From positions 558,001 through 622,000 of the forward strand of contig NZ_JAAGWZ010000001.1 in NCBI RefSeq assembly GCF_010686725.1: a stretch of 64,000 nt of DNA, in the 5' to 3' direction. Position numbers and translations under genes: made by a program. The stretch comes from Galbitalea soli (GTDB taxonomy: Bacteria > Actinomycetota > Actinomycetes > Actinomycetales > Microbacteriaceae). Position 1 is the stretch's first letter, and every line of letters starts with the position of its first letter. Shown here one piece after another: positions 1-64,000 of this stretch. Under the pieces are notes generated by a model, which did no database searches, was not told the origin of the DNA, and saw only the letters and a program-made list of their open reading frames with translations.

Positions 1-391
1 CGAGCGGACCGTCTGCCGGGCCGAGCCCGACGGCGGCGGGGAACAGCACCACGACGGCGATGGGCACGAACACCACGAGCGTCCAGGCGAGTGAGAACAG
101 CAGAGCCGGCAGGACGCGCGCGGTCGTGTCGCGCACGGTCAGACTCGCCAGAAACCCGCTCAGAGCGGCGAGGGAGGCGGTGGGGAGCTGAAGCGGGGCT
201 CCGGCGACCTCCGGGATGAACGCGCTCACGACGAGCCAGAGCGCGAAGGCCGAGAGGGCGATGGATGCCGTGAGCAAAGCGGATGACCGCGCTCCGGTGT
301 GATCGAGGAACTCGCGGTAAAGGCTCGACAGGGCGGGGATGAGTGCGAGGATCGCGAGCGTGCAGGCGATCGTCAGCGTCGGATGCGGCAC
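1..391 (-). CDS. Amt-like integral membrane protein, partial (3' end outside window)
   Basis: The first 130 residues of a membrane protein are visible, starting at a GTG (389-391) with a GGGAGGGG ribosome site just upstream. It lies 95 bp downstream of amt on the same strand. The visible part has about four hydrophobic segments. The stretch LLFSLAWTLVVFVPIAVVVL lines up with FAGVWATLVYFPVASWVF of the neighbouring ammonium transporter, and the preceding SGFLASLTVRDT lines up with its SGAIADRAKF. I infer a shortened, diverged Amt relative that has lost the N-terminal transmembrane pair. The function is unknown. It sits where glnK is often found in bacteria. The rest of the gene is not in the window, so the identification is tentative. 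Confidence 0.6.
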   Translation of the reverse strand, partial: MPHPTLTIACTLAILALIPALSSLYREFLDHTGARSSALLTASIALSAFALWLVVSAFIPEVAGAPLQLPTASLAALSGFLASLTVRDTTARVLPALLFSLAWTLVVFVPIAVVVLFPAAVGLGPADGPL

Positions 392-443
392 CCGGGTTCC
401 CCTCCCACTTCCCTCACGATCCCAGCCTACGTCGGCACGCAGA

Positions 444-473
444 AACGGGGTGCCGCCGCAGCGACACCCCGTT
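444..473 (-). terminator. hairpin downstream of amt
   Basis: A 9-bp perfect inverted repeat, AACGGGGTG (444-452) and CACCCCGTT (465-473), with a 12-nt loop lies between amt and the downstream Amt-like gene. There is no clear U-run, so it may be an attenuating structure that reduces expression of the second gene instead of a full terminator. Confidence 0.5.
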
Positions 474-486
474 CCAGGATTCTCGA

Positions 487-1791
487 TCAGTCGACGAGCG
501 CGTAGCCCTCTTCGCCGTGAACGACGGTGTCGACACCGGCGACCTCGTCCTCGTTCGTGATGCGGAAGCCCATGGTCTTCTGGATGACCCAGCCGATCGC
601 GTAGGCAAGCACGAAGGAGTAGATGAGGACTCCGAAGGCACCGAGCGCCTGAGCGCCCAGCTGGTAGAAGCTGCCGCTGTCGATGAGGCCGATGCCCGAA
701 CCGAAGATGCCGATGTACAGCGTGCCCACGAGGCCGCCGACGAGGTGGATGCCCACCACGTCGAGCGAGTCGTCGAAGCCGAGCTTGAACTTCAGGTCGA
801 TCGCGAAGGCGCAGACGACGCCGACGAGGATACCGAGGACGATGGCCCAACCCGGCGTGAGGATGTTACAGGCCGGGGTGATGGCGACGAGGCCGGCCAC
901 CGCACCGGAAGCCGCACCGATCGAGGTGGGCTTGCCGTCCTTGAACTTCTCGACGACGAGCCAGCCGAGGATACCGGCGGCGGGAGCGACCATCGTGTTG
1001 ATCCAGGCGAGAGCGGAGATGCCATCGGCAGCGCCCTCCGAGCCGGCGTTGAAGCCGAACCAGCCGAACCACAGCAGCGCGGCACCGAGGAGGGTGAGCG
1101 GCACGTTGTGAGGCTTGGTCATGCCCTTCGCGAAGCCGACGCGCTTGCCGAGGACGAGCGCGAGGGCGAGACCCGCAGCACCGGCGTTGATGTGAACGGC
1201 GGTTCCACCGGCGAAGTCGTTGACGCCGAGGCCGAACACCGACCAGCCACCGTCGGAGTAGCCGTGCGGGCCCTTGCCGATGGTGAAGTTGAACACCCAG
1301 CTGGCGACCGGGAAGTAGACGAGGGTCGCCCACACACCGGCGAACACCATCCACGGGCCGAACTTGGCGCGGTCAGCGATCGCACCAGAGATCAGCGCGA
1401 CCGTGATGATCGCGAACGTCGCCTGGAAGCCGGCGAAGGCGAGGCCGTGGATGTCGGTCGTCATGTTGCCGACCGCGGTGCCGCCGCTGAAGGAGATCTC
1501 CTTGTGGAGGAGGAAGTCTGCGAACGGGTTCGCGAGAACGTGAGGGATCAGCCAGTCCGAACCCGAGCTGAAGGACATCGAGTAGCCGTAGATGACCCAC
1601 AGCACTCCGACGAGTCCCATCGCTCCGAAGCTCATCATCATCATGCTGATAACGCTCTTCGCCTTGACCATGCCGCCGTAGAAGAACGCGACGCCCGGGG
1701 TCATCAGCAAGACGAGTGCGGCTGCCACCATCAACCAGAGCGAATTCAGGTTGTTGGTGATGGCATCCGTGGTAGCCGAAAGCTCGACCAT
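487..1791 (-). CDS. amt: ammonium transporter
   Basis: A 434-residue Amt/MEP/Rh family channel for uptake of ammonium across the cytoplasmic membrane. Family signatures include the N-terminal MTPGVAFFYGGMVKAKSV, the block DFAGGTAVHINAGAAG with the first pore histidine, and VVGIHLVGGLVGTLYIGIF with the second. The length and hydrophobic pattern fit an 11-helix Amt protein. The ATG is preceded by GAGAGAGGT. No glnK follows. A reduced Amt-like protein follows instead, after a short hairpin. A GlnR-type operator (1890-1927) lies about 100 bp upstream, so nitrogen control is likely. Confidence 0.95.
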   Translation of the reverse strand: MVELSATTDAITNNLNSLWLMVAAALVLLMTPGVAFFYGGMVKAKSVISMMMMSFGAMGLVGVLWVIYGYSMSFSSGSDWLIPHVLANPFADFLLHKEISFSGGTAVGNMTTDIHGLAFAGFQATFAIITVALISGAIADRAKFGPWMVFAGVWATLVYFPVASWVFNFTIGKGPHGYSDGGWSVFGLGVNDFAGGTAVHINAGAAGLALALVLGKRVGFAKGMTKPHNVPLTLLGAALLWFGWFGFNAGSEGAADGISALAWINTMVAPAAGILGWLVVEKFKDGKPTSIGAASGAVAGLVAITPACNILTPGWAIVLGILVGVVCAFAIDLKFKLGFDDSLDVVGIHLVGGLVGTLYIGIFGSGIGLIDSGSFYQLGAQALGAFGVLIYSFVLAYAIGWVIQKTMGFRITNEDEVAGVDTVVHGEEGYALVD

Positions 1792-1889
1792 AGTGATTGG
1801 TTACCTCTCTCTAGGGGAAGCACCGTCGGCTGAGCAGATGAGATCGTGGATCAAAGCCTCGGGTACGCCCCCTATCTTGGGGCCCGCAG

Positions 1890-1927
1890 ATTTCGCCGGG
1901 CATGTTGCCGTGTTTCGGGTGCGTTAC
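1890..1927 (-). promoter_or_regulatory. GlnR-type operator upstream of amt
   Basis: Read on the minus strand, the half-sites are GTAAC (1927-1923), GAAAC (1916-1912), ACATG (1905-1901) and GAAAT (1894-1890), each 11 bp apart. This matches the GTnAC-n6-GAAAC-n6-GTnAC-n6-GAAAC pattern known for GlnR in Streptomyces. The first pair is exact and the second pair is degenerate. Its position about 100 bp before amt fits activation under nitrogen limitation. A related, better site lies before glnA. Confidence 0.7.
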
Positions 1928-2052
1928 GCGGGCCCCGGTCATGTAAACATCGTGTTTCAGGAGGCCGCGCATCCTCTTCCAGTCCTCGCCCCCCGCTTGA
2001 CGCGCCCACCGCCCCGATCCGGCCGCGAGTAAGGATGACCGGCGCTCGCTCG

Positions 2053-2058
2053 TAGAGT
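2053..2058 (+). promoter_or_regulatory. possible -10 element of nhaA
   Basis: TAGAGT lies 9 bp before the nhaA ATG, which implies a very short or absent 5' leader. No convincing -35 hexamer is visible. Confidence 0.35.
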
Positions 2059-2067
2059 GGAGTCACC

Positions 2068-3192
2068 ATGCACATCCTCCGCTCCGAACGCGTGGCCGCG
2101 CTCCTCCTGATCACGGCGGCGGCCCTGGGGATCCTGCTGGCCAACACCCCGCTCGGTCCCGGCCTCGTCGCACTCAAAAGCGCGCACCCCGGATGGCCGG
2201 TCTTCGATCTGTCGCTCGGCCACTGGGTCACCGACGGACTGCTCGCGATCTTCTTCTTCCTCGCCGCGATCGAGTTGAAGCACGAGCTCACCCACGGCGA
2301 ACTCGACTCGCCGCGCAAGGCGTTGGTTCCGGCGGTGGCCGCCGTCGGCGGAGTTGTCACCCCGGCTGTCGTCTACCTTGCAGTCGTACAGGGAGGTTCG
2401 CTCGCGAGCGGCTGGCCCATCCCGACCGCCACCGACATCGCGTTCGCGCTCGGCGTGCTCGCCCTCGTGGGGCGACGGATGCCGAGTCGCGTCCGCGCCC
2501 TCCTCCTCGCCCTCGCGGTGATCGACGACCTGATCGCTATCGTCATCATCGCCGTCTTCTTCACGGCCGGGCTCGCCCTCGTGCCGCTCCTCGCGGCGAT
2601 CCCGGTCGTGGCACTGTTCGGCTGGCTGTCGACGCGGGCGGGGCGCGGCAGGCCGCTCGTGACGGTCGCGCTGATCATCCTCGGCGTCGCGGCGTGGGCG
2701 CTCGTCGCGCTGTCGGGCATCCATCCCACGATCGCGGGTGTCGCACTGGGCCTGGCGATGGCGGGCCGCCCGGCCCACGCCACGCGTCACGCTCTCGAAC
2801 CGGTGTCGAACGGCGTGATCCTGCCGATCTTCGCGTTCGTCGCGGCTCTCGTCATCATTCCGAGCGGCGGCACGAGCGTGTTCGGCCGCCTGTTCTGGGC
2901 CATCGCGATCGCGCTTCCGCTCGGAAAACTGGTCGGGATCGTCGGCGGCGCCGTTCTGGCGCAGCGCCTGGGTCGCGTCAGGAACGGTGTGGCGCTCGGC
3001 GATCTGGTCGCCGTCGCCGGGCTCGGCGGAATCGGCTTCACGGTGTCGCTCCTCATGAACGAGCTCGCCTGGAAGGGCGACGGGGCCGAGGTCACCGAGG
3101 GCACGGTCGCGGTACTCGTCGCCTCGGTGGTCGCTGCGGTGATCGGCGGCGCGCTCACGATCTGGCGCGGACGCCGGAGCTCGCGGTCCTGA
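2068..3192 (+). CDS. nhaA: Na+/H+ antiporter NhaA
   Basis: A 374-residue antiporter that exports sodium in exchange for protons at the cytoplasmic membrane, supporting pH and salt homeostasis. NhaA signatures are IFFFLAAIELKHELTHGEL, the PTATDIAFALGVLAL segment with the functional aspartate, and ALAVIDDLIAIVIIAVFF with the paired aspartates of the ion site. The C-terminal GLGGIGFTVSLLMNELAW is also typical. Length is normal for the family. It is divergent from amt and convergent with zapE. Confidence 0.95.
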   Translation: MHILRSERVAALLLITAAALGILLANTPLGPGLVALKSAHPGWPVFDLSLGHWVTDGLLAIFFFLAAIELKHELTHGELDSPRKALVPAVAAVGGVVTPAVVYLAVVQGGSLASGWPIPTATDIAFALGVLALVGRRMPSRVRALLLALAVIDDLIAIVIIAVFFTAGLALVPLLAAIPVVALFGWLSTRAGRGRPLVTVALIILGVAAWALVALSGIHPTIAGVALGLAMAGRPAHATRHALEPVSNGVILPIFAFVAALVIIPSGGTSVFGRLFWAIAIALPLGKLVGIVGGAVLAQRLGRVRNGVALGDLVAVAGLGGIGFTVSLLMNELAWKGDGAEVTEGTVAVLVASVVAAVIGGALTIWRGRRSSRS

Positions 3193-3216
3193 CCTCGCCC
3201 CGCGGGCGGAATTCGT

Positions 3217-4242
3217 CTACTCGGGTGCGCCGGAGGTCAGCGCGATCAGCCTCGACACCGCGCGCAGGTACTTCTTGCGGTACCCGCCGGCGAGCATCTC
3301 GTGCGGGAAGACGGAATCCAGAGCGGTGCCCGTGGCGAAGATGCGGATCTGCGCGTCGTAAAGGCGGTCGACGAAGGCGACGAAGCGCAGGGCATCCGTC
3401 TGGTTCGAGAAGGAATGCACGTCGCGGAAGCCCACCGCATCGAGGTCTTCGACCAGACGCACGTACCGGGACGGATGCACGGAGGCGAGCAGACCCAGGA
3501 TCGCGTCGAAGGTGTCGACCGTGACCGTGCCGGCCTGCCGCGCGATCGCGGCCTCGAACGCCGGGTCATCCAGCACCACGGCGTGCCCCTCGATGTCGCG
3601 CCGACGATAGTCGAGGCCATCGATCCGGACCGTGGTGAACTTCGCCGCCAGCGCGTCGATCTCGCGCAGGAAGTCCTGCGCGGCGAACCTCCCCTCCCCC
3701 AGTGCGTTGGGCGGCGTGTTCGAGGTGGCGGCGAGCCGGGTGCCCGAGGCGACCAGATCGGAGAGAAGGCGCGACATGAGTCGGGTGTCGCCCGGATCAT
3801 CGAGCTCGAACTCGTCGATGCACAGCAGTGACGCGCCCTTCAGCAGCTCGACGGTCTGCGCGTAGCCCAGCAGCCCGACGAGCGCGGTGTACTCGATGAA
3901 GGTGCCGAAGTACTTGCGACCGGGGGCCGCGTGCCAGAGCGCCGCGAGCAGGTGGGTCTTGCCGACGCCGAAGCCGCCGTCGAGGTAGACCCCGGGAAGC
4001 GCCGCCGGCGCCTTCCGGCGCGAGAACAGGCTGCCTCTGGTGGCGGTGAATCCGGTCTCGAAATTGCGGATCGCCGCGACCGCGGCGCCCTGGGACGGGT
4101 AGTCGCGATCGGGCCGGTAGGAATCGAGGGTGGCGGTTTCGAACTGCCGCGGCGGCACGAGGTGCCGCACGATCTCCTCCCCGCTCAGCGTCGGGGTGCG
4201 GTCGGCGAGCGCGCCCGGCGCGGCGGCGGAAGCGGTGGTCAC
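3217..4242 (-). CDS. zapE: AFG1/ZapE-family ATPase
   Basis: A 341-residue AAA-like P-loop ATPase. Walker A is GGFGVGKTHLL, Walker B is LLCIDEFELDDPGD, and a sensor-type ATSNTPPNALGEG follows. These are characteristic of the AFG1/ZapE family. In E. coli ZapE binds FtsZ and acts in late division. The role in actinobacteria is less certain. The start is a GTG (4240-4242). The gene is divergent from the sulfurtransferase gene, and this neighbourhood is common in actinobacteria as far as I recall. Confidence 0.88.
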   Translation of the reverse strand: MTTASAAAPGALADRTPTLSGEEIVRHLVPPRQFETATLDSYRPDRDYPSQGAAVAAIRNFETGFTATRGSLFSRRKAPAALPGVYLDGGFGVGKTHLLAALWHAAPGRKYFGTFIEYTALVGLLGYAQTVELLKGASLLCIDEFELDDPGDTRLMSRLLSDLVASGTRLAATSNTPPNALGEGRFAAQDFLREIDALAAKFTTVRIDGLDYRRRDIEGHAVVLDDPAFEAAIARQAGTVTVDTFDAILGLLASVHPSRYVRLVEDLDAVGFRDVHSFSNQTDALRFVAFVDRLYDAQIRIFATGTALDSVFPHEMLAGGYRKKYLRAVSRLIALTSGAPE

Positions 4243-4305
4243 GGTACGGCCTCGCTTTGTGTCGTTCTCTTACGGGCGCCCCCTGCGCGTGCGGGCGCAA
4301 GCTCG

Positions 4306-4311
4306 TAGATT
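4306..4311 (+). promoter_or_regulatory. possible -10 element for uORF/sseA
   Basis: TAGATT lies about 50 bp upstream of the leader-peptide ATG at 4360. It is the best TANNNT match in the 158-bp zapE/sseA gap. No good -35 is visible. Confidence 0.35.
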
Positions 4312-4359
4312 CGAGGGAGCAGGTCAGGCTCACAGCCTAGACCGAAGGAAATCATCCCG

Positions 4360-4404
4360 ATGTCCGACCAGCACCCGCGTCACGACCTGGAGGCAGCACC
4401 ATGA
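4360..4404 (+). CDS. 14-residue leader peptide overlapping sseA start
   Basis: A short open frame encodes [14 protein letters not shown]. Its own ribosome site (AAGGAAA) lies 10 bp before the ATG, and its stop TGA overlaps the sseA start as ATGA (4401-4404). The layout suggests translational coupling of sseA to this leader. Sulfur-regulated leader peptides are known in actinobacteria but usually carry cysteines, and this one has none. Whether it is translated is unknown. Confidence 0.4.
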
Positions 4405-5300
4405 CCGTTGAGACCGACTCCGACCCCCGCTTCGCGGCGTTCGCCCACCCCGAGCGTCTGGTCTCGACGGAGTGGCTCGCTTCCCACCTCGGCACGCCCG
4501 GACTCGTCGTCGTCGAATCCGACGAGGATGTCCTGCTCTACGAGACCGGCCACATCCCCGGTGCCGTCAAGATCGACTGGCACACCGACCTCAACGACCC
4601 GGTTCAGCGCGACTACATCGACGGCGCCCAGTTCGCCGCGCTGCTCGGCCGCAAGGGGATCGGCCGCGACACCACGGTCGTGATCTACGGCGACAAGAAC
4701 AACTGGTGGGCCGCCTACGCGCTCTGGGTATTCAGCCTGTTCGGGCACGAGGATGTGCGGCTGCTCGATGGGGGCCGCGCCAAGTGGGAGGCGGAGGGCC
4801 GCGCGTACACGACCGATCGCGAGGAGGCGACGCCCGTCGACTACCCCGTCGTGGAGCGCAACGATGCTCCCATCCGCGCGTTCAAGGACGACGTGCTCGC
4901 CCACCTGGGCAACCCGCTGATCGATGTCCGCTCCCCCGAGGAGTACACCGGTGAGCGCACGAGCGCTCCCGCCTACCCCGAGGAGGGCGCCCTCCGGGCC
5001 GGCCACATCCCCAGCGCGCAGAACGTGCCGTGGGCGAAGGCTGTGGCGGAGGACGGCGGCTTCAAGCCTCTCGACGAACTCAACGCGATCTACCGCGACG
5101 GCGCCGGCCTGAGCGACGGTGATAGCGTCGTTGCCTACTGCCGGATCGGTGAGCGCTCGAGCCACACCTGGTTCGTGCTCACCCATCTTCTCGGCTTCGA
5201 AGGGGTTCGCAACTATGACGGATCATGGACGGAATGGGGCAGCGCCGTGCGCGTCCCCATCGTCAAGGGTGCAGAGCCCGGTGTGGTCCCCGCGCGCTGA
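4401..5300 (+). CDS. sseA: sulfurtransferase (rhodanese / 3-mercaptopyruvate type)
   Basis: A 299-residue protein with two rhodanese domains: an inactive N-terminal one (about residues 20-140) and an active C-terminal one (about 160-290). The active-site loop is [16 protein letters not shown], whose cysteine carries the persulfide. This [11 protein letters not shown] form is typical of actinobacterial SseA and thiosulfate sulfurtransferases. It is followed after 18 bp by a SufE-family gene, and the pairing suggests sulfur delivery for Fe-S or thiocofactor assembly. The exact donor, thiosulfate or mercaptopyruvate, cannot be told from sequence. Confidence 0.9.
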
Positions 5301-5318
5301 CGTGGGACGGTGCCGCGC

Positions 5319-5753
5319 GTGACCGCGCTTCCCGACGCCCTCGCCGAGATCCGGGCGGACTTCCACGAGCTGGAACTGCCTGACCGGCTGCAGCTTCTGC
5401 TGGAGTTCGCGAACGAGCTGCCCGAGATGCCGGAGCGGTACCGCGATCACCCCGACCTTCTGGAGCGGGTGGAGGAGTGCCAGTCTCCCGTCTTCATCTT
5501 TGTCGAGGTCGACGACGAGTCGATCGTTCACCTCTACGCGACGGCACCCCGAGAAGCGCCGACGACCCGCGGCTTCGCCTCCATCCTCGTGCAGGGTCTC
5601 GCCGGGCTCTCGGTCGACGAGGTGCTCGCCCTCCCCGACGACTTCCCCAGCGACCTCGGGCTGACCGAAGCGGTGAGTCCCCTGCGGATCCGGGGAATGA
5701 CGGGGATGCTCGCCCGCACCAAGCACCAGGTGCGAAGCAAGACGGCCGCGTGA
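5319..5753 (+). CDS. SufE-family sulfur acceptor protein
   Basis: A SufE-domain protein of 144 residues that accepts persulfide sulfur on a cysteine. The conserved region reads RVEECQSPVFIFVEV, with the acceptor cysteine in ECQS. I prefer the GTG at 5319 because relatives begin near TALPDALAEIR and the spacing to GGGACGG is better. The GTG at 5310 would add three residues. It follows sseA closely, probably in one transcript, so the two may form a sulfur relay. Its stop overlaps the next gene as GTGA. Confidence 0.9.
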   Translation: MTALPDALAEIRADFHELELPDRLQLLLEFANELPEMPERYRDHPDLLERVEECQSPVFIFVEVDDESIVHLYATAPREAPTTRGFASILVQGLAGLSVDEVLALPDDFPSDLGLTEAVSPLRIRGMTGMLARTKHQVRSKTAA

Positions 5754-6472
5754 TCCTCACCCGGGTGTTCCCCGGCCCGCCCGACCCGATCGAGCTCTCC
5801 TGGGATGACTCGCGAAGCCGGCTCGCCGAGCTCTACCGCCCACCCCGCGCCGACTGGCTCCGACTCAACCTCGTCGCGAGCGTGAGCGGAAGCGCCACCG
5901 GCAGCGATGGCACGAGCGAGTCGATCACCGTCGGTGCCGACCGGGTGCTCCTGGGGGTGATCCGCGGTCTCGCGGACGCCGTCGTCGTCGGGGCCTCGAG
6001 CGTACGCGCAGAGGGGTACTTCGTGCCGCGCGCCGCCGCGCTCGCCGTCGTCACGCGCACGGGTGAGCTGAGCGGGCATCGAATCACGAGCGGGGGCCCG
6101 CGTGGCCCGCTCCTGATCCTGTGCCCGGCGGCCGCGGCCGAGCGCGCGCGCACCACGGTGGGCGTGGCGGAGGCGCAGATCATCCCCGTGCCCGACGCCG
6201 ACGGATGGCTCGCCGCCGCGGACATCGTCGGGGCGCTACGGGCGAACGGCTACGCCTCCCTCGTCAGCGAGGGCGGCCCGCAGCTCGCGCGACACCTGCT
6301 GCTGGGAGGAGTCGTGGACGAACTGTGCCTGTCGACCAGCCCCACGCTGAACGGCGCCGGCGTGCCCATTTTCGGCGGCACCGAGTTCGACGCGCTCCCG
6401 CTGGCGCTCGCCCAGCTCATGGTGGACGACGCGAGCGGGGTCTACGCGCGCTGGCGGCTCACAGCCGGCTGA
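5750..6472 (+). CDS. pyrimidine reductase-like protein (RibD C-terminal domain family)
   Basis: A 240-residue protein consisting of a single RibD-C/dihydrofolate-reductase-like domain. Motifs are LRLNLVASVSGSATG near the N-terminus, GLADAVVVGASSVRAEGY, and SLVSEGGPQLARHLL. It lacks the deaminase half of RibD. In riboflavin synthesis this fold reduces the pyrimidine intermediate with NADPH, but stand-alone paralogues often have unknown substrates. Translation starts at a GTG overlapping the SufE stop, so it belongs to the sseA-sufE unit. Its last 14 bp overlap the convergent hydrolase gene. Confidence 0.82.
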   Translation: MILTRVFPGPPDPIELSWDDSRSRLAELYRPPRADWLRLNLVASVSGSATGSDGTSESITVGADRVLLGVIRGLADAVVVGASSVRAEGYFVPRAAALAVVTRTGELSGHRITSGGPRGPLLILCPAAAAERARTTVGVAEAQIIPVPDADGWLAAADIVGALRANGYASLVSEGGPQLARHLLLGGVVDELCLSTSPTLNGAGVPIFGGTEFDALPLALAQLMVDDASGVYARWRLTAG

Positions 6473-7622
6473 GCCAACTGCCGATCGCGGCGTTCCAGCG
6501 CTCGGAGTCGTAGTTCCAGAGTTTCGTGTGGCGTGCCACGGTCCACTCCTCGTAGCTCACGATGTCGGGGCGGGCAGCGGCGAGGGCGCGCGACGCGTCC
6601 GCGGGCACGAAACCGTCGTCGATGCTGTGCAGGAGCAGCACCGGGATCTCGAGCTCCGAGGCCCGCGTGACGAAGTCCAGGCGGGCGAGATCGATCGGCT
6701 CGGCCTGGCCGGTGAGAGGGGCGCTCCACGACTGCGTGATCAGCTCCTCGGCAACCCTGCCGACCGGCCGTGGGATCCGCAGGAAGGAGGCCTGGTAGGC
6801 GAGCGTCGCGCCCCAGTCGACGACGGGCGACTCGAGGATGAGGCCGCGGATGACCGACCGCCGCTCCGACCGCGTGGCGGCCTGCAACACCGTCGCCCCG
6901 CCCATCGACCAGCCCATGAGCACGACCTCCGTCGCCCCGTGCTCCACCGCGTAGCCGATCGCCGCGTCGACGTCCCGCCACTCGGTGTCTCCGAGTCCGT
7001 AGCGACCGTCGAGGCTCCGCGGGGCGTCGCCGTCGTTGCGGTAGGAGATGAGCAGCGAGTGATACCCGCAGCGCCTCGCCACCTCGACCGCGCGCAGTCC
7101 TTCAGCGCGCTTGACCCCTCGGCCATGAACCGCGATGAGCCAACGGCCGCTGTCGCTCGCCGCCGGCACCGACCACGCCGGTGCGTCGCCGAGCTCCGTC
7201 GGAATGGCGACCTCCTCGAAGGGAACCCCGAGCTCCGCCGGCGACAGATAGACCCATCCCGCGAGGTAGCCGCGCTCGGATCCGGCCAGGTCGCCGAAGT
7301 CGACACCGATCAACTCCCGGGTCACCGTCGCGGGGGTCTGGTCGATGATCGGGCCGAGCTTCGCATGGCCGGAGCCGCGCGCGAACCAGAAGCTGTAGGT
7401 GCCGGGCAGTCGGGAGTCCGGGGTCGAGGCGAGGGTGATGGTCGTCTCGGTGACACCGATGATCCGGATATCCTCGACCCGGCGCTTGCTCGGGGTCACG
7501 ACCCGGCGCGCGACGGCGACGGAGAACGCGGCGGCGGCGACGGTGCCGACGAGCGCGACCGCGCCGAGGGTGAGTGCCGAGGCGACGAGCAGCCGCGCCG
7601 TCGAGATCGTCGAGCGCGCCAT
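6459..7622 (-). CDS. membrane-anchored alpha/beta hydrolase
   Basis: A 387-residue protein with an N-terminal hydrophobic anchor (about residues 11-40) and an alpha/beta hydrolase domain from about residue 145. The nucleophile elbow is GWSMGG. A later DDGFVP supplies the acid and RHTKLWNYD supplies the histidine, so the Ser-Asp-His triad looks complete. About 100 residues between anchor and hydrolase core are unassigned. The substrate cannot be predicted. The ATG has a strong GAGGGGGG ribosome site. Its 3' end overlaps the convergent RibD-like gene by 14 bp. Confidence 0.8.
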   Translation of the reverse strand: MARSTISTARLLVASALTLGAVALVGTVAAAAFSVAVARRVVTPSKRRVEDIRIIGVTETTITLASTPDSRLPGTYSFWFARGSGHAKLGPIIDQTPATVTRELIGVDFGDLAGSERGYLAGWVYLSPAELGVPFEEVAIPTELGDAPAWSVPAASDSGRWLIAVHGRGVKRAEGLRAVEVARRCGYHSLLISYRNDGDAPRSLDGRYGLGDTEWRDVDAAIGYAVEHGATEVVLMGWSMGGATVLQAATRSERRSVIRGLILESPVVDWGATLAYQASFLRIPRPVGRVAEELITQSWSAPLTGQAEPIDLARLDFVTRASELEIPVLLLHSIDDGFVPADASRALAAARPDIVSYEEWTVARHTKLWNYDSERWNAAIGSWLSRL

Positions 7623-7696
7623 TCATCCCCCCTCGTGTCGGTGATGCACGGGTGCCGTGAACGGCGAGCCTCGGGCGCATCGGTACCAAACCAGCC

Positions 7697-7702
7697 TAAC
7701 CT
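7697..7702 (+). promoter_or_regulatory. -10 element, leaderless start of DUF3000 gene
   Basis: TAACCT is followed by 6 bp and then the GTG start at 7709, which predicts a transcript beginning at or next to the start codon. No ribosome site is present. Confidence 0.55.
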
Positions 7703-7708
7703 TCACTC

Positions 7709-8305
7709 GTGCCCGAGACACCGAAGAGAGCGGCAGCGCCGCAGGCGTTCGAGGCGGCCACGGCTTCGATGACGGCTGCACAGACGCGCCCCGAGCTCAC
7801 GATCACCGAGATCCCCGCGCCCGGCAACCTGGCGCCCTATTCGCTCGCTCTCGCCGCCGATGTCACGCCTGCCGTGCACGGCGTCGACTCTCCCCTCGGC
7901 ACCGGGCGCTTCGTGCTCCTGCACGACCCCGCCGCCCCGGAGGCCTGGGGCGGGGTGTTCCGGGTGGTGTGCTTCGCGCAGGCCCCCCTCGAGACCGACA
8001 TCGGGGTCGATCCATTCGTGGCGGACGTCGCCTGGTCGTGGCTCGTCGATGCGCTGGATGACCGAGGAGCGAAGTACATCGCCGCGTCCGGCACGGCGAC
8101 GAAGATCCTCTCCACCGGCTTCGGCGAGCTGGCCGAACAGGGGGATGGCGCGCTGTTGGAATTGCGCGCATCCTGGACACCAACCGACGACGAGCTGGGC
8201 CCACATGTGGAAGGCTGGAGTGAGTTGTTGTGCATGCTGGCCGGGCTGCCCCCGGTGATCGAAGGAGTCAGTCTGTTGTCGTCGCACCGAGCAGGGCGTG
8301 AGTAG
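7709..8305 (+). CDS. DUF3000 domain protein
   Basis: A 198-residue cytoplasmic protein of the actinobacterial DUF3000 family. Recognisable parts are PAVHGVDSPLGTGRFVLLHD, GGVFRVVCFAQAPLE and the C-terminal ELGPHVEGWSELLCMLAGLP. No catalytic motif or membrane segment is visible and the function is unknown. The start is a GTG with a leaderless-type promoter. The gene overlaps the RNase D gene by 8 bp, so the two are probably co-transcribed. This pairing is widespread in actinobacteria. Confidence 0.85.
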   Translation: MPETPKRAAAPQAFEAATASMTAAQTRPELTITEIPAPGNLAPYSLALAADVTPAVHGVDSPLGTGRFVLLHDPAAPEAWGGVFRVVCFAQAPLETDIGVDPFVADVAWSWLVDALDDRGAKYIAASGTATKILSTGFGELAEQGDGALLELRASWTPTDDELGPHVEGWSELLCMLAGLPPVIEGVSLLSSHRAGRE

Positions 8306-9542
8306 CGCAGAATCGGCGCCCACCCCACCGGCCGTCCAGGCGCCACACGAGACCGTTGGCGTGATCGACACCCGTGAGGAATACCTCGCTGCCGTCGCCG
8401 CCATCGCGGGGGGCCACGGGCCGATCGCGATCGATGCGGAGCGGGCATCCGGCTTCCGCTACTCGCAGCGCGCCTATCTCATTCAGATCTATCGGCGCGG
8501 CGCGGGCACCTTCCTCTTCGACCCGCCGGCGATCGGCGATTTCTCGGAGCTCGACGACGCGATCAAGGCGGAGGAGTGGATCCTGCACGCGGCGAGCCAG
8601 GATCTCACGTGCCTGCGTGAGGTGGGGCTCAATCCCACCCGTCTCTTCGACACAGAACTGGGTGCCCGTCTCGCCGGACTCCCCCGCGTCGGACTCGGCA
8701 CCGTCGTCGAGGAATTGCTGGGCGTGCACCTCGCGAAGGAGTTCTCGGCGGCCGACTGGTCGACGAGACCGCTGCCTCAGGCCTGGCTCGTCTACGCCGC
8801 GCTCGACGTGGAACTGCTCGTCGACCTGCGCGAGGCGATGGGCCGGCTTCTGGAGGAGGCGGGCAAGACGGAGATCGCCGCGCAGGAGTTCGAATCCGTG
8901 CTCGCTCGCGACTTCAAGCCCGTTCGCGATCAGCCGTGGCGACGCCTGAGCGGTGTGCACTCGATCAAGGGCACCCGCAACCTCGCCGTCGCGCGGGAGC
9001 TGTGGCAGGCCCGCGACGATTACGCCCGCGAGTCCGACACCGCGCCCGGGCGACTGGTCCCCGACTCCGCGCTCGTCGCGGCGGCGCGGGTGCTCCCCGC
9101 GAGCAAGCGCGAGCTGGTCGCCATGAAGGAGTTCACCGGCCGTGCCAGCCGGTCGCAGATCGACCGATGGTGGGATGCGATCCAGGCCGGCCTCGCCACC
9201 ACCGACATCCCCGTGCTCAGGCCCGGCGGCGAGACCATTCCCCCGCCCCGCGCCTGGCCCGACAAGAACCCCGCGGCCGACCGTCGTCTCAAGGCGTCGC
9301 GATCGGCGGTGACCGCGGTGGCGGACGCACTGAGCGTGCCGGTCGAGAACCTGTTGACCCCGGAGCTGCTGCGGCGGCTCTGCTGGACGCCGCCCGAAAC
9401 GATCGACCTCGCAAGCATCGAAAGCGCCCTCGTCGAGATGGGTGCCCGGCCCTGGCAGGTTGACGCTACTGCACAGGTGATCACGACGGCCTTTGTCGAA
9501 GCCAGCCAAATCGCGCAGGAGCCTTCCGAGCCCGATTCGTAG
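8298..9542 (+). CDS. rnd: ribonuclease D / HRDC-domain 3'-5' exonuclease
   Basis: A 414-residue DEDD-family exonuclease. ExoI is AIDAERASGFRYS (Asp and Glu), ExoII is HAASQDLTCLREV (Asp) and ExoIII is WLVYAALDVELL (Tyr and Asp), giving the DEDDy set. An HRDC domain follows at about residues 225-300, with a helical C-terminal region of actinobacterial type. It probably trims 3' ends of structured RNAs. The GTG start lies inside the end of the DUF3000 gene. Confidence 0.88.
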   Translation: MSSAESAPTPPAVQAPHETVGVIDTREEYLAAVAAIAGGHGPIAIDAERASGFRYSQRAYLIQIYRRGAGTFLFDPPAIGDFSELDDAIKAEEWILHAASQDLTCLREVGLNPTRLFDTELGARLAGLPRVGLGTVVEELLGVHLAKEFSAADWSTRPLPQAWLVYAALDVELLVDLREAMGRLLEEAGKTEIAAQEFESVLARDFKPVRDQPWRRLSGVHSIKGTRNLAVARELWQARDDYARESDTAPGRLVPDSALVAAARVLPASKRELVAMKEFTGRASRSQIDRWWDAIQAGLATTDIPVLRPGGETIPPPRAWPDKNPAADRRLKASRSAVTAVADALSVPVENLLTPELLRRLCWTPPETIDLASIESALVEMGARPWQVDATAQVITTAFVEASQIAQEPSEPDS

Positions 9543-9616
9543 GAACAGTCAAAGGATTTTGAGCCCCGGATGCGGTGCTTAGGATCGACAACGAACGAGA
9601 GACTGTGGGAGGCAAA

Positions 9617-10828
9617 GTGGCCGAGAGAGCTGAGATCGTCTTCGTCGACGGGGTTCGTACCCCGTTCGGACGAGCCGGTGAGAAGGGGATGTACTGGAAC
9701 ACCCGGGCCGACGATCTGGTGGTGAAGGCCATGATCGGACTCCTGGAGCGCAACCCCAGCATCCCGCGTGATCGCATCGACGACGTCGCCATCGCCGCCA
9801 CGACGCAGAGCGGCGATCAGGGTCTCACGCTCGGCCGTACCGCCGCGATCCTCGCGGGTCTCCCGCTGTCGGTACCCGGATACGCCATCGACCGGATGTG
9901 CGCGGGTGCGATGACCTCGGTCACCACCATCGCGGGCGCGATCGCCTTCGGGGCGTACGACATCGGGATCGCCGGCGGCGTGGAGCACATGGGCCGCCAC
10001 CCGATGGGATTCGGTGCCGACCCCAATCCCCGGTTCCTGTCGGAGAAGCTCGTGAGCGCGGACGCCCTCAACATGGGCAACACCGCCGAGCGTATCCACG
10101 ACCGGTTCCCCCAGCTCACCAAGGAACGCGCCGACCGCTTCGCGATGGGCAGCCAGCAGAAGGCGTGGGCGGCCTACGAGAACGGCAAGATCCAGCCGGA
10201 TCTGGTGCCCGTCGCGATCCGCAGCGAATCCGGTTGGGGCCTCGCGACCCGTGACGAGGCGCTGCGCCCCGAGACCACTCTCGAGGGTCTGGCAGGGTTG
10301 AAGACACCGTTCCGCCCGCACGGCCGGGTCACCGCCGGCAACGCATCCGGCCTCAATGACGGTGCCACCGCGAGCATCATCGCGAGCGCCGACGCCGCCA
10401 AGGAGTTCGGCCTCTCGCCCAAGATGCGGATGGTGAGCTTCGCCTTCGCGGGCGTCGAGCCCGAGATCATGGGGATCGGCCCGGTGCCCTCCACCGAGAA
10501 GGCCCTGCGCAAGGCAGGACTCACGATCGACGACATCGGACTGTTCGAGTTGAACGAGGCGTTCGCCGTCCAGGTGCTGTCCCTCCTCGACCATTTCGGG
10601 ATCGACGACGACGACCCCCGCGTCAATCTCTGGGGCGGTGCCATCGCGTTCGGTCATCCCCTCGCCTCATCGGGCGTGCGATTGATGATCCAACTCGCCC
10701 GGCAGTTCGAAGAGCATCCTGAGGTGCGCTACGGGCTCACCGCCATGTGCATCGGGCTCGGACAGGGCGGATCCGTCATCTGGGAGAACCCGCACTACAC
10801 GGGCAAGCGCAGCAAGGGGAAGAAGTGA
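9617..10828 (+). CDS. fadA: acetyl-CoA acyltransferase (thiolase)
   Basis: A 403-residue thiolase for the last step of fatty-acid beta-oxidation. The acyl-carrying cysteine is in YAIDRMCAGAMTSV. The other active-site blocks are ELNEAFAVQ, GGAIAFGHPLASSG (His) and MCIGLGQGGS (Cys). I chose the GTG at 9617, 4 bp after GGGAGG. An upstream ATG at 9575 has no such support. The gene overlaps fadB as TGATG, so the two subunits of the trifunctional complex are made together. Confidence 0.93.
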   Translation: MAERAEIVFVDGVRTPFGRAGEKGMYWNTRADDLVVKAMIGLLERNPSIPRDRIDDVAIAATTQSGDQGLTLGRTAAILAGLPLSVPGYAIDRMCAGAMTSVTTIAGAIAFGAYDIGIAGGVEHMGRHPMGFGADPNPRFLSEKLVSADALNMGNTAERIHDRFPQLTKERADRFAMGSQQKAWAAYENGKIQPDLVPVAIRSESGWGLATRDEALRPETTLEGLAGLKTPFRPHGRVTAGNASGLNDGATASIIASADAAKEFGLSPKMRMVSFAFAGVEPEIMGIGPVPSTEKALRKAGLTIDDIGLFELNEAFAVQVLSLLDHFGIDDDDPRVNLWGGAIAFGHPLASSGVRLMIQLARQFEEHPEVRYGLTAMCIGLGQGGSVIWENPHYTGKRSKGKK

Positions 10829-12951
10829 TGACCGATCGCTACGACGGCCTCCGGGCACTCGCCGACGACGAGGTCATCACCCACTCGTTCGTCAGGGATG
10901 TTCCGCTCTCCGCGGGGCGCACCCTCGCGCTCATCACCCTCGACAACGGGCGCGACCACACGCGGCCCTCGACGCTCGGTCCGCTGACCCTGCTCGAGCT
11001 CGGCGACGTACTCGACGCACAGAAGGAGCGGGCATCGCGCGGTGAGATCGCCGCGGTCGCGATCACCGGCAAGCCGTTCATCCTCGCTGCGGGTGCCGAC
11101 CTGTCGAAGGTCAGCGATATCCCCAGCAGGACGGTCGCGAAGCAGATGGCGCAGCTCGGTCACGAGGTGCTCGGCAAGCAGGCCGAGCTCGGCGTTCCGT
11201 CCTTCGTCTTCATCAACGGTCTCGCCCTCGGCGGTGGCGTGGAGATCGGTCTCAACGCCGACTACCGCACGATCGACCGCTCCATCGCCGCGCTCGCCCT
11301 CCCCGAGGTCTTCCTCGGGATCATCCCGGGATGGGGTGGCGCCTGGCTCCTGCCCAACCTCATCGGCATCGAGAACGCCCTCAAGGTGATCGTCGAGAAT
11401 CCCCTCAAGAACAACCGCACGCTCAAAGGTCAGGAGGCGTTCGATCTGGGTATCGCCGACGCGATCTTCGATCCCGCGAACTTCCTGGAGGACTCCATCC
11501 GCTGGGCCGACGGGGTGGTCTCGGGCACGATCACCGTGAAGCGCCCGAACGCGCCGGGGCGGCTCGAACGCGCGGTCAAGTGGGATGTGGCGATCGGCAT
11601 CGCGACGAAGATGCTCCAGAACCGCATCGGCACGGTCGCGAAATCTCCCTATGTGGCACTCGATCTGCTCAAGGCGGCGAAGAACACGGATCGGAAGACC
11701 GGGTTCGCCGCCGAGGACGAGGCGCTCGCGGATCTCATCTCCGGTGACCAGTTCAAGGCGAGCATCTACGCCTTCAACCTGGTCCAGAAGCGGGCGAAGC
11801 GCCCCGCGGGCGCACCCGATCGAGCGATCGCGAAGCCCGTCACGAAGGTGGGCGTCATCGGAGCCGGGCTCATGGCGAGCCAGTTCGCGCTCCTGTTCGT
11901 GAGGCGCCTGCGGGTGCCCGTCGTGATCACCGACCTCGATCAGTCCCGTGTCGACAAGGGTGTCGCCTCCATCCACCGCGAGATCGAGCAGTTGCGCGCC
12001 AAGGGGCGCATCTCCGGCGATGAGGCGAACCGGCTGACCGCCCTCGTCACGGGAACCACCGACAGGGCGCACTTCGCCGACTGCGACTGGGTCATCGAGG
12101 CGGTGTTCGAAGAGTTGGAGGTCAAGCAGGAGGTCTTCGCGCAGATCGAGAAGTACCTGTCGCCCACCGCGGTTCTCGCCACGAACACCTCATCGCTCTC
12201 CGTCGAGCAGATCGGCGCGAAACTCGAGCACCCGGAGCGGCTCGTCGGCTTCCACTTCTTCAACCCCGTGGCGGTCATGCCGCTCATCGAGGTCGTTCGC
12301 ACGCCGCTGACCGACGATGCGACGCTCTCGACCGCGATGGTCACCGCGGCCGCACTCCGCAAGAACGCGGTGATCACGAAGGACACCCCGGGGTTCGTGG
12401 TGAACCGCATCCTCGCCAAAGTGCTCGGCGAGGCGATGCACGCCGTCGACACCGGAACGCCGTTCGCGGTGGTCGACGGCTCGGTGCAGCCCTTCGGGCT
12501 CCCCATGACGCCGTTCGAACTGCTCGAGCTCGTCGGGCTCAAGGTGGGCGCCCACGTGCTGGACACCCACCACGCCGCCTTCCCCGATCGGTTCTTCGAC
12601 AGCCCCAATCTCCACGCACTCGCCGAGCTCGGTCACATCTTCGAGCGCGACAGCAAAGGCGCGATCAAGGGCTACGACAAGAAGGCGGTGGCGATCGTGT
12701 CCGGGGGCACCACGCCCATGACGGGCGAGCAGTTGCGACTCCGCATCGAGGACGGGCTTGCCGACGAGGTGAAGCGGATGCTCGACGACGGCGTCGTGGA
12801 GGCCGCCGAAGACATCGACCTCTGCCTCATTCTCGGCGCGGGGTATCCGTTCCAGATGGGCGGGCTGACTCCCTACCTCGACCGGGTCGGGGCGTCGGAG
12901 CGTGCCTTCGGCGGCACCTTCCACACGCCGCTGATCCGGGGTGTCGAGTAA
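10828..12951 (+). CDS. fadB: 3-hydroxyacyl-CoA dehydrogenase / enoyl-CoA hydratase
   Basis: A 707-residue two-domain beta-oxidation enzyme. The N-terminal crotonase domain (about 1-300) has FINGLALGGGVEIGLNADY and ALPEVFLGIIPGWGG with the catalytic glutamate. The dehydrogenase domain (about 335-700) has a Rossmann motif GVIGAGLMASQFA and the HFFNPVAVMPLIEVV block. It hydrates enoyl-CoA and oxidises 3-hydroxyacyl-CoA, feeding FadA, whose gene overlaps it. In many actinobacteria dxs lies close by, but here a three-gene block intervenes. Confidence 0.93.
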   Translation: MTDRYDGLRALADDEVITHSFVRDVPLSAGRTLALITLDNGRDHTRPSTLGPLTLLELGDVLDAQKERASRGEIAAVAITGKPFILAAGADLSKVSDIPSRTVAKQMAQLGHEVLGKQAELGVPSFVFINGLALGGGVEIGLNADYRTIDRSIAALALPEVFLGIIPGWGGAWLLPNLIGIENALKVIVENPLKNNRTLKGQEAFDLGIADAIFDPANFLEDSIRWADGVVSGTITVKRPNAPGRLERAVKWDVAIGIATKMLQNRIGTVAKSPYVALDLLKAAKNTDRKTGFAAEDEALADLISGDQFKASIYAFNLVQKRAKRPAGAPDRAIAKPVTKVGVIGAGLMASQFALLFVRRLRVPVVITDLDQSRVDKGVASIHREIEQLRAKGRISGDEANRLTALVTGTTDRAHFADCDWVIEAVFEELEVKQEVFAQIEKYLSPTAVLATNTSSLSVEQIGAKLEHPERLVGFHFFNPVAVMPLIEVVRTPLTDDATLSTAMVTAAALRKNAVITKDTPGFVVNRILAKVLGEAMHAVDTGTPFAVVDGSVQPFGLPMTPFELLELVGLKVGAHVLDTHHAAFPDRFFDSPNLHALAELGHIFERDSKGAIKGYDKKAVAIVSGGTTPMTGEQLRLRIEDGLADEVKRMLDDGVVEAAEDIDLCLILGAGYPFQMGGLTPYLDRVGASERAFGGTFHTPLIRGVE

Positions 12952-12952
12952 C

Positions 12953-14310
<1,358 letters not shown>

Positions 14311-14316
14311 GACCTC

Positions 14317-14347
14317 AGGCTAAAACCTAGAGTGCGCTCGAAGTCAA
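14317..14347 (-). promoter_or_regulatory. MerR-type promoter/operator with 19-bp spacer
   Basis: On the minus strand, -35 TTGACT (14347-14342) and -10 TAGCCT (14322-14317) are separated by 19 bp, longer than the optimal 17. An imperfect dyad, ACCTAGAGTGCGCTCGAAGT on the plus strand (14325-14344), fills the spacer. This is the classic arrangement for MerR proteins, which untwist such promoters. The -10 is 6 bp before the ATG. Confidence 0.75.
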
Positions 14348-14365
14348 ATGCGGGGCCTTGTACAT

Positions 14366-14385
14366 TTATTGAACATGTTCAATAA
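14366..14385 (+). promoter_or_regulatory. 20-bp perfect palindrome, probable TetR operator
   Basis: TTATTGAACATGTTCAATAA is a perfect inverted repeat 36 bp upstream of the TetR gene, in an AT-rich island of otherwise GC-rich DNA. The position fits self-repression by the adjacent TetR protein. It also lies between the TetR and MerR genes and could touch both. Confidence 0.7.
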
Positions 14386-14421
14386 TCATGGAATGACCCG
14401 GTTCAGTGAGGGAGTCGTCGA

Positions 14422-15075
14422 ATGGGCAAGAGCGAACTGACTCGACAGAAGATCACGGAGACCGCGCTCGCGTCGTTCCGAGAACGGGGATACGAGCAGA
14501 CCACACTCCGGCTCATCGCCGGCGAGGCGGGAATCTCCGTCGGGAACGCGTACTACTACTTTCCGACCAAGAACCACCTCGTACAAGAACTGTACCTCCG
14601 TGTGCAGACCGAGCACCGACAGAATGTGGCGGCCGCGCTCCGCTCGACCACCGATTTCGCCTCGCGGCTCGAGATCGCGCTTCTCGCGGGGCTGGACGCC
14701 CTGGCCCCCTACCACGACTCGGCGCCGGGCTTCCTGCAGGCCGCGATCTCACCGACCTCCGCGGTCAACCCCTTCGGCCCCGATTCCGCGGCGCCCCGCG
14801 AGATGGCGATCGCGCTGTTCCGCGACGTCGTGGACGGATCGAGCAACACGATCCCGGCCGCGCTGCGCGAACAGCTGCCGGAACTGCTCTGGATGGCGTT
14901 CATGGGGCTCGCGCTGTACTGGGTGTACGACGCCTCCCCCGATCAACGTCGAAGCAGGCGCCTCGCGAGCCGGGCATCCCGGCTGCTCGGCTCCCTGATC
15001 CCGCTCACGCGCCTGCCGTTCGTGAAGGGGCCGCTCGCCGAGCTGCTCGATATGGTGCGCGAGGCGCGGCTCTAG
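14422..15075 (+). CDS. TetR-family transcriptional regulator
   Basis: A 217-residue regulator. The helix-turn-helix is at about residues 25-55 (TTLRLIAGEAGISVGNAYYY), followed by FPTKNHLVQELY. The C-terminal ligand domain is hydrophobic and mostly helical. The ATG has a GAGGGAG ribosome site. A perfect palindrome lies upstream. Nothing else is in its transcription direction: it overlaps the 3' end of dxs by 4 bp on the other strand. Its targets other than itself are unknown. Confidence 0.9.
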   Translation: MGKSELTRQKITETALASFRERGYEQTTLRLIAGEAGISVGNAYYYFPTKNHLVQELYLRVQTEHRQNVAAALRSTTDFASRLEIALLAGLDALAPYHDSAPGFLQAAISPTSAVNPFGPDSAAPREMAIALFRDVVDGSSNTIPAALREQLPELLWMAFMGLALYWVYDASPDQRRSRRLASRASRLLGSLIPLTRLPFVKGPLAELLDMVREARL

Positions 15076-17024
15076 CGCTCCTCGGAGTCGAGCGGCGCCT
15101 CGATCGTGCGCCCCGAGTCCTCCGGCAGCGGACGCGCCACCGGGATTCGGCTGCCCAGCACTTGAGCGATCAAGTCACGGGCGATCTTCTGCGGGGTGAG
15201 ATCGACCAGGTCGAGGATCTCCGCCCGCGAACCATGCGGCAGGAACTCGTCGGGGAGCCCGAGCTCGGTGACCGCCGTGTCGACGCCCGCGGAGCGCAGG
15301 TCCTGGCGGATCCGTGTTCCGATTCCGCCGACGCGAACGCCGTCCTCGATGGAGACGAGGATCCGGTGCTCACGCGCGAACTCGATGATACTGGCGGGAA
15401 CCGGCACGACCCATCGCGGATCGACGACGGTCGCGCCGATCCCCTGCGCGGCGAGTCGCTCGGCGACCTGGAGACCCAGCCCCGCCATCGGACCCACCGT
15501 CACGATCAGAACGTCCTTGTGGGCCGCTTCCCGAAGGACATCGACTCCGTCGCCGGTTCGTCTGACGGCATCGAACTCGGTGCCCGCCTCGCCCTTCGAG
15601 AAGCGGATGACCGTCGGCGCATCCTCGATCCCCACCGCCTCTCGCAGTTCCTCGCGCAGTCGGGTCGCGTCCCGGGGCGCCGCGAGTCGGATATTCGGCA
15701 CCACCTGGAGAATCGCGAGGTCCCACATGCCGTGGTGGCTGGGGCCGTCCGGTCCGGTGACGCCGGCGCGGTCGAGCACGAAGGTGACGCCGGCGCGGTG
15801 CAACGCCACGTCCATGAGCACCTGATCGAAGGCCCGGTTGATGAAGGTCGCGTAGAGGGCGACGACCGGGTGCAGCCCACCGAACGCGAGCCCGGCGGCG
15901 GAGGTGACCGCGTGCTGCTCCGCGATGCCCACGTCGAACACCCGTGCGGGGTACTTCTCGGCGAAGCGGTGCAGTCCAGTGGGCCTCAGCATCGCGGCCG
16001 TGATCCCCACGATCCGGGGGTCTTCGTCGGCGATGTGGACGATCTCGTCGGCGAACACCGAGGTCCACGACGGCCGACTCGCCACCTCAACGGGCTCCCC
16101 CGTCTCGGGATCGATCTGTCCGACAGCATGGAACTGGTCGGCGACGTCGTGGAGGGCGGGCTCGTAGCCGCGGCCCTTCTGGGTGATCGCGTGCACGATG
16201 ACGGGGGCGCCGTAGTGCTTCGCCTGCTCCAGCGCCTCTTTCATCGCGGGGATGTCGTGCCCGTCGACCGGACCGATGTACTTGATGTCGAGGTTGGAGT
16301 AGAGCGCCTCGTTGTTGGTGAAGCGAGAGAGGAATCCGTGCAGGCCGCCGCGCACGCCGCGGTAGAACGCCCGCGCCGGGGCACCCAGGTGGCTGAAGAG
16401 GTTTCGGCTCGACAGATGCAGATTGCGGTAGGTCCGTCGGGTGCGGACCGTGTTCAGGAAGCGCGCCATGCCCCCGATCGTGGGCGCGTACGAGCGACCG
16501 TTGTCGTTGACGACGATGACGAGACGGCGGGAGTTGTCATCGGAGATGTTATTCAACGCCTCCCAGGTCATGCCACCTGTGAGGGCGCCGTCGCCGACGA
16601 CCGCGACCACGTGGCGGTCATCCTGTCCCGTCATCGTGAAGGCGCGGGAGATCCCGTCGGCCCAACTCAGCGAGCTCGAGGCGTGCGAGCTCTCGACGAT
16701 GTCGTGCTCGGACTCCGAGCGCTGCGGATACCCGGCGAGACCTCCGCGCTGACGAAGCCGACTGAAGTCCTGGCGCCCCGTGAGCAGCTTGTGGACGTAA
16801 CTCTGATGCCCGGTGTCGAACACGATCGCGTCGCGGGGCGAATCGAACACCGCGTGGATGGCGACCGTCAATTCGACGACGCCCAGGTTGGGCCCCAGAT
16901 GGCCGCCCGTCTTCGATACCTCGCGCACGAGGAATTCGCGAATCTCGGCCGACAGCTCAGCCAGCTGGGAATCGGTCAGCGCGTCCAGGTCGCGTGGACC
17001 CCTGATGGTCTCGAGCAGGCTCAC
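15072..17024 (-). CDS. dxs: 1-deoxy-D-xylulose-5-phosphate synthase
   Basis: A 650-residue thiamine-diphosphate enzyme that joins pyruvate and glyceraldehyde 3-phosphate in the first step of the MEP isoprenoid pathway. Motifs are DTGHQSYVHKLLTGR, the ThDP motif GDGALTGGMTWEALNNI, and FDVGIAEQHAVTSAAGLA with the catalytic glutamate. The length is normal. The start is a GTG (17022-17024) with TAGAGT 6 bp upstream, so the transcript is probably leaderless. An inverted repeat spans the promoter and start codon. Confidence 0.96.
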   Translation of the reverse strand: MSLLETIRGPRDLDALTDSQLAELSAEIREFLVREVSKTGGHLGPNLGVVELTVAIHAVFDSPRDAIVFDTGHQSYVHKLLTGRQDFSRLRQRGGLAGYPQRSESEHDIVESSHASSSLSWADGISRAFTMTGQDDRHVVAVVGDGALTGGMTWEALNNISDDNSRRLVIVVNDNGRSYAPTIGGMARFLNTVRTRRTYRNLHLSSRNLFSHLGAPARAFYRGVRGGLHGFLSRFTNNEALYSNLDIKYIGPVDGHDIPAMKEALEQAKHYGAPVIVHAITQKGRGYEPALHDVADQFHAVGQIDPETGEPVEVASRPSWTSVFADEIVHIADEDPRIVGITAAMLRPTGLHRFAEKYPARVFDVGIAEQHAVTSAAGLAFGGLHPVVALYATFINRAFDQVLMDVALHRAGVTFVLDRAGVTGPDGPSHHGMWDLAILQVVPNIRLAAPRDATRLREELREAVGIEDAPTVIRFSKGEAGTEFDAVRRTGDGVDVLREAAHKDVLIVTVGPMAGLGLQVAERLAAQGIGATVVDPRWVVPVPASIIEFAREHRILVSIEDGVRVGGIGTRIRQDLRSAGVDTAVTELGLPDEFLPHGSRAEILDLVDLTPQKIARDLIAQVLGSRIPVARPLPEDSGRTIEAPLDSEER

Positions 17025-17056
17025 ACTCAGACTCTATCCGAGCAATCCGAGTGTGA
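17021..17056 (-). repeat. inverted repeat over the dxs promoter and start codon
   Basis: TCACACTC (17021-17028) and GAGTGTGA (17049-17056) are perfect 8-bp arms with 20 bp between. One arm contains the dxs GTG start and the -10 TAGAGT lies in the loop. It could be an operator, or a hairpin in read-through RNA from acnA that hides the dxs start. Confidence 0.5.
17031..17036 (-). promoter_or_regulatory. -10 element, leaderless start of dxs
   Basis: TAGAGT on the minus strand lies 6 bp before the dxs GTG. No ribosome site is seen, which implies a leaderless mRNA. Confidence 0.55.
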
Positions 17057-17079
17057 GCCGCAGGAGATTTCGCGACCGG

Positions 17080-19899
<2,820 letters not shown>

Positions 19900-19963
19900 T
19901 GCCGTCTCCCTTGCTGACCTGACTCAATACTCCCGACCACGCGGGCGGTCGGCTAGCAAGGCA

Positions 19964-19969
19964 AGCCTA
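19964..19969 (-). promoter_or_regulatory. possible acnA -10 element
   Basis: TAGGCT on the minus strand lies 65 bp before the acnA ATG. No strong -35 is visible at standard spacing. Confidence 0.35.
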
Positions 19970-20022
19970 AGCCTCAGCCAGGTTTTCGGCGCCTCGTCCC
20001 CGTCGACTGTCAACGGAGAAAG

Positions 20023-20040
20023 TATCTTGATATCAAGATA
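20023..20040 (-). promoter_or_regulatory. 18-bp perfect palindrome upstream of acnA
   Basis: TATCTTGATATCAAGATA is a perfect inverted repeat in an AT-rich patch between the DUF3159 stop and acnA. Its size and symmetry fit a MarR-family operator. In Streptomyces the MarR protein TamR is known to control aconitase in response to citrate and trans-aconitate. Assignment to a TamR-like regulator is inference, since no such gene is in the window. Confidence 0.65.
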
Positions 20041-20049
20041 AAGCTAGCA

Positions 20050-20820
20050 TCATTCCGACGGTGCGGCCGCATCCGGCGACGCCGCCTCGTCGGGTACGCC
20101 GCTCTGCTCGCGCGGGGCGTACACCGCGCGCACGAGCAGCCAGGTCACCCACAGCGAACCCACGTAGAGCGGGATGCCGGTGAGCAGCTTCGTCGCCGCC
20201 AGCGCCTCGACGTTGCGCGCCAGATACAGCGGCACCTCGAGGCCCACCCGGATGACGCTGGGCACGACCCACACCCAGGTCGCGAGGGTCAGGGCGCGCC
20301 GCTTCGCCGGGTCGCTGCGCCAGGCGAAACCCTCCCCGGTCAGGATCCCGACGAAGACTCCCACCAGGGGCCAGCGAGCGACGATGCTGCCCACGAAGAT
20401 CACGAGCACGACCGAATTGATCAGGATGCCCGGCAGGAAGTTGTTCTCCGCCTTGCCCGTCACGAGCGCGAGCACCGCGGTGAGCGCGATGCCCACCGCC
20501 CCGGCGATCGCCTGCGTCATCGGAGAGCGAGTCCCCGCACGGGCGACCACGAAGAGGAGGGCGAGCCCGACCGGGATGAGCACCGAGATCAGAAGGTCAT
20601 GCGTCAGCGTGTAGAGCACGAGGAATCCGAAGCCGGGGAGGACCGACTCCACCAGTCCCCGAATGCCGCCCAGGGCGCCGAGAAGAGCTCCCGCGGTCGG
20701 GGTCTCGCCCGGTGTCAGGCGCGCGATCCCGCTCGTGCGGGCAGCGGCGGCCAGGGCATCCGAGAGCGATGGAATCGAAGACTCGTCGGAGTTGCGCTCG
20801 TCGTTGGGCTGCTCAGCCAT
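20050..20820 (-). CDS. DUF3159 membrane protein
   Basis: A 256-residue actinobacterial DUF3159 protein. The soluble N-terminal 60 residues are followed by about six transmembrane helices between residues 55 and 230, for example FGFLVLYTLTHDLLISVLIP and AIAGAVGIALTAVLALVTG. The hydrophilic tail is acidic. The segment WRSDPAKRRALTLATWVWV is characteristic. No function is established. It is 3 bp downstream of the DUF3710 gene and is probably co-transcribed with dut and DUF3710. Confidence 0.85.
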   Translation of the reverse strand: MAEQPNDERNSDESSIPSLSDALAAAARTSGIARLTPGETPTAGALLGALGGIRGLVESVLPGFGFLVLYTLTHDLLISVLIPVGLALLFVVARAGTRSPMTQAIAGAVGIALTAVLALVTGKAENNFLPGILINSVVLVIFVGSIVARWPLVGVFVGILTGEGFAWRSDPAKRRALTLATWVWVVPSVIRVGLEVPLYLARNVEALAATKLLTGIPLYVGSLWVTWLLVRAVYAPREQSGVPDEAASPDAAAPSE

Positions 20821-20823
20821 GGT

Positions 20824-21435
20824 TCACCCGTCGGACGCGACCGGCATGTGGAGCGGGATGAGGTCGCGCGGGGGCATCGGCGTACCCCCGCGCACGACGA
20901 CGACACTGCGGAACAGGTCCTCGATCTGCGCAGCGGCGGCCGGGTCGACCGTGCCGTCGCCCGAGATGACCCCGCGAAGGAACCAGCGCGGTCCATCGAC
21001 GCCCACGAATCGCACGAGCCGCGAGGGCTGACCGGCTCCCGCGGGGATCTCGGCGAGAACCTCCGGTCCGAACGGGCCCTCCGCGGTGCGGGTGGTTCCC
21101 CCCTGCTTGTGGATCTGGTCGACGATCTGCCGCCGGATCTCGGTCCACAGACCGCTCGACCGTGGCGCCGCGAACGGCTGCACCTGCAGCGTGGAGCCGG
21201 CGTAGTCCATTCCGACCGCGACGACGCGGTTCGTGCCCTCCTCCACTTCCAAGCGCAGCTGGAGCTCCGGCCTCGGCACGATCTTCACGCCGCCGAGATC
21301 GACGTAGGGTCGGACGGCGTTCGCCTCGCTCTCGTCGAGGGGTCCCGCCGTCGCGCGATCAGCCGGAGCCGACTTCGGCTCCTCGGCCGGCTCGGTCTGC
21401 CCCGCGTCGCTGCGGGCGATGTCGCTGTCGGTCAC
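20824..21435 (-). CDS. DUF3710 protein
   Basis: A 203-residue soluble protein of the actinobacterial DUF3710 family. The N-terminal 35 residues are acidic and disordered-looking, followed by YVDLGGVKIVPRPELQLRLE and SRLVRFVGVDGPRWFLRGVI. The function is unknown. Its start overlaps the stop of dut by 4 bp and it is followed directly by DUF3159. This order is well conserved in actinobacteria as I recall. Confidence 0.85.
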   Translation of the reverse strand: MTDSDIARSDAGQTEPAEEPKSAPADRATAGPLDESEANAVRPYVDLGGVKIVPRPELQLRLEVEEGTNRVVAVGMDYAGSTLQVQPFAAPRSSGLWTEIRRQIVDQIHKQGGTTRTAEGPFGPEVLAEIPAGAGQPSRLVRFVGVDGPRWFLRGVISGDGTVDPAAAAQIEDLFRSVVVVRGGTPMPPRDLIPLHMPVASDG

Positions 21436-21929
21436 GTCGTGATCTCCTCATGAGTGCTCGCTGATGCAGTGGATGATGTCGCCCGCTCGGCCTCGGCGGC
21501 GTAGCCGGTCGAACCGAAGCCCGCGGCTCCGCGATGGCTGCCCGGGAGGCGCTCGACCGGGATGAATCGCACCCTCGTCACCGCTTGGACGATGAGCTGC
21601 GCGATCCGGTCACCGACCGCGATCGCGTACGGCTCGGTCGCGTCGGTGTTCAAGAGGGTGACCCGGATCTCGCCGCGATAGCCCGCGTCGACCGTTCCGG
21701 GGCTGTTCACGATCGTGATGCCGTGCTTGGCGGCGAGCCCGCTGCGGGGAACCACGAACCCGGCGTAGCCGTCCGGGAGGGCGATGGCGACCCCGGTTCC
21801 CACGGTCGCGCGCTCCCCCGGACCGATCACGAGGGATTCCGCGGAGTGCAGATCGGCGCCGGCATCCCCGGGGTGCGAGTAGGTGGGAATCTGCCCGGAG
21901 GAGATGAGAACCTCGATCGCTTCAGCCAC
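21432..21929 (-). CDS. dut: dUTP diphosphatase
   Basis: A 165-residue dUTPase that hydrolyses dUTP to dUMP and pyrophosphate, keeping uracil out of DNA. All five motifs are present: HPGDAGADLHSAE, PRSGLAAKHGI, GTVDAGYRGEIRVTLLN, GDRIAQLIVQ and GSHRGAAGFGSTG near the C-terminus. It acts as a trimer. The GTG start (21927-21929) has TACCCT 6 bp upstream, suggesting a leaderless mRNA. It heads the dut-DUF3710-DUF3159 unit and is divergent from DUF3093. Confidence 0.95.
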   Translation of the reverse strand: MAEAIEVLISSGQIPTYSHPGDAGADLHSAESLVIGPGERATVGTGVAIALPDGYAGFVVPRSGLAAKHGITIVNSPGTVDAGYRGEIRVTLLNTDATEPYAIAVGDRIAQLIVQAVTRVRFIPVERLPGSHRGAAGFGSTGYAAEAERATSSTASASTHEEITT

Positions 21930-21935
21930 GTGTCG

Positions 21936-21941
21936 AGGGTA
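21936..21941 (-). promoter_or_regulatory. -10 element, leaderless start of dut
   Basis: TACCCT on the minus strand lies 6 bp before the dut GTG, with no ribosome site between. Confidence 0.5.
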
Positions 21942-21967
21942 GTGCAGAAGTCTGATCGAATAGAGAC

Positions 21968-22414
21968 ATGTCGATTTACCGCGAGCGGCTGTTGCCGGGG
22001 CCCTGGGTGTTCATCATGATTCTCCTGCTGATCCCGGCGAGCCTGCTCGTGTTCCTGCCCATCAACCAGACCGCCGGCGTCGTCGTCGCCGCGGTGCTCT
22101 ACCTCGGTGCGGCGGGATTCCTCGTGCTCGCCTCCCCCAGCATCGCGATCACCGCGGACGAGTTCGTGGCGGGTCGCGCGCGACTGCCGCTCACGAACGT
22201 CGGCGAGGTGACCGCGTACCGCGGCGCGGCGGCAACGAAAGAGCGCGGGCCCCAATTGGATGCCCGCGCCTGGCTCGTGATCCGCGGCTGGATCAAACCC
22301 GTGGTGAAAGTCGTCGTGAAGGACGAGTCGGATCCGACGCCCTACTGGCTGATCTCGACCCGCGACCCCGAGGCGATCGTGCGCGCGGTCGAGGCCGCCA
22401 GAACTCGCGCCTGA
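21968..22414 (+). CDS. DUF3093 membrane protein
   Basis: A 148-residue protein with two N-terminal transmembrane helices (about residues 12-31 and 36-56) and a soluble C-terminal domain. DUF3093 features are YRERLLPGPWVF at the start, DARAWLVIRGWIKPVV and PYWLISTRDPEAIVRAVEAAR near the end. The function is unknown. It is divergent from dut, with 38 bp between the start codons. Confidence 0.87.
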   Translation: MSIYRERLLPGPWVFIMILLLIPASLLVFLPINQTAGVVVAAVLYLGAAGFLVLASPSIAITADEFVAGRARLPLTNVGEVTAYRGAAATKERGPQLDARAWLVIRGWIKPVVKVVVKDESDPTPYWLISTRDPEAIVRAVEAARTRA

Positions 22415-22439
22415 CCGCGACCGCTTCCGCCGTTCGACC

Positions 22440-22733
22440 CTACGCGGCGCACTCCGCGCAGATCGGCCCGAGCTTCTCCTCGTGATCGAGCTGCGAGCGA
22501 TGCTTCACGAGGAAGCAGCTCACGCAGGTGAACTCGTCGGCCTGCGGGGGCAGCACGACCACGTCGAGATCGAGATCGGACAGATCCTGCCCCGCGAGCT
22601 CGAAACTGCCCGGGTTGTCGGCGTCGTCGACGTCGACCTGACCCGACATCTTGTCCGGGACGCGCTCCTTCAGGGCCTCGATGCTCTCGGAGTCATCGTC
22701 GGTCTTGCGGGGTGCGTCGTAATCGGTTGCCAT
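22440..22733 (-). CDS. DUF4193 protein
   Basis: A 97-residue acidic protein of the actinobacterial DUF4193 family, beginning MATDYDAPRKTDDDSESIEA. Four cysteines in FTCVSCFLVKH and GPICAEC look like a zinc-binding ribbon. The central part is rich in Asp. I chose the ATG at 22733 because family members start there. An ATG two codons earlier is also possible. A TATAAA on the minus strand 40 bp or so upstream may be the -10. The role is unknown; it is a nearly universal gene in this phylum. Confidence 0.88.
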   Translation of the reverse strand: MATDYDAPRKTDDDSESIEALKERVPDKMSGQVDVDDADNPGSFELAGQDLSDLDLDVVVLPPQADEFTCVSCFLVKHRSQLDHEEKLGPICAECAA

Positions 22734-22934
22734 GCCCATCCACTTCTTTTGCGAATTGTTTATATCGAAATCGGCGCGCACAGTTTGCATGAATACGAGG
22801 TCAATAGCAAACCCCGGTCACGACCCCCTGAGCGCGCCGACGATGTAACTCGCGGCACGCCCGCGCTATTCCCGTGGATAGGCCTATTCGCGTGGCACGC
22901 TTAGGCAGGAACAGCGACAGCCGGAGGGCTTTTC

Positions 22935-23966
22935 ATGCAGGACCTACGTGTCATCGGAGTAGAGAACGGCGGACTTCTCGTCGCCGCGGAAGACGGCACC
23001 CGATTCAGGATCGCCATCGACGAAGTGCTGCAGTCACGGCTGCGGCAGGTCGCTCCCGACCCCGGCGTCGGTCGGAAGGTCGCGCCGAAGGAGATCCAGG
23101 CGCAGATCCGCGGCGGAATGTCGGCCGAAGAGGTCGCATCCGCGACCGGTGTCTCGCTCGACTACGTGCAGAAGTTCGAGGGCCCCGTGCTGGCCGAGCG
23201 CCAGTACGTCATCGATTCGGCGCTCGCGGTCCCCGTGCACACGGCCCTCGAGGTGGATCCACTCGTCGGTGGGTCGACGTTCGGGGCGGTCATCCGCGAC
23301 CGTCTCGCCGACCTCGGCGCGACCGGCGAGCGGTGGGCGAGCTGGAAGGACGACTCGGGCTGGACGGTGAAGCTGGCCTTCACCGCGTCGCAGATCGATC
23401 ACGATGCGCGTTGGCGGTTCGACCCGCGCAAGCAGGCGCTCGATCCCGCCAACGGCGAGGCCATCACGCTGTCTCAGCAAGGCGAGGCGACGGGTGCGCT
23501 CATCCCGCGTCTGCGCGCGGTCGGGCCGGATGAACGGACCCCTGATCAGAGCAGGTTCGACAGCGGCGCCTTCGACCTCATCGATGCCGACGCGCCGGAT
23601 CCCCGGACCCGCCTCGACGCCGTTCCGCGCGCCGCTCAGGCACCTCGCGACGACGCGTCCGAACCCAACAACCAGACCGCCGACCTGCTGGAGGCGCTGC
23701 GACGTCGACGGGGCGAGCGGGAGTCGGCCAACTTCGACTCTGACGTGACCGGCGTCCCGTCGCCGCAGCACCCCTCGACGGGCGGGATCCGCCTCGTCGA
23801 CATTCCGCTCGATCTCGACGCCGACCGCACCGACAGCGCGGCGCAGACCGCACCACAACCCAGCCTCCCCGGCGCGCAGCAGAAGTCCGGCCGCAAGGGC
23901 CGTCAGGCGATGCCGAGTTGGGACGAGATCGTGTTCGGGGCCCGCTCCGACGACGACCTGGCCTGA
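22935..23966 (+). CDS. sepH: septation protein SepH (DUF3071)
   Basis: A 343-residue cell-division regulator. The N-terminal DUF3071 domain (about 1-180) contains a helix-turn-helix-like GGMSAEEVASATGVSLDYVQKFEGPV, followed by QYVIDSALAVPVH. The rest is long and disordered with a conserved C-terminal stretch, RQAMPSWDEIVFG. In Streptomyces SepH binds FtsZ through this type of protein and stimulates filament assembly. The ATG has GGAGGG upstream. A 10-bp palindrome, ATAGGCCTAT, lies 48 bp before the start. Confidence 0.9.
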   Translation: MQDLRVIGVENGGLLVAAEDGTRFRIAIDEVLQSRLRQVAPDPGVGRKVAPKEIQAQIRGGMSAEEVASATGVSLDYVQKFEGPVLAERQYVIDSALAVPVHTALEVDPLVGGSTFGAVIRDRLADLGATGERWASWKDDSGWTVKLAFTASQIDHDARWRFDPRKQALDPANGEAITLSQQGEATGALIPRLRAVGPDERTPDQSRFDSGAFDLIDADAPDPRTRLDAVPRAAQAPRDDASEPNNQTADLLEALRRRRGERESANFDSDVTGVPSPQHPSTGGIRLVDIPLDLDADRTDSAAQTAPQPSLPGAQQKSGRKGRQAMPSWDEIVFGARSDDDLA

Positions 23967-23969
23967 CAC

Positions 23970-25109
23970 TCAGCTCGCGAAGGCCCCGAACCGCAGCAGG
24001 GGCACGCGCGCCTCCTCGGTCGACCACGAGCCGTGTTGGCCGACCATCGATCGACCCCTCTGCGCCAGTGGGCTCTCGTCGTAATACGCGACCGCCTTGC
24101 GGGCGGCAACGATCACGTCACCGATGCGCGGCAGCACCGCGGGGTCGACGGAGCCGAACCACCCCGCGTCGATCGCCTCCGCGCGCGTGGCCACCCAGGC
24201 GCGGGAGCTCTCGGAGTCTCGCCAGCGCTGCACCAGCGCGTCGCGGTCCGCCGCGGAGAGGGTCTGCTCGACGTGGAGCTGAAGGCAGCGCGGCTCGCCC
24301 GCGATGAACCTCACGCCGTCGAGCAGATCGGACCCCGCCTCGATGATCAGGTGGCCCGACGCCGGAACGTCGACCACGCCGTGGTCGGCGGTGACCAGCA
24401 CTCCTGCGTCGCGCGGAACTCCGGCCACGAGGGTTCGGAGCGCCCCGTCGAATTCCTCGAGCCGCGTCGTCCACTGCGGCGATTGCCACCCGCTCGCGTG
24501 GGCGGCGACATCGAGTTCAGGAACGTACAGATACAGGATGCCGTCGCCGGGTGAGGCGAGCCAGTCCAGTGCGGCGCTCACTCGATCGGCGATCCGCGCG
24601 CCCGCGACGTAGTCCGCACCCCGCAGGACGGCGGTAGTGAACCCCGAGTCCCGATAGCGCTCGGGACCGATCGCCGTCGCTCGCAGACCCGCCGCGCGCG
24701 CCCGCTCGAACACGGTCGCCTCACGCTGCCAGGTGAGGGGGTCGAGCCGGTCATCCCACCCCGTCAGCTGATTGACGACGCGATCGTTGTCGGCGTCGAG
24801 CACGGAGTAGCCGACCAGTCCGTGCTGCCCGGGTGGCGTGCCCGTCGTCAGCGTCGCGAGTGCGGCGGCCGTCGTCGTGGGGAACCCGGACTGAATCGAG
24901 GCTCCCCCCGCGGCCAGTGCGGCACCCAGCGTGCGGGCGTGGCCGAGACGGGCCTTGAGCGCGGCGGTGCCCAGCCCGTCGACCAGCACGACGACGCCTT
25001 TCGAGGCGGTCGGGAGCGCGAGCCGATTGGGCTCCCCCGTGACCGCGGAGAGCAAACCCGGCAACACGTCGGCAAGGCTCGGCCGGTCTGCGAGGGGCGC
25101 CGGTAGCAT
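23970..25109 (-). CDS. alkaline-phosphatase-superfamily phosphodiesterase
   Basis: A 379-residue protein of the nucleotide pyrophosphatase/phosphodiesterase branch. Metal and nucleophile motifs are VVLVDGLGTAAL, SGFPTTTAAALATLTTG with the threonine nucleophile, ELDVAAHASGW and VTADHGVVDVP. No signal peptide is obvious, so it may be cytoplasmic. The substrate is unknown. The ATG is only 12 bp from the divergent parC ATG, and its -10 TAAGAT overlaps the parC start codon. Confidence 0.87.
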   Translation of the reverse strand: MLPAPLADRPSLADVLPGLLSAVTGEPNRLALPTASKGVVVLVDGLGTAALKARLGHARTLGAALAAGGASIQSGFPTTTAAALATLTTGTPPGQHGLVGYSVLDADNDRVVNQLTGWDDRLDPLTWQREATVFERARAAGLRATAIGPERYRDSGFTTAVLRGADYVAGARIADRVSAALDWLASPGDGILYLYVPELDVAAHASGWQSPQWTTRLEEFDGALRTLVAGVPRDAGVLVTADHGVVDVPASGHLIIEAGSDLLDGVRFIAGEPRCLQLHVEQTLSAADRDALVQRWRDSESSRAWVATRAEAIDAGWFGSVDPAVLPRIGDVIVAARKAVAYYDESPLAQRGRSMVGQHGSWSTEEARVPLLRFGAFAS

Positions 25110-25121
25110 GGGGGCAATCTT

Positions 25122-25122
<1 letters not shown>
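25104..25122. promoter_or_regulatory. overlapping divergent promoters of phosphodiesterase and parC
   Basis: TAGCAT (25104-25109, plus) overlaps the start codon of the minus-strand gene. TAAGAT (25122-25117, minus) overlaps the A of the parC ATG. Both are plausible -10 elements and the two start codons are 12 bp apart. The minus transcript would be leaderless (7-bp gap). The parC leader would be at most a few bases. Confidence 0.55.
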
Positions 25123-27581
<2,459 letters not shown>

Positions 27582-27586
27582 CGGCG

Positions 27587-29671
27587 TCAGACGTCGATGC
27601 GGGAGCGATTCAGCCCGTCGCCCGCGATGATGAATTCCTTGCGCGGGGCGACGTCGTTGCCCATGAGCAGTTCGAACACGCGCGCCGCGTCTTCCGCGTC
27701 TGAGACCCGCACTCGTCGAAGCGTGCGGTAGCGGCGATCCATCGTCGTCGACGCCAGCTGGTCGGCATCCATCTCGCCCAGCCCCTTGTAGCGCTGGATC
27801 GGATCCTGATACCGCTTGCCCTGCTTCTTCAAGCCGGCAAGCACACCGGTAAGCTCCGCCTCGGAATAGGTGTAGATGGTCTCGTTCGGCTTCGATCCCG
27901 GATTCATGACGACGACGCGGTGCAGCGGAGGCACCGCCGCGAACACCCGCCCCGCCTCGATCATCGGTCGCATGTACCGGAAGAACAGCGTGAGCAGCAG
28001 GGTACGGATGTGCGCACCGTCGACATCGGCATCACTCATCATGATGACCTTGCCGTAGCGCGCCTGATCGAGGTCGAAGCTTCGCCCGGAGCCGGCGCCG
28101 ATCACCTGGATGATCGACGCGCACTCCGCGTTCGACAGCATGTCGGACACGGACGCCTTCTGAACATTGAGGATCTTGCCGCGGATGGGAAGGAGCGCCT
28201 GGTACTCGCTGTCCCGAGCCAGCTTCGCGGTGCCGAGAGCGGAGTCTCCCTCCACGATCATCAATTCGCTGTTCAGCACGTCGTTCGAGCGGCAGTCCAC
28301 CAGCTTCGCCGGGAGCGAGGAGCTCTCGAGCGCGTTCTTCCGCCGCTGCGTCTCCTTGTGCGCCCTCGCGGAGATGCGTGATTTCATCTCCGCCACGATC
28401 TTGTCGAGCAGCAGGGCCGACTGCGCCTTGTCGTCGCGCTTGCTGGACGAGAAGCGCTCGCTCATCGCTGTCGAGACGACATTCGCGACGATCGTCCGCA
28501 CCGCCGGCGTACCGAGGATCTCCTTGGTCTGCCCCTCGAATTGCGGTTCGGGGAGTCGCACGGTGAGAACCGCCGTGAGACCCGCCAGGATGTCGTCCTT
28601 CTCGAGCTTGTCGGTGCCCACCTTGAGGCGGCGCGCGTTCTGCTCCACCTGGGAACGCAGGAACTTCATCATCCCCTGCTCGAAGCCCGTCTGGTGGGTA
28701 CCGCCCTTGGGCGTCGCGATGATATTCACGAAACTCTTGAACACGGTGTCGTAGCCGGTACCCCAGCGCAGTGCGATGTCGACCTCGCAACTGCGGGTGA
28801 GCTCGGTCGGAACCATCGCTCCCGTCTCCTGCAGCACCGGCACCGTCTCGGTGAACGTGCCCGACCCCTTGATGCGCCACGTATCGGTGAGCGCTTGATC
28901 GGGAGACAGGAAGTCGACGAACTCGCCGATCCCGCCCTCGTACTTGAAGAGCTGTGTCACCGGCTCGGGACCCCGCCGATCGGAGATCTCGATGCCGAGT
29001 CCCGACACCAGGAAGGCCGTCTGGCGGGCGCGCGCCATGAGTTCCTCCGTCTGGAAGTCGGCGCCCTTCGTGAAGATCTGGCGATCCGCCCAGTAGCGGA
29101 TGCGCGTGCCGGTCACCCCTCGGGCGACCTTGCCCACGACGCGCAGCTCGCTCCCCGACACGAACGGAGAGAACGGCGCGTCGGGCGTCGGATGCGCGGG
29201 ATCCACGTCGGCGAAGGTTCCGGGCTCGCCGCGATGGAAGGACATCGCGTACGTCTTTCCGTCGCGGTCGACCTGCACGTCCAGCCGCTCGGAGAGCGCG
29301 TTCACCACCGAGGCGCCCACGCCGTGCAAGCCACCGGACGCGGCATAGGAACCAGAGCCGAATTTTCCGCCCGCGTGAAGTTTGGTGAAGACGACCTCGA
29401 CGCCAGTCAAGCCGGTCTTCGGCTCGATGTCGACCGGAATCCCGCGGGCGCGGTCGTGGACCTCCACCGACTCGTCCGGGTGGAGAATGACGTCGATCAG
29501 GTCACCGTGGCCGCCGAGGGCCTCGTCGACGGAATTGTCGATGATCTCCCAGAGACAGTGCATGAGTCCACGCGCGTCCGTCGAGCCGATGTACATGCCC
29601 GGCCGCTTGCGAACGGCCTCGAGACCCTCCAGCACGGAGAGGTGGCGGGCGGAGTAGTCGGAACTCGGCAC
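27587..29671 (-). CDS. parE: DNA topoisomerase IV subunit B (ParE)
   Basis: A 694-residue ATPase subunit. The GHKL domain has EAVRKRPGMYIGSTDARGL and EIIDNSVDEALGGHGD. A transducer domain with QTGFEQGMMKF follows, then the TOPRIM domain with IVEGDSALGTAKLARD and MMSDADVDGAHIRTLLLT for magnesium. It forms a heterotetramer with ParC. The start is a GTG with TGGGAG upstream. parC and parE converge, an unusual layout because such pairs are more often in tandem. Confidence 0.92.
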   Translation of the reverse strand: MPSSDYSARHLSVLEGLEAVRKRPGMYIGSTDARGLMHCLWEIIDNSVDEALGGHGDLIDVILHPDESVEVHDRARGIPVDIEPKTGLTGVEVVFTKLHAGGKFGSGSYAASGGLHGVGASVVNALSERLDVQVDRDGKTYAMSFHRGEPGTFADVDPAHPTPDAPFSPFVSGSELRVVGKVARGVTGTRIRYWADRQIFTKGADFQTEELMARARQTAFLVSGLGIEISDRRGPEPVTQLFKYEGGIGEFVDFLSPDQALTDTWRIKGSGTFTETVPVLQETGAMVPTELTRSCEVDIALRWGTGYDTVFKSFVNIIATPKGGTHQTGFEQGMMKFLRSQVEQNARRLKVGTDKLEKDDILAGLTAVLTVRLPEPQFEGQTKEILGTPAVRTIVANVVSTAMSERFSSSKRDDKAQSALLLDKIVAEMKSRISARAHKETQRRKNALESSSLPAKLVDCRSNDVLNSELMIVEGDSALGTAKLARDSEYQALLPIRGKILNVQKASVSDMLSNAECASIIQVIGAGSGRSFDLDQARYGKVIMMSDADVDGAHIRTLLLTLFFRYMRPMIEAGRVFAAVPPLHRVVVMNPGSKPNETIYTYSEAELTGVLAGLKKQGKRYQDPIQRYKGLGEMDADQLASTTMDRRYRTLRRVRVSDAEDAARVFELLMGNDVAPRKEFIIAGDGLNRSRIDV

Positions 29672-29880
29672 GAGAACTCCCAGGGGTCGAATGCGGTCAC
29701 CCGCGCGGACACAGCGTTCTCAGACTAATGACTGCCACCGGCCCTCCCCGTCACCGACACCCGCCCGGATTGGGGGGTACGCGTACAGCGAAATGAAGGG
29801 CAAAAGACCCACGCGTGTAACACGGTCATGGTTGTATTGCGGGAAGGGAAATTGTTGATCTAGCCCGAAGGAGCAGCCCA

Positions 29881-30108
29881 ATGTCTCAGACCGCAACCGA
29901 GAACGTCACCGAGCTCGACTCCGTCTACGAACTGACCGCGCTCGACCGCTGCGACAGCTGCGGCGCTCAGGCCTACGTGCGCGTCACCATGGCAACCGGC
30001 GAACTGTACTTCTGCGCGCACCACGGTGCGGAGTTCAAGGAGAAGCTGTCGGCCACCGCGCTGGAGTGGCACGACGAGTCGGCCCGCCTCCTCACCGAGA
30101 AGGCCTGA
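29881..30108 (+). CDS. DUF7455 small zinc-ribbon-like protein
   Basis: A 75-residue protein typical of actinobacteria. Metal-site residues are visible as RCDSCGAQAYVRV and LYFCAHHGAEFKEKL. A strong AAGGAG ribosome site precedes the ATG. The function is unknown. It lies between topoisomerase IV and the gatD-murT-sigA unit, a position I recall from other actinobacteria. The 209-bp gap upstream (29672-29880) must hold its promoter and that of parE, but I see no clear consensus. Confidence 0.85.
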   Translation: MSQTATENVTELDSVYELTALDRCDSCGAQAYVRVTMATGELYFCAHHGAEFKEKLSATALEWHDESARLLTEKA

Positions 30109-30132
30109 CCCCCTCCGTCACCACAAGGATTG

Positions 30133-30873
30133 TCAGGCGACGTCCGTCGCCGAGAGCCCGAGCCGCGTCGCAATCACACTGCGCGCGGCTCGCGCTGTTT
30201 CATCCACGAGTTCCGCGGGAGCAGTGCGTGCGGTGTATCCGGCACCGAGAACCTGGCTCAACAGATCGTCGGCAAGGGCGGGATTCTTGGCGAGCACCGG
30301 GCCGTGGAGGTGGGTGGCGATGACGGTGTCGTCGACGAGGCCCTCGGCGCGGTCATCCGAGCCGTTGCCGCGGCCGTAGACCACCCGGCCCAGGGGCACC
30401 GAGCCCGCGGGGAGCACGACGTCGCGAAGGTGGTTCTCGAAGCCGACCAATCGCCCGAACGGGGAGTCGACGACGAGGTCGTCGGTGACCCGCCCGCTCC
30501 CGGCGACCGCGCGCCCCGGGAGCAGCGCGAGTCCCTCGAGAGTCTGACCGTCGAGGTGGATGGTCTGGCCGAGCAACTCCCAGCCCGTGCCGATCGCGAG
30601 GATTCGCGTTCCCGCGTCCCGCCATCGGCGAAGCGTGGTGGCCGCGGGCCGAAGAGCGTCCAGGAGGGCCGGGAGTACCGGGTCGGTCGCCGACCCCACG
30701 ACGACGACGTCCGGCCGACCCTTGGGAACGGGGTCACCCAGTCTCCAGTCGACACGCTGCGCGGAGAATCCGGCCCAGCGTGCGCGCGCTGTCAGGACGA
30801 GCGCGTTCTCGGCGTCTCCGTTGACATTGGTCTGCTCTGCGAAAACGGTGAGAACGGTGAGATCGGCGGTCAT
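30133..30873 (-). CDS. gatD: GatD-like glutamine amidotransferase lacking the catalytic cysteine
   Basis: A 246-residue protein of the GATase_3/GatD family, translationally coupled to murT (ATGA overlap). In active GatD a cysteine (Cys94 in S. aureus) releases ammonia from glutamine for amidation of D-Glu in lipid II. Here the aligned segment reads ILAIGTGWELLG, with Gly95 in place of that cysteine, and the protein has no cysteine anywhere. The glycine-rich GGGSDRE-like segment is also changed (VVGSATDPV). The histidine motif THLHGPVLAKNP (His190) and SGRVTDDL are kept. The fold and complex with MurT are probably intact but glutaminase activity should be absent. Confidence 0.85.
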   Translation of the reverse strand: MTADLTVLTVFAEQTNVNGDAENALVLTARARWAGFSAQRVDWRLGDPVPKGRPDVVVVGSATDPVLPALLDALRPAATTLRRWRDAGTRILAIGTGWELLGQTIHLDGQTLEGLALLPGRAVAGSGRVTDDLVVDSPFGRLVGFENHLRDVVLPAGSVPLGRVVYGRGNGSDDRAEGLVDDTVIATHLHGPVLAKNPALADDLLSQVLGAGYTARTAPAELVDETARAARSVIATRLGLSATDVA

Positions 30874-32117
30874 ACGAGTCCCAGATGTGCGCGAGTCCGG
30901 CGCATCGAGTCTGCCGTGAAGATCACGGTCTTGATCCCGGTGCGGGGGGCAGGGAGAGCGAGGAAGGTGTCGATGGCGTGCGCGAGGTCGTGGTCGACGG
31001 CTCCCACCTCCACGCCCCGATAGCGCAGCTGAAGGGCGAGCTCGTCGGCCTTCGACCCGCTCACCACGGCGACCCGACCGAGCGAGGAGCTGTCGACGGG
31101 CCAGAAGTAGGAGGGATCCCGCACGTCTGACCCCATTGCGAAGAAGAGCTGGTCGAGACCCTTCTCGAGGCTGTCCACGTTGAGCTGATAGCTCGCGGGA
31201 TTCTGGACCAGCACGAATTCGACCTGCTGATCGCGCACGGTCACGATCTCGCCGCGGCCGAAGACCGGGGCGACGGCACTGATTGACGTGGTGGCCCGCT
31301 CGGCATCGAAGTCAGCACCGAGTACGGCGCGGGCGCCCGCCAGGGCCGCGGCGGCATCGACCGCGTAGTGCGTGCCACGGGCGGGCAAGGTGATCGGATG
31401 CTCGCCCCCGGCGATACTGAGTCGCGCCGACCGGCCATCGACCTCGGTCACGACCGTGCCGTCCCGCTGGGCGAGGCGCGTCGCCGCGGTCTGCGCGTAT
31501 CCGAGGCCGCGGGGATTCGCCGCGAGCACGCCCTGGCTCACTCCGTACGGGGCGATGACGGTACCCGGCGCGCGGTGCGCGGCCAGCTCGAGCAGCATCG
31601 CGTCATCGGCGTTGATGACGAGCGAGCCCGTGGCGCGAGAGGCGATCGTGCCGAGCATGCCCGCCACCTTCTCGGAGTCGTGAAAGCGATCGATCTGGTC
31701 GGTCATGACGTTGGTGAGGACGACGACGCGCGGAGCCAATTGCGGCGCGATGAGCGCGCCGTGGCCCTCGTCCATCTCCAGCACGGCGATGTCTGCGAGG
31801 ATCCGGCCCCGCAGATCGACGCGTTCGAGCAGAGCGCTCGTCAATCCCTGACTGATATTCGCGGTCGAGGGATTGGTGAACACGCGAAGCCCGTGCGCCT
31901 CGAGCACGGCGACCAGCATCTTCGTCGTCGTGGACTTGCCGCTCGACCCCGACACGATTACGAGGCCCTGCGGAAAGCCGGCGAGCGTCGCGCTCAGGAA
32001 CCGGGGCGCGAGTCGATTGACGACCAGCCCGGGCACCGCGGATCCGCCGCCGCGCTTACGCAGACGGGCCGCGACTCGGACCAGCCGTCCGATGAGGATG
32101 GCGGGGGCGAACGCCAC
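30870..32117 (-). CDS. murT: MurT-like Mur ligase family protein, without zinc ribbon
   Basis: A 415-residue Mur ligase homologue with a C-terminal DUF1727 domain. The P-loop is VSGSSGKSTTTKML. The central domain has EMDEGHGALIA, TNVMTDQIDRF and LVINADDAML. Classical MurT has a four-cysteine zinc ribbon after this point. Here the segment (about residues 185-235) has none and the whole protein is cysteine-free. The DUF1727 region has VLVQNPASYQLN and MGSDVRDPSYFWPVDSS, a strongly altered form of the usual motif. The start is a GTG only 3 bp after sigA. It probably activates the D-Glu carboxyl of lipid II, but the amine donor may not be ammonia. Confidence 0.85.
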   Translation of the reverse strand: MAFAPAILIGRLVRVAARLRKRGGGSAVPGLVVNRLAPRFLSATLAGFPQGLVIVSGSSGKSTTTKMLVAVLEAHGLRVFTNPSTANISQGLTSALLERVDLRGRILADIAVLEMDEGHGALIAPQLAPRVVVLTNVMTDQIDRFHDSEKVAGMLGTIASRATGSLVINADDAMLLELAAHRAPGTVIAPYGVSQGVLAANPRGLGYAQTAATRLAQRDGTVVTEVDGRSARLSIAGGEHPITLPARGTHYAVDAAAALAGARAVLGADFDAERATTSISAVAPVFGRGEIVTVRDQQVEFVLVQNPASYQLNVDSLEKGLDQLFFAMGSDVRDPSYFWPVDSSSLGRVAVVSGSKADELALQLRYRGVEVGAVDHDLAHAIDTFLALPAPRTGIKTVIFTADSMRRTRAHLGLV

Positions 32118-32120
32118 GTC

Positions 32121-33470
32121 CTACTCGAGGTAGTCGCGGAGCGACTGCGACCGGGACGGGTGACGGAGCTTCGCCATCGTCTTCGACTCGATCTGACGGA
32201 TGCGCTCGCGCGTCACCCCGAAGGTGTCACCGATCTGGTCGAGTGTCTTCGGCATACCGTCACCCAGCCCGAAGCGCATGCGGATAACGCCCGCTTCGCG
32301 CTCGGACAGTGAATCGAGCAGAGACTCGAGCTGCTTCTGCAGCATCGTGAACCCCACCGCATCGGCCGGGACAACAGCCTCGGTGTCCTCGATGAGGTCA
32401 CCGAACTCGCTGTCGCCGTCTTCGCCGAGCGGCGTGTGCAGCGAGATCGGCTCACGACCGTACTTCTGAACCTCGATGACCTTCTCAGGCGTCATGTCGA
32501 GCTCACGGCTCAACTCCTCCGGGGTGGGCTCGCGGCCCAGGTCCTGAAGCATCTGGCGCTGGACGCGGGCGAGCTTGTTGATGACCTCGACCATGTGGAC
32601 CGGAATGCGGATGGTGCGCGCCTGGTCGGCCATCGCACGCGTGATCGCCTGCCGGATCCACCAGGTCGCGTAGGTGGAGAACTTGAATCCCTTGGTGTAG
32701 TCGAACTTCTCGACGGCACGAATGAGGCCGAGGTTGCCCTCCTGGATTAGGTCGAGGAACTGCATGCCGCGGCCGGTGTAACGCTTCGCGAGCGAGACCA
32801 CGAGGCGGAGGTTCGCGCCGAGCAGATGACTCTTGGCGCGCTGGCCATCCTTCGCGACCCAGAGCAGCTCGCGACCGAGGGACGACTTGCGTTCGGCCTC
32901 CGACATCTGCGAGAGCTTGTCCTCGGCGAAGAGTCCCGCCTCGATGCGCATGGCGAGCTCGACCTCTTCGGCGGCGTTGAGGAGAGCGACCTTGCCGATC
33001 TGCTTGAGGTAGTCCTTGACCGGGTCGGCGGTGGCGCCGGTGATGGCGCTCGAGTAGACCGGCACCTCGTCGTCGTCGTCCACGAGGGAGAGAACGAGCG
33101 CGCCGGAGGGGAGCTCCTCCTCGAGCTTCGGCTTCGCATCCTCGTCGTCGTCATCGACGACCGTGTCGTCGACGACCACGTCTTTGACGGCGTCGTCATC
33201 GACCACGTCGACCTCAACGTCAACGTCGACGACGACCGCCTCGACGTCGTCGTCCAGTTCCTCGTCGACCTCGTCGACCTCGTCATCGGTGGCCGCGCCA
33301 CGCTTGGCGCGCGTCGGTGCCTTGGCAGCGGGCGCCTTGGCGGCAGGTGCCTTGGCGGCGGGCGCCTTGGCGGCGGGCTTCGCAGCGCGCGCCTTCGGGG
33401 CAGCGGGGGCGGTGGGGTCGACGCTGACCTCATCCGATTCGAGGGTTGCAGTCTTGGTCCGGGTAGCCAT
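32121..33470 (-). CDS. sigA: principal RNA polymerase sigma factor
   Basis: A 449-residue group 1 sigma-70 factor. After an alanine/lysine-rich and then very acidic N-terminus (about residues 15-145) come region 1.2 ([21 protein letters not shown]), region 2 ([20 protein letters not shown] and [20 protein letters not shown]), region 3 and region 4 ([20 protein letters not shown]). The ATG at 33470 is chosen because AAAGG lies at good spacing. An upstream in-frame ATG lacks this. It is the first gene of a sigA-murT-gatD unit. Confidence 0.95.
33316..33375 (-). repeat. four 15-bp tandem repeats in sigA
   Basis: Four near-identical 15-bp units, of the form GGYGCCTTGGCRGCR on the plus strand, encode repeated Ala-Ala-Lys-Ala-Pro in the sigma factor N-terminus. 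Such repeats can change in number by slippage. Confidence 0.85.
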
Positions 33471-33667
33471 GAGTGACACCTTTCCGGTTTGTTTCGTGCG
33501 GGTTACCTGCACGCGGGCACAACTAAGACCCTTGTCAAGTCGGGGGGCCCGACACGATGAACGCGTCAGAGGCCGGAACGACGGGACCGGGTCTCAGACT
33601 TAATTATTGCACGCTTCCTCGACAAGTCTTGCCAAAGTGCGTCGTGGTGGGCTATTAGGCCGCCACG

Positions 33668-34996
33668 TCACTCGCGGCGCCTGCGCCAGGCTCTGGAGAG
33701 TGCAACCCACAGGGGGGCGACGTCTATTCCCTCCTGCTCGTGCAGACGGCGTCTGGTCTGGCGGCGGGAAATGATCACGAAGACCACGCCCACGCCCACG
33801 ACGAGGTATTGCACGAGGAAGGCGACCCGAAACCCGGTGAGCGTGTAGAGCTGACCGGAGCCGGCACCGCCACTCGCCCGACTGACCAGGTCGAGCACGA
33901 TCCCGATGAGGAACATCATGATGAACGACGCGAGAAAGCCGCCGACGTTCACGATGCCGTTCGCCGAGCCGAGGCTGCGCAAGGGGTTGAAGGTTCGCGC
34001 GAAGTCGAAGCCGATGAGCGATCCCGGACCACCGATGGCGATGACGACGATCAGGAGAATCACCGCCCACAATGGTGGATGCCCGGGCCAGGCGAGCACG
34101 ACCGCCCAGGCCAGCCCCATCGCGACGACGATGCCGAGCACGAGACTGCTCCGGCGCATCGGATGACGCGCCGTCAGGACACCGAGGATCGGGCCCGCGA
34201 TCACCGCCGTGACGACCATGAGAGTGAGCAGCAGGGACGCGTTCTGCGGTCCGTATCCCAGGGCGACCGACAGGAACGGAAATCCCCACAGCAGGGCGAA
34301 GACGTTGCCCGACGACTGGGTCACGAAGTGCGACCAGAAGCCGAGTCGCGTGCCCGGCCTGGCCAGGGCATCCAGGAGACCGCGGAGCGGCGAGGCCGAC
34401 CCATGCACGACGGGCACGGAAGAAGTGATGGGCGAGGTGCCATTGCGGACGAAGGCGGCCACACCGAGAAACGCGAGGGCCGAGAGCGAGGCCGCGCTGA
34501 GGAACGTCGGGGTCCACCCCGCCGCGTGGAGCAGCAGCGAGAGCGGCACCGCCGACAGGATCTGGCCGGTCTGGCCCAGCGTGCCGAGCCACTGCGAGAC
34601 GATCGGCAGCGTTCTGCCCGAGAACCAGTTGGCGATGAGCCGGAGGATGGAGATGAACGTCATCGCGTCGCCCGCGCCGACGAGCATCCTGCCCGCGATC
34701 GCGACGCCGATCGTGGGCGAGAGCGCCAGGGTGGTCTGCCCCACCATCATGAGGGCGGCACCCACGAGGATGAGCAGGCGGGGCCCGGTGCGGTCCAGCA
34801 GGATGCCCACCGGCACTTGAAGACCGGCGTACACGATCAACTGCACGACCGCGAGCGTGGACAGCACCGCGGCGGAGATCTCGAACCGGTCCGTCGCCGC
34901 GACGCCCGCGACCCCGAGAGAGGACCGCTGCAGGACCGCCACGATGTAGGCGAAGACCGCGAACCCGAAGACGAGCCAGGATCGTCGAGAGTTCAC
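33668..34996 (-). CDS. major facilitator superfamily transporter
   Basis: A 442-residue membrane protein with about 12 transmembrane helices. The loop 2-3 signature appears as GILLDRTGPRLLILVG. The tail (about residues 405-442) is basic and cytoplasmic. The substrate is not predictable. The start is a GTG with TAGACT 6 bp upstream, so it is probably leaderless. It lies between sigA and the PAC2 gene, all on the minus strand, with its own promoter. Confidence 0.87.
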   Translation of the reverse strand: MNSRRSWLVFGFAVFAYIVAVLQRSSLGVAGVAATDRFEISAAVLSTLAVVQLIVYAGLQVPVGILLDRTGPRLLILVGAALMMVGQTTLALSPTIGVAIAGRMLVGAGDAMTFISILRLIANWFSGRTLPIVSQWLGTLGQTGQILSAVPLSLLLHAAGWTPTFLSAASLSALAFLGVAAFVRNGTSPITSSVPVVHGSASPLRGLLDALARPGTRLGFWSHFVTQSSGNVFALLWGFPFLSVALGYGPQNASLLLTLMVVTAVIAGPILGVLTARHPMRRSSLVLGIVVAMGLAWAVVLAWPGHPPLWAVILLIVVIAIGGPGSLIGFDFARTFNPLRSLGSANGIVNVGGFLASFIMMFLIGIVLDLVSRASGGAGSGQLYTLTGFRVAFLVQYLVVGVGVVFVIISRRQTRRRLHEQEGIDVAPLWVALSRAWRRRRE

Positions 34997-35002
34997 GCTG
35001 CC

Positions 35003-35008
35003 AGTCTA
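35003..35008 (-). promoter_or_regulatory. -10 element, leaderless start of MFS gene
   Basis: TAGACT on the minus strand lies 6 bp before the GTG at 34996. Confidence 0.5.
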
Positions 35009-35067
35009 CCGACGGGCCGTCGCTTCTCGGCGGCTCGTGCGGCGGGGCGCGCGCGCCTCGCCGCCGA

Positions 35068-35988
35068 TCAGATCGACGGTGTGTCGTCGTCGCGCCGCAT
35101 CGCCAGGAAGTTCTGCAGCTCGGCGGCGATCGCGTCGGCGGTCGGCAATTCGCCGTCCTCGTCGGTCAGCGGCGAGCGCAGAGGATTGTCGAGCATGTAG
35201 CTGTCGTGGCGCTCCTCGAGCGTGCTGACGAGTTTCGCGAGCTCCGGGTTGTTCTGCACCTGGTCATCGATCTTGACGAGGAACTCGCGTCCCGACTCGC
35301 GCAGCGCGTCGGTCGGGAAGATCAGGCCCGTCGCTGCACTCACGCTCTCCAGCGCGGCGACCGCGGCGAGCGGGAACTCGGTGTCTCCCAGGTAGTGCGG
35401 GATCAACAGCACGAATCCCGCCGTGGGGTGATCGAGCTGCTGCAGCCGGTATTCGACGAGGTGGAGCGCGTTGGCCGGCGCCTGGGTCTGCGGCTTCCAC
35501 ACCGACAGCGTCTCGGTGAGCTCCGAGCGATTGCCGCTCACCGTCACGCCGATCGGCCGCGTGTGCGGGACCGGCATCGGGATGGCATGCACCCAGGTCG
35601 TCGACTTCACGTCGAAACGGGCGACGAGATCGAGGATCGCCGCGGTGAATCGCTCCCATTTGAAGTCCGGTTCGTAGCCGGTGAGGAGCAGGAACGGCTG
35701 ACCCACTTCATCCTGCGCGAGCGACAGCGCGAGCTGAGACGGGGTGAAGTCGGCCAGGTGGTCGCGATCGAAGTAGATGATCGGGCGTCGCGCCCGGTAG
35801 TCGAGCAGTTCGTCGTTGTCGAAGCGCGCGACGATGTGGTGATCGAGCGAATCGATGAGGTAGTCGTTGAACTGCGACACGGCCGACCCCGCGTCGGCGA
35901 AACCGGTCAGGCCGGCGACGAGGGGCAACCCGCGGGGCACCTCATCAGGGTCGACAAGCAGGTCGTAGAGACCATCGGGATCGCGCAT
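35068..35988 (-). CDS. PAC2-family protein
   Basis: A 306-residue protein of the PAC2 (proteasome assembly chaperone-like) family. Visible features are PLVAGLTGFADAGSAVSQF, RRPIIYFDRDHLADF, FLLLTGYEPDFKWERF and HAIPMPVPHTRP. The family is widespread in actinobacteria but its function there is not settled. The ATG has TAGAGT 6 bp upstream on the minus strand. It is divergent from pepA. Confidence 0.87.
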   Translation of the reverse strand: MRDPDGLYDLLVDPDEVPRGLPLVAGLTGFADAGSAVSQFNDYLIDSLDHHIVARFDNDELLDYRARRPIIYFDRDHLADFTPSQLALSLAQDEVGQPFLLLTGYEPDFKWERFTAAILDLVARFDVKSTTWVHAIPMPVPHTRPIGVTVSGNRSELTETLSVWKPQTQAPANALHLVEYRLQQLDHPTAGFVLLIPHYLGDTEFPLAAVAALESVSAATGLIFPTDALRESGREFLVKIDDQVQNNPELAKLVSTLEERHDSYMLDNPLRSPLTDEDGELPTADAIAAELQNFLAMRRDDDTPSI

Positions 35989-35994
35989 GCCACA

Positions 35995-36000
35995 ACTCTA
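35995..36000 (-). promoter_or_regulatory. -10 element, leaderless start of PAC2 gene
   Basis: TAGAGT on the minus strand lies 6 bp before the ATG at 35988. Confidence 0.5.
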
Positions 36001-36090
36001 ATCGGCGGTGCCGCGGCACTTCCGGCCGGGGCGCGCTGTGGCGTCATGCCCTCAGCGAACACGGCGGCGAGGGCCGCTCCGGGGGCTCGG

Positions 36091-36096
36091 TAGCAT
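36091..36096 (+). promoter_or_regulatory. -10 element, leaderless start of pepA
   Basis: TAGCAT lies 6 bp before the pepA ATG, with no ribosome site. Confidence 0.5.
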
Positions 36097-36102
36097 GGCG
36101 GG

Positions 36103-37587
36103 ATGACCGTCCCCGCCCTCCACGTCCTGTCCGACTCCCCCGCCGCAGCCATCGGCGACGTGCTCGTGGTCGGAGTTGTGAAGACCGACTCCGGACCACG
36201 CCTCCTCGGCGAGACCGCCGCGCTTCCGGGCATCCCGGACGATCTCACAGCAATCGGATTCGGCGGCGGCGTCGACGAGCTGCGGCGGATCCCCTCGGCC
36301 GACGGGGTCGCCTCGTCGAGCATCGCACTCATCGGGGTGGGGACCGACGTGACGCCGACGAGCCTGCGCTACGCGGCCGGATCAGCGCTGCGGCAGCTCC
36401 GCGGCGTCGACCGCGTCACCGTCGCCCTCCCCGCCGACGACGACGACGCCCTGCTCGCCGTGCTCGAGGGCGCCGCCATGGGCGCCTACCTCTACACGGC
36501 CTACCGATCCGCGCCCGACGAGGGCGCGCGTGCTCCCCGCGACGTCGCCGTGCTGTCCGCGGTGACGGAGTACCACTCCATCGTCGCCCGTGCCGCTCTC
36601 GTCGCCGGAGCCGTGGCGACGGTCAAGAACCTCGTCAACACTCCACCCTCCGACCTGTTCCCCGAGACCCTCACGACCGAGGCGCTGCGGCTCGCCGAGG
36701 ATGCCCCGGTGGAGGTCGAGGTGCTGCGCGAGGAGGAGTTGGCCGCCAGTGGATTCGGCGGGATCCTCGGGGTCGGGCTGGGCTCAAGTCGCGGACCCAG
36801 GCTGGTCAAAGTGACCTACTCCCCCGTCGAGGCGAGCAAGCACCTCGCGCTCGTCGGCAAGGGAATCACCTTCGACTCCGGCGGACTCTCGTTGAAGCCT
36901 CCCGTGTCGATGGTCGGCATGAAGTACGACATGACGGGAGCCGCGACCGTTCTCGCCGTCACTCTCGCGGCCGCGCGGCTGGGCCTCAACGTCAAGATCA
37001 CCGCCTGGTTGTGCCTCGCCGAGAACCTGCCCTCGGGCACCGCGATGCGGCCCAACGACGTATTGCGGATTCGCGGCGGCAAGACCGTCGAGGTGCTGAA
37101 CACGGATGCCGAGGGCCGCCTGGTCCTGGCCGACGGCCTCGTCGCCGCGAGCGAGGAACTCCCCGACGCGATCGTCGACGTCGCGACGCTGACCGGCGCG
37201 CAGCGCGTGGCGCTCGGTGACCGCGTGTCCGCCGTCATCGGGGACGCCGCACTCTCACAGACGCTCGTCGAACTCGCGGATGCCGCGGGCGAGAGCTTCT
37301 GGGCAATGCCCATGCCCGCCGAACTGCGCGCGATGCTCAACTCGGACGTCGCCGACATCGCGAACGTGAAGCCCGGAAACACCGCCGCAGGGATGCTCGT
37401 CGCGGGTGTCTTCCTGCGAGAGTTCGTGGGGAATGCTGCCGACGGTAACCGTATTCCCTGGGCACACCTCGACATCGCCGGCCCCTCCGACAACGGCGGC
37501 GGCGGGTACGGCTTCACCGCTAAGGGGCCGACCGGCGTCACGGTCCGGGCGCTCCTGTCACTGGCCGAGTATTTTTCTGTCGCGTAG
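36103..37587 (+). CDS. pepA: leucyl aminopeptidase
   Basis: A 494-residue M17 metallopeptidase that removes N-terminal residues from peptides. The two-metal site is in KGITFDSGGLSLKP and NTDAEGRLVLADGL. An N-terminal macro-like domain (about 1-170) precedes the catalytic domain. The hexameric cytosolic form is expected. Its promoter gives a leaderless mRNA. A short hairpin (37600-37616) follows the stop before lpdA. Confidence 0.95.
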   Translation: MTVPALHVLSDSPAAAIGDVLVVGVVKTDSGPRLLGETAALPGIPDDLTAIGFGGGVDELRRIPSADGVASSSIALIGVGTDVTPTSLRYAAGSALRQLRGVDRVTVALPADDDDALLAVLEGAAMGAYLYTAYRSAPDEGARAPRDVAVLSAVTEYHSIVARAALVAGAVATVKNLVNTPPSDLFPETLTTEALRLAEDAPVEVEVLREEELAASGFGGILGVGLGSSRGPRLVKVTYSPVEASKHLALVGKGITFDSGGLSLKPPVSMVGMKYDMTGAATVLAVTLAAARLGLNVKITAWLCLAENLPSGTAMRPNDVLRIRGGKTVEVLNTDAEGRLVLADGLVAASEELPDAIVDVATLTGAQRVALGDRVSAVIGDAALSQTLVELADAAGESFWAMPMPAELRAMLNSDVADIANVKPGNTAAGMLVAGVFLREFVGNAADGNRIPWAHLDIAGPSDNGGGGYGFTAKGPTGVTVRALLSLAEYFSVA

Positions 37588-37599
37588 TAGGGTTTTGGA

Positions 37600-37616
37600 G
37601 GCGGGCGAGACCCGCC
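37600..37616 (+). terminator. weak hairpin between pepA and lpdA
   Basis: GGCGGG (37600-37605), a 5-nt loop, and CCCGCC (37611-37616) form a short GC hairpin 12 bp after pepA. There is no U-run, so termination may be partial. Confidence 0.35.
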
Positions 37617-37684
37617 CACACGGCCGCTGACATATCGTGCCAGCCGGCCTTCGCACGAATCCTGAAGCACGAGGGAGTTGCTGG

Positions 37685-39058
37685 GTGTCGGAACAGAACT
37701 TTGACATTGTGGTTCTCGGTGCAGGCAGTGGTGGCTACGCCGCTGCGCTGCGCGCGAGTGAGCTCGGCCTGTCGGTCGGATTGATCGAGAAGGGCAAGCT
37801 GGGCGGCACCTGCCTCCACGTCGGCTGCATTCCCACCAAGGCACTGCTCCACTCCGCCGAGGTCGCAGACGTCGCGCGTGAGTCCGCCAAGTACGGTGTG
37901 ACCACCACCTTCGGCGGAATCGACATCTCCGCCGTGACGGCCTACCGCGAGGGAATCGTCGCGAGCAAGTGGAAGGGCCTCCAGGGCCTCATCAAGGCGC
38001 GCGGCATCACCGTCATCGAGGGCGAGGGTCGACTCGTCTCGCCCACCACCGTGCAGGTCGGCGACGACACGATCGTCGGCAAGAACGTCGTCCTCGCGAC
38101 CGGTTCCTACTCTCGGTCACTCCCAGGACTCGAGATCGGTGGTCGCGTGATCACCTCGGAGCAGGCGCTCCAGCTCGACTTCGTTCCGCAGAAGGTCGCG
38201 GTTCTCGGCGGCGGCGTCATCGGCGTCGAATTCTCGAGCGTGTGGAAGTCCTGGGGCGCGGACGTCACCATCATCGAGGCGCTGCCGCACCTGGTACCCA
38301 ACGAGGACGAGTCCGTCTCGAAGCAGTTCGAGCGCGCGTTCCGCAAGCGCGGCATCAACTTCACCACGGGGGTCCGCTTCCAGTCGGTCGTGCAGAACGA
38401 GAACGGCGTTGTCGTGACCCTCGAGAACGGTGCCACGGTCGAAGCGGAGCTGCTCCTCGTCGCCGTGGGCCGCGGCCCGTCGACGGCGGGTCTCGGCTTC
38501 GAGGAGGTCGGCGTGACGATGGATCGCGGATACGTCCTCACCGACGAGCGCCTGCGGACCAACATCCCCGGAGTCTTCGCTGTCGGCGACATCGTGCCCG
38601 GTCTGCAGCTCGCGCACCGCGGGTTCCAGCAGGGCATCTTCGTCGCGGAGGAGATCGCCGGCCTGAACCCGGTCGTCATCGAAGACGTCAACATCCCCAA
38701 GGTCACCTACAGCGACCCGGAGGTCGCGTCGGTCGGACTCTCCGAGGCGAAGGCCGCCGAGAAGTACGGTGCCGACAAGATCACGGCCTACGACTACAAC
38801 CTCGCGGGCAACGGCAAGAGCCACATCATCGGCACCTCGGGCTCGATCAAGGTCGTCCGCGTGAACGACGGTCCGGTCGTCGGCGTGCACATGATCGGCG
38901 CCCGCGTCGGCGAGCTGATCGGCGAGGCACAGCTCGCGGTGAACTGGGAGGCGTACCCCGAGGACATCGCGCCGCTGGTCCACGCGCACCCGACGCAGAA
39001 CGAGGCGCTCGGCGAGGCGTTCCTCGCGCTCGCGGGCAAGCCCCTGCACGCGATCTAG
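37685..39058 (+). CDS. lpdA: dihydrolipoyl dehydrogenase
   Basis: A 457-residue flavoprotein, the E3 of 2-oxoacid dehydrogenase complexes, which reoxidises dihydrolipoyl groups with NAD+. The FAD motif is VVLGAGSGGYAAALRA. The redox disulfide is in GGTCLHVGCIPTKAL. The NAD motif is VAVLGGGVIGVEFSSVW and the C-terminal base is in HAHPTQNEALGEAF. I chose the GTG at 37685, placed 8 bp after GAGGGAG. It is followed by sucB and further on by lipB and lipA. Confidence 0.95.
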   Translation: MSEQNFDIVVLGAGSGGYAAALRASELGLSVGLIEKGKLGGTCLHVGCIPTKALLHSAEVADVARESAKYGVTTTFGGIDISAVTAYREGIVASKWKGLQGLIKARGITVIEGEGRLVSPTTVQVGDDTIVGKNVVLATGSYSRSLPGLEIGGRVITSEQALQLDFVPQKVAVLGGGVIGVEFSSVWKSWGADVTIIEALPHLVPNEDESVSKQFERAFRKRGINFTTGVRFQSVVQNENGVVVTLENGATVEAELLLVAVGRGPSTAGLGFEEVGVTMDRGYVLTDERLRTNIPGVFAVGDIVPGLQLAHRGFQQGIFVAEEIAGLNPVVIEDVNIPKVTYSDPEVASVGLSEAKAAEKYGADKITAYDYNLAGNGKSHIIGTSGSIKVVRVNDGPVVGVHMIGARVGELIGEAQLAVNWEAYPEDIAPLVHAHPTQNEALGEAFLALAGKPLHAI

Positions 39059-39122
39059 ACCGTCGCGCATCCACCGGAACTAAGCTACACACTGCAGCAT
39101 TTGTAAATAAGGAGCATCACTG

Positions 39123-40688
39123 ATGAGCGAATCCGTCAACCTCCCGGCACTCGGCGAGAGTGTCACCGAGGGCACGGTAACCCGCTGGTTGAAGAGCGTC
39201 GGCGACCGTGTGGAGGTAGACGAGCCGCTGCTCGAGGTATCGACGGACAAGGTCGACACCGAGATCCCTTCGCCTGTCGCCGGAATCATCGAGGCGATTC
39301 TCGTCGCCGAGGACGAGACCGTCGAAGTGGGCACTCCTCTCGTAACCATCGGTGATGGATCGGGCGGTGCGGAATCCGCTCCGGCAGAACCCGCGGCGAC
39401 GCCCGCCAATGAGACCGCCGCCCAGCCGGTGGAGGTCGTCCCCTCCACGGAGGCGCCCGCACCGGAGGTCGCGGCTCCTGCGGCACCCGCTGCGCCCGCG
39501 CCCGACTTCGCTGCTGCCCCCGCCCCCACGACGCCGCCCGTGACCGGTGCCCCGCCCGCACCCGTCGAGGCCGCTCCCGTCGAAGCCGTTCCTGCCGCCG
39601 CAGCGCTGGTCGACGCGGCACCTGCTGAGGCGGCGTACCAGCCTGAGGTGGCGCCCGCTCCCGCCGTAGCGGAGGCCGCTCCGACGCCCGCTCCGGCGCC
39701 GGTCGTGGCAGCTGCTCCCGCTGCTCCCGTCACGGCTGAGGCTGCCGCTTCCGAGAGCGCCTCGACCGCGAACGCGGGCTACGTGACTCCCATCGTGCGC
39801 AAGCTCGCCAATGACAAGGGAATCGACCTCGGTTCGGTCACCGGCACCGGCGTTGGCGGACGCATCCGCAAGCAGGACGTGCTGGATGTCGCCGAGCAGG
39901 CGGCCGCTCCCGCAGCAGTGGCTCCGGCGGCCGCGCCCGCGCCCGCCGCTCCCGCCGCCGTCGAGGTCTCGCCCCTGCGAGGCACCACCGTGCCCATGAC
40001 CCGCCTGCGCAAGGTCGTCGCCGAGCGCGCCGTCGTCTCCATGCAGTCCTCGGCTCAGCTGACCTCGGTTGTGGAGGTCGACGTGACAAAGGTCGCGGCC
40101 CTGCGCGACGCCGTGAAGGCCGCCTTTGTCGAGAAGACGGGTGTGAAGCTCTCCTTCCTGCCCTTCTTCGCCCTCGCCGCCGCCGAAGCGTTGAAGGCGT
40201 ACCCGATCATCAACGCCACGATCGAGGGCGACTCGATCGTCTACCCCGACCACGAGAACATGAGCATCGCGGTCGACACCGAGCGCGGGCTGCTCACCCC
40301 GGTGGTGCGGAACGCGAGCGACCTCGACATCGCGGGCCTCGCCACTCAGATCGCAGATCTGGCCACCCGCACGCGCGACAACAAGCTCAAGCCGGACGAG
40401 CTGGCGGGCGGCACCTTCACGCTGACCAACACCGGGTCGCGCGGCGCTCTCTTCGACACGCCGGTGGTGTTCCTCCCCCAGGTCGCCATCCTGGGAACGG
40501 GCATCGTCACCAAGAAGCCCGTCGTGGTCACCGCGGACGGCGTGGATGCGATCGCGATCCGCCAGACGGTCTACCTCGCACTCTCCTACGACCACCGGAT
40601 CGTCGACGGCGCGGATGCCGCTCGATTCCTGGTCGCCGTGAAGAACCGCCTCGAGGCGGGAGCCTTCGAGGGAGACCTCGGCATCTGA
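39123..40688 (+). CDS. sucB: dihydrolipoamide acyltransferase (E2) of 2-oxoacid dehydrogenase
   Basis: A 521-residue E2. It has one lipoyl domain (about 1-80, modified lysine in [12 protein letters not shown]), a long Ala/Pro/Glu-rich linker (about 80-215), a peripheral-subunit-binding domain ([19 protein letters not shown]), a second Ala/Pro linker, and a catalytic domain with [17 protein letters not shown]. In actinobacteria one such E2 often serves both pyruvate and 2-oxoglutarate dehydrogenases, so the symbol is provisional. The ATG has AAGGAG upstream. It follows lpdA by 64 bp. Confidence 0.9.
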
Positions 40689-40719
40689 CCGCCCCCGTGC
40701 GGAGTGCCGCGCGGGGCGG
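40689..40719. terminator. bidirectional hairpin between sucB and the pseudokinase gene
   Basis: Outer arms CCGCCCC (40689-40695) and GGGGCGG (40713-40719) enclose an inner GCGG-AGTG-CCGC stem. It lies exactly between two convergent genes. Confidence 0.45.
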
Positions 40720-40731
40720 CCTCGCGTGGGC

Positions 40732-42366
40732 TCAGCGCTTCCCCGTGGTGGAGTCCACTCGCGGCAGGAAGAGATCGCGAATACGCCAACCGGCCTCGCT
40801 CCTCACGATGAGGACCGACGCGGGTCCCGTATTCGAGGCACCAACCAGCGAGATCAGGGCTGCCCCGCCCAACGACTGCACGCGTCCTACCGCGGACTCA
40901 GCGAGGCTATCCCGTTTCTCGGCGCCGCTCCCCGGGGCGTTCGTTCGCGACTCTCCGAGTAGCGCGAGGTCATGATCGAGGCCGGACGAGCCCGGTTCGT
41001 CGACCACACGCAGGCAACGGGCATCCGAGCGTTCGAGGCAGGCCCGCCGCGCGCGAAGGAGCGCGGTGGCCGCTGCGCCCGGGGCGACGGTTCCGCGGAT
41101 GGGACGAGGCAGCGCCGCCGTCGGTCGTGCCGCGGGCGTGACCGACGATTCCGGATGCGGCGAGACCGCATGGGGCGGAGCACCCAGGGCACGTGCGTCG
41201 AGCCCCGGCACGAGGGCGACCGCGAGAGCCAGTGCGGCGATCACGAGACCGAGGGTCACCCAGAGCGACCTCCGCACACCGCGTAGCGCGGGCAGCGCGC
41301 GGTCGCGCACGGTTCGAGCTGGCCCATCGCCGGCGAGTTGCCGGAGGAGCCGACCGCCGGACGCGCCGACCCCGGCTGCTCTCGACGCGCCGCCACGGTG
41401 CGCCCGCCCCGTGCGCTCCGAATCCCGGAGGTCGCGTCGCCGCGGTAGCGGAGACCCGAACCCCGCGGGGCCCGGCCCCGGCGGCGCCGTCACCGCGGAA
41501 CCACGTAACGCGGCGGGCGACGCCAGCTCGGCTCCGGCCGATCGACCGGCCTGGGACGGCGCGCGTGCCGAGCGATCCGCAGGGGGCTCCACTGCGGCAC
41601 GCGGGGGCTCGAGCGGCAGCGGAGCCGCCCAGCCGAACAGTCGCTCTTCGAGTTCCGCCGCGAATCCGTCGAGCCGCGGTGCTGTGCTGATCCAGCGGCG
41701 GAGTGGCACGGTTCCGGCCGCTTCCCCGGGCGGAAGATGGTCGAGGACGGTGCGACAGAGGGCAGCCAGACGTTCTCGATCGAGGATCACTCCCGGCTGG
41801 GCATCCCGGATCGCCACGGGAGCCTGGGCGGCGAAGGTGGAGGCATGCCCGAAGCCCAGGACAACGGGCTCTCCGGAGGACCCGAGGTGCACCGTGGAGA
41901 CCGAGAGCGCGGTGTGAGCGACCCCCGCGGCGTGCATCCGGTCGATGAGGGTCGCGAGGGGGGCGAGGAGCGTCACCGCCTCGCCGGGGCGAAGCTGCCC
42001 GCGGCGTTCGAGGAACGACCCGACGCTGCCCTGTGGTGCTCGCTCGAGGATGGCGAGGGGGCGCCCCGAGTGCTCGGTCACGTCGAGGAGACGGCAGGCA
42101 TAGGGTCCGTCCGCACGGGCGAGCGCCTCGAGCTCGACGGCGATGCTCAGCTGCGGAGTCGACGGGTGGAAGAGCTTGATGACGACGGCCTGGCGCGCCT
42201 GATCCGGGTCAGCTGCGGGAACACCGAGGATGATGTCGGCCCGGCTGCCGACCGCGAGACGCCGGACGAGACGGAACCCCGCGAGCTGGCTCGGGAGCGG
42301 TGATGATGACTCCCCCGGGTCGAGTCGGTCGTCGTCGAGCAGAGTGGGGAGCGCGCGCACGGTCAT
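40732..42366 (-). CDS. membrane pseudokinase
   Basis: A 544-residue protein with a degenerate protein-kinase domain (about 30-245), a long Pro/Ala/Arg-rich linker, one transmembrane helix (about 368-387) and an extracytoplasmic domain of about 155 residues ending ASVLIVRSEAGWRIRDLFLP. The beta-3 lysine is kept (VVIKLF, Lys64). The catalytic loop HRDLxxxN reads HTALSVSTVHL, so Asp and Asn are lost, and DFG reads GFG. Phosphotransfer is therefore unlikely. It could bind nucleotide or act as a sensor scaffold. It lies between sucB and lipB on the opposite strand. Confidence 0.8.
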   Translation of the reverse strand: MTVRALPTLLDDDRLDPGESSSPLPSQLAGFRLVRRLAVGSRADIILGVPAADPDQARQAVVIKLFHPSTPQLSIAVELEALARADGPYACRLLDVTEHSGRPLAILERAPQGSVGSFLERRGQLRPGEAVTLLAPLATLIDRMHAAGVAHTALSVSTVHLGSSGEPVVLGFGHASTFAAQAPVAIRDAQPGVILDRERLAALCRTVLDHLPPGEAAGTVPLRRWISTAPRLDGFAAELEERLFGWAAPLPLEPPRAAVEPPADRSARAPSQAGRSAGAELASPAALRGSAVTAPPGPGPAGFGSPLPRRRDLRDSERTGRAHRGGASRAAGVGASGGRLLRQLAGDGPARTVRDRALPALRGVRRSLWVTLGLVIAALALAVALVPGLDARALGAPPHAVSPHPESSVTPAARPTAALPRPIRGTVAPGAAATALLRARRACLERSDARCLRVVDEPGSSGLDHDLALLGESRTNAPGSGAEKRDSLAESAVGRVQSLGGAALISLVGASNTGPASVLIVRSEAGWRIRDLFLPRVDSTTGKR

Positions 42367-42462
42367 GCGTGGCAGTCTCGACCGTCGCCCTCCGCTCGCC
42401 CGGCCTTCACGATCGAGCTGTGGAGGGGCGTCCCGACGCCGACGCTGGGGAGGAGAACGACC

Positions 42463-42468
42463 TAGACT
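42463..42468 (+). promoter_or_regulatory. -10 element, leaderless start of lipB
   Basis: TAGACT lies 6 bp before the lipB GTG. Confidence 0.5.
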
Positions 42469-42474
42469 GATCAG

Positions 42475-43101
42475 GTGGTCGACATCGTCGTCACGGGGCT
42501 AAGCGCCAACTCCGTGCCGTATCTCGACGCCCTGGCACTTCAGCGTGCAACTCACGCTGACGTCGTCGCGGGGCGGGCGCCTGACACTGTCCTTCTCCTC
42601 GAGCACCCCTCGGTCTACACCGCGGGCAAACGCACCGAGGCCCACGAGCGACCGCGCGACGGTACGCCCGTCATCGACGTCGATCGCGGCGGCAAGATCA
42701 CCTGGCATGGCCCGGGCCAGCTCGTCGGGTATCCGATCCTGCGATTGCCCGATCCGATCGACGTCGTCGCCTATGTTCGACGGCTGGAAGGCATTCTCAT
42801 CGCCGTGCTCGCCGAGCTGGGCATCGAGGCCGACCGAGTCGCGGGCCGCTCCGGTGTGTGGATGCGCGGCACCGACAAGATCGCCGCGATCGGCATTCGC
42901 GTCGCAGAGGGCGTGACCATGCACGGCTTCTCGCTCAACTGCTCCAACTCCTTCGAGGCGTACGAGACCATCGTCGCGTGCGGTCTCGCCGATGCGGGCG
43001 TCACCAGCATCTCGCGAGAGCTCGGACGCACCGTGACACCGGAGGACATCATCCCTCTCATCTCTGAACAACTCGCCTACGCACTGGGAGTACCCGCATG
43101 A
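42475..43101 (+). CDS. lipB: lipoyl(octanoyl) transferase
   Basis: A 208-residue enzyme that moves octanoyl from acyl carrier protein to the lipoyl domains of E2 and related proteins. Signature segments are [19 protein letters not shown], the lysine in [10 protein letters not shown] and the catalytic cysteine in [10 protein letters not shown]. The start is a GTG with a leaderless-type promoter. The stop overlaps the lipA ATG as ATGA, so the two steps of lipoylation are co-translated. Confidence 0.95.
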
Positions 43102-44087
43102 CCCACCCCATCGACGGGCGCAAGCTCCTCCGTCTCGAAGTCCGCAACGCGTCGACTCCGATCGAACGCAAGCCGGACTGGATCAAGACCAAGGCGAAGA
43201 TGGGTCCGGAGTACCGGCAGCTGCAGGAGCTCGTGAAGGGCGAGGGACTCCACACCGTGTGCCAGGAGGCCGGGTGCCCGAACATCTTCGAGTGCTGGGA
43301 AGACCGCGAGGCGACCTTCCTCATCGGTGGTTCGCAGTGCACGCGCCGGTGCGACTTCTGTCAGATCGACACCGGGAAGCCCGCAGACTACGACACCGAC
43401 GAGCCGCGACGGGTCGCGGAGTCCGTCACCGCGATGAACCTTCGCTACGCCACCGTCACCGGTGTGGCGCGGGACGACCTCCCCGACGAGGGGGCGTGGC
43501 TGCACGCGGAGACCGTGCGGCAGATCCACCAGCAGAACCCGGGCACCGGAGTCGAGATCCTCGCCACCGACTTCTCGGGCAATCCCGAGCTGCTCGCGGA
43601 GGTCTTCTCCTCGCGGCCGGAAGTCTTCGCGCACAATGTGGAGACGGTGCCGCGTATCTTCAAGCGAATCCGCCCCGCCTTCCGCTACGAGCGCTCGCTC
43701 GACGTGCTCACGCAGGCGCGCGCGGCGGGACTGATCACCAAGTCGAACCTGATCCTGGGGATGGGCGAGACGCGCGAGGAGGTGTCACAGGCGCTTCGCG
43801 ACCTGCACGATGCCGGTACCGACATCATCACGGTGACCCAGTACCTGCGTCCCACGCCGCGCCACCTGCCCGTCGATCGGTGGGTCAAGCCGGAGGAGTT
43901 CGTCGAGATCAAGGATGAGGCCGAAGAGATCGGGTTCCTCGGCGTCCTGGCCGGGCCGCTCGTGCGGTCGAGCTACCGCGCCGGACGCCTGTGGGCGAAG
44001 TCGATGATGTCGAAGGGGCGCGAGATCCCCGTCGAGCTGCAGCACCTGGCGAACGCGGAACTGGGGTTCGCACAGGCCGTATCCTAG
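43098..44087 (+). CDS. lipA: lipoyl synthase
   Basis: A 329-residue radical-SAM enzyme that inserts two sulfurs into the octanoyl chain. The radical-SAM cluster is [11 protein letters not shown]. The auxiliary cluster cysteines are in [12 protein letters not shown]. The C-terminal RSSYRAG serine ligand is present as [11 protein letters not shown]. It is coupled to lipB and serves the products of sucB. Confidence 0.96.
44080..44085 (+). promoter_or_regulatory. -10 element, leaderless start of DUF4191 gene, inside the lipA end
   Basis: TATCCT overlaps the last codons of lipA and lies 7 bp before the DUF4191 ATG. It may give this gene a promoter of its own besides read-through from lipA. Confidence 0.45.
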
Positions 44088-44092
44088 ACACC

Positions 44093-44803
44093 ATGGCACG
44101 CGAGACCTCCACCACCAAGGCGCCCAAGAAGCCGAACCGCTTCCGACAGATGTGGGACGTCTTCCAGATGACCCGCAAGTACGACAAGCGGGCGATCTGG
44201 TACCTGCTCGTCGCGTTCGTGGTGCCGGTCATCCTCGGAATCGTTCTCGCGTTCGTGCTCGCGGCGACCAACGTCCTGGGATTCGTGCTCTACGTGATCC
44301 TCGGTGTCGTCTCCGGTCTGCTCGCCTCACTCGTGGTGCTCGGTCGTCGGGCGGAACGGGCGGCGTACTCGCAGATCGAGGGGCAGCCGGGTGCCGTGGG
44401 CGCGGTGTTGAAGAACAGCATCCGAGGAAGCTGGCAGACGAGCGAGATGCCGGTCAATGTGAGTCCGCGCACGCAGGATGCGGTGTATCGCGCGGTGGGT
44501 CGCGGAGGCGTCGTGCTGATCGGCGAGGGTCCGCGCTCGCGCACGCAGAAGATGCTCGATGAGGAGCGGCGCACGGTCGCGCGCATCCTGCCCAACGTCC
44601 CGGTGACGTTCCTCTACGTCGGCCCCGATTCGGATGCCGTGCCGCTCTACAAGCTGGCGGGTCGCATGCGCCGCATCAAGGGGTCGCTCAACAAGTCCGA
44701 GGTCTTCGCGGTGAGCAATCGCCTCGCCTCGCTCGCGAAGTCGCCCGTCGGTATCCCCAAGGGCATGGACCCGAACCGTGCACGAGCGCCTCGGCCGCGC
44801 TAG
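44093..44803 (+). CDS. DUF4191 membrane protein
   Basis: A 236-residue protein with two transmembrane helices (about residues 38-58 and 62-82) and a soluble C-terminal domain. Recognisable DUF4191 parts are FRQMWDVFQMTRKYDKRAIWY and RGGVVLIGEGPRSRTQKML. The C-terminus is basic. The function is unknown. It follows lipA by 5 bp, and this placement is conserved in actinobacteria as far as I know. Confidence 0.88.
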   Translation: MARETSTTKAPKKPNRFRQMWDVFQMTRKYDKRAIWYLLVAFVVPVILGIVLAFVLAATNVLGFVLYVILGVVSGLLASLVVLGRRAERAAYSQIEGQPGAVGAVLKNSIRGSWQTSEMPVNVSPRTQDAVYRAVGRGGVVLIGEGPRSRTQKMLDEERRTVARILPNVPVTFLYVGPDSDAVPLYKLAGRMRRIKGSLNKSEVFAVSNRLASLAKSPVGIPKGMDPNRARAPRPR

Positions 44804-44841
44804 CGCACACGCCCGCTGAGCATTCGCGAGAGCGCGCGGGT

Positions 44842-44885
44842 CACCGCGTCAACGCCCGACGAGCACCGCGTCAACGCCGGACGAG
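44842..44885. repeat. 22-bp tandem duplication across the RDD stop codon
   Basis: Two copies of a 22-bp unit (44842-44863 and 44864-44885) differ at one base. The second copy contains the last codons and stop of the RDD gene, and the first repeats them just downstream. Confidence 0.85.
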
Positions 44886-45281
44886 CACCGTGCCGGCCCA
44901 GAGGTCGTGGACGCCGCGCTGGTCACGGTTCCAGATCACCGCGGGGATGACCACCGCGAGCAGGAGCGTGCGCACGATCGGTCGCCACACGCCGAGGTAT
45001 CCGCCCGCGACCGGAACAAGCCGGAGCCCGACGAGCAGGTGGCCGACGCTGCCGCCGAGGGTCACGAGGAAGATGATCTGCTCCACGACGAAGACGCCGA
45101 GGGTCGCGAGACCGTGCGGGTCGGGCCGGAAGAACGCGAATCCGATCAGGGAGCAGAGCGCCCAGTCGATTGCGAGCGCTGCCACGCGTCGACCGAGCCT
45201 GGCGACCGAGCGGGGTCCGCTCGCCGGGAGCCCCAGCCGCCGCCCGGGCCACTCGACGGCGATCGGAGCGGGAGAGGACAC
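44871..45281 (-). CDS. RDD-family membrane protein
   Basis: A 136-residue protein with an RDD domain. It has three hydrophobic segments, among them AALAIDWALCSLIGFAFF, where the Asp of the RDD signature follows the Arg-rich RLGRRV. Near the C-terminus is WNRDQRGVHDLWAGTVLV. Some RDD proteins are thought to be cation antiporters, but this is not general. It is divergent from glnA. This RDD-glnA pairing is common in actinobacteria. Confidence 0.87.
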   Translation of the reverse strand: MSSPAPIAVEWPGRRLGLPASGPRSVARLGRRVAALAIDWALCSLIGFAFFRPDPHGLATLGVFVVEQIIFLVTLGGSVGHLLVGLRLVPVAGGYLGVWRPIVRTLLLAVVIPAVIWNRDQRGVHDLWAGTVLVRR

Positions 45282-45319
45282 CCCTCGATTCTAGGCGTGG
45301 CCTGGACCGCGACCCCGCT

Positions 45320-45357
45320 GTAACATGTCGGAAACAATACGGTCACCCTTGCGAAAC
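45320..45357 (+). promoter_or_regulatory. GlnR operator upstream of glnA
   Basis: Half-sites GTAAC (45320), GAAAC (45331), GTCAC (45342) and GAAAC (45353) are each 11 bp apart. This is a complete match to the GTnAC-n6-GAAAC-n6-GTnAC-n6-GAAAC consensus of GlnR. The last half-site is only 10 bp upstream of a TACCCT -10 candidate (45368-45373), so it overlaps the core promoter. Confidence 0.85.
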
Positions 45358-45367
45358 CCCCTCACCG

Positions 45368-45373
45368 TACCCT
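45368..45373 (+). promoter_or_regulatory. possible glnA -10 element
   Basis: TACCCT lies 55 bp before the glnA ATG, directly downstream of the GlnR box. The -35 region would fall inside the operator. Confidence 0.4.
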
Positions 45374-45428
45374 CAGCATCAGACTGCATCTGCAGTCGCT
45401 CGGTACCAAGCTCATTGGAGTCCTCCAC

Positions 45429-46853
45429 ATGTTCAGCGATTCTTCCGAGGTGCTCAAGTACATCAAGGACAACGACGTCAAGTTCCTTGATATCCGCTTC
45501 ACCGACCTTCCCGGTGTGCAGCAGCACTTCAACATCCCCGCCTCCACCGTCGACGAGGAGTTCTTCTCGGTCGGCCAGCTCTTCGACGGCTCGTCGATTC
45601 GCGGTTTCGCGAACATCCACGAGTCCGACATGCAGCTCATCCCGGACGTGACGACGGCCTACCTCGATCCGTTCCGCACGGAGAAGACGCTGATCATGGT
45701 CTTCGACATCTACAACCCGCGCAACGGGGAGATCTACCACCGCGACCCCCGCCAGGTCGCCAAGAAGGCGGAGAAGTACCTCGCGTCGACCGGAATCGCC
45801 GACACCGCGTACTTCGCCCCCGAGGCCGAGTTCTACATCTTCGATGACGTGCGCTACGAGGTGAAGCAGAACGGCAGCTTCTACTCCGTGGACTCCGACG
45901 AGGGCGCCTGGAACACCGGTCGGGTCGAGGAGGGCGGCAACCTCGCCAACAAGACCCCCTACAAGGGCGGTTACTTCCCGGTCAGCCCGGTCGACAAGCA
46001 GGCCGACCTTCGCGACGACATCAGCCTCAAGCTGATCGACGCGGGCCTCATCCTCGAGCGCGCGCACCACGAGGTGGGCACCGGTGGCCAGGCCGAGATC
46101 AACTACCGCTTCGACACGATGGTTCACGCGGCCGACGACATCCTCAAGTTCAAGTACATCGTCAAGAACACCGCGCTCGAGTGGGGCAAGGCGGCGACGT
46201 TCATGCCGAAGCCGCTGTTCGGCGACAACGGCTCGGGCATGCACACCCACCAGTCGCTGTGGAACGACGGCAAGCCGCTGTTCTACGACGAGAGCGGCTA
46301 CGGCGGCCTCTCCGACATTGCGCGCTGGTACATCGGCGGCCTCCTCAAGCACGCGCCCGCCGTGCTCGCGTTCACCAACCCGACGCTCAACTCCTACCGC
46401 CGGCTCATCCCCGGCTTCGAGGCACCCGTCAACCTGGTGTACTCGGCCGGCAACCGTTCGGCCTCGATCCGTATCCCGATCACGGGCACGAACCCGAAGG
46501 CGAAGCGCATCGAGTTCCGCGCGCCCGACGCCTCCGGCAACCCGTACCTCGCCTTCGCCGCGCAGCTGATGGCGGGCCTCGATGGCATCAAGAACAAGAT
46601 CGAGCCGCACGAGCCCGTCGACAAGGACCTCTACGAGCTTCCGCCCGAGGAGGCGAAGAACATCCCGCAGGTTCCCGGCTCGCTCGCCGAGGCGCTTGAC
46701 GCGCTCGAGGCCGACCACGAGTTCCTGACCGCCGGTGGAGTGTTCACGACCGACCTGATCGAGACCTGGATCGCGTACAAGCGCGAGAAGGAGATCATCC
46801 CGGCCGCGCAGCGCCCGCACCCGTTCGAGTACGAGCTGTACTTCTCGGTCTGA
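45429..46853 (+). CDS. glnA: glutamine synthetase, type I
   Basis: A 474-residue GSI-beta enzyme that makes glutamine from glutamate, ammonia and ATP. Signatures are [29 protein letters not shown], the metal site [10 protein letters not shown] and [12 protein letters not shown]. The adenylylation tyrosine is in [14 protein letters not shown], so the enzyme is a target of GlnE, encoded further along. The ATG has TGGAG upstream. The promoter carries a near-perfect GlnR box and the gene ends in a strong hairpin. Confidence 0.97.
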
Positions 46854-46871
46854 TCCGCGTCGCACCACGAC

Positions 46872-46908
46872 GAGAGGGCCCGCATCCGATTCGGATGCGG
46901 GCCCTCTC
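46872..46908. terminator. strong bidirectional terminator hairpin between glnA and ugd
   Basis: Arms 46872-46889 and 46891-46908 are perfectly complementary over up to 18 bp (core GAGGGCCCGCATCC / GGATGCGGGCCCTC). It lies between two convergent genes and is the clearest terminator in the window. Confidence 0.9.
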
Positions 46909-46993
46909 CCGTTGCGGCGCTCGCGGTGCCGGCTCTCCCGCGGTGCCGGCCCACCCCCGGCGCCGGCCCACCCGTGCTCCTGGTTCCTCCGAA

Positions 46994-48373
46994 TCAGGCG
47001 GGCACGAACACGGGCCGGCCGGCCGTCGGCTGAGCCGATCGGCCGAGCGAGCGCACCGTCCATCCCGCCTGCTCCCACGCCGCCCGGTCGATGCAGTTTC
47101 GGGCGTCGATGACCGACGCCCCCTGCGCCAGGCCGAGCAGGCGCACCGGGTCGGCCGACACGAACTCCGGCCACTCGGTGAGCACGAGGACGACGTCGGC
47201 ATTCGTGACGGCCTCATCCGTCGAATCCGCGTAGCCCAGCGTCGGGAAGATCTTCTTGGCGGTCGTGCCGGCCTCGGGGTCGAACACGATCACCTGCGCC
47301 CCGCGCAGGTGGAGGGCCGCCGCGACGTTCAGTGCGGGCGAGTCGCGCACATCGTCGGTGTCGGGCTTGAACGCGGCGCCCAGGATGCCGATGCGCCGGT
47401 TCAGAACGGATCCCCCGAGCGCCTCGAGCGTGAGGTCAATCACCCGCTGGCGCTGCGCCATGTTGATCTCGTCGACCTGCTGCATGAGCGAGACGGCGGA
47501 GTGCGCTCCCAGCTCTCCCGAGCGATGCATGAGGGCGCGGATGTCCTTCGGCAGGCAGCCGCCCCCGAAGCCGAGCCCGGCGTTCAGGAACTGACGGCCG
47601 ATGCGGATGTCGTGACCGAGCGCATCCGCCAGGACGGTGACGTTCGCTCCCGCGGCCTCGCAGACCTCGGCGATCGCATTGATGAACGAGATCTTCGTGG
47701 CGAGGAACGCGTTCGCGCTCACCTTCACGAGTTCAGCGGTGGGCAGATCGCACACGATCACCGGGGTCCCGGTGGCGATCGGCACCGCGTAGACCTCCCG
47801 CATGATGGCCTCCGACGCGGCGGAGGTGCCGCCGATAACGATTCGGTCCGGCGTCAGGGTGTCGGCAACCGCTTTGCCCTCGCGCAGGAACTCCGGGTTC
47901 CAGATCAGTTCGGCGTGGATGCCCGACGGCAGATTGCTCTGAACCGCGACCCTGAGGCGCCCCGCCGTTCCCACCGGCACGGTCGACTTGCCGACGATGA
48001 GCCCGTCATGGGTGAGATTGCGCACGACCTCGACGGTCGCCGCCTCGACGTAGGAGGTGTTGGCCGCATTGCTGCCGCGCTGCTGCGGCGTACCGACGCA
48101 GATGAAGTGCACATCGCTGAGCGCGGTCGCCTCCGCCAGGTCGGTCGTGAAGCGGAGTCGGCCCGTCGACACGTGCTTGCGCAGCAGCTCGGGCAGTCCC
48201 GGTTCGAAGAACGGTACCTCGCCGATGGCCAGCGCCGCGACCTTGGCCGGGTCCGTGTCGACCCCGATCACCTCGAAGCCCATCTCCGCCATGGCGGCGG
48301 CGTGGGTCGCCCCCAGGTACCCGGTGCCGATCACGCTGATGCGCGGTGCCGGCGTGTCAGTGTTCTTTGCCAT
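46994..48373 (-). CDS. ugd: UDP-glucose 6-dehydrogenase
   Basis: A 459-residue NAD-dependent enzyme that oxidises UDP-glucose to UDP-glucuronate. The Rossmann motif is VIGTGYLGATHAAAMAEMG, the catalytic cysteine is in GFGGGCLPKD, and FLREGKAV and FKPDTDDVRDSP are also typical. I chose the ATG at 48373, 6 bp after AAGGAG. Two in-frame ATGs further upstream are less well placed. It is the last gene of a GT2-GH26-ugd unit and probably supplies the sugar donor for the synthase. Confidence 0.9.
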   Translation of the reverse strand: MAKNTDTPAPRISVIGTGYLGATHAAAMAEMGFEVIGVDTDPAKVAALAIGEVPFFEPGLPELLRKHVSTGRLRFTTDLAEATALSDVHFICVGTPQQRGSNAANTSYVEAATVEVVRNLTHDGLIVGKSTVPVGTAGRLRVAVQSNLPSGIHAELIWNPEFLREGKAVADTLTPDRIVIGGTSAASEAIMREVYAVPIATGTPVIVCDLPTAELVKVSANAFLATKISFINAIAEVCEAAGANVTVLADALGHDIRIGRQFLNAGLGFGGGCLPKDIRALMHRSGELGAHSAVSLMQQVDEINMAQRQRVIDLTLEALGGSVLNRRIGILGAAFKPDTDDVRDSPALNVAAALHLRGAQVIVFDPEAGTTAKKIFPTLGYADSTDEAVTNADVVLVLTEWPEFVSADPVRLLGLAQGASVIDARNCIDRAAWEQAGWTVRSLGRSAQPTAGRPVFVPA

Positions 48374-48406
48374 GCTCATCTCCTTTGCCTTCACGAAAAA
48401 TGCCGG

Positions 48407-49858
48407 TCATGATGTGGGTTTCAGGGCGAAGCCGTTCCCTGCGAGGTGGATGCCCGCGACGAAGGAGGCGAGCGTGTCGCTCCGGGAGTCGATGCGCCAG
48501 TCGTTCGTGGTGCGCTGCCCCTCGACGTAGGTGGTGACGGCCATGTTGAACCAGGCGAAGCCGATGATGTCGGAGTTCGCGGGATCGGCGAGACCGTTGA
48601 ACAGGCTCGTGATCCAGGTCGCCTTGTGGCCGCCTGTCTCCGACGCGCCGATCTCTGAGAGGAAGATCGGCTTCGAGGTGAGGGCGCGAAGCTCGTCGAG
48701 GCTCTTCTGGAAGGTGTATCGGAACGAGAAGTCGTTGTCGGGCTTGTAGGCGGGGCGCAGGTACCCGGAGAGCCCGACCCAGTCCACGTAGGCGTCGCCG
48801 GGGTACAGCGACTTCAGGTAGTCGAGGCTCTGGTGCGCGCTCGGCAGATTGTTCACGATGTTGGGTGACCAGATCCAGAACACGTACTTGTTGGCGCCCT
48901 CGGCCTGGAAGATGTCGTGCACGTGCTTCCACACCTGCACGTACTGACCCGCGCTGTTGCCGTTGATCGAGTTGCCGTGTCCGTCGTCCTCGACCCAGGG
49001 GTACCAGACCCCGTTCATCTCGTGGTCGAAGCGAATCCCCATCGGGAGTCCGTTCGCCACGATCGCTTTCGCGTAGCTCCGCAGGTAGCTGTCGTAGTTT
49101 CCAGCGAGGATGTCCGAGAGCTGGTAATCCGGTGCGGTCACCTCGTCGTTCCCCGCCTTGATCGGCCGGGACTCCCAGGTGAGGATCGGCAGGGTGCCGC
49201 GCTTCCACGCCCGCTGCACGGCATCCGCGCGGAACGTCTGGTCCCACCCGCCGAAGTATCCGACGACGTTGGGCTGTTCCCCGATCGCCGATGCCGTGGC
49301 GTCGTAGGTGGCCCAGTTGAAGGGCGCCTGCTCCGTGTACATGCCGAAGTAGCGACTGCTCGGGCGGGTGAGCGCCGCGAGGGTCGGCGCGGTGATCGGC
49401 GCGGGCGGGGGTGTCGTGTGCGTCGGCTTCGGGGTGGTGCGCGTCGGAGTCAATGACCCTCGCGCCGCAGCCGCAGCCGCTGCACTCGCCCGCGCGGCCG
49501 CCGCGGCGGTCGTCTGAGCCTCGAGCGCGCTCAATTTACTGGTGGCGGCCATGGCCTTGGCGGTCATCGCCGCGAGCTGCTCCTTGTTGGACGCGGCGCC
49601 GGCCTCGGTGACCGTCAGTTTCGCCTCGAGGGCGGCGATCTGGTTCTTCAGCCGGATCGTCTCCGCGTCGCTGTGACGAGCGGCGAGGGAGCTCCGCAGC
49701 TGAGCGATGGCGGAGGCGGCCGTGCCGGGGATGCTCGGCGAGGTCCACACGAGAATTCCGACGGTGACGAGGGCAATCACGAGTGCCGATGCCGCAGCGG
49801 CGGTCAGGCGGGAGTGGCGGCGCGTGCGCGTCCACCAGTGAGCGGATGACTTAGACAA
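48407..49858 (-). CDS. membrane-anchored GH26-family glycoside hydrolase
   Basis: A 483-residue protein with a short cytoplasmic N-terminus, one transmembrane helix (about 20-40), an alanine-rich coiled coil (about 48-130), a Thr/Pro linker, and a GH26-like barrel (about 160-475). The acid/base glutamate is in RFDHEMNGVWYPW and the nucleophile in PIFLSEIGAS. GH26 enzymes mostly cut beta-1,4-mannans. Exposed outside the membrane, it may trim or release a growing polymer. The start is a TTG overlapping the GT2 end, supported by GGAGG 9 bp before. Confidence 0.85.
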   Translation of the reverse strand: MSKSSAHWWTRTRRHSRLTAAAASALVIALVTVGILVWTSPSIPGTAASAIAQLRSSLAARHSDAETIRLKNQIAALEAKLTVTEAGAASNKEQLAAMTAKAMAATSKLSALEAQTTAAAAARASAAAAAAARGSLTPTRTTPKPTHTTPPPAPITAPTLAALTRPSSRYFGMYTEQAPFNWATYDATASAIGEQPNVVGYFGGWDQTFRADAVQRAWKRGTLPILTWESRPIKAGNDEVTAPDYQLSDILAGNYDSYLRSYAKAIVANGLPMGIRFDHEMNGVWYPWVEDDGHGNSINGNSAGQYVQVWKHVHDIFQAEGANKYVFWIWSPNIVNNLPSAHQSLDYLKSLYPGDAYVDWVGLSGYLRPAYKPDNDFSFRYTFQKSLDELRALTSKPIFLSEIGASETGGHKATWITSLFNGLADPANSDIIGFAWFNMAVTTYVEGQRTTNDWRIDSRSDTLASFVAGIHLAGNGFALKPTS

Positions 49859-51344
49859 TGAACATCGCCTCCAGAGCGAAGATCGCGATTCCGATCAGGT
49901 AGGGGAAGGCGGCCTTGGGGTTGAGGCGGCGCCGGGGAGCACGACTTGGAGCGACGGCGACCGCCGCCCTCGCCTGCACGGGAGCGGCCACCAGGAGCGC
50001 GCCCTCGGAGCGGTCACCGGGCGCCTCGAAGCGCAGAGAGTGCTCCCCCACGGATGAGCCGCCCGCGGCCTGCGCGAGCTCGAGTTCGTTCTGCGCACCA
50101 CCCGCGTAGGCCCCGGCCCGGGTACCCCAGCCGCTCGCGTGTCCCATGCGGAAGAACCCGATCAGCCGGATCGGCATGAGGAACGCGGTCGACACGATGA
50201 TGAAGAGCGGCAGTCGGAAGAAGTCGCTGGGCTTCTCGGCGAGGTGGCGCATCTGGCGGATGCCCATGCTCAGCACCGAGGAGAGGACCATGAGACCGAT
50301 GACCCACAACAGTCCGGTCTGCACGCCGTACTCCTTGAGGATTCCCTCGTAGAAGTTGTAGCCCTGGTGAGTGAGCGAGCGGTAGACCCAGCCCGCCGCG
50401 ACGCCGGCCAGCAGGAACGGGAGAAGGATGTCCATCACGAAGAACAGCGCGAGCAGCGGCGCGTGGCCGAGCATCCACGGCAGCATGCGCAGCGTGTTGT
50501 ACTGGCTTCCGCGCGCCCACCGGAGTTGCTGCTTGTAGAGCTTCTTGATCTGCAGCGGGGCATCCGTGTAGACGAGGCTCGTGTGCTGGTAGACCGTGCG
50601 GTAGCCCTCCTTGAGGGTCAGGTTGGTGAGCGTGCGGTCATCCGACACTTCGAGGAAGACGCCCATGAACTTCTCGGTCATGAACTTCTCCATGACCCGC
50701 ATGAGGATGCTGCGGCGGAAGGCGATCGTGCGACCCGGCAGGCAGCCAACCTGGCCGACGACGCTCTGCATGGGCATCGAGTAGAGCGCGCGGGAGTTCT
50801 CGAGCCAGTCCGCCCAGCGGGTGATCCAGCTGCGGGTGGGTTCGAGGATGCGCTGGCGGGTCGTCACTCCCCCGACCCGCTCGTCGGCGAACGGGCGCAC
50901 CAGTTCGGAGAGGGTGTTCTCGGTCCAGACGGTGTCGGAGTCGACCAGCACCGTGATGTCGCCGTTGGAGAGCTCGGTGCCGATCATGACGGCGTTGCGC
51001 TTGCCGGGGATCGGCGTGTGGACCCAGCGCACGAGGGGTGCGAACTCGTCGGAGATGCGCTCCAGCACCGGGTTCGGCTTGCCGTTGATGACGACGATGA
51101 TCTCGCCGGGACGCTGCTCCACCATTCGGGCCAGCACGTCACGGAACAGGTCCTCCGGCTCATCGACCACGGGGACGACGACGCTCGTCGTGCCCGTGTA
51201 CTCGCCGGTGTAGGGACGGTACCGTCGCGAGACGACGACCTTGATGATCCAGAGGGCCCAGATGATGGCCGAGTACACCGCGAACATGTAGATCTGCGGG
51301 TGGCCCTCGGCCAGGTGGCGGATCTGGAGAATGAAAATGAACAC
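49851..51344 (-). CDS. family 2 processive glycosyltransferase (hyaluronan-synthase-like)
   Basis: A 497-residue membrane synthase. One N-terminal transmembrane helix (MFAVYSAIIWALWIIKVVV) is followed by a GT-A domain with DITVLVDSDTVW (metal), EVSDDRTLTN (catalytic Asp) and the acceptor-side motif QQLRWARGSQ. About four C-terminal helices follow, for example LFFVMDILLPFLLAGVAAGW. The arrangement resembles hyaluronan and other synthase-dependent polysaccharide polymerases. I chose the GTG at 51344, which has AAGGGAA just upstream. The frame stays open further upstream. It heads the unit with GH26 and ugd. Confidence 0.85.
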   Translation of the reverse strand: MFIFILQIRHLAEGHPQIYMFAVYSAIIWALWIIKVVVSRRYRPYTGEYTGTTSVVVPVVDEPEDLFRDVLARMVEQRPGEIIVVINGKPNPVLERISDEFAPLVRWVHTPIPGKRNAVMIGTELSNGDITVLVDSDTVWTENTLSELVRPFADERVGGVTTRQRILEPTRSWITRWADWLENSRALYSMPMQSVVGQVGCLPGRTIAFRRSILMRVMEKFMTEKFMGVFLEVSDDRTLTNLTLKEGYRTVYQHTSLVYTDAPLQIKKLYKQQLRWARGSQYNTLRMLPWMLGHAPLLALFFVMDILLPFLLAGVAAGWVYRSLTHQGYNFYEGILKEYGVQTGLLWVIGLMVLSSVLSMGIRQMRHLAEKPSDFFRLPLFIIVSTAFLMPIRLIGFFRMGHASGWGTRAGAYAGGAQNELELAQAAGGSSVGEHSLRFEAPGDRSEGALLVAAPVQARAAVAVAPSRAPRRRLNPKAAFPYLIGIAIFALEAMFIV

Positions 51345-51856
51345 GTCGTTCCCTTCGCGGATGGTGGAGATGACTTCCGCGGCACTGGGGAACTCGTATG
51401 TTGCGTCGGGTTGCTTGAATACTGCCGGGGCACGGCGAGCGGTGCAATTGCCCCCTTTCGGGGGGCTTCGCGGGACCCGAGGGTGCCGGTCGGGCGTTCT
51501 GCCGACCGGAGGACGGCCCCGCGGGGATGCCCCGCCGAGCTCGTCGTGGCGGCACCGCGCCACTGCCAGCCGACTCAGGAAAAACGCAGATCATCGCCGG
51601 ATTTGCTGTAGCCGTGTACAGGACTGCGCAGGGCATCCACGGTAACGCGTACTCCTGTGCCGGGACGGGACGCGCCCCCAGAGCGGGGTACGCTCGTGCC
51701 CCATTTCGGGGTACACAATTTGATCGAAAAAAAGATTGCTCAGCCGCGCGAAACGGTCCCTCCGGGCGCGTCGCTCGGCGTGCAGCGCGCAGTGTTCCTC
51801 GCACCGCGGGGTCGTCGCGCCGCGCGCGCGGCACCGCGGAGACGCCCGCCAGGCGG
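51345..51856 (-). promoter_or_regulatory. 512-bp intergenic region, probable leader of the polysaccharide unit
   Basis: This is the longest gene-free stretch of the window. It has an AT-rich patch near 51712-51740, two GGGGTAC copies 23 bp apart (51685-51691, 51708-51714), and a perfect 8-bp hairpin CCGGTCGG/CCGACCGG (51486-51509). I see no convincing coding frame with a ribosome site, and no riboswitch class I can name. It probably holds the promoter and a long 5' leader of the GT2 gene. Confidence 0.5.
51486..51509 (-). repeat. hairpin in the GT2 leader
   Basis: CCGGTCGG (51486-51493) and CCGACCGG (51502-51509) are perfect arms with an 8-nt loop, about 140 bp upstream of the GT2 start. It could be part of an attenuator or a structured leader. 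Confidence 0.5.
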
Positions 51857-54796
51857 TCAGGCCGTCGTGGGTCGGGGGATCGCAGACACCCCGTAGAAGC
51901 GGCGCTCGAACACCTGGCGGGCGAGTCGTGTCGTCCTCAGGTAGTCCTCCTCGAGCGCGCCCGCTGACCCGGGTGGGTACTCCATGAGGCGCGCGACGCC
52001 CTCGAGCGCCTGACGCTCTGTCGGCAGCACGTCGGCGGTCTTCGCCGTCCAGAGCGTCATCGCCGAGCGGGCCCGCGACGCGATGATCCACGCATCGTGC
52101 AGCTTCTTGGCGTCCGCAGCGGGAATGAGCCCGGCGGCCTCGGCAACGGCGAGGGCGTCGAGCGTCGAGGTCGTACGAAGGCCCGGGATGCTCGCCGCGT
52201 GCTGCAGTTGCAGCAGCTGCACGAACCACTCGACGTCGCTCAGTGATCCTCGGCCGAGTTTGAGATGCCGCGAGGGATCAGCGCCCTGCGGCAGACGCTC
52301 CGACTCGACCCGCGCCTTGATGCGTTTGACCTCGCGCACGCCCTGTTCCGCAATCGTCGCGGGGTACCGCACCTCGTCGGCGAGGTGCTCGAAGTCGCGC
52401 AACAGACCCTCGTCGCCCACGACGCCGCGCGCGCGCAGCAGGGCCTGGGCCTCCCAGGTCAGCGACCATCGCCGGTAGTAGGCGCGGTAGCTGTCCAGGG
52501 ACCGCACGACCGCGCCGTTCTTCCCCTCCGGCCGCAGCCCGATGTCGAGGTCGAGCGGCAGGCGGAGGTCTTCGGTCAGCCGACTGAGCGAGGCGACGAT
52601 CTGCTCGGAGCGCGATTGCGCCTCTTCGCCCGTGGCTGTCGTCGCGCGATAGACGTAGACGACGTCCGCGTCCGAGCCGAAGCCGAGCTCCCCTCCGCCG
52701 TAGCGACCCATCGCGATGATGCCGAACTCGAGACCATCATCCTCACTGTGCACGAGCGAGAGCACGCCGGTGAGGATCGCCGTGGTGATGTCGCTGAGGG
52801 CGCGGCCGAGCTCCTCCACGGAGATGAACCCGAGGATGCCCGCGATGGCGACCCGCAGCACCTCGCGTCGGCGGGCGGTGCGGAGGGCGAGGGCCGCCGC
52901 ATCCACGTCATCCCGGTGCCGCGACACCGTCGCGCGCGTCTCGTCGAGCAGCTGGGCGAGCGGCCGCGGCCGCAGCTCGTCTTCGTTCTCGAGCCATGCC
53001 GCGCCCTCCGGGATGCGCTCGAGGAGGGTGCCGACGAACTTCGAGCCGGAGAGCACGCTGGTCAGCCGCTGCGCGGCTCCCGAGGAGTCGCGCAGCATGC
53101 GCAGGAACCAGTAGGCCTCGCCGAGGTCGTCGCTGAGTCTGCGGAACGCCAGAAGTCCGTGGTCGGGGTCCGCCCCGTCGGCGAACCACCCCAGCATGAC
53201 CGGAAGCAGGGTGCGCTGGATCGTGGCGCGGCGCGACACTCCGCCCGTGAGCGCGGCGATGTGATGGAGGGCGCCCTTCGGGTCGCGGAAACCGATGGCC
53301 GCGAGACGCGCCTCGGCCTGCGTGCTGGTGAGGCTGAGTTCGTCGCCGGGCAACGCCGCGACGGCGCTGAGCAATGGCCGGTAGAACAGCCGCTCGTGGA
53401 GATTGCGCACCGCGTGCTTGGTGCGCTGCCACGACGCGGAGAGCTCGGCGGCCGTCGCGTAGAGACCCGTGGAGCGAGCCAGAACGCGCACCGCCTCGGC
53501 ATCGCGCGGCATGAGGTGCGTTCGAGAGAGACGGCTGAGCTGCAGCCGGTGCTCGAGCAGGCGCAGAAAGCGGTAGTCGCCCGCGAACTCGGCCGATTCG
53601 ACCCGGCCGATGTATCCCTGTGCCGCGAGCGACACGAGGGCGGGGAGCGTGGCCTGCTGGCGCACCTCGGGATCGGTCTGCCCGTGCACGAGCTGGAGCA
53701 ACTGGATGGTGAACTCGATGTCGCGAAGACCGCCGGGACCGAGCTTGAGCTGGATGTCGCGCTCGTCTGCGGGGATGTTCTCGGTGACGCGCTCGCGCAT
53801 CCGCTGCACCGACTCGACGAAGTTCTCGCGGGAGGCGCTCGTCCAGACCATCGGCGCGAGCGCCGCGACGTAGCGCTCCCCCAGCTCGAGATCGCCCGCG
53901 AGCGGCCGGGCCTTGAGAAGAGCCTGGAACTCCCAGCTCTTGGCCCAGCGCTCGTAGTACGCGACGTGCGACTCGAGGCTGCGCACGAGTGCGCCGTCTT
54001 TGCCCTCAGGCCGCAGATTCGCGTCGACCTCCCAGAGCGCCGGCTCGATGGCGAGCTCCTGGATGCCCCGTGCCGTCTGCATCGCGAGCTTGGTGGCGAT
54101 ATCGACCGCGCGACCCGTTTCGAGCCCGCCGGTCGCCTCCGCGACGAAGATCACGTCGACGTCGCTCACGTAGTTCAGCTCGCGCGCGCCGGCCTTGCCC
54201 ATTCCGATGATCGCGAGCCGGGTGCGCTCCACGTCCGCGGCGGGGAAGCGCACCTCGCGGCGGGCGACCTCCAGCGAGGCGTCCAGCGCCGCGCCGGCGA
54301 GGTCGGCCAACACCATCGTGACGTCGGAGACGGCCGCGAGCGGATCCGGATGGGCGAGATCCCACGCCGCCAGCGCGGCGACTCGGCGCCGGTACCGCAC
54401 GCGGAGTGCCGTATAGGCCGCGTCGCCGCTGAGGCCGGCGACGGAGGAGACCAGATCATCGCGCAGTTCGTCGCGACTCGGGATGCCCGTGATGGGCGCC
54501 TCGAGGCAGGCCAGCTCCTCGGGGTGCCGATGGAAGAACTCGGCCAGACCGCGCGAGGCGCCGAGCACCCGGATGAGACGCGCCGCCGCGTCGCCCGCGC
54601 CGAGCAGGCGCGCGACCTCGGCCGGGGCGTGCTCGTCGAGGCGGAGAAGCAGGTCGAGTGCCTGATCGGGATCGGCCGCGGCCGCGAAGTGCGGCACGAC
54701 CTCTTCCGGGAACCGCTCGAGGGCGTCGCGCGAGGCGCTCAACTCGGTGAAACCGAGCCGGGCCAGTTCAGTCAGCGTTGTCTGAAGGCGAGGCAT
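51857..54796 (-). CDS. glnE: glutamine synthetase adenylyltransferase/adenylyl-removing enzyme
   Basis: A 979-residue two-headed enzyme. The N-terminal removing domain has IIGMGKAGARELNYVSDVDV and the C-terminal adenylylating domain has IIAMGRYGGGELGFGSDADV, both nucleotidyltransferase motifs. Helical GlnD-linker-type domains follow each. It adds AMP to and removes it from the GlnA tyrosine. The ATG at 54796 fits relatives (start near MPRLQTTLTELARLGF). It is 26 bp downstream of glnA2 and probably co-transcribed. The usual neighbour glnA is here separated by a polysaccharide block. Confidence 0.92.
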   Translation of the reverse strand: MPRLQTTLTELARLGFTELSASRDALERFPEEVVPHFAAAADPDQALDLLLRLDEHAPAEVARLLGAGDAAARLIRVLGASRGLAEFFHRHPEELACLEAPITGIPSRDELRDDLVSSVAGLSGDAAYTALRVRYRRRVAALAAWDLAHPDPLAAVSDVTMVLADLAGAALDASLEVARREVRFPAADVERTRLAIIGMGKAGARELNYVSDVDVIFVAEATGGLETGRAVDIATKLAMQTARGIQELAIEPALWEVDANLRPEGKDGALVRSLESHVAYYERWAKSWEFQALLKARPLAGDLELGERYVAALAPMVWTSASRENFVESVQRMRERVTENIPADERDIQLKLGPGGLRDIEFTIQLLQLVHGQTDPEVRQQATLPALVSLAAQGYIGRVESAEFAGDYRFLRLLEHRLQLSRLSRTHLMPRDAEAVRVLARSTGLYATAAELSASWQRTKHAVRNLHERLFYRPLLSAVAALPGDELSLTSTQAEARLAAIGFRDPKGALHHIAALTGGVSRRATIQRTLLPVMLGWFADGADPDHGLLAFRRLSDDLGEAYWFLRMLRDSSGAAQRLTSVLSGSKFVGTLLERIPEGAAWLENEDELRPRPLAQLLDETRATVSRHRDDVDAAALALRTARRREVLRVAIAGILGFISVEELGRALSDITTAILTGVLSLVHSEDDGLEFGIIAMGRYGGGELGFGSDADVVYVYRATTATGEEAQSRSEQIVASLSRLTEDLRLPLDLDIGLRPEGKNGAVVRSLDSYRAYYRRWSLTWEAQALLRARGVVGDEGLLRDFEHLADEVRYPATIAEQGVREVKRIKARVESERLPQGADPSRHLKLGRGSLSDVEWFVQLLQLQHAASIPGLRTTSTLDALAVAEAAGLIPAADAKKLHDAWIIASRARSAMTLWTAKTADVLPTERQALEGVARLMEYPPGSAGALEEDYLRTTRLARQVFERRFYGVSAIPRPTTA

Positions 54797-54822
54797 GGTG
54801 CGGTCGACGGATCCCTGTTCGA

Positions 54823-56160
54823 TCACAGGATCTCGAGGTTGCTCTCCAACTCGTAGGGCGTGACCTGGGCGCGGTACTCGCGCCAGTCGCGGCGCTTGTT
54901 GAGCAGCACGTAGTTGAACACCTGTTCGCCCAGGGTCTCCGCCACAAGCTCGGAGTCCTCCATGAGCGACAGCGCGTGGTCGAGGCTGGCGGGAAGCTGG
55001 TTGTAGCCGAGGGCCCGGCGCTCGGCGTCGGTCAGGGTCCAGACGTTGTCCTCCGCCTCGGGCGGAAGCTCGTACTCCTCCTCGATGCCCTTGAGCCCCG
55101 CGGCGAGCAGCAACGAGTAGGCGAGGTAGGGGTTCGCGGCGGAGTCGATGGCCCGGTACTCCACTCGCGAGCTCTGCCCCTTGTTGGGCTTGTAGAGAGG
55201 AACGCGCACGAGCGCGGAGCGGTTGTTGTGACCCCAGGTCACGAAGCTCGGCGCTTCGTCGCCGCCCCACAGCCGCTTGTAGCTGTTGACGAACTGGTTG
55301 GTCACCGCGGTGATCTCGGGCGCGTGGCGCAGGAGCCCCGCGACGAACTGGCGGCCGATCTTGGAGAGCTGGTACTGGTTGCCGCCGTCGAAGAAGGCAT
55401 TGACGTCGCCCTCGAAGAGCGACATGTGCGTGTGCATGCCCGAACCGGGATGACCGGACAGCGGCTTCGGCATGAAGGTGGCGTAGACGCCCTGCTCGAT
55501 CGCCACCTCCTTGATGACCGTGCGAAAGGTCATGATGTTGTCGGCGGTCGTGAGCGCGTCGGCGTAGCGGAGGTCGATCTCGTTCTGACCGGGACCCGCC
55601 TCGTGGTGGCTGAACTCGACCGAGATGCCCAGGTCTTCGAGCATCCGCACCGAGCGCCGACGGAAGTCGTGGGCGGTGCCCCCGGGCACGTTGTCGAAGT
55701 ACCCAGCGGAATCGACGGGCTCCGGCGCTCCGTTCTTCACCTTGCTCGACTTGAGGAGGTAGAACTCGATCTCGGGGTGCGTGTAGAAGGTGAAACCGCG
55801 GTCGGCGGCCTTCGCGAGCGTGCGCTTGAGCACGTTGCGGGGATCGGCCACCGCGGGCTGGCCGTCAGGCGTCATGATGTCGCAGAACATGCGGGCGGTC
55901 GGATCGATCTCGCCCCGCCACGGAAGGATCTGGAAGGTGGTCGGATCCGGGTGCGCGAGAACGTCGGCCTCGTAGGAGCGGGTGAGTCCCTCGATCGCGG
56001 AGCCGTCGAAGCCGAGACCCTCGTTGAAGGCGCCCTCCACCTCGGCCGGAGCGATCGCGACCGACTTGAGCGTGCCCACGACGTCGGTGAACCAGAGCCG
56101 CACGAACTTGATGCCGCGCTCTTCGATGGTGCGAAGAACGAAGTCGCGCTGCTTATCCAC
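54823..56160 (-). CDS. glnA2: glutamine synthetase, type I-alpha
   Basis: A 445-residue second glutamine synthetase. The start is a GTG at 56158-56160, beginning VDKQRDFVLRT as in actinobacterial GlnA2, with AGGGAG upstream. Motifs are GFDGSAIEGLTRSYEAD, ETHPEIEFYLL-like THPEIEFYLLKSS, and GHPGSGMHTHMSLFEG for metal binding. The adenylylation region is shortened. It is in one unit with glnE. I find no GlnR box upstream, unlike glnA, so control is different. Confidence 0.92.
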   Translation of the reverse strand: MDKQRDFVLRTIEERGIKFVRLWFTDVVGTLKSVAIAPAEVEGAFNEGLGFDGSAIEGLTRSYEADVLAHPDPTTFQILPWRGEIDPTARMFCDIMTPDGQPAVADPRNVLKRTLAKAADRGFTFYTHPEIEFYLLKSSKVKNGAPEPVDSAGYFDNVPGGTAHDFRRRSVRMLEDLGISVEFSHHEAGPGQNEIDLRYADALTTADNIMTFRTVIKEVAIEQGVYATFMPKPLSGHPGSGMHTHMSLFEGDVNAFFDGGNQYQLSKIGRQFVAGLLRHAPEITAVTNQFVNSYKRLWGGDEAPSFVTWGHNNRSALVRVPLYKPNKGQSSRVEYRAIDSAANPYLAYSLLLAAGLKGIEEEYELPPEAEDNVWTLTDAERRALGYNQLPASLDHALSLMEDSELVAETLGEQVFNYVLLNKRRDWREYRAQVTPYELESNLEIL

Positions 56161-56169
56161 GGAGGCTCC

Positions 56170-56209
56170 CTGCGATGGTGAAACGGGTACTGCGATGGCG
56201 GAAACGGTG
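56170..56209. repeat. imperfect 20-bp tandem repeat between glnA2 and nadE
   Basis: Two units, CTGCGATGGTGAAACGGGTA and CTGCGATGGCGGAAACGGTG, lie head to tail 10 bp upstream of the glnA2 start and upstream of the nadE promoter. They may be binding sites for a shared regulator. Confidence 0.6.
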
Positions 56210-56238
56210 CTGAATCCGAGCCGTTTCGCTCGCGCTAT

Positions 56239-56244
56239 TAGGCT
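56239..56244 (+). promoter_or_regulatory. -10 element, leaderless start of nadE
   Basis: TAGGCT lies 7 bp before the nadE ATG, with no ribosome site. Confidence 0.5.
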
Positions 56245-56251
56245 AGTGGCT

Positions 56252-57982
56252 ATGCCCCGACTTCGCTTGGCACTCGCCCAGACGAACCCCGTGGTGGGCG
56301 ACCTCGCGGGGAATTCGACCCAGATCATGGAGGCCGCGAGGCGCGCGTGGGAGTCCGGAGCCGACATCGTCGCGGTCGGCGAGATGGCCCTGAGCGGCTA
56401 CCCGATCGAGGACCTCGCCGCTCGTCCGAGCTTCCTGCGGGCGAGCCGTGCGGCGGTCGAGGCACTCGCCACGCGGCTGGAGGCGGAGGGGCTCGGTGAG
56501 CTCGTCGTCGTGGTCGGTCATCCGGACGGGCCCTTCGAGCCGCGGCTGCTCGGCTCCAGCAACGCGCCCACCGCGATCGCGCAGAACCGCGCGAGCGTGC
56601 TGCAGCACGGGCGGGTGCGGGCGCAGTACTCGAAGCACCACCTGCCGAACTACTCCGTGTTCGACGAGTACCGCATCTTCATCCCCGGCGACGAACTGCT
56701 CGTGCTGCGGATCAAAGGCGTCGACGTCGCCCTCGTCATCTGCGAAGACCTCTGGCGCGACGGCGGCCCGGTCAACCGGGTCGTGAAGGCGGACGCGGGC
56801 CTGCTGCTCGTCATCAACGCGTCGCCGTTCGAGCGCGACAAAGACGAGGTGCGCCTCCCGCTCGTCACCCGACGCGCCGTCGAGAACAGCGCGATCGTGG
56901 CCTACGTCAACATCGTGGGCGGCCAAGACGACCTCATCTTCGACGGCGACAGCGTCATCGTCGACGGCTCGGGTTCGATCCTGGCGCGCGCCCCGCAGTG
57001 GCAACCCCACCTTCTCGTCGCCGACCTCGATGTCGCCGCCGCGACCCTCGACGAGCTGCCCGAGCACGTGACGCGGGTGACCCTCGACGATCCCGCACCG
57101 ACCACGCCGCCGATCGGGCTCGACATCGCGACGCTGCCAGATGACCGACAGCAGCTCTGGGACGCGCTCGTTCTGGGCCTGCGCGACTACGTCGGCAAGA
57201 ACGGCTTCCCCTCGGTCGTGCTCGGTGTCTCGGGCGGGATCGACTCCGCGGTCTGCGCCGCGATTGCCGCGGACGCGATCGGTGCCGACCGCGTGTACGG
57301 GGTGAGCATGCCGTCCCGGTGGAGCTCGGAGCACTCGCGCGGCGATGCCGACGTGCTCGCCGAGAACATCGGCTTCCACTACTCGGTGGAACCTATCGCC
57401 GAGCTCGTGCAGCCGGTCGAGGATCAACTGGCGCTGAGCGGGCTGGCGGCCGAGAATCTGCAGGCGCGCATCCGGGGCATCATCCTCATGGCGAAGTCGA
57501 ACATGGACGGCCACCTCGTGCTCACCACGGGAAACAAGAGCGAGCTCTCGGTCGGCTACTCGACCATCTACGGCGACTCCGCGGGCGGATTCGCTCCCAT
57601 CAAAGACGTGCCGAAGCTGCTCGTGTGGGAGCTCGCCCGCTGGCGCAATGAGGCGGCCGTCGCGCGCGGCGAGGTGCCGCCGATCCCCCGCAACTCCATC
57701 GAGAAGCCGCCGAGCGCGGAGCTGCGCCCCGACCAGACCGACCAGGACACCCTTCCGCCCTACGAGGTGCTCGACGCGATCCTCGACGCCTACGTGAGTC
57801 GCAACCTGGGCCAGGAGGATGTCGTCGCGCTCGGATTCGACCCCGACACCGTCGACTTCGTGACGCAGCTCGTGGACCGCTCGGAGTGGAAGCGACGCCA
57901 GGGGGCGATCGGCCCCAAGATCAGCGGGATGGCCTTCGGCCGCGACCGCCGACTCCCGATCACCTACCGTCCCACCGTCTGA
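56252..57982 (+). CDS. nadE: glutamine-dependent NAD+ synthetase
   Basis: A 576-residue two-domain enzyme for the last step of NAD synthesis. The N-terminal nitrilase-type amidase (about 1-260) has [13 protein letters not shown] (Glu), [12 protein letters not shown] (Lys) and [14 protein letters not shown] (Cys). The C-terminal synthetase has the P-loop [17 protein letters not shown] and [17 protein letters not shown]. The glutaminase half is complete. The gene is divergent from glnA2, giving a glutamine maker beside a glutamine user. Confidence 0.95.
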
Positions 57983-58013
57983 CGCCGCCCGGAGCCGACG
58001 CGGCGCCTGCGGA

Positions 58014-58019
58014 TAGACT
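58014..58019 (+). promoter_or_regulatory. -10 element, leaderless start of panB
   Basis: TAGACT lies 7 bp before the panB ATG. Confidence 0.5.
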
Positions 58020-58026
58020 CGGCACC

Positions 58027-58854
58027 ATGCCAGAGACGCCCGCGGCGAGCGCGCCGAAGAAGGTTCGCACCCGACACTTCCAGACCGCGAAGGAGTCGGG
58101 GATCAAGATCACCGGCCTCACGAGCTACGACATGCTGACGGCCTCCATCTTCGACGAGGCGGGCATCGACTTCCTCCTCGTGGGGGACTCCGCCGCCAAC
58201 AACGTGCTCGGCTACGACACGACCCTGCCGGTGACTATCGACGACCTCATTCCACTCGCCCGCGCGGTCGCCGGGGCGGTCAAGCGGGCATTCGTCGTCG
58301 CCGATATGCCCTTCGGCTCCTATGAGACCGGGCCCGACGAGGCGCTGCACACGGCCTTCCGCTTCATGAAGGAGACGGGTGCCCACGCCGTGAAGCTCGA
58401 GGGCGGGGTGCGCTCGGCGGAGCAGATCCGCCGGATCGTCTCGGCCGGGATTCCGGTCATGGCGCACATCGGCTTCACCCCGCAGAGCGAACACGGCCTG
58501 GGCGGGCACGTCATCCAGGGTCGCGGCGACCAGGTCACGCAGTTGCTCGCGGACGCGCACGCGGTCGAGGACGCCGGTGCCTTCGCGGTCGTGCTGGAGA
58601 TGGTGCCGGCCGATGCCGCGCGCCAGGTGACCCAGGCGCTGCGCATCCCCACGATCAGCGTCGGCGCTGGGCCGCATACCGACGGCCAGCTTCTCGTCTG
58701 GACCGATTGGGCCGGCTTCACCGCGGGCCGGATCCCGAAGTTCGTCAAGCAGTACGCGAACCTCCGGCAGACCCTCACCGACGCGGTGCTCGCGTATCGC
58801 GCCGACGTCGACTCGGGCGCCTACCCCGGCGCGGAACACTCCTACGACGACTGA
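58027..58854 (+). CDS. panB: 3-methyl-2-oxobutanoate hydroxymethyltransferase
   Basis: A 275-residue TIM-barrel enzyme that starts pantothenate and CoA synthesis by adding a hydroxymethyl group to ketoisovalerate. Signatures are [49 protein letters not shown] and [15 protein letters not shown]. The N-terminus has about 10 extra residues typical of actinobacteria. It has its own leaderless promoter after nadE. Confidence 0.95.
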
Positions 58855-58906
58855 GACGGGCGGCGGCGATGCGAATCGCGCGGATGCCGGCCGATCGCGC
58901 GGGCGC

Positions 58907-59077
58907 TCAGCGCTCTTTCGCGTCGTCCTCGGCCCATTTGCGGGCACGCTCCGCGATGATCTCGGGCGCGCGCGCCGCCTCCTCGCGACTCGCGAAGGGG
59001 CCATCGAGGTCGGAGGCGAGCGACTGCTTGCCCTCTTCGACCTGGCCGGTCTTGTTGTTGTAATACCAGTCGGTCAC
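58907..59077 (-). CDS. small SPOR-like/DUF protein upstream of map
   Basis: A 56-residue protein starting [19 protein letters not shown] and continuing with [20 protein letters not shown], then a basic-acidic helix ending AKER. The aromatic start and the [12 protein letters not shown] segment resemble short SPOR-type proteins found near methionine aminopeptidase genes in actinobacteria. The GTG has AAGGAG at 5-bp spacing. Function unknown. It is divergent from map. Confidence 0.8.
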
Positions 59078-59098
59078 CGTGGCTCCTTCGCGTGCGAA

Positions 59099-59104
59099 TA
59101 AAAT
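59099..59104 (+). promoter_or_regulatory. -10 element, leaderless start of map
   Basis: TAAAAT lies 7 bp before the map ATG. It is the best -10 match in the window and decides the start in favour of 59112 over an upstream GTG. Confidence 0.6.
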
Positions 59105-59111
59105 CGATCCT

Positions 59112-59978
59112 ATGCCTCGGGATTCCAGCGGTCACCTCGTCCCCGGGACGCTCTCCCCCGCCCGTCCGGTGCCGGCCTCGATTCCCCGGCCCGAGTACGT
59201 CGGCAAACCGGGTCCGCGGGAGTTCACGGGCAGCGATGTATACACGCCCGAGGCGATCGAGCGCATCCGTCGGGCCGGACGCATCGCCGCCCGCGCCGTG
59301 GAGGCCGTCGGCGCGGCGATCCGCCCGGGGGTCACGACCGACGAGCTCGACGCGATCGCTCACGAGTTCCTCGTCGACCACGGCGCCTACCCGTCGACTC
59401 TGGGCTATCGGGGGTTCCCGAAGTCGTGCTGCACCTCGATCAACGAGGTCATCTGCCACGGGATCCCCGACGACACGGTCATCGAGGACGGCGACATCGT
59501 CAACATCGACATCACCGCCTTCGTGGACGGTGTGCACGGCGACCTCAACGCCACCTTCGTGGCGGGCACCGCGAGCGAGGCGGCCACCGCCCTCGTCGAG
59601 CGCACGCGCGAGGCGCTGAACCGCGGAATAAAGGCGGTCGCGCCCGGGCGCGAGATCAACGTGATCGGCCGCGCCATCGAGTCGTACGCGAAGCGCTTCG
59701 GCTACGGAGTGGTGCGCGACTTCACCGGCCACGGAGTCGGCGAGGCCTTCCACTCCGGACTCGTGGTGCCGCACTACGACGCCGCTCCGCGGTTCGACAC
59801 CGTGATGGAGGTCGGCATGGTCTTCACGATCGAGCCCATGCTGACCCTCGGCGGCTACGACTGGGACATCTGGCCCGACGACTGGACGGTCACCACCCGA
59901 GACAAGAGTCTCACCGCGCAGTTCGAACACACCCTCGTCGTCACCGAGGGCGGCGCCGAGATCCTCACTCTTCCCTGA
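59112..59978 (+). CDS. map: methionine aminopeptidase, type I
   Basis: A 288-residue metallopeptidase that removes the initiator methionine. The N-terminal extension (about 40 residues, with [18 protein letters not shown]) is typical of actinobacterial MapA-like forms. The metal ligands are in [17 protein letters not shown] (two Asp), the [13 protein letters not shown] histidine, the FTIEPML glutamate and the C-terminal [12 protein letters not shown] glutamate. Confidence 0.95.
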
Positions 59979-60014
59979 CCCCGTCCCGCCCACCCACCCG
60001 CACGAAGGACTCGC

Positions 60015-60791
60015 ATGACCAAGGCAGTAGGAATCGACATCGGCGGCACCGGGATCAAGGGCGCGGTCATCGACACCGCCACGGGCGCCCTGCTGACCGA
60101 CCGCATCAAGCTGGACACTCCGAAGGGCGGCGAGCCCGACGACATCGTGAAGGTCGTCGTGTCGATCATCGAGACCCTCGCCGTCGACGCGGAGGTGCCG
60201 GTCGGAGTGTGCTTCCCCGCGGTCATCATCAAGGGGCACACCATGTCGGCCGCCAACGTGTCGAAGAAGTGGATCGGACTCGACGCCGAGAAGCTGTTCG
60301 AGAAGGCGCTCGGTCGCGACATCAGGTTCATCAACGACGCGGACGCCGCGGGCGTCGCCGAGGTGCGCTACGGCGCCGCCAAGGATGTGCCGGGGGTGGT
60401 GATTCTCACCACACTGGGCACCGGCATCGGCAGCGCGCTCATCTACAACGGCGTCCTCGTGCCGAACACCGAGCTCGGCCACCTCGAGGTCGACGGGAAG
60501 GACGCGGAATCGCGCGCCTCCTACTCGGCGAAGGAGAGGGACGACCTCAGCTTCAAGGAGTGGGCGAAGCGCCTCCAGCGCTACTACGACACGGTCGAGG
60601 CGCTGTTCTCGCCGGACCTCATCATCGTGGGCGGGGGGATCTCGAAGTCGTACGAGGAATTCCTCCCCCTCCTCGAGCTCCGCGCGCCGATCGTGCCGGC
60701 CGCACTGCGCAACAATGCCGGCATCCTCGGTGCCGCCGCGCTCGCGGCCGAGCACCGCGGCGCGACGGGGCACGCCGCCGTCGCCGACTGA
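60015..60791 (+). CDS. ppgK: polyphosphate glucokinase
   Basis: A 258-residue ROK-family kinase that phosphorylates glucose with polyphosphate and/or ATP. Motifs are [15 protein letters not shown] (phosphate 1), [13 protein letters not shown] with the catalytic aspartate, [15 protein letters not shown] and NTELGHLEV. The length and the GTGIGSA form are those of actinobacterial PPGK. The ATG has GAAGGA upstream. It follows map by 36 bp. Confidence 0.93.
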
Positions 60792-60808
60792 GCGCGCCGC
60801 CGCCCCGC

Positions 60809-60846
60809 GTTAGGGTTCGCGCTCGCGGCGTTAGGGATCCGTTAGG
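60809..60846 (+). promoter_or_regulatory. three GTTAGG repeats, probable KdpE-type operator
   Basis: GTTAGG occurs at 60809, 60830 and 60841, with spacings of 21 and 11 bp, so all three face the same side of the helix. OmpR-family regulators such as KdpE bind direct repeats about 11 bp apart. The site lies 100-140 bp upstream of the kdp genes. Confidence 0.55.
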
Positions 60847-60852
60847 AACGGC

Positions 60853-60872
60853 ACCCGGGGCATCCCCCGGGT
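60853..60872 (+). terminator. hairpin between ppgK and kdp
   Basis: ACCCGGGG (60853-60860), loop CATC, CCCCGGGT (60865-60872): a perfect 8-bp stem without a U-run. It may end ppgK transcription. A TTGACT hexamer follows directly and may be the kdp -35. Confidence 0.5.
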
Positions 60873-60947
60873 CTTGACTCTGTTCGTGGCCATGCCACCC
60901 GTGCCCGCGATCGCGGCCACGGCGGTCGTTCCAGATGGAGTCCTTCC

Positions 60948-61031
60948 GTGCTCGATATCGTCTACCTCTGCGCGATCCTGGCCCTCGCGGCCGGCATCGC
61001 CGTCATCGCACGGGGGGTCGAGCGACTGTGA
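60948..61031 (+). CDS. 27-residue membrane peptide preceding KdpF
   Basis: A tiny frame encodes [20 protein letters not shown] followed by ARGVERL. It is one hydrophobic helix with a basic/acidic end. The GTG has ATGGAG at 7-bp spacing, and the stop overlaps the kdpF GTG (GTGA), so translational coupling runs peptide-kdpF-kdpA-kdpB. It is distinct from KdpF. I recall similar short frames before kdpF in other genomes but cannot verify this. It may be an accessory subunit of the Kdp complex. Confidence 0.65.
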
Positions 61032-61117
61032 CGGCGATCACCCTGCTCGCCATCGCGCTCGGAGTCGCCGCGATCGGCTACCTCGTGGTCGCGCTGATCT
61101 TTCCGGAGCGGTTCTGA
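61028..61117 (+). CDS. kdpF: K+-transporting ATPase subunit KdpF
   Basis: A 29-residue single-helix peptide, [20 protein letters not shown] followed by VALIFPERF. The ending FPERF is the KdpF signature. KdpF stabilises the KdpABC complex in E. coli. It starts at a GTG overlapping the previous peptide's stop and ends overlapping the kdpA ATG (TGATG). Confidence 0.9.
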
Positions 61118-62798
61118 TGGGCGCGCAACTCTGGCTGTTCGCGGCGCAGCTCGGCACGGTCATCCTCGTGCTCGCGGTCGCCTACCGTCCGCTGGGCGAC
61201 TACATGGCCTTCGCCTATGCGTCGCCGCGGCACCTCCGGGTCGAGCGAGGCTTCTACCGGCTCATCGGCGTCGATCCCTCGTCTGAGCAGAGCTGGCCCG
61301 CCTACGTGCGCGCCGTGCTCGCCTTCTCCACCGCGGGCATCGTGCTGCTCTACGCGCTGCAACGCGTTCAGGAGCTCCTGCCCTGGTCGCTCGGCCTCGG
61401 CCCGGTGAATGAGGCGCTCGCCTTCAACACCGCGGTCTCCTTCGTCACCAACACCAACTGGCAGTCCTACTCGCCCGAGGCGACCCTGGGCTTCACCGTG
61501 CAGTTCGCCGGCCTCGCGGTGCAGAACTTTCTCTCGGCGGCGGTGGGGATTGCGGTCGCGGTCGCGCTCGTCCGGGCCTTCGCCGCCCGGCACTCCTCCA
61601 CCATCGGCAACTTCTGGGTGGATGTGACGCGCGGCACCCTGCGGATCCTGCTGCCGCTCGCCGCGATCGCCGCGGTGCTGCTGGTCGCCGGCGGCGTGGT
61701 GCAGAATCTCGACGGATTCCACACCGTGACGACGCTCAGTGGTGCCACCCAGGAGATCCCCGGAGGTCCGGTGGCGTCGCAGGAGGCCATCAAGATCGTC
61801 GGCACGAACGGCGGCGGCTACTTCAACGCCAACTCCGCGCACCCCTTCGAGAACCCGCTGCCCTGGACGAGCATGCTGCAGATCATCCTCATGCTCGTGA
61901 TCCCCTTCGCACTGCCCCGCACCTTCGGACGACTGGTGAACGACAACCGCCAGGGCTACGCGATCGCGGCGGTCATGGCGACCTTCTTCGTCGTGTCGTC
62001 GACCGTGATGACCCTCCTCGAACTGGGTGGCTCCGGAAGCGCTCCACGACTCGCGGGCGCCGCCTTGGAGGGCAAGGAACTCCGCTTCGGCATCGTGGGC
62101 TCCACTCTGTACGGGACGAGCTCGACGCTCACCTCCACGGGCGCGGTCAACTCGATGCACGACAGCTACACGGCTCTCGGCGGAGGCATGGCCATGATCA
62201 ACATGATGCTGGGCGAGGTCGCCCCCGGCGGCGTGGGCTCCGGTCTGTACGGGATGCTCGTCATCGCGGTGATCGCCGTGTTCATCGCCGGCCTCATGGT
62301 GGGTCGGACCCCCGAATATCTCGGCAAGAAGATCCGCGCCCGGGAGATGACACTCGCGAGCCTGTACATCCTCACGACCCCGGCGCTCGTCCTCGCGGGC
62401 ACCGCGCTCAGCTTCGCGATCCCCGGCGTGCAGGCCGACGTGACGGGAACCTCCATCGCCAACCCGGGACTGCATGGCTTCAGCGAGGTGCTCTACGCGT
62501 TCACCTCGGCGGCGAACAACAACGGCTCCGCCTTTGCGGGGCTCACGGCGAACACGCCGTGGCTCAACACCGCCCTGGGAGTCGCGATGATGCTGGGCCG
62601 ATTCCTGCCCATCGTCTTCGTGCTCGCGCTCGCCGGCTCGCTCGCCCAACAGGACCCGGTGCCCGTGACCGCCGGCACCCTTCCGACCCACCGCGTCCAG
62701 TTCGGAGGCCTCCTGATCGGGACCGTCGTGCTCGTCTCGGCACTCACCTACTTCCCCGCGCTCGCGCTCGGGCCTCTGGCAGAAGGACTGCTTCACTC

Positions 62799-62802
<4 letters not shown>
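61117..62802 (+). CDS. kdpA: K+-transporting ATPase subunit KdpA
   Basis: A 561-residue potassium-binding subunit with about ten transmembrane helices and four selectivity-filter-like loops, for example [32 protein letters not shown] and [15 protein letters not shown]. It acts with KdpB and KdpC as a high-affinity potassium pump induced by potassium limitation. It overlaps both neighbours (TGATG with kdpF, ATGA with kdpB). Confidence 0.96.

Positions 62803-64000
<1,198 letters not shown>

Follow-up and report, generated by a model that had tools for sequence, protein, structure and literature searches.

The window, that is, the whole 64,000-nucleotide stretch analysed here, carries directly downstream of sigA (32121–33512, minus strand) an operon of two genes on the same strand that encode homologues of MurT (vMurT; 415 amino acids, 30870–32117) and GatD (vGatD; 246 amino acids, 30133–30873). 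Translation of vMurT starts 3 bp past the sigA stop, and the two genes overlap in an ATGA (30870–30873), as a preliminary description of the locus had stated. sigA is the 5′ border of a region of variable content, referred to here as the slot. Its 3′ border is a gene for a small protein that we take to be of the DUF7455 type (29881–30108, plus strand), convergent with gatD. The constant flanks are a DNA topoisomerase subunit B gene (parE-like; 27587–29671, minus strand) downstream and a gene for a presumed PAC2-family protein (35068–35988, minus strand) upstream.

The pair was identified by alignment and by its Pfam domains (Mur_ligase_M, MurT_C and GATase_3), and alignment and structure matches show that it is clearly related to the MurT/GatD complexes of Staphylococcus aureus, Streptococcus pneumoniae and Streptococcus pyogenes. 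Its scores are far from the NCBIfam cut-offs for isoglutaminyl-synthase equivalogs (82.7 of 800 bits and 93.5 of 450 bits). The AlphaFold2 model of vGatD (pLDDT 95.6) has S. aureus GatD (6gs2_A) as its best PDB match, with a TM-score of 0.84; the matches of the predicted vMurT structure (pLDDT 90.1) also include MurF. With the lipid II isoglutaminyl synthases of S. aureus and S. pneumoniae, which are the closest solved structures, the pair shares the fold, the overlapping genes, the HGP motif of GatD and three features of the ligase subunit. These are the P-loop (GSSGKST, 31929–31949), Glu114 (31776–31778), equivalent to the Mg ligand Glu108 of S. aureus, and Asp334 (31116–31118), equivalent to Asp349 of S. 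aureus MurT.

The glutaminase centre is different. A direct count finds no cysteine in either protein, and Gly95 of vGatD (codon 30589–30591), within the former nucleophile elbow ILAIGTGWELLG (30568–30603), aligns with the catalytic cysteine of canonical GatD (Cys94 in S. aureus). The preliminary description, which had pointed out both features, also counted the catalytic histidine of GatD among the retained residues. This holds in the window, where His190 in the THLHGP motif (30298–30315) aligns with S. aureus His189, but only 66% of the vGatD clade keep the histidine. A MurT_C search of the window genome (3.04 Mb, 99.98% complete) finds this locus only (n = 1) and no second MurT, and thus no cysteine-containing MurT/GatD of the kind that would speak against repurposing.

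Loss of the glutaminase nucleophile in Microbacteriaceae

Because some variants escape a Pfam MurT_C search, and its results mix three MurT types, we used an alignment search to assign the types in 101 Microbacteriaceae genomes (the window genome and 100 others) from 84 genera. The variant (v) type of the window is present in 61 genomes, nearly always at the same place. Canonical, cysteine-containing MurT/GatD occurs in 14; 4 genomes have a third type (t), and MurT is absent from 19. Variant and canonical pairs occur together in 2 of the 61 v genomes (G054 and G066).

When all loci are pooled, the nucleophile cysteine is found in none of 128 vGatD sequences, which have Gly, Ala, Ser, Asn or Thr instead, and in none of 12 tGatD sequences (His or Asn); it is present in all 39 canonical GatD sequences, 19 of which are from other families of the order. 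The absence of cysteine is therefore not a matter of chance, and no such loss was seen in those other families. A second site follows the same division: the position of S. pneumoniae GatD Tyr30, which plugs the ammonia channel (PMC6085368), holds a tyrosine in 100% of canonical sequences and an asparagine in 79% of vGatD sequences. The ligase subunit has been kept, in that the lysine of the P-loop, a motif that the preliminary description listed as intact, and the Mg-binding glutamate are each conserved in 127 of 127 aligned vMurT sequences and the Asp349 equivalent in 126 of 127. Invariant ligase residues beside a cysteine that is gone from 128 of 128 partners suggest that the ligase, and not the glutaminase, is under selection. 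The t type has lost the Asp349 equivalent as well. We observed it in the same slot with a cysteine-rich MurT (L062:5357-7476, L067:5342-7476, L073:4923-7102 and L142); its GatD has HN at the nucleophile and Ile or Leu at the catalytic histidine position.

In a maximum-likelihood tree, v (support 98/97) is the sister of the cysteine-containing canonical clade and t (100/99) stands apart from both; the AU test rejects a topology in which v and t form one group (P = 0.008). Canonical MurT models score t at 171.8 bits versus 82.7 bits for v. The case for separate losses of the glutaminase in v and t appears strong but, in a tree with long branches, not final. Outside the family, no v-type MurT was found in 248 genomes of the order and 297 of the class (score gap of 532 versus 392 bits), so that within these samples the variant is confined to Microbacteriaceae.

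The preliminary description had also treated the missing zinc ribbon of MurT as special. We dropped this argument, as cysteine-active canonical MurT proteins from the same order likewise contain just 0–3 cysteines. The zinc-binding cysteine tetrad is present in some Actinobacteria only (PMC6085368, PMC6113224).

Mutually exclusive candidate ligases between sigA and parE

We compared the region PAC2–MFS–sigA–slot–DUF7455–parE across the family genomes and 80 named records, fetching the named loci with the PAC2-family protein as bait. Among 150 loci, the slot contains v in 93, a protein similar to CofE (coenzyme F420-0:γ-glutamyl ligase) in 34, t in 6 and no ligase in 17; two ligases never occur together. 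About one-fifth of the family genomes have a CofE-like protein or a different cysteine-free MurT/GatD in place of v, and the slot is empty in a minority. This setting, like the missing nucleophile, the replaced channel-plug tyrosine and the position as a sister clade, distinguishes v from the known isoglutaminyl synthases: it lies in the sigA slot and alternates with CofE-like ligases.

The CofE-like slot protein belongs to the family of CofE (F420_ligase, PF01996; 3 × 10−13) but scores much too low to count as a CofE equivalog (34.9 bits against a cut-off of 180.65). It further differs from CofE in adjoining sigA and in being fused to AsnB in other families. A search of solved structures with this protein returned no match. 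In the reaction of CofE itself, an amino acid is attached to a carboxylate, and the two families that replace one another in the slot share their chemistry, in which a nucleotide drives the conversion of a carboxylate into an amide.

When the ligase of each locus is mapped onto a tree of the flanking genes, it changes 29 times. Among 19 independent pairs, loss of MurT coincides with gain of the CofE-like gene in 15.5 and both change in the same direction in 0 (P ≈ 3 × 10−5), which corresponds to about 16–19 independent swaps; the tree is a FastTree reconstruction from three proteins, which may themselves be transferred along with the slot, and some of the genomes are MAGs. Swaps between v and CofE occur inside single genera (g7, g9, g13, g79 and g85), and a swap between v and t is found within the genus of the window genome. 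The exclusion extends to whole genomes: a CofE-like protein is present in 15 of the 19 family genomes that have no MurT, and it accompanies a MurT/GatD-type pair in one genome only (G053). All 12 of the Microbacteriaceae checked that have a cysteine-containing pair alone lack a ligase between sigA and DUF7455/parE, usually with less than 300 bp between these genes. Amide supply and a filled slot are thus mutually exclusive, except in G054 and G066. Judged from this exclusion over 150 loci and over whole genomes, the slot ligases appear to be functionally equivalent, in the sense of genetic equivalence only.

Some loci depart from the common arrangement. The G053 genome has MurT-like, cysteine-free GatD-like and CofE-like genes in one operon away from the slot (L098:5607-8402), and its slot contains only a pair of racemase-like genes. 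Three near-complete genomes (G019, G051 and G062; loci L082, L087 and L089) have an empty slot and neither MurT nor a CofE-like protein, and may use another route or have a different wall. Unrelated genes, as judged from their sequences, are found in some slots, such as an amino-acid ABC transporter (G049) and a MurJ/flippase-like membrane protein (L068). At Subtercola and related loci (L107, L110, L112, L191, L193 and L208), the orientation of parE and DUF7455 is reversed with respect to sigA–murT–gatD, which indicates that the right border of the slot has been rearranged.

In three other families, the CofE-like domain follows GATase_7 and Asn_synthase domains in fusion proteins of 805–933 amino acids (for example L287:2685-5429, L288:4458-7199, L290:4911-7583 and L305:5184-7982, all from other Actinomycetales families). 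We take GATase_7 plus Asn_synthase to be the architecture of the AsnB/LtsA-type peptidoglycan amidotransferases. The AsnB part of the fusion shares with these both the architecture and the N-terminal MCGI, which is present in most fusions (one has MSGI, L289, and one lacks the motif). Unlike the AsnB/LtsA type, the fusion adds a CofE-like domain. The fusion and MurT/GatD exclude each other in all three families (f12, 12 versus 5; f18, 5 versus 12; f6, 2 versus 14; overlap 0), and the fusion is probably an undescribed alternative D-Glu amidase. The CofE-like protein of the Microbacteriaceae cassette lacks the GATase_7 and Asn_synthase module. The simplest reading would be that AsnB–CofE and MurT/GatD are alternative D-Glu amidases outside Microbacteriaceae, and that within this family both CofE and MurT/GatD lost the part that supplies nitrogen and may have become ligases for another amine.

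The ligases have optional neighbours in the slot, namely an ATP-grasp protein (ATPgrasp_ST) and a pair of alanine-racemase-like proteins, AlrA and AlrB. The ATP-grasp gene is associated with CofE (13.8 of 16; P ≈ 0.001), and the racemase pair occurs at 26 of 100 v loci and 13 of 38 CofE loci, counted before removal of duplicates (for example at L063:3272-5292, L069:4371-6361, L094:2498-4434 and L150:15776-17733). AlrA keeps the PLP-lysine motif (VVKxxAYGHG) but not the GVSYGYTYR segment, which contains the catalytic tyrosine; AlrB has lost the lysine and keeps that segment. As the active site of alanine racemase combines the lysine of one subunit with the tyrosine of the other, AlrA and AlrB are predicted to form an obligate heterodimer with one active site. 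The window genome has neither the heterodimeric racemase, its only racemase of this kind being an ordinary alr that neighbours a glmS-like gene, nor an EctB homologue. EctB-type diaminobutyrate (Dab) transaminase genes are found in just 2 cassettes, and EctB does not correlate with the v type (17 of 100 genomes) and was rejected as a marker.

Wall types of the carriers and a candidate bridge ligase

In group-B walls, the α-carboxyl of D-Glu bears the interpeptide bridge. These walls have reportedly been known for more than 50 years, since Schleifer and Kandler in 1972, and we found no paper that names the enzyme joining the bridge to this carboxyl; a literature search for CofE or MurT together with group-B peptidoglycan returned nothing relevant. 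For named v carriers, the literature describes group-B walls. According to the genus descriptions, from which all wall types used here are taken, these are Glaciihabitans (Dab, B10), Cryobacterium (Dab, B2γ), Frigoribacterium (D-Lys, B2β) and Compostimonas (L-Dab, B1) (PMC7033078), and Subtercola (Dab, B2γ) (PMC5945732). CofE and ATP-grasp are found in Salinibacterium amurskyense and its relatives (genus with Lys/Orn, type B), and together with the racemase in the slot of Lacisediminihabitans (Dab, reported as B1α). Compostimonas (v) and Lacisediminihabitans (CofE) fit poorly to any simple rule by diamino acid or by B1 and B2, and with so few named wall types a strict rule that v means B2 and CofE means B1 is suggestive only. 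L-Lys, D-Orn and Dab vary within Microbacterium (PMC10757982), and bridge and stem vary together in the family (PMC7033078, PMC10757982). An attractive candidate rule would be that one-residue bridges need one ligase (v) and two-residue bridges need two (CofE and ATP-grasp).

One further v carrier is a 1,760,810-bp genome with vMurT/vGatD and the racemase pair (L231:3693-6922), which we take to be Pontimonas salivibrio. The genome paper of this species reports direct cross-links and contains no bridge enzymology (PMC6106888).

We consider it probable that the v- and t-type MurT/GatD pairs and the CofE-like proteins are alternative ligases that join a bridge amino acid to the α-carboxyl of D-Glu in group-B peptidoglycan. 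On this reading, vMurT/vGatD would be a converted lipid II isoglutaminyl synthase in which vMurT, like canonical MurT, binds ATP and activates the α-carboxyl of D-Glu in the lipid-linked precursor as an acyl phosphate. vGatD would have lost ammonia production and been kept as a partner, probably shaping the site at which the amine enters. Because CofE adds an amino acid and the group-B bridge sits on the D-Glu α-carboxyl, we infer that the most likely amine is the amino acid with which the bridge begins (in the window organism, D-Dab or another diamino acid is probable), in which case the product would bear a cross-bridge and not an amide. The same job would be done elsewhere in the family by type t or the CofE-like ligase at the same slot; the ATP-grasp ligase would perhaps add a second bridge residue and the split racemase would supply the D-isomer. 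Facts that speak against this reading are the two v genomes with an additional canonical pair, the three genomes with neither ligase, the poor fit of Compostimonas and Lacisediminihabitans to a simple wall rule, the rarity of EctB in the cassettes, and the gene content of the window genome, whose ordinary alr and lack of EctB do not account for D-Dab. The chemistry proposed for vMurT, acyl phosphate plus amino acid, is that of the Mur ligases MurC–F, and its model also matches MurF. MurC–F differ in that their substrates are UDP-linked precursors and their N-terminal domain is complete, whereas that of MurT is truncated (PMC6113224).

The preliminary description had proposed that the pair ligates an amino acid or bridge unit in place of ammonia, and the locus lends this strong indirect support through swappable non-homologous ligases, racemase and ATP-grasp genes, and nitrogen-supply modules lost in parallel from both ligase families. 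Its further suggestion of a new route to B-type cross-links would apply to the pair as one of several interchangeable solutions, and not universally in the family. It seems fairly likely, if somewhat less so than the ligase role itself, that the sigA–parE slot is the genetic determinant of group-B bridges, with three convergent, interchangeable ligases and with a racemase and an ATP-grasp ligase that supply or extend the bridge residue.

Human carbamoyl phosphate synthetase I keeps its glutaminase fold without the nucleophile cysteine and retains ammonia as its substrate, and vMurT/vGatD could likewise still amidate D-Glu, using free ammonia. The retained fold of vGatD fits this precedent, and at pH 8.5 S. 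aureus MurT/GatD can take ammonia as a direct substrate, as long as GatD is there (PMC6085368). Nevertheless, published wall types place carriers in group B, in which the bridge occupies the carboxyl in question. The slot is also shared with a family of amino-acid ligases and with racemase and ATP-grasp genes, it is empty in genomes that have canonical pairs only, and two lineages appear to have lost the glutaminase independently in the same slot. We therefore regard ammonia-dependent amidation as unlikely and favour a different amine for vMurT/vGatD. Somewhat more doubtful is the idea that the pair and the CofE-like protein form a different amide in group-B walls, such as that of a second bridge residue or a modification at position 1 or 3. 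The acceptor is deduced from MurT descent only, and bridge and stem do co-vary in the family (PMC7033078, PMC10757982), but this ancestry and the conserved surroundings of KN[PA], GRGE and D334 point to the same acceptor, and outside Microbacteriaceae the canonical pairs that amidate D-Glu and the CofE-like domain exclude each other.

Unrelated genes in some slots (G049 and L068) would fit a permissive site near sigA into which genes are inserted by chance, with no shared function behind the mutual exclusion. This is very improbable, as the exclusion is genome-wide and, outside the slot, recurs in three other families, and the major occupants are all amide ligases or amino-acid racemases. A decaying or regulatory pseudo-enzyme with no ligase activity, suggested by the lost catalytic residues of GatD and the low NCBIfam scores, is hardly credible for a pair that is present in 61 of 101 family genomes, nearly all at the same place, with invariant P-loop lysine, Mg-binding glutamate and aspartate, and that is kept in a genome of about 0.93 Mb (L099).

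Under the preferred reading of the slot proteins as bridge ligases, the slot would offer concrete candidate genes for the group-B bridge step, a natural swap experiment with about 16–19 repeats, and a predictor of wall type from genome sequence for a family that includes plant pathogens (Clavibacter). Amidotransferases would have turned into amino-acid ligases by loss of nitrogen supply in three lineages, twice by loss of the cysteine and once by loss of a module. The genome of about 0.93 Mb (927,303 bp), which we presume to be Tropheryma whipplei Twist, retains vMurT/vGatD together with the racemase pair (L099:4822-6776). Retention in so reduced a genome suggests that the wall step, of the group-B type, is essential and, if the assignment is correct, the predictor would cover a human pathogen too.

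Follow-up and report, generated by a model that had tools for sequence, protein, structure and literature searches.

Between glnE and glnA of Galbitalea soli, three genes encoding a GT2 synthase, a GH26 hydrolase and a UDP-glucose 6-dehydrogenase-like protein (UGD) form a single minus-strand unit (Table 1). We suggest, with a probability of about two in three, that this block is a minimal, self-contained synthase-dependent system, in which a glucuronate-containing polymer whose beta-1,3 and beta-1,4 links alternate or are mixed would be cut by the tethered GH26, either setting its length or releasing it. The gene order and adjacency place a membrane GT2 together with precursor and processing enzymes, the arrangement by which synthase-dependent systems are recognized.

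Table 1. The GT2-GH26-UGD block and its flanks. Coordinates are those of the window, the whole 64-kb stretch of G. soli DNA that was analysed.
Feature	Coordinates	Strand	Remarks
glnA (named glnA1 here), convergent flank	45429..46853	+	
UDP-glucose 6-dehydrogenase-like protein (UGD)	46994..48394	-	466 aa counted from GTG
GH26 hydrolase	48407..49858	-	483 aa; profile, motifs, structure model
GT2 processive polysaccharide synthase, HAS-like	49851..51344	-	497 aa; motifs and profiles
Leader, 512 bp, glnE to GT2 start	51345..51856	-	
Conserved non-coding dyad TCCCCAGTGCCGCGGA (TCCYC-N6-GYGGA)	51376..51391	-	about 47 nt before GT2 start
TGTACCCC element	51708..51715	-	in leader; similar distance in relatives
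glnE, flank	51857..54838	-	start is query start; open frame extends to 55270
glnA2, flank	54823..56367	-	open reading frame

The positions of the three genes in the preliminary description were all borne out, as was its account of overlapping or near-adjacent genes. The GT2 stop (49853-49851) and the TTG start of GH26 (49858-49856) overlap by 8 nt, and the UGD GTG at 48394 is 12 nt past the GH26 stop. The ATG at 48373, with AAAGGAG 5' of it, is a likelier UGD start than that GTG. An ATG, GTG or TTG is found at the exact position of the GT2 start, 51344, in all 34 aligned loci, which supports that start and therefore the leader length proposed earlier.

Conservation of the unit was followed in genome scans of 40 relatives, together with a GT2 sweep over 60 family genomes. 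Of the 25 genome loci fetched, 24 have GT2 upstream of GH26, and UGD comes after GH26 in 17 of the 20 loci that have more than 1 kb downstream, being absent from the other three (L030, L032 and L039). The triplet is present at each of the 12 close GT2 orthologues of the family sample, 11 of which adjoin glnE. A scattering of the genes among relatives, which the preliminary description had named as evidence against its idea, was thus not seen: they are adjacent and in the same order at 17/20 and 12/12 loci. The adjacency to glnA and glnE was also correct, and the glnE/glnA1 site is empty in relatives without the block, including three of four congeners. Across 16 of the 17 glnE-site loci (L064 was left out because of a wrong glnA paralogue there), distances co-vary, with r of 0.82 for GT2-GH26, 0.69 for GT2-UGD and 0.87 for glnE-GT2, values reached in none of 2000 permutations each. 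Since the block distances track those of glnE, the block appears to be a long-inherited resident of this site in one family, and long residence followed by losses fits better than a recent insertion; the earlier phrase "inserted between glnA and glnE" holds for position and finds no support as a recent event. The whole unit was also found on a Curtobacterium plasmid, where transfer fits better.

A synthase-linked GH26 recurs elsewhere, and the G. soli genome itself carries a second such pair. Two divergent HAS-type GT2-GH26 pairs (L066 and L085) are without an adjacent UGD, a generic UGD being encoded elsewhere in their genomes. GT2 adjoins GH26 in three of nine plasmid records (nine of 15 records were examined) and occurs in the GH26 flanks at two of 14 loci from other genomes of the phylum sample, which rules out a general rule that a GH26 means a GT2 neighbour.

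The synthase matches the GT2 profile PF13641 at 81 bits (cut-off 27) and has hydrophobic helices near residues 20-38, 297-315, 344-362, 374-398 and 479-497. Its solved relatives at E<=0.001 are hyaluronan synthases (HAS) only, with 25-29% identity over the aligned stretches. In this alignment the class I HAS motifs GKR, DSDT, DDRxLTN, QxxRW and WGTR are present, reading GKR, DSDT, SDDRTLTN, QQLRW and WGTR in GT2. By these motifs, the predicted enzyme belongs with the hyaluronan-synthase-like enzymes. The GGPLG-type motif of HAS is absent, CLPGRTIAF replacing CVGGPLGAY or CISGPLGMY after the conserved Cys, and therefore we do not file GT2 as a HAS. Its structure prediction (pLDDT 47) was too poor for use. 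The block resembles both hasABC (class I HAS) and cps3D-cps3S (pneumococcal type 3 capsule) in joining a HAS-like GT2, recognizable by GKR, DSDT, DDRxLTN, QQxRW and WGTR, to its own UGD, with a GalU-like gene behind it in two loci. However, the block is actinobacterial and has a GH26 between synthase and UGD, and its GT2 shows only the above identity to solved HAS, PGRTI for GGPLG and a hydrophobic C-terminal helix.

UGD matches the NDP-sugar dehydrogenase profile TIGR03026 at 419 bits (cut-off 189.8) and contains three Pfam domains. Its best equivalog model is TuaD, at 381.6 bits and below the cut-off of 700; UDP-ManNAc dehydrogenase models score far lower (158-163 bits). The UGD of the block is additional to others in the genome: G. 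soli has two more (56 and 59%), and in the five block-bearing relatives searched for UGD (G004, G009, G011, G071 and G074) a block copy at 73-82% stands beside a generic copy at 55-58%. A dedicated UGD, together with the GalU-like nucleotidyltransferase gene that follows it in two loci, fits a glucuronate-containing polymer.

GH26-type enzymes are usually known for the digestion of plant glycans. The block enzyme matches profile PF02156 at 41.8 bits (cut-off 20.2), and its model (pLDDT 76) shows the (beta/alpha)8 barrel of the family at residues 157-481. The membrane anchor and coiled coil proposed earlier are both predicted: a short N-terminal tail with WW precedes a single membrane helix at about 13-39, followed by a long, coiled-coil-like helix at 46-128. 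Loss of the catalytic glutamates, which would have spoken against the earlier proposal, was not found, E280 and E402 being intact in all 38 distinct GH26 loci; the His of the HE motif is present in 36 of these and replaced by Gln in the other two. The lichenase CtLic26A of Clostridium thermocellum, which shares the acid/base and nucleophile Glu, is the best solved match both in sequence (90 bits; the highest-scoring mannanase reaches 38) and in fold (Z 26.8 with an rmsd of 2.5 over 266 residues; others Z 23.1 or less). The block GH26 is therefore lichenase-like rather than mannanase-like by sequence and model, with CtLic26A closest. Lichenases are described as cleaving a beta-1,4 bond where it comes after a beta-1,3 bond (PMC10374906). 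However, the lichenase motif DGYNW, with its +1 Asp and its Asn-Trp, is replaced by SGYxR, and we therefore regard the enzyme as nearest to a lichenase without filing it as one. It also differs from CtLic26A in its membrane anchor and stalk and in the position of its gene beside a synthase.

The Arg of SGYxR, Arg368, is present in 38/38 GH26 of the block clade and in 0/10 comparators. It lies near the -1/+1 subsites, two residues past Tyr366, which the (D/S)GY motif equates with Tyr263 of BoMan26B; that enzyme is reported to have Tyr263 at -1 and Asp261 at +1 (PMC6556568), and in the motif alignment Asp261 corresponds to Ser364. Ser364 and Arg368 would together take negative charge from the site and add positive charge to it, as binding of a substrate with carboxylates would require. 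Since Arg368 is confined to one clade, descent alone could be a sufficient explanation for it, and some of the 38 loci bearing it have no adjacent UGD.

We infer the composition and linkage of the polymer, and the substrate and role of GH26, as follows. UGD would supply UDP-glucuronate, which the HAS-like membrane GT2 would polymerize together with another UDP-sugar, either UDP-glucose or UDP-GlcNAc, while moving the chain through the membrane. The product may carry alternating or mixed beta-1,3/beta-1,4 links; hyaluronan and the pneumococcal type 3 polymer are described as containing GlcA, with beta-1,3 and beta-1,4 links alternating (PMC12220298). Held beside the synthase by its single membrane helix and long stalk, GH26 would cut the polymer outside the membrane, so that chain length is set or the polymer is freed from the cell. 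The earlier proposal of a glucuronate-containing polymer trimmed or released by GH26 is supported, UGD and the GalU-like gene fitting its glucuronate, while what the polymer is made of and whether GH26 trims or releases it stay conjectural.

The bcsZ, algL, pgaB and pelA operons likewise encode a degrading enzyme with a synthase, and a trimming or clearance role has been proposed there. Their enzymes belong to families other than GH26, whereas the block uses a GH26 on a membrane stalk and a GT2 in which Pfam finds no c-di-GMP-binding domain. This resemblance in gene arrangement, the clearing of the periplasm described for AlgL in the case of alginate (PMC8829089) and a tether holding the enzyme near the synthase would also suit an AlgL-like homeostasis enzyme that clears stalled or misplaced polymer between membrane and wall, with no part in length or release. 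We consider this unlikely; the carriers are single-membrane bacteria, so that a closed periplasm needing clearance is less obvious. Still less probable is a transglycosylase that, beyond cutting, joins the polymer to a different glycan of the wall by attachment or crosslinking: the retaining mechanism reported for clan GH-A enzymes (PMC6556568) would allow it and the long stalk could reach the wall, but the catalytic residues are those of an ordinary hydrolase. That GH26 forages for plant or environmental beta-glycans and neighbours the synthase incidentally is very improbable, for although known GH26 are described as mostly mannanases (PMC13390465) and in the samples of actinobacteria and plasmids the majority of GH26 genes have no GT2 beside them, here the GT2 and GH26 genes overlap, synteny holds in 24/25 loci, the entire unit is also present on a plasmid, GH26 co-diverges with GT2, and the substitution within the active-site motif is invariant.

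A GH26 within an actinobacterial exopolysaccharide cluster has a precedent in WpsE of the wps-1 cluster of Actinoplanes missouriensis, deletion of which is reported to give abnormal as well as normal sporangia (PMC13390465). That cluster is described as Wzx/Wzy-dependent, with 11 wps genes including sulfotransferases, and its authors state that no previously characterized Wzx/Wzy cluster had a GH26 (PMC13390465). In contrast to wps-1, the block is, by its genes, synthase-dependent. We found no description of a GT2-GH26-UGD system in searches of an open-access library, which leaves most subscription papers outside.

The dyad TCCCCAGTGCCGCGGA is present in 21 of 22 Microbacteriaceae leaders, the search pattern having been derived from those loci themselves, and its distance to the GT2 start varies among loci. 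TGTACCCC occurs in 16 of 34 leaders, against about 0.5 expected from base composition. An Rfam search of the leader gave no match, and the alignment fold of 14 leaders gave no more than five base pairs, lying over the dyad, with an energy of -3.1 kcal/mol; in one of these pairs both bases had changed. A DNA dyad or an unknown element was therefore preferred to a regulatory RNA. A regulon search with an 18-base pattern gave 3 to 15 matches per genome in 16 genomes; by our reading of the match list, seven of the eight matches of the TCCCCA form are at the block, and therefore no regulon was found for the pattern in these genomes.

The conserved pairing suggests an uncharacterized, self-trimmed acidic slime or capsule. 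More tentatively, and less probably than not, the block may be an undescribed actinobacterial uronan system whose GH26 is a polymer-specific endo-glucuronoglycanase, having lost the +1 Asp and gained Arg368 and thereby become able to recognize GlcA in the polymer that the neighbouring synthase makes. The block would then be one branch of a wider, unnamed theme, in which unrelated GT2 subtypes in Actinomycetota, Deinococcota and haloarchaea each have a GH26 of their own that acts on chain length or release. A capsule review attributes chain length in synthase systems to precursor levels, and its main text does not use the term "glycoside hydrolase" (PMC12220298). The block is a concrete and testable candidate for the means by which single-membrane bacteria with a one-protein synthase could control and release the polymer they make. 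If this is true, GH26 would gain a new substrate class, and the block may be a source of both a new acidic polysaccharide and the enzyme that cuts it.

The preliminary description had proposed a three-gene unit for a glucuronate-containing polymer, comprising a GT2 synthase, a GH26 hydrolase and a UDP-glucose dehydrogenase (UGD). Its gene names are consistent with profile matches, and the association it described recurs in other genomes. A scan of genome contigs using GH26 alone as the query returned 25 loci, labelled as Microbacteriaceae genera, Cellulomonas, Cellulosimicrobium and unplaced Micrococcales and Actinomycetota MAGs. GT2 lies directly upstream of GH26 in 24 of these, the exception (L039) being a locus that starts at GH26, and of the 20 loci where the sequence downstream of GH26 exceeds 1 kb, 17 have UGD there (absent in L030, L032 and L039; the five loci left out are on contigs that end too early). 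When 60 family genomes were swept with GT2, 13 close orthologues were seen (E < 1e-200, our own genome counted), followed by one divergent match (G008, 1.8e-150) and then only E 2.8e-59. All 12 close-group genomes besides our own carry the triplet, adjoining glnE in 11. The two sets overlap: judged by length and gene positions, G053 and L025 are one and the same contig, as are G004 (L063) and L019. Among 59 genomes of the order, only our own and G028 gave GT2 matches past 1e-80; the triplet is also present on a Curtobacterium plasmid. Cellulosimicrobium (L038) has one UGD flanked by two GT2-GH26 pairs, and Leifsonia poae carries the block twice: L026, outside the gln site, includes UGD and a GalU-like gene, and L030, at that site, lacks UGD. 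A tandem pair of UGD genes follows GT2-GH26 in a Microbacteriaceae MAG (L027:2433-4747).

Coordinates of the block, its leader elements and the second synthase-GH26 region
Feature	Position	Strand	Context
GT2 synthase	49851-51344	-	between glnE and glnA1
GH26 hydrolase	48407-49858	-	between glnE and glnA1
UDP-glucose dehydrogenase (UGD)	46994-48394	-	between glnE and glnA1
Dyad TCCYC-N6-GYGGA	51376-51391		non-coding, before GT2 start; conserved in leaders of relatives
TGTACCCC element	51708-51715		leader, upstream of dyad
Second-pair region	L069:4723-9574 = G000:C1 (own genome) about 1064700-1069600		acyltransferase-SGNH, GT2, GH26, GH16-looking gene

Adjoining ends of GT2 and GH26 share 8 nt, and the GTG of UGD is 12 nt from GH26. 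We fixed the GT2 start at 51344 because ATG, GTG or TTG occurs at the same residue in 34/34 aligned loci. The dyad is found 47-93 nt before GT2 in 21/22 Microbacteriaceae loci, from which the pattern was itself derived; it was seen in 0/200 shuffles of the last 100 nt of the leader and was not found in 12 other leaders examined. Since its spacing to the GT2 start varies, we conclude that it is non-coding. Across 16 genomes, seven of eight matches to its TCCCCA form fall at the block. The TGTACCCC element is found about 360-430 nt before GT2 in 16/34 loci, and a search of the leader for RNA families gave no match.

The family has both occupied and empty sites. We located glnE in 29 of 30 block-less family genomes, and in 17 of these, including three of four congeners, a convergent glnA1 lies 81-904 bp from glnE, measured between match edges, and none of the three block genes intervenes; the other 12 have no glnA1 within the 1.5 kb examined beside glnE. 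One of five congeners has the block GH26. At 16 loci at the site, distances correlate with those of glnE (r 0.87 for GT2, 0.80 for GH26, 0.77 for UGD) and with one another (0.82, 0.69, 0.76), with 0/2000 permutations reaching each value. Together these results speak for long residence at the glnE site with repeated loss, accompanied by plasmid-borne movement.

The pairing of GT2 with GH26 appears to be a wider theme that recurs with other GT2 types. Our own genome has a second pair (C1 about 1,066,900-1,069,600), in which the stop codon of a cellulose-synthase-like GT2 shares bases with the GH26 start codon (TGATG); an acyltransferase-SGNH gene precedes the pair, and the opposite strand carries a gene that looks like GH16. 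L066 has the row acyltransferase-SGNH, GT2, GH26. GT2 types differing from that of the block overlap GH26 on plasmids of Deinococcus taeanensis (L090:4693-8774, with GH16 and a 270-aa membrane protein without a Pfam family nearby, an apparent synthase unit without UGD) and of the haloarchaeon Salinirubellus (L093:6641-8768, 8 nt). A GT2 neighbour is not a general feature of GH26, as none adjoined it in 6/9 plasmid contexts read or in 12/14 phylum-sample loci.

The best NCBIfam profile for the block GT2 is NodC (105 bits, below the cut-off of 550), and among solved proteins only hyaluronan synthases (HAS) match it at E<=0.001. It shares GKR, DSDT, (S/G)DDRxLTN, QQxRW and WGTR with HAS, yet has PGRTI where HAS have GGPLG, and we therefore call it HAS-like rather than HAS. 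After Curtobacterium, its best plasmid matches are Lactococcus and Enterococcus glycosyltransferases; in the single Lactococcus record examined (L096:4663-7080) this glycosyltransferase, which is HAS-like and 35.8% identical to a CvHAS stretch and 39% to a frog HAS1 stretch, directly follows a nucleotide sugar dehydrogenase. The poor GT2 structure model (pLDDT 47) was left out of interpretation.

In a model with pLDDT 76, GH26 shows a single membrane helix, then another helix (46-128) and a barrel (157-481), and its closest match by both sequence and fold is the Clostridium thermocellum lichenase CtLic26A. E280 and E402 are kept in 38/38 distinct places. R368 is present in 38/38 block-clade GH26s but in 0/10 comparators, which include CtLic26A, our genome's two other GH26s and those of L066 and L085, where GH26 is beside a divergent HAS-type GT2 with no adjacent UGD. 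The (D/S)GY motif equates S364 and Y366 with Asp261 and Tyr263 of BoMan26B, placed at +1 and -1 in the excerpts of PMC6556568; the +1 acid is thus lost, with an arginine two residues past the -1 tyrosine. The D-to-S/T change also occurs in L066, L085 and our genome's third GH26, all without the arginine. We read R368 as a likely adaptation to a carboxylated substrate, a reading that shared descent within a single clade confounds.

The block UGD is an extra copy: UGD was present in 14/14 genomes tested, and the five full-block genomes among them have a block UGD (73-82%) and a generic one (55-58%). A nucleotidyltransferase follows UGD in L026 and L077 (cluster c32; Pfam NTP_transferase for L026), which, from its sequence features, we provisionally name GalU.

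Our search of the open-access literature found no such synthase-GH26-UGD system. The nearest described case is WpsE of Actinoplanes, a GH26 whose deletion gave partly abnormal sporangia; it belongs to a Wzx/Wzy cluster, whereas the block is synthase-based, and according to its authors none of the Wzx/Wzy clusters characterised before contained a GH26 (PMC13390465). We suggest that UGD would supply UDP-GlcA, that GT2 would polymerise and export, and that the tethered GH26 would cut outside the membrane. Hyaluronan and type 3 capsule contain GlcA and alternate beta-1,3 and beta-1,4 links (excerpts of PMC12220298), linkages that fit the cleavage by lichenase of beta-1,4 bonds after beta-1,3 bonds (excerpts of PMC10374906). 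This agreement makes an alternating GlcA polymer our best guess for the product.
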